DNA of 32,306 nucleotides from Candidatus Peribacteria bacterium (GTDB lineage: Bacteria > Patescibacteriota > Gracilibacteria > UBA1369 > LOWO2-01-FULL-3), in contig CALRGJ010000013.1 in NCBI GenBank assembly GCA_943357285.1, positions 1 through 32,306 of the forward strand, in the 5' to 3' direction. The position numbers were made by a program, and so were the translations under genes. How positions within the stretch are numbered: position 1 is the first letter of the stretch; each line of letters opens with the position of its first letter. Positions 1 through 32,306 of this stretch are shown piece after piece. A model generated the notes under the pieces. That model made no database searches. It saw only the letters and a program-made list of their open reading frames with translations, and was not told where the DNA came from.

Positions 1-1563
1 TGGGAAGCAGCCTTTTTCTTCAGCAATTTTTGTGGAATATGCTGCAGCTGAGTCATTAATTAGTTTCATTACTTTACGAGCTGTGTCGAAACCTTCTTGG
101 GAATCATAAGGAACACGTAATTGGTAAAGCATGTCGGCAAATCCCATAATTCCAAGTCCAATACGACGATTGTTGCGGAAAGTGGTGTTTACTTTTTCTA
201 CAGGGAAGTCTGAAAGATCGATAACGTTATCGAGCATACGAGTAGACATCTCTGTCACGAATTTCAAACGAGCTTCGTTGATCTTGCCGTTCTCTACGAA
301 CTTAGCGAGATTGATAGAACCAAGATTACAAACGTCTCCGTCATGTAACCATTGTTCTCCACAAGGATTTGTAGCTTCTAGACGACCAAGTGCTGGAACT
401 GGATTGCTGCGATTTGCAGCATCTGGGAATAGAACTCCCGGTTCACCATTTCTCCAAGCAGCATTGATAATTTTATCCATCAATTCTGAAGCAGTCATTG
501 TCTCTTCAATAGCATCCACGTAAGCTCCTCTCTTGTTGCGAATAATACGACGTGGTTTCATTTTCTGACCATTCCATGAACAGAACCATGGCTCTGTAGA
601 GCGGTTTTTTACCGCATTCATGAATTCGTCTGTAAGAGAAACGGAGATATTGAAATTAACTAAAACTCCTTCTTCCCATTTTGATTCGATAAATTCTAAA
701 ATATCTGGATGATCAACACGCATCACGCCCATATTGGCACCATGACGACCTTGTTGTTTTATAACTCCGAAAGATTCGTTGAAGGCTTTAAGGAAAGATA
801 CAGGACCGGATGCTGTACCTTGAGTTTTGTTTGTGCGAGTACCAGCTGGGCGAAGTAAATGCCAAGGAAAACCAAGGCCTGAACCAGCTTGTTGGAGAAG
901 AGCAGCGTCGTGGAGAGAAGAGAAAATTCCGTCCATGCTGTCTTTGAAGTGGAGTACGATACAGTTTGAAACCAAGCGAGTCTTTCCTCCAGCGTTAGCC
1001 AAAGTACGACCAGCAGGGATGAATTCAAACTTGTCCATTGTCTCTTTAAATTTTGCTGCGAAGTCAGCAACTGTCTTTGAATCTTTACCATAACGTTCTT
1101 CTACTTTTGCCAAGGCTTTAGCTACACGGTCAAACATTCCTTCCGGACTTTCGCAAACTTCGCCATTGTCATCTCTTTGAAGATAGCGAGCAGCAAGAAC
1201 TCTTAAAGCGTTTACGCTGAATGGTAATTTTGAAACTTGGCCGTTTAAGATCTCTTGTTGAGTGTTGCGGATATTTTTGTGTTCTGCACGGTAGAGAATG
1301 AAAGCTTTCGCAGTCTTAGCGTGTCCTCCTTCGATCAAAATCTTTTCAGTCAAATCCTGAATTTGTTCTACAGTTGGAATATTGCTTTCGTCTTTGAAGA
1401 AAACTTCAAGTACTGCAGCAACTTGATTGGAAATTTGAGTGGCCATTTCTTTATTGGCACCGCCAACAGATTGGACAGCTTTCCAAATGGCTTCAGTGAT
1501 TTTTTCTTGGCGGAAATCTGCGATTTCGCCGTTTCTTTTTTTGATCTTGAGGATTGGGGACAT
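1..1563 (-). CDS. nrdJ: Class II (adenosylcobalamin-dependent) ribonucleoside-diphosphate/triphosphate reductase, N-terminal 521 residues (C-terminus beyond window)
   Basis: Reduces ribonucleotides to deoxyribonucleotides for DNA synthesis. The frame is open from the ATG at 1563 to the window edge, so the C-terminus is missing. Residues 1 to about 95 look like an ATP-cone (starts MSPILKIKKRNGEIADFR), the allosteric domain of many reductases. The catalytic core follows, with PAGRTLANAGG and SNCIVLHFKDSMDGIF, the latter holding the first redox cysteine. At about residue 399 comes NPCGEQWL; the NPCGE signature is typical of class II enzymes rather than class I. No frameshift or intein is seen. 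There is no Shine-Dalgarno motif; CTCCTCCT precedes the ATG. Upstream lie two NrdR-like boxes and a foldable leader, which fits deoxyribonucleotide-dependent control. A class II enzyme needs B12, but no cobalamin gene lies in the window. Confidence 0.93.
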   Translation of the reverse strand, partial: MSPILKIKKRNGEIADFRQEKITEAIWKAVQSVGGANKEMATQISNQVAAVLEVFFKDESNIPTVEQIQDLTEKILIEGGHAKTAKAFILYRAEHKNIRNTQQEILNGQVSKLPFSVNALRVLAARYLQRDDNGEVCESPEGMFDRVAKALAKVEERYGKDSKTVADFAAKFKETMDKFEFIPAGRTLANAGGKTRLVSNCIVLHFKDSMDGIFSSLHDAALLQQAGSGLGFPWHLLRPAGTRTNKTQGTASGPVSFLKAFNESFGVIKQQGRHGANMGVMRVDHPDILEFIESKWEEGVLVNFNISVSLTDEFMNAVKNRSTEPWFCSWNGQKMKPRRIIRNKRGAYVDAIEETMTASELMDKIINAAWRNGEPGVLFPDAANRSNPVPALGRLEATNPCGEQWLHDGDVCNLGSINLAKFVENGKINEARLKFVTEMSTRMLDNVIDLSDFPVEKVNTTFRNNRRIGLGIMGFADMLYQLRVPYDSQEGFDTARKVMKLINDSAAAYSTKIAEEKGCFP

Positions 1564-1606
1564 AGGAGGAGCGCGTTAGGGAGATAAGAGGGGATCCGAT
1601 TTGGCG

Positions 1607-1669
1607 GTCGCTAATTTTCTGCGACACCACGCCTTGGCGGATGATTGCGTCAGCTGCATGAGGGCTGAC
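1607..1669 (-). promoter_or_regulatory. Foldable 5' leader of nrdJ (two hairpins and a 7-base direct repeat)
   Basis: Read on the minus strand, the nrdJ leader can form one hairpin at 1669-1649 (6-bp perfect stem GTCAGC/GCTGAC, 9-nt loop) and a second at 1625-1607 (5-bp stem GTCGC/GCGAC, 9-nt loop). The heptamer CCGCCAA occurs twice, at 1640-1634 and 1607-1601. A conserved nrdJ leader RNA motif has been reported from metagenomic sequence, and this could be a member, but I cannot check its consensus. No cobalamin-riboswitch B12-box was recognised. Confidence 0.4.
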
Positions 1670-1702
1670 AGATGACATTTTTCATAGGGATGAGGGGAAG
1701 TA

Positions 1703-1718
1703 TCCCTATATATAGTGG
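1703..1718 (-). promoter_or_regulatory. NrdR box 1 (proximal to nrdJ)
   Basis: The segment contains CTATATATAGTG, an unbroken match to the core of the NrdR consensus acaCwAtATaTwGtgt. NrdR is a zinc-ribbon/ATP-cone repressor of ribonucleotide reductase genes that usually binds two such boxes about three helical turns apart. The second box here has its centre 33 bp away. Confidence 0.7.
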
Positions 1719-1735
1719 GCCTTTTTCAGATGGGG

Positions 1736-1751
1736 CTACTACATATTGTAT
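1736..1751 (-). promoter_or_regulatory. NrdR box 2 (distal)
   Basis: CTACTACATATTGTAT matches the NrdR consensus at about 12 of 16 positions. On the minus strand it also contains TACAAT (1750-1745), a good -10 candidate, so repressor binding here could directly block RNA polymerase. Confidence 0.6.
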
Positions 1752-1773
1752 GTTCGGCCATGCGGTAACTTGA

Positions 1774-1801
1774 ATATTAGCAGGGGAAGGGAAGAGTGCA
1801 A
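1774..1801 (-). promoter_or_regulatory. Candidate nrdJ promoter (extended -10)
   Basis: On the minus strand TTGCAC (1801-1796) is followed after 16 bp by TGC-TAATAT, an extended -10 ending at 1774. This predicts a start near 1767, placing both NrdR boxes just downstream. An alternative -10 (TACAAT, 1750-1745) lies inside box 2. I cannot decide between them. Confidence 0.4.
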
Positions 1802-1906
1802 AGTAGAAATGGATAAAAGAAGTTGACGGTTGAGGGGGCTGGTTTCATGGTTAATGATATTGGTCGTTTTGCTTTGCTGGAAGCCATTTGCGCGGGTTGT
1901 CAGCTT

Positions 1907-1941
1907 GAAAAACCGCTAGCCTCCAATGGAAAGTCTAGGCT
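1907..1941 (-). terminator. Possible rho-independent terminator downstream of the ligase-like gene
   Basis: On the minus strand AGCC (bulge) TCC pairs with GGAGGCT around an ATT loop, followed by AGCGG and TTTTT. The stem is bulged and lies about 125 bp past the stop codon at 2067, so this is only a candidate. Confidence 0.35.
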
Positions 1942-2066
1942 GGGTAGTCGGCGGGTATTTTTTTCGTAAATTTGCTTGAAAAATTGGTAAATTTACTGGA
2001 AAAAAGTGAAAATTGCAATGAAAATGGAAAAATAAGCCTTGGATTGGTTCAAACTATGAGAAAAAT

Positions 2067-3647
2067 TTATAAAAAGATATCTTTTTGTAGTTCAATTTGT
2101 AGTTCAATGATTTCTTTAAATTGTTTTCCTACTAAACTTTCTGCTCTATTCGTGAATGCTTTTGCTTTTTGAAGAAAGACCTCTTTTATTTCAGAAATAG
2201 AATTTTTGCTTACTAAAAGTGCGTGTTTTGCGCCCATTATGGAATATTGGACTTCTTTTGGATTGAGTTTTGTGGCTTCTAGGAAATAGGTTGATGCTTG
2301 TAAATGTTCTAATTTTATCATTGATTTAAGCCCTTCTTGGTATTTAAAATCTGCAGAAATGGATAATAAATTTGTTGTAATTGAGAGTGCAATTAATGCG
2401 AAGGCAATTAAGGTTATTATGACTGATTTTAATTTGGAAACTCTTATTGAATAATTTTTTTTATCCGATGTGTTGTTGATTATTATGCCTATAATTAACC
2501 ACCAAAATACATAATGTATTGTTGTTGAGAAGCTGAACATGTTTGTGACGAAAAGAGAAACCAAACTTATTAGTGAAGAGAGAAGGATGTTGTTCTTTCT
2601 GTTTTTGATGCAAATTATGAAAATTGACAATAATAATCCTATGTAAGAAATAAGTCCTAAAATTCCTGAAAAAAAAGTAGTATCTAAAATTTCATTATGT
2701 GCTCGATCTACTTTCTCTTTATCAAATTGAGGGAATACTTCTGATAAGGTTTCTGGTCCGTATCCTATAAGTGGTTTGGATATTATTTCTTTTATTGTTT
2801 CGGGCCAGATTTTTAATCGTATTTCAGCTGACTTAAAAGTTTCGCCATGTATGAGAAAACGACTGAGAAATATATCTTTTTCGATCTGAAGGTTTGAACT
2901 GAAGATGTTTAGAAATATTGTAATTAGGCAAAGTGCCGCTGGTATTAGTAGTAATTTTTTTTGTCCTTTTATTATTGAAAATAAGATGAGCCCGGTTGTT
3001 AATCCTAAAATTGCACTACGGCTTGTTGTTAAAATTATTGTTAATAAAATTAGAAGTGAAGAAGTGAACCAAAAATATTTTTTGTTTGAGGATTGTGTTT
3101 CTTCTGACCAATTAAAAAAACAGAAGGGAAGAGTTATGAGTAGATAGCTGGCTAGAAAGTCTGGTTGACCTATTGTCCCAAAAATTCTTAGGGTGCTGAA
3201 TTGTTGAGAAAGGGCGATAATTGAGGTGGCCAATGCTCCATAGCAAAGCCAATTTATTGGTTCTTTTGTGTTTTTTTTGTCTAAGCTTAGTAAGCAAAGA
3301 AAAAATAAAATATAATGTAGAAATTGGAAAAGTCCTTGGCCTCTTCCGTATGATCCCCAAAAACTTAAGTGGGGAAAAACTGAAAAAATTGTGCTGAGTG
3401 AAAAGATTAGGATGTAGCTAATTAAAGCTATCCAGAAAAATTTATTTTCTCTTTTTATTTCGTGAAAAGAAAATTGGTGGCTTAGCATTGTTTTAAACAA
3501 TATTAGGCCACCAATTATTAATGTAAATGTTCTGAATAAAATTGCTTTAGGAAGTTCGTAGGCTTGAGCAATTTCAGGAATAAAGACTAGGGGGACTCCG
3601 ATAATGATAATAGCAAGACAGTATCGAATTAATTTATTTATCCCCAT
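2067..3647 (-). CDS. O-antigen ligase / polymerase family membrane protein (Wzy/WaaL/PglL type)
   Basis: A 526-residue polytopic membrane protein with about ten to twelve hydrophobic segments and a C-terminal, probably helical repeat-like soluble tail from about residue 430. The segment TTSRSAILGLTTGLILF resembles the Wzy_C signature (TxSRgaxlal) found in O-antigen ligases, polymerases and PglL/TfpO-type protein O-oligosaccharyltransferases. A larger loop (about 270-320) contains IGYGPETL and DRAHNEILD, matching the GxGxxxF...HNxxL pattern with the conserved histidine of these enzymes. It probably moves a lipid-linked glycan onto an acceptor outside the membrane. It lies 12 bp after a Thr/Gly-rich secreted protein gene and is almost certainly cotranscribed. 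That arrangement favours a protein-glycosylating role, but glycan polymerisation is equally possible from sequence alone. Confidence 0.8.
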   Translation of the reverse strand: MGINKLIRYCLAIIIIGVPLVFIPEIAQAYELPKAILFRTFTLIIGGLILFKTMLSHQFSFHEIKRENKFFWIALISYILIFSLSTIFSVFPHLSFWGSYGRGQGLFQFLHYILFFLCLLSLDKKNTKEPINWLCYGALATSIIALSQQFSTLRIFGTIGQPDFLASYLLITLPFCFFNWSEETQSSNKKYFWFTSSLLILLTIILTTSRSAILGLTTGLILFSIIKGQKKLLLIPAALCLITIFLNIFSSNLQIEKDIFLSRFLIHGETFKSAEIRLKIWPETIKEIISKPLIGYGPETLSEVFPQFDKEKVDRAHNEILDTTFFSGILGLISYIGLLLSIFIICIKNRKNNILLSSLISLVSLFVTNMFSFSTTIHYVFWWLIIGIIINNTSDKKNYSIRVSKLKSVIITLIAFALIALSITTNLLSISADFKYQEGLKSMIKLEHLQASTYFLEATKLNPKEVQYSIMGAKHALLVSKNSISEIKEVFLQKAKAFTNRAESLVGKQFKEIIELQIELQKDIFL

Positions 3648-3659
3648 TTATCACATTTA

Positions 3660-4745
3660 TTAGATTGATCCCACCACTCCTTTTGCTGAACAAGATTTCA
3701 TCACATCATTATATGATTTGTCTGTAACAGTGCTTGTAAATGTGCCTTTTTGAGCTAAATCTAAATATTTTTGGCAATCTTCTTTGTTTAGACATAGGTA
3801 GTTTGCATCATTTGCTGCTTTGAAATTGTCTGAAAAATATTTCCCTTCAAGAATTGTGCAAATTTTAGCCATATTGTTGTTGAACTTGTTGTCGCATTTA
3901 CGTTCATAGACCATTTTTTGAGGATTGCAATTTTCGATTATTTTTTCCCAATTAGTAATGCTTCCTGTAGGACAGAAATATTTAGGGTTACATGCTCCTT
4001 CTGGAGGTGTAGTTAGATTGACACTATATTTAGTTATTGTATTGCTTGGCGTTGGTAATGTTCCACTGTAGTTTGTTTGTTGTCCGTATGATGATGGGCA
4101 TTTTAGATTTTTACCTACTGCTGAAATGTAAATGTCTTTTCCTAAGCTATCGCAGTCGCATTGTAGACCGAAGTGTAGTGTGTCAGATGGCTCTTCATTG
4201 CCTGTTTTTGGCGGAACTTTAGTTGGATCAATTGGGATTACTGGTATTGTTGGGCCAGTACCTGTGTTATTGTTTCCTGCTGTAGTGCCATTGCCAGTAT
4301 TGGTATTTCCTCCTGTACCATCGGTGCCGTTTGTGCCTTTGGTTCCAGTAGATGGGTTTATAAATTTCCATGAGGGGATTGTCGTTCCTGTTTTTGAAGA
4401 ATTTGGGTCTAATTTTGTTTGTGTACCGGTTGGCTTGTTTTTGTCTAAAATATAGCCTTCTGGTTTGCCTGGTATATAAAAGCCTGGAGTCCCTGCTTTT
4501 GGTGTTGCTGTGCCTTTTCCAGTACCAGGAGTTACAGATGTTCCTGGGGTTCCTTTTCCACTTTGAGGATGGGTTTGGTCCCATTCCTCTTGGCTTATGC
4601 ACCACCAAGGTAAAGAAGTAGATTGCATTTGGATACTACCTAGAAATTTGCCGGAGGATTTACCGTAAACTGCTCCGATACCTAAAGTAATTACTACTCC
4701 TGCAATTAGAAAGTAGGTTTTTTTGTTGTTTTTCATTGAATTCAT
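3660..4745 (-). CDS. Secreted/anchored Thr-Gly-Pro-rich protein with a cysteine-rich C-terminal half
   Basis: No family recognised. Residues 1-8 are basic, then about 9-27 (YFLIAGVVITLGIGAVYG) form a signal or anchor segment. Residues about 60-190 are low complexity: Thr, Gly, Asn, Pro and Ser with repeats such as GTPGT, TKGTNGTDGTG and TNTGNGTT, likely extended and exposed. The C-terminal half has eleven cysteines, plus one at about 49, an even total that suggests disulfides in an extracytoplasmic fold. The Thr-rich tract would be a good O-glycosylation region, and the next gene 12 bp downstream encodes an O-antigen-ligase/PglL-type protein. Either ATG (4745 or 4736) could be the start. It is preceded by a plausible promoter at 4768-4795 and no Shine-Dalgarno motif. 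Confidence 0.7.
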   Translation of the reverse strand: MNSMKNNKKTYFLIAGVVITLGIGAVYGKSSGKFLGSIQMQSTSLPWWCISQEEWDQTHPQSGKGTPGTSVTPGTGKGTATPKAGTPGFYIPGKPEGYILDKNKPTGTQTKLDPNSSKTGTTIPSWKFINPSTGTKGTNGTDGTGGNTNTGNGTTAGNNNTGTGPTIPVIPIDPTKVPPKTGNEEPSDTLHFGLQCDCDSLGKDIYISAVGKNLKCPSSYGQQTNYSGTLPTPSNTITKYSVNLTTPPEGACNPKYFCPTGSITNWEKIIENCNPQKMVYERKCDNKFNNNMAKICTILEGKYFSDNFKAANDANYLCLNKEDCQKYLDLAQKGTFTSTVTDKSYNDVMKSCSAKGVVGSI

Positions 4746-4767
4746 AGGAAAAGTTTTAGTGCTTTTA

Positions 4768-4795
4768 CTATGTTACTATTCCTTTTGCTTTTCAA
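4768..4795 (-). promoter_or_regulatory. Promoter of the secreted-protein/ligase operon
   Basis: Minus strand TTGAAA (4795-4790), 16-bp spacer, CATAGT (4773-4768). Predicted start near 4761, about 15 nt before the ATG. Confidence 0.5.
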
Positions 4796-4809
4796 TGTGA
4801 AATGGATTT

Positions 4810-5880
4810 CTAAGCTATTTCCTGCTGAGATAGGCAGTGCCAACTTCCTTGTCCCCAAATTACGTCGTAAGCATCTACGCTGATGACTTTGCGATCTGGG
4901 AAAAATTTCTGGAGAATGTCTATGGCTTGCTGATCTTTTGCTTGGCGGAAAGTTGGGAGGAGAACAATTTTATTTCCGATGTAGAAATTAGCGTAGCTGG
5001 CAGGCATTTGTTCGTTTAGGTAGATGACTGGATCGGGCATTGGAAGAGGGACAATGGTTAGAGGATTGCCGTCCTGATCTTTCATTTTTTCTAGCTGTTC
5101 GAAGTTATCTTTGAGGAATTTATAATTGGCGTCGGCGGGATTATCTTCTCTGACGCAAACTATTGTTGTGGGATTCACGAAACGAGCGAGGTCGTCGATG
5201 TGGCCATCAGTATCATCATTCACAATTCCTTCTCCAAGCCAGAGAATATTGGTGATGCCTAGATAATCTTTTAGGTATTGTTCTATTTGTTCTTTAGTGA
5301 AATTTGGATTGCGATTTTTATTCAGGAGACAGCTGGTAGTTGTGAGCAAAGTGCCTTTACCATTTACGTCTATAGAGCCACCTTCGAGTACGATTCCTGG
5401 CTGTATGACTGGAATATTTAAGGCTTCGCCAACATGAATTGGTACGGCATCATCGTCTTCCCATGGTGGATATTTGCCACCCCAAGCATTGAAAATCCAA
5501 TCGGTGATCGCTATTTCGCTGGCTGAGTTTTTTACGAAAATTGGGCCATGATCACGAGTCCAAGGTACATTAGTTTTAATTTGGAAAAATTTTAAATTGT
5601 CGGTGCGGAAATTTAGTTTTTGCATGCGGGAGAGAACGTCTTCTTCCATTTTTTTGTCGAGAACGAGAAGACAAACTGTTTCGCTTTCTTGCATCACGTG
5701 CATGGCTTGGCAATAAGCATCGAGAACTTTTTCGTACTTTTCTGGAGAGGCTTGGTCGGAAAGCCAGCATGCCCAATGTTTGAAATCATGAGGCCAAGAA
5801 AGCCACATTGCTTTGTGATTTTCCCATTCCGCAGGCATGTGAAATTTTTTGTGGTCGAGAGTAGTGGTGATGGTAGTCAT
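4810..5880 (-). CDS. aguA: Agmatine deiminase
   Basis: Hydrolyses agmatine to N-carbamoylputrescine and ammonia; a cytosolic guanidino-modifying enzyme. At 356 residues it has the usual family length. Family motifs are clear: MPAEWENHKAMWLSWP near the N-terminus, WTRDHGPIFV, EGGSIDVNGKGTLLTT, DDTDGHIDDLARF with the catalytic His, and near the C-terminus GQGSWHCLSQQ with the nucleophilic Cys349. Its ATG directly abuts the stop codon of the amidase gene (TAA then ATG with no gap), so the two are translationally coupled and catalyse consecutive steps to putrescine. No arginine decarboxylase is in the window, so the agmatine source is unknown. The paralogous peptidyl-arginine deiminases are excluded by length and motif spacing. 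Confidence 0.95.
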   Translation of the reverse strand: MTTITTTLDHKKFHMPAEWENHKAMWLSWPHDFKHWACWLSDQASPEKYEKVLDAYCQAMHVMQESETVCLLVLDKKMEEDVLSRMQKLNFRTDNLKFFQIKTNVPWTRDHGPIFVKNSASEIAITDWIFNAWGGKYPPWEDDDAVPIHVGEALNIPVIQPGIVLEGGSIDVNGKGTLLTTTSCLLNKNRNPNFTKEQIEQYLKDYLGITNILWLGEGIVNDDTDGHIDDLARFVNPTTIVCVREDNPADANYKFLKDNFEQLEKMKDQDGNPLTIVPLPMPDPVIYLNEQMPASYANFYIGNKIVLLPTFRQAKDQQAIDILQKFFPDRKVISVDAYDVIWGQGSWHCLSQQEIA

Positions 5881-6771
5881 TTAGAATTGGTCTTTTAATT
5901 TGAGTTTTCTTTCATCGAGAAATGGCCATTCTTTGCGCATGTATGAAGTAGTGTCGAGGTCGCATTTTACAATGAGGTTTTCCGATTTATCTGTAGAAGC
6001 TTTTACGAGTACTCGACCATATGGATCGCTGACGAAAGAAGTGCCCCAGAAGTTGATATTGTCTTCTGTGCCTGTACGATTAATTGCAGCGATAAAAATA
6101 TTATTGGCGATGCCGTGGCTACGTTGAATTGTTTGCCAAGCGTCGTGTTCGCCGTCGCTGATTTCTTTTGAAAGACGAGGGTCCCAACCAATTGCTGTTG
6201 GATAGAAAATAATCTCTGCGCCTTTAGCTGCTGCGGCTCTGGCAATTTCTGGGAACCATTGATCGTAGCAAATTAGTGCGCTCACTTTTGCTAGCGGTGT
6301 CTCGAAAACAGGAATGCCGAGCTCTCCGGATTCGAAATAAAAATCTTCAGCAAAAAGATCTGGTGGCTCCGATGGAATGTGAATTTTGTGATATTTGCCG
6401 ATGATTTTTCCATCTGGTCCTATGCAAATATTTGTATTGAAAAATTTGAAAGGGGAAGATGAATTTGCAGAAGTTTTCGATTGTTCTGAGCTAGCGATTT
6501 TTTCAAAAATTGAAACTATTAATGTGACTTTTTTTTCTGCAGCGACTTTGCTGAGAGCGTCGGAAGTTGGTCCTGGAATAGTCTCGGCAAGTTCGAATTT
6601 TTTCGGATCTTTTCCTTGGCAAAAATATGGTGCGAGAAAAAGCTCGGGTAGAGCGATGATTTGTGCTCCATGACTGGCACAGTCCTCAATGCCTTTGATG
6701 GCTTGGTTGAGGTTTTCTTCGCGGGTGGCGAGGACTTTCATTTGTACTAGACCGAGTGTGATTTCGCGCAT
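5881..6771 (-). CDS. aguB: N-carbamoylputrescine amidase
   Basis: Converts N-carbamoylputrescine to putrescine, CO2 and ammonia. It is a nitrilase-superfamily enzyme of 296 residues. The catalytic triad is visible: Glu43 in ALPELFLAPY, Lys129 in KYHKIHIP and Cys168 in LICYDQWFPEIAR. The frame extends upstream to a TTG at 6870, but the homologous protein begins at MREITLGLVQ (6771), and both promoter candidates lie inside the upstream extension. The nearer one places +1 exactly on the A at 6771, so the mRNA may be leaderless. It forms one transcription unit with aguA. A 10-bp inverted repeat brackets the distal promoter and may be an operator. Confidence 0.93.
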   Translation of the reverse strand: MREITLGLVQMKVLATREENLNQAIKGIEDCASHGAQIIALPELFLAPYFCQGKDPKKFELAETIPGPTSDALSKVAAEKKVTLIVSIFEKIASSEQSKTSANSSSPFKFFNTNICIGPDGKIIGKYHKIHIPSEPPDLFAEDFYFESGELGIPVFETPLAKVSALICYDQWFPEIARAAAAKGAEIIFYPTAIGWDPRLSKEISDGEHDAWQTIQRSHGIANNIFIAAINRTGTEDNINFWGTSFVSDPYGRVLVKASTDKSENLIVKCDLDTTSYMRKEWPFLDERKLKLKDQF

Positions 6772-6777
6772 GTGAAA

Positions 6778-6806
6778 TTTATAGAGTATTTTTTTATGTT
6801 TGTCGA
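6778..6806 (-). promoter_or_regulatory. Proximal aguB promoter, predicting a leaderless mRNA
   Basis: Minus strand TCGACA (6806-6801), 17-bp spacer, TATAAA (6783-6778). Seven bases below the last -10 base is 6771, the A of the aguB ATG. Confidence 0.55.
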
Positions 6807-6810
6807 ATTT

Positions 6811-6876
6811 TACAGATTGTAAAGTGTCCCTAGGAACATATGATAAATGTAAATAACCATTCGTCAACAATCTGTA
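6811..6876. repeat. 10-bp perfect inverted repeat bracketing the distal aguB promoter
   Basis: TACAGATTGT at 6811-6820 and its exact reverse complement at 6867-6876, 46 bp apart. One arm touches the -35 box, the other lies near the start of transcription. No T-tract follows, so it does not look like a terminator; paired operator half-sites are likelier. Confidence 0.5.
6840..6867 (-). promoter_or_regulatory. Distal aguB promoter
   Basis: Minus strand TTGACG (6867-6862), 16-bp spacer, TATCAT (6845-6840); start predicted near 6833, giving a leader of about 60 nt. It lies between the arms of the inverted repeat at 6811-6820/6867-6876. Confidence 0.55.
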
Positions 6877-8085
6877 TTATCTTCGTCCTCTCATCTTTTC
6901 GATCAGTCCAGGTAATATTTTCAGCACATGATCAATTTCTTCATCTGTTGTCATTTTCCCTAGTGTCATTCGGACGCTGTTTTGGATGAGTTCTTTTGGA
7001 AGGCCGATGGAGAGGAGAACATTTGAAGGTTTTGAGCCTTTGATATTGCAGGCAGCACCGGTAGAAATGTAGATGCCGAGATTGTCTAATTGCAAAACTA
7101 GTTCTGGCCCTTCGACTCCTTTGAAAGTGAAATTGGTGTTGTTTGGGAGGCGGGGACAGGTGGTGTCCGAGGCTGCATTGCTAGTGCTGGCATATTTTGG
7201 ATCGAAAGGATTTGGGCCATTCAATGAGGAATTTGGAATTTTTTCTAGGATGCCTTTGATGAATTTATTGCGAAGAGCAGTGAGTTTGGCGATTTTTTCC
7301 GCATGTTCTTTAGTGGCTAATTCTAGAGCTTTTCCAAGTCCTACGATTCCAGGAACATTGTGAGTTCCGGCGCGAAGACCTTGCTCGTGAGAGCTACCGA
7401 GAATTTGTGGAGAAAGTGCTGTGCCTTGTTTTACATAAAGTACTCCGGCACCTTTTGGTCCATAAATCTTGCTGGCGTTTATGGTTATTAAATCTACTTG
7501 GAGTTTTTCTACATCTAGAGTTTGTGAGTCGGCGGCCTGGCAAGCGTCGGTATGAAAAATCACACCTTTCTCACGGCAAATTTTTCCGATTTTGGCGATT
7601 GGTTCTACGGTGCCGATTTCATTATTGGCATACATTACAGATACAAAAATTGTGTCTGGGCGAATGCTTTCAGCTACGTCGGCGGGATTTACAAAACCTT
7701 CTTTGTCTACTTTGAGCCAAGTGATTTCGAAACCTTCTTCGGCTAATTTATTGAATGGACTTCTGGCGGAAGAGTGCTCTATCGCGCTGGCGATGAGATG
7801 ACGGCCTTTTTTTTCGTTGGCTTTTGCTGCGCCTAAAATCGCTAAATTATTTGATTCAGTACCACCACTGGTGAAAATTATTTCTGTGGCTTGGCAGTGC
7901 AGTGCTTTTGCTACTATGTCGCGAGCTTTATCTACGGCCATGCGGGCGTTTTGCCCTTTGGTATGCAGTGATTCAGCGTTGCCGTATTCTTCGCAAAAAT
8001 AGGGAAGCATAGCTTCCAAAACTTTTGGATCAACTGGTGTGGTGGCGGCGTGGTCAAGGTAAATTTCTTGGCTATTATTTATCAT
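6877..8085 (-). CDS. Cysteine desulfurase (NifS/IscS family)
   Basis: PLP enzyme that takes sulfur from cysteine, giving alanine and a persulfide for Fe-S clusters and tRNA thiolation. It is 402 residues long. It begins IYLDHAATTPVDPKVLEAMLPYF, a classic family opening. Other motifs are FTSGGTESNN, YANNEIGTVEPI, HTDACQA, and Lys206 in NASKIYGPKG as the PLP lysine. Many homologues have His before that Lys; here it is Ser. The persulfide cysteine is Cys346 in STGAACNIKG, in the flexible loop of group I enzymes. A Ser/Asn/Pro-rich stretch at about 285-316 is somewhat longer than usual. It follows the NUDIX gene by 24 bp and shares its promoter. No IscU/SufU scaffold is nearby, so the specific partner is unknown. 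Confidence 0.93.
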   Translation of the reverse strand: MINNSQEIYLDHAATTPVDPKVLEAMLPYFCEEYGNAESLHTKGQNARMAVDKARDIVAKALHCQATEIIFTSGGTESNNLAILGAAKANEKKGRHLIASAIEHSSARSPFNKLAEEGFEITWLKVDKEGFVNPADVAESIRPDTIFVSVMYANNEIGTVEPIAKIGKICREKGVIFHTDACQAADSQTLDVEKLQVDLITINASKIYGPKGAGVLYVKQGTALSPQILGSSHEQGLRAGTHNVPGIVGLGKALELATKEHAEKIAKLTALRNKFIKGILEKIPNSSLNGPNPFDPKYASTSNAASDTTCPRLPNNTNFTFKGVEGPELVLQLDNLGIYISTGAACNIKGSKPSNVLLSIGLPKELIQNSVRMTLGKMTTDEEIDHVLKILPGLIEKMRGRR

Positions 8086-8109
8086 ATTTTTTTTGGAAGT
8101 GGTATTTTT

Positions 8110-8670
8110 TTATTTTATTTTCGCGACTGAGTCGCGTGCTAAATAATTTTTAGCTAAGAGAATGGCGCTGACGGAGCCTAAGTCTTTTACTTTTTCTTGT
8201 TCTAATAATTTTAAGGCTTCCGGCCAAGGCATTATGGCGACTTCTAGCTCTTCATTTTCATCAAGTTTTTGTTCGGCAATTTTTTTTGCGTTGAAGCCAA
8301 TAAAAAAGTTTATATGGTTACTCATAAAGCCGGCAGAAGAAAATGTTTCTTGAATTTTTATTAATGACTCAGTTTCGTAACCGGTTTCTTCTAAAAGTTC
8401 TCTTTTTGCGGCCTGGGCAATGTCAGTTTCAAATGGTTCAATGAATCCAGCTGGAATTTCATAGTCTGTACTGCGTACGGGATGGCGATATTGCTTTATC
8501 ATCACTAAATCCATCTCTGGTGTGAAAGCGGCTATAATCGCTACATTTGGTCTTTCAACAGTGTAATAGTTCTCTACAATACTTCCATTGGTCATTTCGC
8601 AGCGATCTTTGTGTACCTTTAAATAGGGATTTTCGAGAATTATTTCAGATTTGAGGACTTTCCAAGCCAT
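8110..8670 (-). CDS. NUDIX hydrolase, ADP-ribose pyrophosphatase-like
   Basis: A 186-residue NUDIX protein, likely hydrolysing ADP-ribose or a related nucleoside-diphosphate sugar. The start (MAWKVLKSEIILENPYLKVHKDR) and the IIAAFTPEMDLVMIKQYRHPV region match ADP-ribose pyrophosphatase-type members. The NUDIX box is PAGFIEPFE...KRELLEETGY, with the metal-binding REllEE core intact. There are eight residues instead of seven between the first conserved Glu and RE, a one-residue insertion confirmed in the nucleotide sequence. It is first gene of an operon with the cysteine desulfurase. A strong promoter (8693-8721) lies 16 nt before the ATG and there is no Shine-Dalgarno motif. Substrate cannot be set from sequence. 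Confidence 0.88.
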   Translation of the reverse strand: MAWKVLKSEIILENPYLKVHKDRCEMTNGSIVENYYTVERPNVAIIAAFTPEMDLVMIKQYRHPVRSTDYEIPAGFIEPFETDIAQAAKRELLEETGYETESLIKIQETFSSAGFMSNHINFFIGFNAKKIAEQKLDENEELEVAIMPWPEALKLLEQEKVKDLGSVSAILLAKNYLARDSVAKIK

Positions 8671-8692
8671 ATGATTGGGTTACTGGTATTTC

Positions 8693-8721
8693 ATGATAGG
8701 GGGTTGGGGTTGGGGAGTCAA
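8693..8721 (-). promoter_or_regulatory. Promoter of the NUDIX/cysteine desulfurase operon
   Basis: Minus strand TTGACT (8721-8716), 17-bp C-rich spacer, TATCAT (8698-8693). Start near 8686. It is divergent from the methyltransferase promoter, with the two -35 boxes 34 bp apart. Confidence 0.7.
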
Positions 8722-8755
8722 CGGCGAAGGTGAAAGGAGTTGTTTGCGTCCCATG

Positions 8756-8784
8756 TTGACAAGATCGTACTTTTCTGTTATTCT
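8756..8784 (+). promoter_or_regulatory. Promoter of the methyltransferase operon
   Basis: Consensus TTGACA (8756-8761), 17-bp spacer, TATTCT (8779-8784). Start near 8791, leaving a leader of about 19 nt without a Shine-Dalgarno motif. Confidence 0.75.
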
Positions 8785-8809
8785 AGGCTGCTTTATTTAT
8801 CATTGAATT

Positions 8810-10027
8810 ATGAAAGGTTTAGAGCTTAAAACTTGTGCCGTGAGGGGCGAACCGGTTTATGTGACCGGAAACATGAACGATTTATCCAAGGGTAGAATTG
8901 TTGATAATCGTATTGTTGATGGTGTAAACACCATGATGGGAGTCGTTTGTCGTGACTGTATGCCTGTCTTGGATAGGGCTGATAGAATGACTCTTTCTTC
9001 TTTTGATAGTCATAGTAAGAGGAAAGAAATGCATCGCTTGATGAGTGATCCCGCTTTTGTTTCTGCTGCTATTCAAGAAGGGGCAAGAAATAAAATAGAG
9101 GATCTTCTTGGTGATTTTAGTGATGAGGAAAGCTGGAGAGGTGCGGTAAGAGATTTGAAATTATTTTTGTCTCAACGTTTAAGTGTGGATAGTTTTGTTG
9201 GTGATGATTTAGGATTGCCGCCTGGAAGAGCTTTGGGTTGTATGATGGAGGAGAAAAGAACCATGAAATTTGCGCAAGGTTTGTATGGAGCTTTGGCTTC
9301 TCTAGATGTTCGTCGTGAGGAAATAGAGATGGTGGATGCAGGTACTGGTCCCGTACCTATATTTGGGATTTTGGCAGCCTTGAAATCTCCAAAAACAAAA
9401 GTAACTTGTCTGGAAATCAATCAAGGTTCAGCAAAAATGGCTGCGGAAATTATTGAAAGATTGTGTCTTCAAGATAGGGTGAAGATTGTTTGTACTGACG
9501 CAACTCAATATCAGCATGATAAACCTATAGATTTGCTGATTTCCGAGACTATGTATGTAGGTTTGACAGAAGAGCCTCAGGCACAAATTTTTAACAACCT
9601 TGCCCCGCAAGTTGTTCCTGATGGAGTTGTTATTCCGGAAGAGATAATTGTAAAAGTCGGTTTAGCGAAAGAGTCTAAAATCCATCCATTAATTCTTAGA
9701 CAAATGTTAAAGCCTGATAGGCAGACGGAGTTGATGTTATATGCTCTTGGTCCTGTCGATGTTGCGTCTTTATCTAGAGCTAGTATTCTCGATACTATAG
9801 ATTTTAGTTTGCCTGTCGATTCTTTGGTGGAGGGTCAATATAGGATGGTTTTCTCTTCTAATGTTGGCGTATTTGGTGGAATTCGTGTGGATGAATCTGA
9901 TTCCGTAATAGCTGCTCCACATCTTCATGATGCAGTTTTAGGTATCAATAATCAGATGAGAAAAATTGTAGTTTCTTATGTGCCAGGAACTAAAATGGAA
10001 GATATTAAAATCGTTGAAGAAAAATAA
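8810..10027 (+). CDS. SAM-dependent methyltransferase resembling protein arginine methyltransferases (PRMT)
   Basis: 405 residues. Motif I is MVDAGTGPVPIFG (174-186), the ribose-binding acid is Glu202 in CLEIN, and Asp230 in CTDATQ follows, giving a class I Rossmann methyltransferase. The next strand and loop, DLLISETMYVGLTEE, is PRMT-like: Glu246 and Glu255 are nine residues apart, as are the two substrate-arginine-binding glutamates of the PRMT double-E loop, and VVPDGVVIPEEI matches the following PRMT segment (LkPdGxxiP). The usual C-terminal THW loop is not evident. The N-terminal 150 residues are unfamiliar, with CRDC at about 47-50. It is first gene of a two-methyltransferase operon, 15 bp before the second. 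A protein target is an inference; a small-molecule substrate remains possible. Confidence 0.7.
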   Translation: MKGLELKTCAVRGEPVYVTGNMNDLSKGRIVDNRIVDGVNTMMGVVCRDCMPVLDRADRMTLSSFDSHSKRKEMHRLMSDPAFVSAAIQEGARNKIEDLLGDFSDEESWRGAVRDLKLFLSQRLSVDSFVGDDLGLPPGRALGCMMEEKRTMKFAQGLYGALASLDVRREEIEMVDAGTGPVPIFGILAALKSPKTKVTCLEINQGSAKMAAEIIERLCLQDRVKIVCTDATQYQHDKPIDLLISETMYVGLTEEPQAQIFNNLAPQVVPDGVVIPEEIIVKVGLAKESKIHPLILRQMLKPDRQTELMLYALGPVDVASLSRASILDTIDFSLPVDSLVEGQYRMVFSSNVGVFGGIRVDESDSVIAAPHLHDAVLGINNQMRKIVVSYVPGTKMEDIKIVEEK

Positions 10028-10042
10028 TTTAAAAAATTATAA

Positions 10043-11158
10043 ATGGGATTAGATAGATCTTCATACATAGACGAAATTCCTTCTTTTGAAAGGTTAGAGC
10101 CTGATGCTTTGGAAATAAGAAAAGAAATGAATATGAGGGTTGCGGCTTTGATGGATGCTCGTAAGGGTGACAGAGTTGACGTGGGTGAATATACTGCAAA
10201 AATGCTTTTAAGGCAGAGAGTTGTTAATGAAAAAATTATTGATTGGGCGGATATTGTTCATCCCGGGACTAGGGTGCTTGATGGCTGTGCCGGTCCTGAG
10301 GGTAGTCTTTTAGCAGCAGCGCGAAGAGGTGGTGATTGGACTGGTAATGAAATTGCTCGTGATACCGCGGAGCATTTGAAATCTACCGGTGCAAAGGTAT
10401 TGTTGTCTTCTGCAGATAAATTTGATTGTGATGATAATTCTTTTGATGCCCTAGTTTATATTTTTGCTATTAACAACATCTGTGCGACAAAAAATACTTT
10501 TACTGAAGCTTCTCGTGTTTTGGATTCTGAGGGTGGTGAGATTGTTGTTAGTGATCCTGGTTTAACTTTTTGGGTTTCTGATTTGGTTTTGTATGCTTTG
10601 TGTCAGGATCCTCGAGTGCCTAGTGAAGTTCTTGATGTTTTAGGCTCTTCAGATCGTTTTACTTCCGGAATAGCCAGTTATTATGAGCGTTTCCCTAACG
10701 TGAAGCCTAGAGAATATGCTGAAAAAACTTTGGAAGGATTATTGGGTACTGATGTTGAACATGCTATAGCTGGGTTGCCTGCAATTGTTGATTTCGTAAA
10801 AAAATCTAATAATGGACGTTTGGATTTTAGAAAATTCAGAAGAGTTTTTTCTGAAGTGTTAAACGGGCAGTATTGGGTGTATGTAGCTGAATGTGCTAAG
10901 GAAGCCGGTTTCAAGCTGGATAAGCTTGGTGTGTTGTCAGCAAGCAGATTGAAAGATTCAATGGATTGGAGCGTTACTGATGTTCAAAATCTCAATTGGA
11001 TTGATTTGAGCAACTCCAGAGAAATAGCTTCTGCTATTTATAATGTGAGAAATAACAAACATCCTCTCTCTAAGGAAGTGGTAAAGCCTGGTAGTAATGT
11101 TGCTCAAAATGTTATTGCCCCAGTAATGAAGTTTTCCAGAATGAAAAAAGCTGAGTGA
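10043..11158 (+). CDS. SAM-dependent class I methyltransferase, second gene of the pair
   Basis: 371 residues. Residues about 75-165 form a Methyltransf_11-like Rossmann core: GTRVLDGCAGPEGSLLAA is motif I, GNEI corresponds to the ribose-binding acid, DDNSFDALVYIFAINNI is the motif before the active site, and EASRVLDSEGGEIVVSDPG the helix-strand after it. About 70 N-terminal and 200 C-terminal residues are not recognised and probably form a substrate-recognition domain. Codon use resembles the neighbouring plus-strand genes. The TGA stop at 11156-11158 sits only 2 bp from the tRNA-Glu gene on the other strand, leaving no room for a separate terminator. Cotranscription with the PRMT-like gene suggests a shared pathway or target, not identified. 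Confidence 0.72.
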   Translation: MGLDRSSYIDEIPSFERLEPDALEIRKEMNMRVAALMDARKGDRVDVGEYTAKMLLRQRVVNEKIIDWADIVHPGTRVLDGCAGPEGSLLAAARRGGDWTGNEIARDTAEHLKSTGAKVLLSSADKFDCDDNSFDALVYIFAINNICATKNTFTEASRVLDSEGGEIVVSDPGLTFWVSDLVLYALCQDPRVPSEVLDVLGSSDRFTSGIASYYERFPNVKPREYAEKTLEGLLGTDVEHAIAGLPAIVDFVKKSNNGRLDFRKFRRVFSEVLNGQYWVYVAECAKEAGFKLDKLGVLSASRLKDSMDWSVTDVQNLNWIDLSNSREIASAIYNVRNNKHPLSKEVVKPGSNVAQNVIAPVMKFSRMKKAE

Positions 11159-11160
11159 GA

Positions 11161-11235
11161 TGGTAGTGCCAGGGGGAATCGAACCCCCGTTTACGGGATG
11201 AAAACCCGCTGTCCTAACCATTAGACGATGGCACC
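11161..11235 (-). tRNA. tRNA-Glu (anticodon TTC)
   Basis: A complete 75-nt cloverleaf including an encoded CCA. Acceptor stem GGTGCCA/TGGCACT has a G1-U72 wobble. D arm is GTC...GAC. Anticodon stem GCGGG/CCCGT (last pair G-U) encloses loop TTTTCAT with anticodon TTC. T arm GGGGG/CCCCC carries TTCGATT. It reads GAA and GAG codons. The matching synthetase gltX is 10 kb away in this window. Confidence 0.97.
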
Positions 11236-11259
11236 ATGTTGTAGAAATTTACGAAGCTT

Positions 11260-11287
11260 AGTATAAGGATTGCGAAGCTAATGTCAA
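11260..11287 (-). promoter_or_regulatory. tRNA-Glu promoter
   Basis: Minus strand consensus TTGACA (11287-11282), 16-bp spacer, TATACT (11265-11260). Start near 11253, 18 nt upstream of the mature tRNA. Confidence 0.8.
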
Positions 11288-11311
11288 TCGACTATGTGGA
11301 ATGCTGCAGTT

Positions 11312-11662
11312 CTATTTCCTTATTTTATTGTCTTCTGGAGTGATATAACTCTTCACTTCTGTCTTTTGCATCCCTGAAACTTTATCGTTTTCTTCGAGAT
11401 TGGTGAATGAAGTTGAATCATTTACTTTTGTGGCTAATTCCAATTCCTGGCTTTTTAATTGTTGATTCTCGATTTTTAATTGTTGCAGCGTGTAGCCTTT
11501 TTGTGAGCCACTATTTGTAGTTAGAAGAAAAGTCACGCTGAGGGCTATGATCATTATTGTTAATGTAATAATGAGTAAGCGAATGGTGCGGCGCGCTTCG
11601 TTTTTCAGGGTCTCTTTGTTGCGAATTTTTCCGTATTTTAATTCGTAATCAATGATACTCAT
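11312..11662 (-). CDS. Small single-pass membrane protein, FtsL/DivIC-like
   Basis: 116 residues. A short basic cytoplasmic N-terminus is followed by one membrane helix at about 27-49 (RLLIITLTIMIIALSVTFLL) and a probable coiled coil with Leu/Ile spacing (YTLQQLKIENQQLKSQELELATKV). The C-terminal tail is polar. This short-helix-coiled-coil plan is that of the divisome proteins FtsL and DivIC, but also of unrelated proteins, and sequence identity is too low to be certain. Its ATG overlaps the stop of the SLH-RlpA gene (ATGA), so it is translationally coupled to a cell-wall protein, which fits a septal role. It ends the rpmH operon; no clear terminator follows before the tRNA promoter. Confidence 0.5.
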   Translation of the reverse strand: MSIIDYELKYGKIRNKETLKNEARRTIRLLIITLTIMIIALSVTFLLTTNSGSQKGYTLQQLKIENQQLKSQELELATKVNDSTSFTNLEENDKVSGMQKTEVKSYITPEDNKIRK

Positions 11663-12639
11663 GGTGTAGGGGTAGAAGTTTCTGGAGTTTGTGGATCTGT
11701 TGGAGTTTTTTCTTCTGGTTTGTATTCGTGGTATTCAACATTCACTACTCCGGCGCTTGGTGAAGCAATCAGAGAAAAGGCTTTTTTTGATAAATCTAAT
11801 ATGCGCCCCGGGACAAAAGGTCCGCGATCAGTTACTTTTACTTTTACTGATTTGCCATTAGCGATATTTGTAACTTCAACAATTGTTCCAAATGGTAAAG
11901 TTTTATGTGCTGTAACCATTAAGTCTTGATCGTTCATGTCGTTTTCTTTACCTGGAATTCCAAAATAGTAAGTAGCATTGCCGAAATCAGATCCTTCACG
12001 GCTGAGCATGGTACGATAGATTATTTCAGCTAAATACCCGCGAGTCATTATCTGGTTTGGATTGATACTGTTGTCTTCATAAACTTCCACTAAATTATGT
12101 GCGCCAGCATAGGAAGTATAATGTGAATACCAAGAATCAGGAGCAGTATCTATAAAAGTGAAATTTTGCCCGTCTTCGTAATTGATGAAGTCTGGATTTA
12201 CGCTTTTTACGGCTTCAAAATACATTTTTAATGTTTCTGCGAGATTGATTGGGGATTCCGGTTTGAAGCTTCCGTCTTCATAGCCGTTTATGATTTGTTT
12301 TTCTTTTGCCGCTGAAAGATATTCTGTGTACCACTCGCTTAGAGGAGTATCTGTAAATGGCGCTTCTTTTGGTTCCGGAAGAGAGTCTGTGAATACTCCG
12401 CTTGCCAGAGTAAGCATTTTTAGAGCTTCAGCGCGATTGATCTGCTGATTTGGCTTAAAGCTTCCGTCTTCGTATCCGTTTATAATGTTTTTTTCTTTGA
12501 GGTAAGCGATTGGAACGAAATAAGCGTTTCCTTCTCTTACATCAGTAAAATTATCTGCTGAAACTATCGGCAAGTTTATGGCGAGGAATATGGGAATGAG
12601 TAAGGCTGCGGCTATAACTTTTGAGTTGCTCTTACTCAT
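11659..12639 (-). CDS. Secreted protein with three SLH domains and an RlpA-like double-psi beta-barrel
   Basis: 326 residues. A signal peptide ends near VSA-DN (about 28). Three S-layer-homology repeats follow at about 30-80, 94-143 and 161-210; two contain IINGYEDGSFKP, a typical SLH motif, and the third is more diverged. SLH domains bind secondary wall polymers. Residues about 221-304 form an RlpA-like barrel (TAHKTLPFGT, VTDRGPF, GRILDLSKKAF) keeping His245 and Asp271, which correspond to the residues needed for lytic transglycosylase activity in Pseudomonas RlpA. The SPOR domain of proteobacterial RlpA is absent; SLH repeats appear to take over wall targeting. A short Pro/Thr tail ends the protein. 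It is 5 bp from khpB and overlaps the FtsL-like gene, pointing to wall cleavage coupled to division. Confidence 0.88.
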   Translation of the reverse strand: MSKSNSKVIAAALLIPIFLAINLPIVSADNFTDVREGNAYFVPIAYLKEKNIINGYEDGSFKPNQQINRAEALKMLTLASGVFTDSLPEPKEAPFTDTPLSEWYTEYLSAAKEKQIINGYEDGSFKPESPINLAETLKMYFEAVKSVNPDFINYEDGQNFTFIDTAPDSWYSHYTSYAGAHNLVEVYEDNSINPNQIMTRGYLAEIIYRTMLSREGSDFGNATYYFGIPGKENDMNDQDLMVTAHKTLPFGTIVEVTNIANGKSVKVKVTDRGPFVPGRILDLSKKAFSLIASPSAGVVNVEYHEYKPEEKTPTDPQTPETSTPTP

Positions 12640-12644
12640 GATTT

Positions 12645-13109
12645 TTAGGATTTAAGTTTTATCACTATATGTCTACGATCGCCTTCGCCTTCGCTGGTTG
12701 TCTCGATGTCGTCGAAACCGGCACCCATACAATATAGGTGAATTTTGCGGCGGAAGTATGGAGACATTGGTGGCAAAATTTGCTTGCGACCTGTTTTGCG
12801 AACGGCATCAACTTTTCTTTGAGATAAAGCGATAACATTCTCTTCCTGACGTTTGCGGTAATCGTCGATATCTACAAGAATATTGAATTTTTCAGTTTCA
12901 CATTTTTTCCAAACTAATACCTTCAAAAGGTGCTGAAGAGCCTGGATATTTTCACCATGGTAGCCAATAAGGAGGCTTGGTTCATCGCTCTTGATGTTTA
13001 CAACGTAGCTGTCTTTTTCGTCTTCACTGATAAGAATTTTTGTATAGCTTGTCCCTAATTTTTTGAGAATCTCTTCGAGAGTCTCTTTTAATACGTCTTC
13101 TATGTCCAT
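12645..13109 (-). CDS. khpB: KH-R3H RNA-binding protein KhpB (Jag/EloR)
   Basis: 154 residues with a type II KH domain at about 25-85 (GYHG loop at 49-52, in LLIGYHGENIQALQHLLKVL) and an R3H domain at about 90-154 with Arg120-x3-His124 and ending GDRRHIVIKLK. The N-terminal Jag domain of longer homologues is absent, leaving only a short acidic helix. In Firmicutes KhpB with KhpA binds RNA and influences cell elongation and division. The gene sits in its classical place after yidC (35-bp gap), and 5 bp before the SLH-RlpA gene. The ATG at 13109 has only A/T-rich sequence before it, without a Shine-Dalgarno motif. Confidence 0.92.
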   Translation of the reverse strand: MDIEDVLKETLEEILKKLGTSYTKILISEDEKDSYVVNIKSDEPSLLIGYHGENIQALQHLLKVLVWKKCETEKFNILVDIDDYRKRQEENVIALSQRKVDAVRKTGRKQILPPMSPYFRRKIHLYCMGAGFDDIETTSEGEGDRRHIVIKLKS

Positions 13110-13144
13110 ATATTTTTAATTAAGAATATTGTGTGTTTAAGCGT

Positions 13145-14392
13145 CTAGCTATTTATTACTCTCACTGTAGGTTCTTCAGGATCTTTTTTCTTACCACCTT
13201 TGTTTACGAAGAGCTGTTGTATTATGCCATAAGTGGTCGATGTTCCCCAGTAAATTCCGACACCGGCAGGTAGGGAAGCGGTGAATACGGCAATCATTAC
13301 AGGCATTACGTAAGTCATCATGCTGTTGGCAATGGCCATTTCGTTTTTCACAGGAGCTTGTCCTTCTTGTTGTTTCTTTGCGTTTTTCATGAAAGATAAT
13401 TTCATTTGAACGAATTGAAGTCCTCCAATGATTATAGGTAGAACGTAAAGATTTGCAGAAGTTAGGTCGAGAAGACCAAAGAAGCTTGTGTTGATATCTG
13501 AAATAGTAAAATTAGCGTATTGAGTGTACATCAAGTAAGCATTGTCCGGATTTAATCCATCTTTAATCACGTAGAAAAGTGCGATCAAGAAAGGGAATTG
13601 CATTAAGATTGGCATACAGCTTCCAAACGGACTAATCTTTGCTTCTTTCCATACGGCCATAGTTTCCATGGCGATTCTTTGTTGGTCACCTTTGTGTTGT
13701 TCTTTAATCTTGTTGAGACGAGGCTGAAGGTCTTGCATGCGGCGCTGAGACTTCATAGACTTCTGTGAAGGAGCGAGTAAGATTGTGCGAATAAGAATAG
13801 TAAGAAGAATAATTGCAATTCCAAGATCATTGTTTGGAGCAATGGAAGCTAAGAAAATTAATCCGTTATAAATAGGACGATAAAATAGTCCTGAGAATAG
13901 TTGGCGGAAAATACCTTCTTTTACAACTAGGAACTCGTTAGTAGTGAAAGTGGTAACTTTACCATCGGCAGCTGTAGTATTGAACGAGATCTTGAAACGT
14001 CCCATTTCTCCAAAAAGAGCATTGTTCCAATTTGTATAATTTACTTTTAATTCTTTTCCAGCTTCAATTTTAAGATCGGCGGCCTTTTTGCAGTCTAATA
14101 CCGGAGTAACAGCTTTTTGAACCCAATTATTGTTTTCGAATCTGTATACGTTAAATGGTTCACCGGGACATTCTTTGGGAATAGTAAGTGTTTCCTTGCT
14201 ATCGTTGAAAATGTTTACAGTGATGTTTTCGCGGCGGCTAAATTCGCTTGAAGTAGTGGTAAAAGTAATGCTTCCAGGATTTGTGTTTAGTTGAGTGGCT
14301 TTGTTCTGGCAGCTTTGAGCAATATAGTTAACAATTAAAAAGACGATTAAAAAGGTCAAAACGTTTTTTAGAATCTTGTTAAATTTATCCAT
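13145..14392 (-). CDS. yidC: Membrane protein insertase YidC/Oxa1 with an extracytoplasmic beta-rich insert
   Basis: Inserts and folds membrane proteins, alone or with SecYEG. 415 residues. One membrane helix (about 9-26), then an outside domain of about 130 residues, then the conserved five-helix core from about 165. Arg202 in LLTILIRTILLAPSQKSM is the hydrophilic-groove arginine; the basic C1 loop (SQRRMQDLQPRLNKIKEQH) and FPFLIALFYVI follow, and the tail is basic. The outer domain is neither the large P1 domain of Gram-negative YidC nor the tiny one of Gram-positives. It looks like an Ig-like sandwich (ITVNIFNDSKETLTI, FNVYRFENNNW, GRFKISF), reminiscent of BsuPI-type domains, with Cys75 and Cys101 possibly bonded. 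It overlaps rnpA by 8 bp. Confidence 0.93.
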   Translation of the reverse strand: MDKFNKILKNVLTFLIVFLIVNYIAQSCQNKATQLNTNPGSITFTTTSSEFSRRENITVNIFNDSKETLTIPKECPGEPFNVYRFENNNWVQKAVTPVLDCKKAADLKIEAGKELKVNYTNWNNALFGEMGRFKISFNTTAADGKVTTFTTNEFLVVKEGIFRQLFSGLFYRPIYNGLIFLASIAPNNDLGIAIILLTILIRTILLAPSQKSMKSQRRMQDLQPRLNKIKEQHKGDQQRIAMETMAVWKEAKISPFGSCMPILMQFPFLIALFYVIKDGLNPDNAYLMYTQYANFTISDINTSFFGLLDLTSANLYVLPIIIGGLQFVQMKLSFMKNAKKQQEGQAPVKNEMAIANSMMTYVMPVMIAVFTASLPAGVGIYWGTSTTYGIIQQLFVNKGGKKKDPEEPTVRVINS

Positions 14393-14723
14393 GATTTCTG
14401 TTGATGATGTTGTTTTTGAGGTCGTCTTCTATAGATTTATAAGAAGTTTTCAAAGCATTCTTCTTAACGATAAGAATCATATCAAGTCCAGAGGTGGTAA
14501 CTTCCGGCAGGTTTAGACGAATTCCTTCGTAACCTTGTCTGCGTAAGTGATTCCTCTTTACCGCTTTAGGATCAACTTTTTTACTAATTATTATTCTGAA
14601 ACGACAGAATCCCTCCCTGTTCGGTTTATACCTTACGATGAAGAACTTAGAGGTATAAGATTCGCCTTTCTTCAGAATATAATCAATATATTGCCTTGGA
14701 ACGCGGTATTTTTGGGCGAGCAT
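14385..14723 (-). CDS. rnpA: Ribonuclease P protein component
   Basis: Protein subunit that helps the RNase P RNA cut tRNA 5' leaders. 112 residues, normal size. The RNR signature is at about 56-70 (KAVKRNHLRRQGYEGIR), in basic context, preceded by RFRIIISKKVD and followed by LDMILIVKKNA, all in family order. The signature is slightly off the usual RNRxKR form (RNHLRR). The start MLAQKYRVP is directly adjacent to the rpmH stop, with no spacer, and the 3' end overlaps yidC by 8 bp, so translation of rpmH, rnpA and yidC is probably coupled. The 5' leader-bearing tRNA-Glu in this window is a typical substrate. Confidence 0.92.
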   Translation of the reverse strand: MLAQKYRVPRQYIDYILKKGESYTSKFFIVRYKPNREGFCRFRIIISKKVDPKAVKRNHLRRQGYEGIRLNLPEVTTSGLDMILIVKKNALKTSYKSIEDDLKNNIINRNHG

Positions 14724-14855
14724 TTATTTTTTAGAGTGAATTGAAACAGTCAATTGCTTACGACCCTTTGCGCGACGTCTTGCTAATACTGGTGCTTTTC
14801 TTGATCTGAAACCGTGAGTTTTAAGACGAGCACGTTTTTTTAGTTTTTCTAACAT
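14724..14855 (-). CDS. rpmH: 50S ribosomal protein L34 (short form)
   Basis: A 43-residue basic protein, start MLEKLKKRARLKTHGFRSRK, then APVLARRRAKGRKQLTV. THGFR and VLARRRAKGRKxLTV are diagnostic of L34. Compared with the usual form, the N-terminal TYQPS region is replaced by LEKLKK, and about five residues are missing between HGFR and VLARRR, where most bacteria have ARMATKNGRK. A short SIHSKK tail is added. The TAA stop abuts the rnpA ATG. Two promoters are upstream: the nearer starts about 15 nt before the ATG and there is no Shine-Dalgarno motif. It leads the operon rpmH-rnpA-yidC-khpB-SLH/RlpA-FtsL-like. Confidence 0.95.
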   Translation of the reverse strand: MLEKLKKRARLKTHGFRSRKAPVLARRRAKGRKQLTVSIHSKK

Positions 14856-14876
14856 ATGAAAATTTAATGATTATTT

Positions 14877-14903
14877 AGTATAATGTGTTTTGATCTTGGT
14901 CAA
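14877..14903 (-). promoter_or_regulatory. rpmH promoter P2 (proximal)
   Basis: Minus strand TTGACC (14903-14898), short 15-bp spacer, TATACT (14882-14877); start near 14870. The -35 box lies in a 20-bp inverted repeat (14887-14906), so a repressor could act here. Confidence 0.55.
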
Positions 14904-14906
14904 AAC
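14887..14906. repeat. Inverted repeat overlapping the rpmH P2 -35 box
   Basis: GTTTTGA and TCAAAAC, 7-bp perfect arms with a 6-bp centre. This is a possible operator for the ribosomal/envelope operon; it could also fold as a weak hairpin in transcripts from P1. Confidence 0.4.
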
Positions 14907-14945
14907 TTCTTGTTTAACCTGACCGCTTCGCAGTCTAGCCTCGTG

Positions 14946-14974
14946 ATTCTATAGTGAAGGTGCCTCGAAGTCAA
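14946..14974 (-). promoter_or_regulatory. rpmH promoter P1 (distal)
   Basis: Minus strand TTGACT (14974-14969), 17-bp spacer, TAGAAT (14951-14946). Start near 14939, giving a leader of about 84 nt that includes the inverted repeat. Confidence 0.65.
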
Positions 14975-15052
14975 TGGAGGGTGAATTCCTCCCTTTAATG
15001 TAGGACAAAAGCGCTTGCCATAGAGGCTTAACCCTTGTATATTTGGCCCAGT

Positions 15053-15058
15053 TATAAT
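15053..15058 (+). promoter_or_regulatory. -10 box of the phosphatase-like/propeller gene
   Basis: A perfect TATAAT with only a weak -35 (TTAACC at 15028-15033, 19-bp spacing). The predicted start near 15065 is just 7 nt before the ATG, so this mRNA would be almost leaderless. Confidence 0.5.
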
Positions 15059-15071
15059 TTAGAACAATAAT

Positions 15072-17090
15072 ATGGCAGTACTCAAAGCAGCTTATGAGTT
15101 CTTGTTTGTAGGAAGAGATGATAATAGTTTTTTAGAAAATTATGCCTATGACCTCTTTCAGGATCATGGCGAAAAGAGTGGTCAGATTTTTATCAATTTG
15201 GAAATCCAGAATAATCCTGTAGATGCTGAAGAAATTGCTCAGGCTATTTTTGAGACGATGCAAAAAGGTTTCTTTGAGGATTTGGATAAAGAGCCATATG
15301 GTCGTTTTGAAGCGGCATTGAAATCTATTAATGGAATACTAGCTAAATTTAAAGCTGAAAAGACATCTGGTTATATTGGTAATTTGAATGTGATAGTGGC
15401 GGCGATTGTTGGCGATGAGTTGTTTTTGGCTCAGGCAGGTGATGCTGAGGCTTACCTTATTAGGAAGAGATATATTAGTATAGTAAGTGAAGGTTTGAGT
15501 GAGGAAAGCACCGGGGAGGATGTGTTCTCAACTATTGCTAACGGTAAAATTGAAGAAGGTGATGTGGTGATGTTCTCATCTACAAGATTGATTCGTTATA
15601 TTGGAAAGAGTGATTTGGCTGAAGCGGTACACCGCAAGGATATGCCTCAGGCTTTGGCTAACGTAAGAGATATTATTGCTACGGAAATTTTGGGAAGAGT
15701 TGGTTTGACTGGAATTTCTTTTTCTAAAGCTAATAAGGATGATGTGGAATTTGCATCTGAAGGAGAGGATCATATTAGTAGAGGAATGCTTGAGGCTGAT
15801 GAGGTTGGAGTTTCTGCAAGTAAGAATACTTTAACCGGTAAATTCTTGAGTGTTTTCAAGCGTGATAATGCAAAGAGAAGTGCAGGTGGAGGCGTTGCAA
15901 GACTTGGTGGAGATGTGGTTGCCAAAGTCGGGGGCCTTTTCAGTGGAATTATGGGGCGTGTGCCTGGAGGTGTAGACAAGGGACTTGGAAAGAATAAGAT
16001 TTTAGCTTTATTGGTGGGAGTGATAGTTATTCTTGGTGTATTGGTGTTGTTTGCTAATAGTAATAGAGTAGAGAAAGCTCAATTACAGAAATATGACCAA
16101 TTGTTGACTGGTGTTCAGGATAAATTGACTGATGCCACTACTAAGAGTTCAACTGATAAGGCTGGAGCAAAGGAAGTTCTTGATAAAGCTTATTTAGATG
16201 CTAAGTCTGTGCTTGATTCAGGTTTTTATAGGGAAAAAGCAACAATTTATCTTTTGCAGATTGAAGAGACTCGCGACAAACTTGATAATGTTACTAGAGT
16301 AGTTAATCCAACGGTTGTGGCTGATTTGGCTACAAAGAGAGCTGATGTGAATGCTCTTGGTTTTGTTACGGAGAGAGATAGAGTTTTTGTTTACGAATAT
16401 AATGCTTTGTATGAATTGGTTCTTGATCAAATTCAAGCTCCAATGACAATTGATAAAGATGAATCAGTGATTGCTGCTGCCGGGTTTGATGATCAGAAAG
16501 CTATTATCTTCTTAACTAAGAGTGGCAAGATTATTCAATTTAAGGATGGAACAATGAATTTTGTGGATAGCGAGGACGGGGCTTTCCATAAGGGTACGGC
16601 TTTGGCTACATGGAGTAATAAAGTTTATGTTTTGGATTCTGCCGCTAATCAAATTTGGAAGTACACTTATAAAGGTATAAATAATAAATTTAGTAAGGGT
16701 GAAGGTTATATTTCAGATAAGACTGATGTATCAAAGGTTCAGGATTTTGCAATTGATGCGAATGTTTGGTTACTACAGACGACTGGAGATATTTTGAAAT
16801 TATATGGTGGATCTAAGGTTTCATTCTTTATAAATAACGCTCCGTTCAGCAATTTGGTTGATCCTCAGGTTATTTATACTAATGATAAATTGAAGCAGGT
16901 GTTTGTGCTTGATGGCAGAGACGCTAGAGTTTTGGTTTACTCAAAGGATACTCAGAATACTGGAAATTTGAATTACGTGACTCAGTATTTATTTGATGGT
17001 GTTGGTGAGTTGAGAGATTTGTATGTAGATCCAGGTGCGAAGAAGCTCTATGTTCTTACAAAGAGCAAGATCTTGGAACAGGATTTGTAG
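15072..17090 (+). CDS. Membrane protein with degenerate PP2C-like phosphatase domain, one transmembrane helix and a C-terminal beta-propeller
   Basis: 672 residues. Residues about 1-215 resemble PPM/PP2C phosphatases: a core helix FEAALKSINGILAKF, then LNVIVAAIVGDELFLAQAGDAEAYLIR (GD at about 121-122 as in motif 8) and a DVVMFSST strand where active enzymes have a metal-binding Asp. The N-terminal DGMGG motif is absent, so catalysis is doubtful. A Gly/Lys-rich linker leads to one helix at about 308-328 (ILALLVGVIVILGVLVLFA), then a coiled-coil-like region (330-415). The rest, to 672, shows repeated strand-turn units (VYVLDSAANQIWKY, VFVLDGRDARVLVY, LYVLTKSK) typical of a beta-propeller outside the cell. 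It probably signals between a cytoplasmic pseudophosphatase and an outside ligand domain. It is divergent from rpmH and convergent with ackA (7 bp). Confidence 0.65.
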   Translation: MAVLKAAYEFLFVGRDDNSFLENYAYDLFQDHGEKSGQIFINLEIQNNPVDAEEIAQAIFETMQKGFFEDLDKEPYGRFEAALKSINGILAKFKAEKTSGYIGNLNVIVAAIVGDELFLAQAGDAEAYLIRKRYISIVSEGLSEESTGEDVFSTIANGKIEEGDVVMFSSTRLIRYIGKSDLAEAVHRKDMPQALANVRDIIATEILGRVGLTGISFSKANKDDVEFASEGEDHISRGMLEADEVGVSASKNTLTGKFLSVFKRDNAKRSAGGGVARLGGDVVAKVGGLFSGIMGRVPGGVDKGLGKNKILALLVGVIVILGVLVLFANSNRVEKAQLQKYDQLLTGVQDKLTDATTKSSTDKAGAKEVLDKAYLDAKSVLDSGFYREKATIYLLQIEETRDKLDNVTRVVNPTVVADLATKRADVNALGFVTERDRVFVYEYNALYELVLDQIQAPMTIDKDESVIAAAGFDDQKAIIFLTKSGKIIQFKDGTMNFVDSEDGAFHKGTALATWSNKVYVLDSAANQIWKYTYKGINNKFSKGEGYISDKTDVSKVQDFAIDANVWLLQTTGDILKLYGGSKVSFFINNAPFSNLVDPQVIYTNDKLKQVFVLDGRDARVLVYSKDTQNTGNLNYVTQYLFDGVGELRDLYVDPGAKKLYVLTKSKILEQDL

Positions 17091-17097
17091 AAGAGGT

Positions 17098-18237
17098 CTA
17101 AATCAATTCCACTGTCTCCATCGCAATTTGTTTTTCCTCGTTGGTGGGTATTACCAGAGTCTTTTTTATGTGGAGAAATTTGAGATAGGAGAGGACTTTG
17201 TCGCGAATGTAGAAAGCGTGTTGGCCGATGCCGCCTGTGAAGATAATTGCATCAACTCCATGGAGAGCTGCGGCGAAGCCACCACAGTATTTGGCGATTT
17301 GGTAGGATAAAATTTCTAATGTGAATTTTGATTCTTTGTGACCATTTAAGCTTTTAGTATATATGTCGCGCATGTCTGAGCTGATCTCGGAAAGAGCGAG
17401 GAGTCCGGATTTATGATTTAATATATCGTCGATTTCTTTAGGTGTGAATTTTAGATTGTTTGCGAGGTGAAGAATGATGCCCGGATCGATGGATCCGCTG
17501 CGTGTGCCCATGGGAACGCCTTCCATAGGAGTGAAACCCATAGTGGTGTCTATACATTTTCCGGCGATGCTGGCTGTGATGGAGGAGCCGTTACCAAGGT
17601 GACAAGAAATTATTTTAGCATTCTTGTTTTTGAGAAGTTTGAGAGCTTCATTTATGACATATTTATGACTGGTGCCATGAAAACCATAGCGACGAATTTG
17701 GTATTTTTTATAGAACTCTTTTGGTAGGGCATAGAGGTAAGCTTTTTCCGGCATTGTTTGATGGAAAGCAGTATCGAATACTGCTACTTGTTTGGCTTGT
17801 GGAAGCAGCTTTTGACAGGCTTGGATAGAGGAGAGATTTGCTGGATTATGAAGTGGTGCGAGGGAGGAAAGTTTAGCTATTTCTTTGAGAATTTTTGCAT
17901 TGAGAAGTGTAGGTTTTGTGTATTTTTCCCCGCCATGAACTATGCGATGGCCTACTGCCACTATTTCATTTAAGTCTTTAATACATTTTGTTTTCAGAAG
18001 AGTTTCCAGGATTAATTTTACTCCGGCTTCATGGTGAATTATGCGGCATTTATCCGTGTTTTTTACTGTAGTTTTTGTGAGTTTGTTGAATATGAACTTG
18101 CAGCTTTTTAATCCAATGCCATCCACTAATGATTTTGCTATTTCAGTTTGAGTTTCTTTTTTTGATACAGATGTACTGAAATCAAAAAGCGTCGATTTTA
18201 TTGAGGATGAGCCGGAATTTATGACGAGGATTTTCAT
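17098..18237 (-). CDS. ackA: Acetate kinase
   Basis: Transfers phosphate from acetyl phosphate to ADP, making ATP and acetate; with Pta it gives substrate-level ATP from acetyl-CoA. 379 residues, slightly short of the common 400. Starts MKILVINSGSSSIKSTLFD (Asn7 in the family motif), then VGHRIVHGGEKYT, DTAFHQTMPEKAYLYALP, RRYGFHGTSHKYV, CHLGNGSSITAS, DTTMGFTPMEGVPMGTRSGSIDPG and IIFTGGIGQHAFYIRDK, all in order. The N-terminal half carries an Arg- and Lys-rich insert not seen in every member. It is last in the operon after pta and the beta-barrel gene (4-bp gap). No terminator is evident before the convergent gene. Confidence 0.96.
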   Translation of the reverse strand: MKILVINSGSSSIKSTLFDFSTSVSKKETQTEIAKSLVDGIGLKSCKFIFNKLTKTTVKNTDKCRIIHHEAGVKLILETLLKTKCIKDLNEIVAVGHRIVHGGEKYTKPTLLNAKILKEIAKLSSLAPLHNPANLSSIQACQKLLPQAKQVAVFDTAFHQTMPEKAYLYALPKEFYKKYQIRRYGFHGTSHKYVINEALKLLKNKNAKIISCHLGNGSSITASIAGKCIDTTMGFTPMEGVPMGTRSGSIDPGIILHLANNLKFTPKEIDDILNHKSGLLALSEISSDMRDIYTKSLNGHKESKFTLEILSYQIAKYCGGFAAALHGVDAIIFTGGIGQHAFYIRDKVLSYLKFLHIKKTLVIPTNEEKQIAMETVELI

Positions 18238-18241
18238 TGAA

Positions 18242-18826
18242 TTATTCTATGACTTTGTAAACTGGTGAACCTACTGTTGGCTTTTGTAAGACCTTTAATC
18301 CAATTTCGCTACCGGTGGTGGCGAGGGTAATATCTTTTCTATCGATTTGCATGGATTTTATTTCTTGTTCGAAAAGGCCTTCTTGTTTCTCGAAAATGAT
18401 ACTATCTCCTACGCGTAGTGGGCTGGTGACTTTGATAATAGCTACTTCAATTTTTTCGTAATAGCCTTCGCAGATTCCACAGGTTTTCATTTCACGAAAT
18501 TCGGATTTTCTAGATGGTGGAGCGTCGTGGAATGGATCTGGAAAAAGTTCATGTGAAGGAAGAACAGAGGTGGTTTGAATGGAAAGTTCTTCAAAACTAT
18601 TTGGTGATTGAAGGTAGTGTTCTACAGATTGGCTTCTGGATTGAGGACTACTGTAGGTTTTTATTGTTTTTGATTTCTGAGCGCTTCGCGCTCTGTTGTG
18701 TTGTTTCTTGGCTTTTACTGCTCGGTCTAGAGCTGTTTCAAGATAGGAAGGTTTCTTCCTCGCTTTTGCCGCAATGCTGCGTTTTCTTTGGTAGGCCGGA
18801 ATGTTTATAGGATCTGGTTCGTGCAT
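18242..18826 (-). CDS. Unassigned protein with C-terminal EF-Tu-domain-2-like beta-barrel
   Basis: 194 residues. The first 110 are basic and Ser/Gln/Pro-rich, apparently disordered. The C-terminal domain (about 117-194) reads GYYEKIEVAIIKVTSPLRVGDSIIFEK, then EQEIKSMQIDRKDITLATTGSEIGLKV and VYKV. This is the translation-barrel fold of elongation factor domain 2, as in small translation-elongation-factor-like proteins and the C-termini of U32 peptidases. There is no GTPase. CGIC at about 116-119 precedes the barrel. The gene lies 7 bp after pta and 4 bp before ackA, an unusual insertion into a classic pair. A role in RNA or ribosome binding is plausible; a link to acetate metabolism is only suggested by position. 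Confidence 0.6.
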   Translation of the reverse strand: MHEPDPINIPAYQRKRSIAAKARKKPSYLETALDRAVKAKKQHNRARSAQKSKTIKTYSSPQSRSQSVEHYLQSPNSFEELSIQTTSVLPSHELFPDPFHDAPPSRKSEFREMKTCGICEGYYEKIEVAIIKVTSPLRVGDSIIFEKQEGLFEQEIKSMQIDRKDITLATTGSEIGLKVLQKPTVGSPVYKVIE

Positions 18827-18833
18827 ATATGAA

Positions 18834-19826
18834 TTATTTTATTGCGTGTTGGCATTCGCAGACGGTGAAGGCTGCTATATTTACTATATCTTGCCAGCTG
18901 CAGCCACGAGATAGCTTGTTTACCGGCTTTTTTAGACCTTGGAGTAATGGTCCTATGGCTTTTGCTTTGGCTAATCTTTCCACGAGTTTATAGGCGATGT
19001 TTGCTGATTGGAGGTCTGGGAAAATTAAAATATTTGCTGCGCCTTTTAGTGGGGAATCTGGGCATTTACGTTTTGCTATTTCAGGTACGAGAGCGGCATC
19101 TACTTGAAGTTCTCCGTCGACAACGAGGTCTGGGCGGCGATCTTTAATTAAGGCTACTGCCTCAGTAACTTTGTCGACTAAAGGATCTTTGGCAGAGCCT
19201 TTTGTGGAGAAAGAGAGAAGGGCTATTTTTGGCTTAATTCCAAATATTTTTGCTGTTTCTGCAGTGTCGATGGCGATGTCTCTGAGGTCGTGAGAATTTG
19301 GTTCGATGGTAATTGCCGCATCGGCAAAAAGTAGAGGTTTATTGTGGAGAACCATGAAGAAAATTCCGGAAACTTTGTGGAATTTTTCGCGGGTTTTTAT
19401 GATTTGTAGAACCGGTCTGATGGAATTTGCAGTAGGATGAGTGGCACCCGTAATCATGCCATCGGCATCTCCAAGCTGAATCATCATGGTGCCAAAATAA
19501 TTTGTATCCTTGATTAGAGTGCGCGCTTCTTTTTCCGTTACTCCTTTGTCTTTGCGAAGTAGAAAGAGAGCTTCGCTATATTTTTTGATTAAAGTTTTAT
19601 CTGTAGGATCTATTGTTTTTAGATTTTTCCAGTCAATTTTTAATTTTAATTTTTTGTAGGCACTTTGAATTTTGCGCTTATCTCCAATTAAAATTGGCTT
19701 AGCAAATTTTTCTTGTAGAATTTTCGCAACTGCTTTTAAAATTCTTTCATCATCACTTTCCGGGAAAACAATGAATTTAGGATCTTTGCGGGCAATTGAT
19801 TTTACTTTGCGCAAAAAATTTTGCAT
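18834..19826 (-). CDS. pta: Phosphate acetyltransferase
   Basis: Converts acetyl-CoA and phosphate to acetyl phosphate and CoA. 330 residues, the short form without the N-terminal regulatory domains of E. coli Pta. Family features in order: FVFPESDDERILKA-like opening (FIVFPESDDERILKAV), LIGDKRKI, NYFGTMMIQLGDADGMITGATHPTANSIRPVLQIIKT, FADAAITIEPN, ALLSFSTKGSAKDPLVDKVTEA and ANILIFPDLQSANIAYKLVERLAKAKAIGPLLQGLKKPVNKLSRGC near the end. Its promoter lies inside the 3' end of the PHP gene, so pta can be expressed apart from the gltX genes. It precedes the beta-barrel protein and ackA. Confidence 0.95.
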   Translation of the reverse strand: MQNFLRKVKSIARKDPKFIVFPESDDERILKAVAKILQEKFAKPILIGDKRKIQSAYKKLKLKIDWKNLKTIDPTDKTLIKKYSEALFLLRKDKGVTEKEARTLIKDTNYFGTMMIQLGDADGMITGATHPTANSIRPVLQIIKTREKFHKVSGIFFMVLHNKPLLFADAAITIEPNSHDLRDIAIDTAETAKIFGIKPKIALLSFSTKGSAKDPLVDKVTEAVALIKDRRPDLVVDGELQVDAALVPEIAKRKCPDSPLKGAANILIFPDLQSANIAYKLVERLAKAKAIGPLLQGLKKPVNKLSRGCSWQDIVNIAAFTVCECQHAIK

Positions 19827-19855
19827 GAAGAATGAAGGGGGAGGAAATTGCCTAG

Positions 19856-19884
19856 AGTATAGAAGGTTATCGAGATTTTTTCAA
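19856..19884 (-). promoter_or_regulatory. pta operon promoter
   Basis: Minus strand TTGAAA (19884-19879), 17-bp spacer, TATACT (19861-19856). Start near 19849, about 22 nt before the ATG. The -35 box lies inside the PHP coding sequence. Confidence 0.7.
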
Positions 19885-20553
19885 TTTCTGCTGATAATTT
19901 TGCCAGTGAATTTGAATCATAAATCTGACAATTTTGAAGTAATTTGTGGGCTTGGTATGAATCTGGATTTTGTTTGCGCGAATTGCTTTTACAATGGAGA
20001 GTGCATCTTTTTTGGCTTCCACAAACGTATATCCAATGTTTAATTCTCTGAGAATATGGCAGTCAGCTGTGGCCACAAGAGGTTTGCGCCATCTCTTTGC
20101 GAGTTCTATAGCTTTCTGATTATAATTTTTAGTTTTTGTGTAAGCCCAAGAAATTTCTATCGCATCAAAAAGTAAAATATTATCGATGAGATCTTTTTGT
20201 AAACATTCGCTAGTAGGAAAAAATGGGTGTGGTGCGAAGATGAGAGTTTCCGGATGATTTTTTCTGTATTCGGCTAATTTTTTGAAATCGTTTACGTTGA
20301 GAATATCTTGATGAGCATTTACTGCGACGATGTGTTTTTCATTAATTTCAAATTCAATTCCCGGTATTAAAAGAAGGCCTTGTTTGGCAGCGTATTTCTG
20401 AATTTTTTTATTGAAAAAAAGCTTGCGATGAAGGGTGATTGAGAGAGCATCGTATTGCAGTCTTTTTGCCTCATCTATAAGCTCTTTTGGGCTGTAATTG
20501 ATATGATCAACTGGGTCGCCGTAGCAGTGACAGTGGAGTTGGACTTTCAGCAT
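19867..20553 (-). CDS. PHP-domain metal-dependent phosphoesterase
   Basis: 228 residues. PHP motifs in order: LHCHC with His7 and His9 as first metal ligands, ALSITLHRKLF where many members have TDH, a Glu in LLIPGIEFEIN, FAPHPFF, and ATADCHILRELNIGYTFV for the last ligands. PHP enzymes hydrolyse phosphoesters on small nucleotides or sugars (for example histidinol phosphate or phospho-adenosine phosphate), or proofread DNA. The usual TDH is TLH here, a common variation. It sits 7 bp after the lipoprotein gene and ends within the pta promoter. Substrate unknown. Confidence 0.82.
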   Translation of the reverse strand: MLKVQLHCHCYGDPVDHINYSPKELIDEAKRLQYDALSITLHRKLFFNKKIQKYAAKQGLLLIPGIEFEINEKHIVAVNAHQDILNVNDFKKLAEYRKNHPETLIFAPHPFFPTSECLQKDLIDNILLFDAIEISWAYTKTKNYNQKAIELAKRWRKPLVATADCHILRELNIGYTFVEAKKDALSIVKAIRANKIQIHTKPTNYFKIVRFMIQIHWQNYQQKLKKSR

Positions 20554-20560
20554 GGAAAAT

Positions 20561-20878
20561 TTATTTTGTTTGAGGATTTTCTGGGTCTGTCGGTTTTGTG
20601 GTTGTTTTTTTTGGGATGCTTGTTGCCTTGTCTATTGCATCAGCTGCTTCTTCTATTTTCGTTGCGGCATCTTGAATTTTGGTCGCAGCATCCTGAATCT
20701 CGTTCACTTTTTTTGTTGTAGCGTCTTTTACGTCATTCACTTTTTTTGCAGCGGTGTCATATGTTTTCTTTGAATCATCAATGAATTTATCACCAATATC
20801 TTTTGTCTGTTTGCATCCTGTAGCCAAAATAAGGGCTGAGCTGAGTGCGGCTACTGCTAGAATTTTTGTAATTTTCAT
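20561..20878 (-). CDS. Small lipoprotein with a coiled-coil-like repeat region
   Basis: 105 residues. Signal peptide MKITKILAVAALSSALILATGC has a lipobox (LATGC, Cys22), so the mature protein is probably lipid-anchored outside the membrane. The rest is Lys/Asp/Ala/Thr-rich with an apparent repeat (KVNDVKDATTKKVNEIQDA, TKIQDAATKIEEAADAIDKA) that should form an amphipathic helix. A Thr/Pro/Lys tail (KKTTTKPTDPENPQTK) ends it. No family recognised. It overlaps the zinc-ribbon gene by 4 bp (ATGA) and is 7 bp before the PHP gene, so it belongs to the gltX operon. Confidence 0.75.
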   Translation of the reverse strand: MKITKILAVAALSSALILATGCKQTKDIGDKFIDDSKKTYDTAAKKVNDVKDATTKKVNEIQDAATKIQDAATKIEEAADAIDKATSIPKKTTTKPTDPENPQTK

Positions 20879-21210
20879 TTTTCGTTTGGGAAAAGTTTTT
20901 TAAAATCTCCGTCAAAGTTATTGAGGAAAAGTTTTAGGTCTAGAATGTCATTTGGGGAAATTTGGTCTGGATGAAATTCCGCTTCAAATTTATTCTGTTT
21001 TTTTGTTTCCATTCTTTCAGTATCAGGAGTGAGTACTACAGTCATAATGCTGGAAGCCTGACATTTTGGACACTGCATCTCGAAAAGTCCTTCCGCTTTG
21101 GTTGTAGCGATAACATTAATGTCATCCAATTGGTAAACTCCCTGACAATGTAGACAAGTTGTTGTCTTTATCAGATGCTTTAAGGCGTTTTTTATTTCTG
21201 AAAATCTCAT
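20875..21210 (-). CDS. Unassigned protein with a zinc-ribbon-like CxxC...CxxC
   Basis: 111 residues. Two CxxC pairs (CLHC at about 19-22 and CPKC at about 47-50, 24 residues between) suggest one zinc-ribbon. The C-terminal part is acidic and hydrophobic (ISPNDILDLKLFLNNFDGDFKKLF), probably an exposed helix that contacts a partner. No signal peptide. It starts 1 bp after gltX and overlaps the lipoprotein gene by 4 bp, so it is translated with both. Function unknown; a nucleic-acid or protein-binding adaptor would fit. Confidence 0.65.
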   Translation of the reverse strand: MRFSEIKNALKHLIKTTTCLHCQGVYQLDDINVIATTKAEGLFEMQCPKCQASSIMTVVLTPDTERMETKKQNKFEAEFHPDQISPNDILDLKLFLNNFDGDFKKLFPNEK

Positions 21211-21211
21211 T

Positions 21212-22813
21212 TTAAATCTTGTTAACTGCTGTTTCTAATCTTTTTAGGGTTTCTTCTTTACCGAGTACCCAAGCGAGTTCGAAGACTCCAGGTGAGAATT
21301 CTAATCCGCTCAATGCTGCGCGGAGAGGCCATAAGAGTTGGCCGTTTTTTACTCCCAGGCGAGCAACAGTTTGCATCAGTGTGTCCTGTAGAGTTTTTAG
21401 GTTCCAATCACTCAATTTTTCCAGGTCTTCTTTGCCGGATTTTAGAGAGATTGTTGCCTGGCTTAAGTCTACTCCCATTTTCACATGAGTCAATAATTCT
21501 TTGCTGTATTCTTGAGGTGTGAAATAAAAAGAAATGTGGTCTTTTATATCCTTTGGTTCACGAAGAATTTTTTCTTCCACTGTGATTAAAGCCTTTGTTA
21601 ATTTTTCATCATTTAAAAACTCTTTTGGTAAATATTCGCTGCAAATTTTTAGTAATTTTTCACAACGACTTTTGAAGAATTTTTCTTCGTTCTCAGGGTC
21701 ACTGAAAGTGTAGGTAAATTGTTCTTTTCTTGCTTCGGAAATTACCACTGCAGGATCGATTTCTTTGGCTGCTTTTTCTAATTCAGCATTGAAGAGACGT
21801 TTTTTCCAGCGCCAGTTGAACCAATCTAGTTTTTCTAGGTTGAAGATTGCTCCTGATTTGTGAACTTTATCGATGGAGAATGCTTTTTCTAATTCTTCTA
21901 AGCTGAAAATTTCTTGTTCTTCGCCACTACCTGGATTCCAGCCTAAGAAAGCCACGAAATTGATGATAGCTTCACGGAGATATCCTTTTTTAATGTAGTC
22001 TTCTACGGCTACATCTCCTTGGCGTTTGGAAAGTTTGCTGCGGTCCGCATTCAAAAGAAGTGGAAGATGCGCAAATTCCGGATGTTGCCAACCAAATGCT
22101 TGGTAGAGAGCGATATGTTTTGGTGTAGATGGAAGCCATTCTTCACCGCGGATTACGTGGGTGATTTCCATGAAGTGGTCATCAACTACGTTTGCGAGAT
22201 GATAAGTAGGAAATCCATCAGATTTTATCAGAACTTGGTCATCGATAGTTTTTCCATCGAATTGAACGTTTCCACGAATTAAATCTTTAAATTTCAAAGT
22301 GCCGTAAGGTATTTTCTGACGAATGACGAATTTTTCTCCGGCTTTAATTTTCTCTTCTACCTCAGATTGAGGGAGATCCAAGCATTTTCTGTCATACATT
22401 GGTGCCTGCTTATTGGCAGTTTGGCGTTCACGCATTTCATCTAGTCTTTCCTTGGTGCAGAAGCAGCGATAAGCCTGACCGGCATCAATAAGTTTCTGTA
22501 CTTGCTCTTTGTATATTGCAGTTCTTTTGGATTGAATATAGGGACCGACCGGACCTTTTTCGATGATTTCTGAATTCTTGTCGGTGGGGTCTTTCTTTAT
22601 TGGACCTTCATCATAAGTAATGCCTACCCAATGAAGAGTATCAATTAGATTTTCCAGAGCGCCTGGAACGAATCTTTCTTGATCTGTATCTTCAATGCGA
22701 AGGGCGAATTTTCCGCCGCTTTTTTTAGCGAAAAGATAGCAATAAAGGGCAGTGCGTAGACCTCCAACGTGGAGATAACCTGTAGGTGATGGTGCAAAAC
22801 GTGTTTTAATCAT
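21212..22813 (-). CDS. gltX: Glutamyl-tRNA synthetase
   Basis: Charges tRNA-Glu, and in many bacteria also tRNA-Gln for later amidation. 533 residues, longer than the usual 470 to 490. Class I signatures: RFAPSPTGYLHVGGLRTALY (HIGH as HVGG) and RSKLSKRQG (KMSKS as KLSKR). FALRIEDTDQERF and VRQKIPYG-like VIRQKIPYG are also typical, as are HVIRGEEWLPSTPKHIALYQAFGW and the anticodon-binding C-terminal half. It has the CF(C)T..RL region with Cys pairs (RCFCTKERLDEM). A promoter upstream puts +1 on the A of its ATG, so the mRNA is predicted leaderless. It heads an operon with the zinc-ribbon, lipoprotein and PHP genes. Confidence 0.96.
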   Translation of the reverse strand: MIKTRFAPSPTGYLHVGGLRTALYCYLFAKKSGGKFALRIEDTDQERFVPGALENLIDTLHWVGITYDEGPIKKDPTDKNSEIIEKGPVGPYIQSKRTAIYKEQVQKLIDAGQAYRCFCTKERLDEMRERQTANKQAPMYDRKCLDLPQSEVEEKIKAGEKFVIRQKIPYGTLKFKDLIRGNVQFDGKTIDDQVLIKSDGFPTYHLANVVDDHFMEITHVIRGEEWLPSTPKHIALYQAFGWQHPEFAHLPLLLNADRSKLSKRQGDVAVEDYIKKGYLREAIINFVAFLGWNPGSGEEQEIFSLEELEKAFSIDKVHKSGAIFNLEKLDWFNWRWKKRLFNAELEKAAKEIDPAVVISEARKEQFTYTFSDPENEEKFFKSRCEKLLKICSEYLPKEFLNDEKLTKALITVEEKILREPKDIKDHISFYFTPQEYSKELLTHVKMGVDLSQATISLKSGKEDLEKLSDWNLKTLQDTLMQTVARLGVKNGQLLWPLRAALSGLEFSPGVFELAWVLGKEETLKRLETAVNKI

Positions 22814-22819
22814 GGGCCA

Positions 22820-22847
22820 AGTATAGCGAAGACAGTGTTTTCTGCAA
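22820..22847 (-). promoter_or_regulatory. gltX promoter, predicting a leaderless mRNA
   Basis: Minus strand TTGCAG (22847-22842), 16-bp spacer, TATACT (22825-22820). Seven bases below 22820 is 22813, the A of the gltX ATG. Confidence 0.65.
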
Positions 22848-22852
22848 AGTTT

Positions 22853-22880
22853 TTGACAAAAAGATGTTTTTGGTTATAAT
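22853..22880 (+). promoter_or_regulatory. Promoter of the N-formylglutamate-amidohydrolase-like gene
   Basis: Perfect TTGACA (22853-22858) and perfect TATAAT (22875-22880), 16-bp spacer. Start near 22887, about 21 nt before the ATG. It is the best promoter in the window and is back to back with the gltX promoter. Confidence 0.85.
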
Positions 22881-22907
22881 CAACGGCTTATTAATAAGTT
22901 TTTTTGA

Positions 22908-23834
22908 ATGTCCTTAAATTGTGTTCCAAATCAGACTGTAGAATCTGCGGAGGGTCTAGATTTAGTCAGACTTAGTACTTATGGTCCTAAAGAAAGGGAG
23001 GCGGATGTGGTATTGCTTTCTCCTCATACAGGAAATTCCAGAAAATTATTGGAAAAATTGAATGGTTCCTTTGATGATAGTCCTGCAGTTGTGGATGAAT
23101 ATTTGAGAATTGATGCTGATTTTGGAGCGGATGCTTTGGCTTGTGGTCTTGCTAGAGAAATCGCTCTGATTAGTGGTGATTTGAGAGTTGATGTGGTTGA
23201 GGTTCTCTATGAACGCGGAATTGTTGATGCAAATCGTGTCTCCAAAGTGGCAAGGAGAAATGTTTTGGGTTATGGTCATATTTCTAGGCATAATGATTTT
23301 TTAAGACAGATCCACGATAAAACTTTGGAGATTGTTGATAAAGCTTTGGCGCAAGTGGATAGAACTAAAGGACTTTTTCTGGATGTGCATAGTATGGCCC
23401 CATATTCACCAGATGGATTGGTGGGTGAGCATCCCGGATTGTTGAAGGCTTATAATTTTGCTTATGGTAGATCTAGACGTGGAAACAGAAGATATCTTGA
23501 TTTGGTTACGTCTATTCCCGGAGAGGGAACAATTGCCAATCCTATTCTTTTTGAAAACGTACAAAGTGCTTTGGATAATGCCGGTATGGATTTCAGGCTA
23601 AATAATCCGTATCCAAGACCTGGTTATCCGGCAGGAAATATTAGGAGTATGTCTTATATGTTGGCACATCCCGGTTTGGCTTTGGATTTTCCTAAAGATA
23701 TGTTGAGCGTGGGAGAGGCTGAAGATGAGAGGTGGGATATTGCAAATTTAGAATTTGATGCAAACAAGGTGGAAAATATTGTTAAAATTTTGGCCGGTGC
23801 CGTTATTCAATCTTTGAAAGGAATTCGTGCTTAG
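22908..23834 (+). CDS. N-formylglutamate amidohydrolase family protein
   Basis: 308 residues, cytosolic. The family pattern is visible: VVLLSPHTG (His40) near the N-terminus, DEYLRIDADFGADALA for the acidic metal-site region, VDANR for the DxNR motif, YGHISRHNDFLRQIH for the Y..YH region, and LFLDVHSMAP for the C-terminal DxHS. These zinc hydrolases remove formyl or related acyl groups from amino acids such as formylglutamate in histidine breakdown. No other histidine degradation gene is nearby, so the substrate may differ. Its promoter is the strongest in the window. It has a single-gene look: the next gene, ftsK, follows after 68 bp. Confidence 0.75.
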   Translation: MSLNCVPNQTVESAEGLDLVRLSTYGPKEREADVVLLSPHTGNSRKLLEKLNGSFDDSPAVVDEYLRIDADFGADALACGLAREIALISGDLRVDVVEVLYERGIVDANRVSKVARRNVLGYGHISRHNDFLRQIHDKTLEIVDKALAQVDRTKGLFLDVHSMAPYSPDGLVGEHPGLLKAYNFAYGRSRRGNRRYLDLVTSIPGEGTIANPILFENVQSALDNAGMDFRLNNPYPRPGYPAGNIRSMSYMLAHPGLALDFPKDMLSVGEAEDERWDIANLEFDANKVENIVKILAGAVIQSLKGIRA

Positions 23835-23902
23835 CCCTCTAGCCAAAAAAAGCTTTTTTAGCTATAGTACTGGGGTCAGAGAAATCCTTAAGTTCCTGAA
23901 AA

Positions 23903-26152
23903 ATGGGTAGAAGGCATAGAAGGCGTCGGGCAGCCATGACTATTAAAGTTAAGCCGTCAGTCGCAAAAGAAATTTGGGCTATAATTTATTTAGCTTTAGG
24001 TATTATTTCCGTGTTGAGCTTGAAGAGTGATTTTAATTTACCTGGAACTGGATGGGTTTTTGATTTATTGGCTCCGGTATTTGGTTGGGGTGTGTTTTTG
24101 GTGCCGGTGGTGTTTTTTATGATTGCGGGTATTTTGTTTTTTTCAAAAAAAGTTAATTTTGGTACAGCAAGACTTGTGGGCTTAGTGATAATGCTATTTT
24201 CTGCTTTAAGTATTATTCATCTTTCTGTTCCGGCAGATAGAATTCATGATTATGCGGCTCTTGGTCGATATGGTGGATACGTGGGTTTTGTAACGAATTT
24301 TTTGGTTTTGGATGTTTTGGGTGTGGGTCGTGTGACTGCCACTATTATTTTTGTGGCGAGTTTTTTGATTTCATTAATGTTGGTTTTTGAACTTTCTCTG
24401 AGAGAACTGATGAGTCTTGTTATTCCTCAGATTAAAATTGAAATGGTGAAGGAATCAAAGAGAAAATTAGAGCCACCTACAAGAGGTCTTTTTGGTTTTG
24501 CTTTTAGTGGTAAAAAACTTGCTACGGCGGAAGAAGAGGAGGAAGAAATGCCGGAAATTATGATTAGAAAATCTCATATTACCAGCGGAAATAAATTGAA
24601 AAATGGCGGAGTTATTATGGCTGAGGAGAGTGATACGAAGGAAGAAGATGAGAAACCAACAATTGTTATAAATGAGGATAAGGCAAAAGAGGTAGAGGCG
24701 GAGCTTTCTCAAAGTGAAAAGGCTGCTGAGGAAGAGGACTTTGAGTGGGAATTTCCTTCTCTTGATTTGCTTAAGACTGGGGATAGCAACGTGACGGTGG
24801 ATGATGATGTCCTTATGGCGAATGCTGATAAAATTAAAAAGAAATTATCACAGTTTGGAATCGAGGTGACTATGCATGAAGTAAATGTAGGTCCTACGGT
24901 AATTCAATATACTTTGAAGCCGCATGAAGGAGTGAAGTTGTCAAAAATTACGGCTTTGAAAAATGATTTGGCTTTGGCTTTGGCGGCGGAAAGAATTCGT
25001 ATTGAAGCGCCAATTCCAGGTAAGTCTTTAGTGGGAATTGAGGTGCCAAGTGAGAATAGAGCTACAGTGTATTTACGTGAAATTTTAGAGTCTGCGGAGT
25101 TTGCAGAGGCTAAGTCTAAATTGAGTTTGCCATTGGGTAGAGATGTTGCCGGTAAGCCAATTATTGGTAACCTAGAATTAATGCCGCATTTGCTTATTGC
25201 TGGTGCAACCGGTAGTGGAAAGTCTGTGGCGATGAATGTGTTTTTGACTGCACTTTTGTATCAGAACTCACCAAGAGATTTGAAATTGATTATGGTGGAT
25301 CCAAAGAGGGTGGAATTGAGTTCTTATAATAGTATTCCTCATTTGCTTACTCCTGTAATTCAGGATCCTGAGAAAGCGGCGATTGCTTTGCGTTGGTTGG
25401 TGGCGGAAATGGGACGTAGATATAGTGAACTTTCACATCACCGTGTGAGAAATATTGGAGAATATAATGATCTTAGTGGCATAAATAAATTGCCAAGAAT
25501 TATTGTGGTAATTGATGAGTTGGCGGATTTGATGATGGCCGCAGGTAAGGAAGTGGAGGCATCAATTTGTCGTATTGCTCAGATGGCACGTGCTGTTGGT
25601 ATGCATTTGATTATTGCGACTCAGAGACCTTCTGTTGATGTAATTACTGGTTTGATTAAGGCTAACATTCCTTCAAGAATTTCTTTTGCGGTAAGTAGTT
25701 CTATTGATTCCAGAACTATTTTGGATGGAATTGGTGCGGAGGATTTGCTTGGAAGAGGAGATATGCTTTATTTGCCACCGGGAATGAATAAGCCTTTGCG
25801 TGTTCAAGGAATTTATATTTCAACTGATGAAATTGAGCGTGTAACTAATCGTGTGAAACTTACTACTGAGCCGAAGTATGATGACAATATTACTAGCATG
25901 GAGACTGCTAAGCAAAACCTTGTGGGTGTGCCAAATTCGAAGATCTCAGCTGGCGATGGTGCTGAAGAAGATGATATGTATGAACAAGCTTTCCAGCTCG
26001 TGATACAGACTAGAAAAGCTTCAGCTAGCTTGCTTCAGAGGCATTTGAAATTGGGCTATGCGAGAGCGGCTCGTCTTATTGATCTACTTGAAAAGAACGG
26101 AGTAGTAGGTCCAGCAGATGGCGCGAAGCCAAGGAAGATATTGAGTGAGTAG
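23903..26152 (+). CDS. ftsK: DNA translocase FtsK/SpoIIIE
   Basis: Motor that pumps chromosome DNA through the division septum and aids dimer resolution. 749 residues. The N-terminus is basic (MGRRHRRRR), followed by four or five membrane helices in about 25-170, an acidic linker (about 200-280, rich in Glu), the alpha domain (about 290-400), then the RecA-like beta domain with Walker A GATGSGKS at about 434 and Walker B IIVVIDELADLMM at about 533. The winged-helix gamma domain (about 690-749, FQLVIQTRKASASLLQRHLKLGYARAARLIDLLE) reads KOPS-type sites. The linker is short, as in SpoIIIE. A second ATG (23936) is possible. A weak -10 (TATAGT, 23863) precedes it. Confidence 0.95.
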   Translation: MGRRHRRRRAAMTIKVKPSVAKEIWAIIYLALGIISVLSLKSDFNLPGTGWVFDLLAPVFGWGVFLVPVVFFMIAGILFFSKKVNFGTARLVGLVIMLFSALSIIHLSVPADRIHDYAALGRYGGYVGFVTNFLVLDVLGVGRVTATIIFVASFLISLMLVFELSLRELMSLVIPQIKIEMVKESKRKLEPPTRGLFGFAFSGKKLATAEEEEEEMPEIMIRKSHITSGNKLKNGGVIMAEESDTKEEDEKPTIVINEDKAKEVEAELSQSEKAAEEEDFEWEFPSLDLLKTGDSNVTVDDDVLMANADKIKKKLSQFGIEVTMHEVNVGPTVIQYTLKPHEGVKLSKITALKNDLALALAAERIRIEAPIPGKSLVGIEVPSENRATVYLREILESAEFAEAKSKLSLPLGRDVAGKPIIGNLELMPHLLIAGATGSGKSVAMNVFLTALLYQNSPRDLKLIMVDPKRVELSSYNSIPHLLTPVIQDPEKAAIALRWLVAEMGRRYSELSHHRVRNIGEYNDLSGINKLPRIIVVIDELADLMMAAGKEVEASICRIAQMARAVGMHLIIATQRPSVDVITGLIKANIPSRISFAVSSSIDSRTILDGIGAEDLLGRGDMLYLPPGMNKPLRVQGIYISTDEIERVTNRVKLTTEPKYDDNITSMETAKQNLVGVPNSKISAGDGAEEDDMYEQAFQLVIQTRKASASLLQRHLKLGYARAARLIDLLEKNGVVGPADGAKPRKILSE

Positions 26153-26206
26153 GGAGTGTGTTGAATCAAAAAATGATGTAGTTTAGCTAGTTAGTTTTAT
26201 GATTTT

Positions 26207-26620
26207 ATGGGAAAAAACTATTTGTGGTTTGCTTTAAAGGTTAGTATCTTGTCAGTTTTTATGGGATGGTTGATTGCTATACCGTTATTTGTTTTGACTA
26301 TTGCTATGATAGCTAATAATTATACTGGTTATTTTATGTTTATTTTAGAGATTGCCTGGATTGTATTAGTTATTTTCACTCCTGATTATTTGGCTTTTCA
26401 AAAATATTATAAAATTGCATTAGTGGATCAAAAAATGTCTTCAGGAGCATCTGTGATTTGTGCATTTTTTGTTAAACTTGTTGTTTTTTTGCTTATTTAC
26501 GTAAGTCTTTTTGTTGTACGTTTTGGTTCTTACGAATTTTTATTCGTCTTTATCTGTTCAAGTGTTTCTTTAATGGCTTTTTATTTTGCAAATAAAAATT
26601 GTCAGCAAAAAAAACTATAG
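26207..26620 (+). CDS. Small multi-pass membrane protein of unknown function
   Basis: 137 residues, four hydrophobic segments (about 9-32, 41-60, 82-104 and 107-128). No motif or family recognised. Sequence is AT-rich and strongly biased to Phe, Val and Ile. It starts 54 bp after ftsK on the same strand and may be its last cotranscribed gene, or expressed alone. It is convergent with the next gene, 32 bp away. A coding role is inferred from the length of the open frame and the regular membrane pattern. Confidence 0.55.
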   Translation: MGKNYLWFALKVSILSVFMGWLIAIPLFVLTIAMIANNYTGYFMFILEIAWIVLVIFTPDYLAFQKYYKIALVDQKMSSGASVICAFFVKLVVFLLIYVSLFVVRFGSYEFLFVFICSSVSLMAFYFANKNCQQKKL

Positions 26621-26627
26621 GAATGTT

Positions 26628-26641
26628 ACTATTTGTATAGT
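26628..26641. terminator. Weak AT-rich hairpin between convergent genes
   Basis: ACTAT-TTGT-ATAGT forms a 5-bp stem in the 32-bp gap, followed on the plus strand by T-rich sequence. It lacks a GC-rich stem, so a terminator call is tentative. Confidence 0.25.
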
Positions 26642-26652
26642 GATTTAATTTT

Positions 26653-26967
26653 CTACTTTGTCTCGAACCCTTGTAGGGTGCTTTGAACGTATCCTAGACC
26701 GACGAAATATGCGATTGTGCCAATGATTATTGTGCCGAGCATGCTCCACGCTATGAAGCGGATATAGCTTCCAGGGGCTTTGTATTTTAGGGCCAATCCA
26801 ATTAAAATTATACAGATGGCTAGGCCAATCCAGATTCCTGGAATTTGGAATAGTTTCAAGGTGATAGCAAAAATAATGCTAGTGGCGAAAATGCCGAAAA
26901 GCACGAGAGTGAATTTTGTGAGTAAGTTTGTTTTAGTGATTTCGTGGGAAGTGAGGATTGGTTCCAT
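26653..26967 (-). CDS. Small membrane protein of unknown function
   Basis: 104 residues with three hydrophobic segments (about 20-38, 44-62 and 71-92). A short polar N-terminus and an NxxxT tail complete it. No family recognised; there is no lipobox or catalytic motif. It lies 36 bp after the aspartoacylase-family gene on the same strand and may share its promoter at 28011-28038. A role next to that enzyme, for example in transport, is only a guess from position. Confidence 0.5.
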   Translation of the reverse strand: MEPILTSHEITKTNLLTKFTLVLFGIFATSIIFAITLKLFQIPGIWIGLAICIILIGLALKYKAPGSYIRFIAWSMLGTIIIGTIAYFVGLGYVQSTLQGFETK

Positions 26968-27003
26968 AGAAAAAAATAAAGTATGCTTGGATTATAGCAT
27001 AGT

Positions 27004-27990
27004 TTATTTTAGTCTCGCTTTTATTCCCTGAATTTGAGTAACTTTCGCAGGCTCAGAATAGAAAAATTCATCATCACTAGTGGTGGTGATTCGGCCTGCA
27101 GGTAAAGGGAAAATTAGGGTGCGGTTTGGTTGAGCTAAAATGTCAGGATTTTTTCCTGTGGTGTCGCGAGCAATTAATTCTCCACCTTGCATATGTTTAT
27201 ATTGACCATATTCATGCACTACGTTGTAATCGGTAGAAAGTTTTTGTGAACCTATAATTTTGTATTCTCTTTTATTTGTTGGGCTTTCTTCAACGTGTCT
27301 TGCGTCTATCATTTCTAATTCCATTAATGTCGCTACCAATCCATTAATTAAACCAATTATTACTGTAGGATTATTGTGTGGTCCACCTCCTTCCACTTCA
27401 ATTACAGGAATGTCATTATTTTCCACGCCACCGATAAAATTACCGAAAGCTAAAAGTGGCACAGATCCTGGTTCCACATGGTGATGTTCAACTATATTTG
27501 TCAGATGATCCTGGATGCCAATTTGTCTGCCAAAGTCTGTACGACCTTTAATGTGTAAGGTCATTGGATCGCATTGATTTACGACTGTGTGCGCGTCGAA
27601 ACCGTGTGTGGCGTCGAGAGCACCAGAATTTCTGAGTGCTTGCATACGTATAGCAGTCCATTCTTTGCGAGGTCTTTCCATAATGTCGGCTGGTATACGA
27701 TTGAAATTTTGACCGTTTGGTAATTTTCTTACTCTTCTATCGAAAGCTAAAAGATTATTGATAGCAATGACTATAGAACCACGAACGAGTTGAAGTTCTT
27801 GTTTCAAAAATGGCACCACTAAACCGCTGCCAATCCATTCGTCACCATGAGTTCCGGTGCCGAGATAGAGTCTAGGACCTGGCTTTTGCCCTTTGATTTC
27901 CATCACACCTCTTACGCCATGAAATTCAGCGTTTCTTAAGGTGTTTGCACCTTTGGAGATCTCTTCTAGATTGGGAATATTAAGAGACAT
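27004..27990 (-). CDS. Succinylglutamate desuccinylase/aspartoacylase family zinc hydrolase
   Basis: 328 residues, M14-type fold. LYLGTGTHGDEWIG carries the HxxE zinc ligands (His48, Glu51), NFNRIP the substrate-binding Asn97-Arg98, GFDAHTVVN the third ligand His134, and IPVIEVEGGG the catalytic Glu region. The family removes acyl groups from amino acids (acetyl-aspartate, succinyl-glutamate) and related amides. The C-terminal part (KLSTDYNVVHEYGQY, ARDTTGKNPDILAQPNRTLIFP) resembles the family beta domain. A strong promoter lies 14 nt upstream, and an inverted repeat sits at the ATG. It probably heads a short operon with the small membrane protein. Substrate not assignable. Confidence 0.8.
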   Translation of the reverse strand: MSLNIPNLEEISKGANTLRNAEFHGVRGVMEIKGQKPGPRLYLGTGTHGDEWIGSGLVVPFLKQELQLVRGSIVIAINNLLAFDRRVRKLPNGQNFNRIPADIMERPRKEWTAIRMQALRNSGALDATHGFDAHTVVNQCDPMTLHIKGRTDFGRQIGIQDHLTNIVEHHHVEPGSVPLLAFGNFIGGVENNDIPVIEVEGGGPHNNPTVIIGLINGLVATLMELEMIDARHVEESPTNKREYKIIGSQKLSTDYNVVHEYGQYKHMQGGELIARDTTGKNPDILAQPNRTLIFPLPAGRITTTSDDEFFYSEPAKVTQIQGIKARLK

Positions 27991-28010
27991 AGACTTTACT
28001 TAAAGAGTCT
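27991..28010. repeat. Interrupted inverted repeat at the start of the aspartoacylase-family transcript
   Basis: Minus strand AGAC-T-CTTTA-AG-TAAAG-TCT directly precedes the ATG and spans the predicted start of transcription. Possible operator or leader hairpin. Confidence 0.3.
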
Positions 28011-28038
28011 ATTGTAGGCCTTCTGGGCGTTTTGTCAA
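28011..28038 (-). promoter_or_regulatory. Promoter of the aspartoacylase-family gene
   Basis: Minus strand TTGACA (28038-28033), 16-bp spacer, TACAAT (28016-28011). Start near 28004, 14 nt before the ATG. Confidence 0.75.
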
Positions 28039-28058
28039 ACAGGTGGTGGTGGAGATTT

Positions 28059-28871
28059 TTAGTTGAAGTAGTTTATTCCATTGCGAAGAATTTTCAGTCC
28101 CTCTCCTTCAGTTGGGAATGGCTTGCCTTCGCGGATAAGTTGTTCCTTTTTTAGTTCCCAGCCATCTTCATTAGTCCAAGAATTGAAACGTTCAGGATGT
28201 GGCATTAGTGCGAATACTTTTCCTGTAGGATCGCAGACGCCGGTGATGTCTTCTATTGCACCGTTTGGATTGGCAGGGAATTTATTGTTGGCTGGAGTGC
28301 CGTCTTCATTTACGAATTTAAAAACAATTTGATCATTGGCTTTCATTTTTTCTAGGATAGCAGGTTCTACATAGAAATTTCCTTCACCATGAGAAATTGG
28401 TAAATGCATCATCTCTACTCCTTTAGTCCACACACATTTTTTGGAAACATTTTTTACATGAATCCAACGACATTCTAGGCTCACATGTACATTACGCATT
28501 AGAGCAGCTTGGCGTTCTCCGTACTTCATGTCTGTGGCTGGAATAAGTCCAAGGTTAGCCATAATTTGCATTCCGTTGCAGATGCCGATTACGAGTTTGT
28601 CTTCTTTGAGGTAAGTGAGTAGGTCTTCTTTGAGGTTGTTGCGAATTTTATTTGCGAGAGCATTGCCTGAACCAGTGTCGTCGCCGTATGAAAATCCACC
28701 AGGGAAGGCGATAATTTGATAGTTTTTTAGTTTATGGCTGCCGTCGATGATGTCATTTACGTGCACAATTTTAGATTCGCCACCAACCCAATTAAAACAC
28801 TTAGCGGTTTCTTCTTCGCAGTTGATGCCGTAGCCGGTGATGACGAGAATTTTTGGACGGATTGTTGACAT
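28059..28871 (-). CDS. purQ: Phosphoribosylformylglycinamidine synthase, glutaminase subunit
   Basis: Class I glutamine amidotransferase that supplies ammonia to PurL at the fourth step of purine synthesis. 270 residues, longer than the 225 of Bacillus PurQ. Motifs: FPGGFSYGDDTGSG (oxyanion region), GICNGMQ with nucleophile Cys98, and MPHPERF with His225 and Glu227. The family partner here is a long PurL; this pairing of about 270-residue PurQ with about 1000-residue PurL is known in several bacterial groups. It follows purL by 40 bp on the same strand and is cotranscribed; no promoter is evident between them. Confidence 0.93.
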   Translation of the reverse strand: MSTIRPKILVITGYGINCEEETAKCFNWVGGESKIVHVNDIIDGSHKLKNYQIIAFPGGFSYGDDTGSGNALANKIRNNLKEDLLTYLKEDKLVIGICNGMQIMANLGLIPATDMKYGERQAALMRNVHVSLECRWIHVKNVSKKCVWTKGVEMMHLPISHGEGNFYVEPAILEKMKANDQIVFKFVNEDGTPANNKFPANPNGAIEDITGVCDPTGKVFALMPHPERFNSWTNEDGWELKKEQLIREGKPFPTEGEGLKILRNGINYFN

Positions 28872-28911
28872 AATTTATTTTAGAATTTTGGTATGTTCAT
28901 GGGGACACTTT

Positions 28912-31900
28912 TTATTCTGCAAAGCGATTAAAAGTTTTGCGGTAAGCTTGGTCGAGAGTGGCGATATTGGTTTTAATGATAGGTTCTGACGCTTTCTCTC
29001 CGTTGTTTGCTTTGATTACAAAATTTTGGTCATTAGTTGTTTTTCCAAGTAGAGCAAAAGGAATATCAGCAAAAAGTTTTTCAAATTCTGCTTGGTTTTT
29101 TGGATTGATGGTTACTATGAAACGAGATTGAGATTCGGAGAAAAGTACATGGTCTGCGCGGAAAGGTAATTTACCTAAATCTATTTCCATTCCTAGCTGT
29201 CCGGCTATAGCTTTCTTTGCCAAAGTAACTCCTAGTCCACCGAATTGTGGGCTTAGGGCTGAGGCAATTAAGCGTTTTTCTACGGCAGTGCGGAAAGTGC
29301 GGTAGAGGGTAATGGCGGATGTGGAGTCGACTTGAGGTACGGAGTTACCGATGAAAAGGTTAGACTGAGAAATTTCACCGGTGACACTTTTTGCCAAATC
29401 TTTCTGGTGTTGGAAATATTCGCTGCCCCCTAATTCATCTTTTGTTTCGCCTAAAATATAAACTAAATCTCCAGCAAATTTTGGATCTAAGGAAACGGCG
29501 AGAGTGAGATCATCGAGTACGCCGAGTGAAGAAATTAAAAGTGTTGGAGGTACAGAAATTTTTATTGGATTACCGTCTTTATCAAATCCTTTAAAGTCGT
29601 TAAACATTGAGTCCTTACCGGAAATATATGGTGTGCCATAAGCTACGGCGTATTCATAAACGGCTTCACAAGCGGCTTTTAATTGTCCGAGGCGTTCTGC
29701 TTCGTTTGAGCTGCACCAACAGAAATTATCCATGAGCGCCAAGTGGTCGAGAGTTCCACCGATAGCAATTACATTTCTTACAGCTGTATCAATGGCGCAA
29801 GCGGCCATATGGTAAGTATCAATTTCTGAATAAATTGGATTGAGACCTTGAGAACAAATCACACCTCTATTACTTTCTGGAAGTGGCTTAGTGACTGAAG
29901 CAACGCCATTTACACGGCCTTTTCCTTGAAGCGGTTTTACGATCGTTCCACCTTGTACATTATGGTCATATTGAGTGCTGATATCTTCGTAGCTGCAAAT
30001 GTTTGGACGAGCAAGCATATCGGTCAAAGTCTGTGTGAGATCTGATGGTTGATTAAAGTCTGGTTCTGGGTTATTCGGTTTTGTATAAACAGTTTTTAGA
30101 ATCTTGCGAGGTAATCCATCATGGAGGAAATTCATTTCCAAATCCATGATTGGCGTGCCATTGAATTTCACTAAGCAACGTCCATTATCTGTGAATTCAC
30201 CGATGACAGTGGATTCTACTCCACGCTTTGCCATGAGGGCTTCAAATTCGCCTAATTTTTCTGATGGAATGGAGAGAGTCATTCTTTCCTGAGATTCACT
30301 AATCCAAATTTGCCATGGAGAAAGGTTTGGATATTTGAGAGGAACTTTTTCGAGATCAACTATGCATCCGCCGCATTCTTTAGCCATTTCTGGGACGGAA
30401 CAAGAAATACCTCCAGCACCATTATCAGTAATACTGTTGTAGAGATTTAGGTCGCGGGCTTCTTTCACAATTGCATCTGAGAATTTTTTCTGGGTAATAG
30501 GATCGCCAATTTGTACCGCTGTTGCTGGACTTCCTGAGGTCAGAGCTTCAGAAGAAAAAGTCGCTCCATGTACTCCATCTAAACCTACACGTCCTCCAAT
30601 AATTACAATTTTATCTCCTGGTTGAGCTTTCTTTTCCCAACTATTTTTACCATTAATTTTTCTTGGAATTAAACCAACTGTTCCTACGAAAATCAAAGGT
30701 TTGCCTTTATATCCATCATTGAAATAAACGAAACCTTGAGGAGTAGGAATACCGCTGCAGTTACCGCCGGCGTTTACACCTTCAATAACTCCTTCGAGAA
30801 TTCTGTGAGGAGAAAGAGCGGCATTTGTGAGCTTAGCGTCGCGGTAAATTGGTTCTTTATCAAAAGGATTCCCCACGCAGAATCCGTATTTATTTATTAC
30901 AGGTTTTGCGCCTTTTCCAAAGCCGAGACAGTCGCGATTTACCCCGATGATACCAGTGATGGCACCGCCGAATGGATCGAGAGCGGATGGGCTATTATGA
31001 GTTTCAGCTTTATCGGTAACTATCCAATTTTCGTCGAAAATAATTCCTCCGGCATTATCGGAAAATACGGAAACACAAAAATCTTTGTCTCCTTTTGCTT
31101 TGCGAATATCGTTTGTGGCGCGCTTGATATAGCCTTTGTATAAGCCGTCCTCATTGTCGTCGATCTTTGCGGCGAAGATAGTGTGTTTGCAGTGTTCAGA
31201 CCAAGTTTGAGCGAGGGATTCGATTTCAATATCGTTTGGTTCGCGATTTTCTTTGGTGAAATAATCTTTGATTACATCGAGCTGATCTTTTTCAAGAGCT
31301 AGAGGTCCACGGCGTGTTCCATCTTTATCCGTGATTCCTTCTTTCCCGAGCTTGAGTAAGTCTTCTTCTGGAATATTTAAATTAACTTTGTCTGTTTCTG
31401 GATGACTCTTGAGGTGAACAGTTGGCACAATAGCGTCCATACCGTTATCAGCAGCGAATTTATCATGACTCTTAATGGTGATTCTTTGAATAAGACTGTT
31501 GGCCATGGAGTTTCCAATGGTTTCAACATTTTTTTCGGAAAGTCCGCCTTTGATGAAAAGTAGGGTAGAGCTGTGAACACTTTCGTCTGGTCCAAATTTG
31601 GTTTTAAAGAAGTCTTCAATACTTTCGCGGGCTGTGGTGGCGATATTGTCAGTCACACCTGGTAGAAAGCCGATTTCCAAAGCAAAATCAAAAGGAATTT
31701 CTTTCTGTGCTTCGTCGATGCCGTATCTTTGGCTCACTGGATTGGAAAGCATTTCGGCTATGTCTTTGAGTTCGTTTTTCTTGAAGTCTTTATTGATGAT
31801 GTAGGCTTCAACAACAGCCACTGAAGATACTTTAAATCCCCAAGACTGCAGCTTTTTAGCCATTAATTCAGATTTGCTGTCGTTTACCTTGGTGAAAACT

Positions 31901-31917
31901 TCGATGCGATGTGCCAT
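28912..31917 (-). CDS. purL: Phosphoribosylformylglycinamidine synthase, synthetase subunit with fused PurS-like N-terminus
   Basis: ATP-dependent conversion of FGAR to FGAM. The frame is open from 31989, but the start is taken at 31917 (MAHRIEVFTKV): the predicted transcript starts near 31954, inside the longer frame, and the family sequence begins there. This gives 1001 residues. Residues 1 to about 155 look like two PurS-like units (RIEVF...VVEAY and FALEIGFLPGVTD...LLFIKGG). A linker with LGKEGITDKDGTRRGPLALE follows, then the catalytic core with TWSEHCKHTIFAA (His242), DKAETHNSPSALDPFGGA and GVNAGGNCSG, and the second half (ISGKDSMFNDF, CWCSSNEAERLGQL). No separate purS is needed. The glutaminase is supplied by purQ downstream. 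Confidence 0.94.
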   Translation of the reverse strand: MAHRIEVFTKVNDSKSELMAKKLQSWGFKVSSVAVVEAYIINKDFKKNELKDIAEMLSNPVSQRYGIDEAQKEIPFDFALEIGFLPGVTDNIATTARESIEDFFKTKFGPDESVHSSTLLFIKGGLSEKNVETIGNSMANSLIQRITIKSHDKFAADNGMDAIVPTVHLKSHPETDKVNLNIPEEDLLKLGKEGITDKDGTRRGPLALEKDQLDVIKDYFTKENREPNDIEIESLAQTWSEHCKHTIFAAKIDDNEDGLYKGYIKRATNDIRKAKGDKDFCVSVFSDNAGGIIFDENWIVTDKAETHNSPSALDPFGGAITGIIGVNRDCLGFGKGAKPVINKYGFCVGNPFDKEPIYRDAKLTNAALSPHRILEGVIEGVNAGGNCSGIPTPQGFVYFNDGYKGKPLIFVGTVGLIPRKINGKNSWEKKAQPGDKIVIIGGRVGLDGVHGATFSSEALTSGSPATAVQIGDPITQKKFSDAIVKEARDLNLYNSITDNGAGGISCSVPEMAKECGGCIVDLEKVPLKYPNLSPWQIWISESQERMTLSIPSEKLGEFEALMAKRGVESTVIGEFTDNGRCLVKFNGTPIMDLEMNFLHDGLPRKILKTVYTKPNNPEPDFNQPSDLTQTLTDMLARPNICSYEDISTQYDHNVQGGTIVKPLQGKGRVNGVASVTKPLPESNRGVICSQGLNPIYSEIDTYHMAACAIDTAVRNVIAIGGTLDHLALMDNFCWCSSNEAERLGQLKAACEAVYEYAVAYGTPYISGKDSMFNDFKGFDKDGNPIKISVPPTLLISSLGVLDDLTLAVSLDPKFAGDLVYILGETKDELGGSEYFQHQKDLAKSVTGEISQSNLFIGNSVPQVDSTSAITLYRTFRTAVEKRLIASALSPQFGGLGVTLAKKAIAGQLGMEIDLGKLPFRADHVLFSESQSRFIVTINPKNQAEFEKLFADIPFALLGKTTNDQNFVIKANNGEKASEPIIKTNIATLDQAYRKTFNRFAE

Positions 31918-31960
31918 TGCAGTGTTTAAATCAGGAATAATTAAATCTTTGCCCGTTTGA

Positions 31961-31989
31961 AAGATAACATTTTTCAGATTGGGGGGCAA
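31961..31989 (-). promoter_or_regulatory. purL-purQ promoter (extended -10)
   Basis: Minus strand TTGCCC (31989-31984), 17-bp spacer, TATCTT (31966-31961) preceded by TGT, an extended -10. Start near 31954, 37 nt before the ATG at 31917. This position rules out the upstream ATG at 31989 as the normal start. Confidence 0.6.
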
Positions 31990-32018
31990 ATTTCAATTAT
32001 GGCTAATTATTCGGGCTA

Positions 32019-32306
32019 TTATTTCGTAAATATTTGAGTCGCGCTTGTTCTGAGTAATGTTTTAATACCATCAGTGTTTTTGCCAATATCAGTGGCTATA
32101 ACAGTGTAAGACATATCTAGGGCAAAAGTGATTGGGTTGTTGGATTTAACGTTAATTTGACCATCCTTAACTGTTACGGTGGCGTCGTTTGCACTTGTTC
32201 CGTTGCTGTCTTTTAACGTGAAAGTATTACCTTCACGTTTTGCTTGATAGCTTATTTCGTATAAACAAGGGTTGATGCCATTGTCTTTGTATTCTTCACA
32301 CATGGT
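32019..32306 (-). CDS. C-terminal part of an unidentified protein, cut by the window edge
   Basis: The last 95 or so residues of a frame that is still open at the right edge. The ATG at 32303 may be internal. The sequence (YEISYQAKREGNTFTLKD, ATVTVKDGQINVKS) shows alternating hydrophobic and polar residues expected of beta-strands, and one Cys near each of positions 2 and 13. This would suit an extracytoplasmic domain such as a pilin-like or secreted protein, but the evidence is thin. It ends 102 bp upstream of purL on the same strand. Confidence 0.5.
   Translation of the reverse strand, partial: TMCEEYKDNGINPCLYEISYQAKREGNTFTLKDSNGTSANDATVTVKDGQINVKSNNPITFALDMSYTVIATDIGKNTDGIKTLLRTSATQIFTK

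Follow-up and report, generated by a model that had tools for sequence, protein, structure and literature searches.

The window (the whole stretch of DNA analysed, 32,306 nucleotides) contains two adjacent minus-strand genes, one encoding an exported cysteine-rich protein and the other a membrane protein of the O-antigen ligase type. The question raised by this locus is whether the two genes encode the acceptor and the enzyme of a protein glycosylation system. The gene products are as described in the initial annotation. The secreted protein, said to have a Thr/Gly/Asn/Pro tract and twelve cysteines and to be encoded 12 bp before the ligase, has a tract of 132 residues and 12 cysteines, and the genes are separated by 12 bp; the O-antigen-ligase/Wzy_C-type protein, said to have a soluble tail, matches PF04932 (E 3e-20) and ends in a tail of approximately 93 residues (Table 1). 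No clear Shine-Dalgarno sequence was seen in the spacer, and judged from the sequence the start of the ligase gene is probably translationally coupled to the partner gene. The host genome (1.21 Mb, 99% complete) belongs to the Peregrinibacteria, little-known bacteria of very small size; in GltX it shares 98% identity with Candidatus Peregrinibacteria bacterium LacPavin_0818_WC45_MAG_38_18.

Table 1. Features of the gene pair (positions refer to the window).
Feature	Position	Strand	Basis
Exported, membrane-anchored Cys-rich protein, proposed glycan acceptor, 361 aa	3660..4745	-	ORF call; homologues L057, L040
N-terminal membrane anchor with FLG motif	4635..4745	-	alignment A3, scan of the order
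Thr/Gly/Pro/Asn-rich linker, residues 59-190, 28 Thr per 132 residues	4176..4571	-	composition
Cys-rich C-terminal domain, residues 196-352, 11 of 12 Cys	3690..4160	-	sequence, homologue comparison
Putative single Cys-framed module copy CQKYLDLAQKGTFTSTVTDKSYNDVMKSC, Thr337 at the conserved T/S position	3690..3776	-	leave-one-out profile
Spacer, 12 bp	3648..3659	.	sequence
Wzy_C-family polytopic ligase, proposed O-oligosaccharyltransferase, 526 aa	2067..3647	-	PF04932 E 3e-20
Wzy_C core with R210, R277, P292/G295/G297, H317	2640..3059	-	family alignment, n=103
Soluble C-terminal tail, TPR-like by homology	2070..2348	-	TPR matches of relatives, positive-inside reading

The Wzy_C domain was located at residues 197-336 of the ligase with a score of 73 bits (curated cut-off 31.7), and PF04932 was matched by all 18 related ligases. 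The protein has about 13 hydrophobic segments. Read by the positive-inside rule, the loop charges point to 13 helices, which would place both the large catalytic loop and the tail outside the cytoplasm. Among 103 aligned ligases R210 was conserved in 98, R277 in 102 and H317 in 99 sequences. These residues correspond to R215/R288/H338 of WaaL and R224/R298/H349 of PglL, which are needed in the respective enzymes (Schulz et al., PMC3643930). By sequence, the PDB yielded a match to WaaL (7TPG, E 0.035) and to no other structure, and the three catalytic residues were aligned. P292, G295 and G297 show the P-x2-G-x-G spacing reported for PglL (P313/G316/G318) in the same study; because both glycines are invariant here (103/103 and 103/103), this resemblance is weakly discriminating. 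No match to PglL_A (PF15864) or Wzy_C_2 (PF11846) was detected at E 0.1 in 18 family members, and this absence counts against the O-glycosylation reading. TPR models matched the tail in up to eight of 18 related ligases, the tail of the window ligase itself being unmatched. Single-sequence AlphaFold models of the partner and the ligase (pLDDT 36 and 46, respectively) were too low in confidence for use.

Since Pfam alone does not separate polymerases from ligases, the protein could polymerise polysaccharide as a Wzy enzyme or act as a ligase on a non-protein acceptor, and the surface protein could display or bind the polysaccharide. One clade of relatives (L061, L062, L070, L074 and L075) fits this description, as its members adjoin sugar transferases and initiating polyprenyl-phosphate transferases. 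In the ligase tree, however, the window ligase does not group with these polymerase-like relatives, in agreement with the expectation of the initial annotation. Moreover, the genes flanking the pair resemble ribonucleotide reductase on one side and members of the agmatine pathway on the other (identities beyond Pfam matches were assigned by sequence inspection), and these neighbours form neither a polysaccharide gene cluster nor an LPS core or O-antigen locus. The glycine spacing of PglL also speaks against a polymerase, though not strongly, as it is family-wide. We consider a polymerase or non-protein ligase improbable. The host genome encodes an initiating sugar-phosphate transferase (Bac_transf match, E 3e-62) and a flippase-like protein (Polysacc_synt_3 match, E 4e-11), matches that are consistent with, but do not prove, a supply of lipid-linked glycan. 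Elsewhere in the window, positions 11659-12639 code for a single protein with S-layer-homology domains and a lytic-transglycolase-type DPBB domain, possibly a wall-anchored peptidoglycan enzyme.

A ligase homologue was present in 71 of the 89 genomes of the order; a scan of genome contigs with the ligase as query found nothing. Genes were called around each of 109 homologous ligase ORFs from these 89 genomes. The ligases adjoin exported, membrane-anchored proteins far above chance: among same-strand genes immediately upstream, 27 of 58 encoded an exported protein with a single TM segment, compared with 90 of 519 background genes located three or more positions away at the same loci (Fisher p 1.6e-6). 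Exported neighbours in convergent downstream position were enriched less strongly (14/44, p 0.02). Secreted neighbours containing a 40-residue stretch with at least 30% Ser+Thr were enriched (p 0.006), and with at least 40% Ser+Thr the enrichment was not significant (p 0.19). Exported, often Ser/Thr-rich neighbours were present beside ligase homologues, an outcome in favour of the initial annotation, which would have been contradicted by ligases lacking a secreted Thr-rich neighbour. Adjacent genes need not be enzyme and substrate, and it also counts against the glycosylation reading that most ligases of the order have no Cys-framed module (see below) beside them and that some adjoin polysaccharide-type genes. 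Around another ligase clade (L044, L047, L048, L049, L051, L054) a recurrent cluster was observed, consisting of a secreted metallo-beta-lactamase-like protein, an opposite-strand MurA-like gene, the ligase and then one or two exported proteins (gene identities by sequence inspection).

Partner type tracks ligase clade, and at least three types of partner were distinguished. Partners repeatedly show a membrane anchor bearing an FQG-like motif together with Cys-framed modules or, in another clade, V-x-[ST]-x repeats. The module, of which several ligase partners carry copies, is a repeat of approximately 30 residues with two invariant cysteines (canonical RCxxVKxLWDEGNWTARFGSTxEPAxCKxLYY; pattern C-x3-K-x2-W-x2-G-N-W-T-...-C-K-x2-Y-Y). 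It was matched by no Pfam or NCBIfam model and is a new repeat, confined to this class in an evenly drawn sample of the phylum. A profile built from 12 loci, every one adjoining a ligase, was run on whole genomes. With an E-value limit of 0.001 it detected 19 module loci among 353 class genomes, and 18 of the 19 adjoin a ligase. Six of the seven loci that had not been used for training (L143, L144, L145, L147, L182 and L183, not L181) adjoin a ligase, and so does an eighth (L146, E 0.007), for which just the C-terminal piece of the ligase is present at the contig end, giving 7/8 in total; L147 and L144 are less independent because they share a genus with training loci. The module protein of genome G217, without a ligase beside it, counts against the glycosylation reading. 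When the module was mapped as a label on the ligase tree, five changes were required compared with 17.6 after shuffling, and none of 500 shuffles was as low.

The residue following W/L/F in the module was Thr or Ser in all 32 unseen repeats found with the profile; conservation was re-measured in this way because the first regular expression had demanded T, S or D at this position. The conserved threonine may merely cap a helix, which counts against an acceptor role. An N-linked sequon (N-x-T) was rejected, as GNWT is common yet not constant, and STT3 was not found in the host genome. Some module proteins also carry S-layer-homology domains (L068 by Pfam, others by inspection), and on some of these the modules form arrays of eight to nine copies, nine being the maximum. 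The host genome also encodes, on contig C22 (L279:4078-4365), a mini-protein of 95 aa that has an FQG anchor and one module-like stretch (C...CLKNYPDL); its gene does not adjoin a ligase.

All nine ligases of another clade (SH 99) are preceded directly, on the same strand, by a gene for a V-x-[ST]-x tetrapeptide-repeat protein. The two genes mostly overlap or are a few bases apart. In a six-frame scan of 1.4 Mb, which comprised the ligase loci and their surroundings rather than whole genomes, such arrays occurred at exactly these nine loci and nowhere else. Most of the repeat proteins have an FQG-type anchor; in L090 the repeat array alone was seen. This anchor, present on many ligase partners, consists of a TM helix, about eight residues and then [LIM][FW][QK]G, with FLG as the variant of the window; alignment A3, part of the evidence for the signature, contains the row of the window partner itself. 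FQG-type anchors (FQG/FKG/WQG/FLG) were found on the window partner and in L039, L040, L043, L078, L096, L279 and L280-L284. A role as a ligase-specific tag was ruled out: the signature occurs one to seven times per genome in 75 of 89 genomes, several times away from any ligase, and marks a broader set of exported proteins. It is perhaps a common anchor or processing signal.

The window ligase falls outside the main module clade, in a clade of six ligases each having an exported protein directly upstream. The partners in this clade are the window protein, its homologue in L040 (genome G007), S-layer-homology proteins in L041, L042 and L059 (identified by inspection) and an opposite-strand FQG protein in L039. 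Different partners accompany the ligases of L040 and of L041/L042, even though a summed branch length of about 0.3 marks these ligases as near relatives. Compared with the clades whose partners carry modules or V-x-[ST]-x repeats, the window pair is a less typical case.

The partner protein has a hydrophobic N-terminal helix, and 11 of its 12 cysteines lie in the C-terminal half. It had no match to any Pfam or NCBIfam family, pilin models included, and no prepilin motif at the N-terminus. A single module copy could be aligned at its C-terminal end. With this copy left out of the profile it scored 5.7 bits, a value matched by one of 1000 Cys-preserving shuffles, and the score of the copy in the L040 partner was matched by 18 of 1000. 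These results are suggestive, not proof, of a module in the window partner. Homologues of the partner were observed in two further genomes, G010 and G007, and in no others. The homologue in G010 (L057, BLASTP E 3e-13) adjoins carB and has no neighbouring ligase. The homologue in G007 (L040, local E 0.007), a genome of another genus, has Cys motifs in common with the window protein and is located 7 bp upstream of a ligase 34% identical to the window ligase; it was found via the ligase neighbourhood, the direct homology search having missed it. A second genome matched in the direct search was discarded as a spurious frame with stops. The carB gene adjoins the partner homologue in G010 (L057:4666-9096) and a ligase in G003 (L148:1-3694), possibly a shared ancestral spot.

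The initial annotation had proposed that the pair is a substrate and its ligase, with a substrate that is not a pilin. This proposal gained genetic support from the survey counts and the recurring pairs. The Thr/Gly tract, on the other hand, is not conserved: in contrast to the linker of the window protein (61% Thr+Gly+Asn+Pro), that of L040 is rich in Lys/Glu and that of L057 in Gly/Pro. Given also the lack of significance for neighbours with at least 40% Ser+Thr, the tract was rejected as the conserved acceptor. It might be argued that the adjacency of the window pair is accidental, the family association being real elsewhere and the partner an ordinary anchored surface protein. The left-out module match is marginal, the G010 homologue stands without a ligase, and the protein has so few relatives. 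However, a homologous pair recurs in G007, and the exported protein directly upstream is a feature of all six clade members, so that accident is a very unlikely explanation.

Since the family is catalytically intact and has clade-specific exported partners with Ser/Thr-rich or fixed-Thr repeats, enzyme plus acceptor is the simplest account. With some reserve, we regard dedicated O-glycosylation of a non-pilin protein acceptor as the probable function of the window pair. From the observed pair, its recurrence, the match between clades and partners and the kept catalytic residues we infer the following course, in which the transfer of glycan, the residue that accepts it and the function of the tail are predictions. 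The partner would be secreted and held at the membrane by its N-terminal helix. At the outer face of the membrane the ligase would take over a lipid-carried glycan, and its Arg/Arg/His active site would join this glycan to Ser/Thr of the partner, the soluble tail probably helping to hold the acceptor. Across the lineage the ligase family would have diversified together with its acceptors, which could be Cys-framed modules with a fixed Thr, V-x-[ST]-x repeats or, in the window clade, Cys-rich or S-layer-homology proteins.

Alternatively, the partners could assist the ligase as accessory subunits that dock on its tail, for instance as anchors, chaperones or specificity factors, and the ligase could glycosylate another acceptor or polymerise a glycan. 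Linkage is as tight as would be expected for a subunit, and about half of the ligases checked have TPR, protein-binding tails. But it would be odd for a subunit that related ligases have unrelated partners (S-layer-homology, Cys-rich, V-x-[ST]-x), and both the module arrays, with nine copies at most, and the low-complexity Ser/Thr repeats resemble acceptors. The subunit explanation is rather unlikely. Within the acceptor reading, a further-reaching idea is put forward tentatively and with some doubt: the module may serve as a portable acceptor domain closed by a disulfide, each repeat carrying one glycosylated Thr; module and V-x-[ST]-x repeat proteins, some of them attached through S-layer-homology anchors, may take the place of lipid A as carriers of surface glycans in Peregrinibacteria; and each ligase clade may have co-evolved with its own carrier type.

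In the literature consulted, protein O-oligosaccharyltransferases belong to Gram-negatives and act mainly on pilins or have general substrates; surface decoration in Patescibacteria is poorly understood. Neither for Peregrinibacteria nor for the candidate phyla radiation did we find literature on O-antigen ligases. The ligase clades of the Peregrinibacteria, each with its own partners, suggest a family of matched enzyme-target pairs for coating proteins with sugar. If this is true, the pairs come with defined new tags (the 30-residue Cys-framed module and the V-x-[ST]-x repeats) that could be tested by reconstitution and could serve glycoengineering, and the surface chemistry of these uncultured bacteria becomes testable.

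Linkage of O-oligosaccharyltransferase and substrate genes is an established pattern, common for protein-specific enzymes (PMC3643930, PMC12645811), and homologues of PglL-type enzymes adjoin pilin genes (PMC3643930). Like PglL of Neisseria, the ligases described here have a Wzy_C core with Arg/Arg/His and P-x2-G-x-G, lie outside LPS loci and adjoin a candidate acceptor gene. They differ from PglL in lacking PglL_A/Wzy_C_2 (18 tested), in their non-pilin partners, in the TPR tails of many members and in their occurrence in Peregrinibacteria instead of Gram-negatives. With PglS of Acinetobacter baylyi and its substrate ComP they share the arrangement of one dedicated substrate gene (here a candidate) adjoining the enzyme gene. 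The tag of ComP, a stretch framed by two cysteines with an internal Ser (PMC12645811, Table 1), resembles the two-Cys module with its internal Thr, but ComP is pilin-like, whereas the module is unrelated in sequence, occurs in up to nine copies and in some proteins accompanies S-layer-homology domains. TfpO/PilO and TfpM also have the substrate gene directly adjoining the ligase gene; those enzymes modify a C-terminal Ser/Thr of pilins, whereas no pilin signature was seen here. WaaL (7TPG) is similar in sequence family and catalytic residues, but its acceptor is the lipid A core, whereas here a gene for a protein partner adjoins and there is no LPS locus. The ligase-partner pairs are of a known general kind and are new in their proposed substrates and in lineage.
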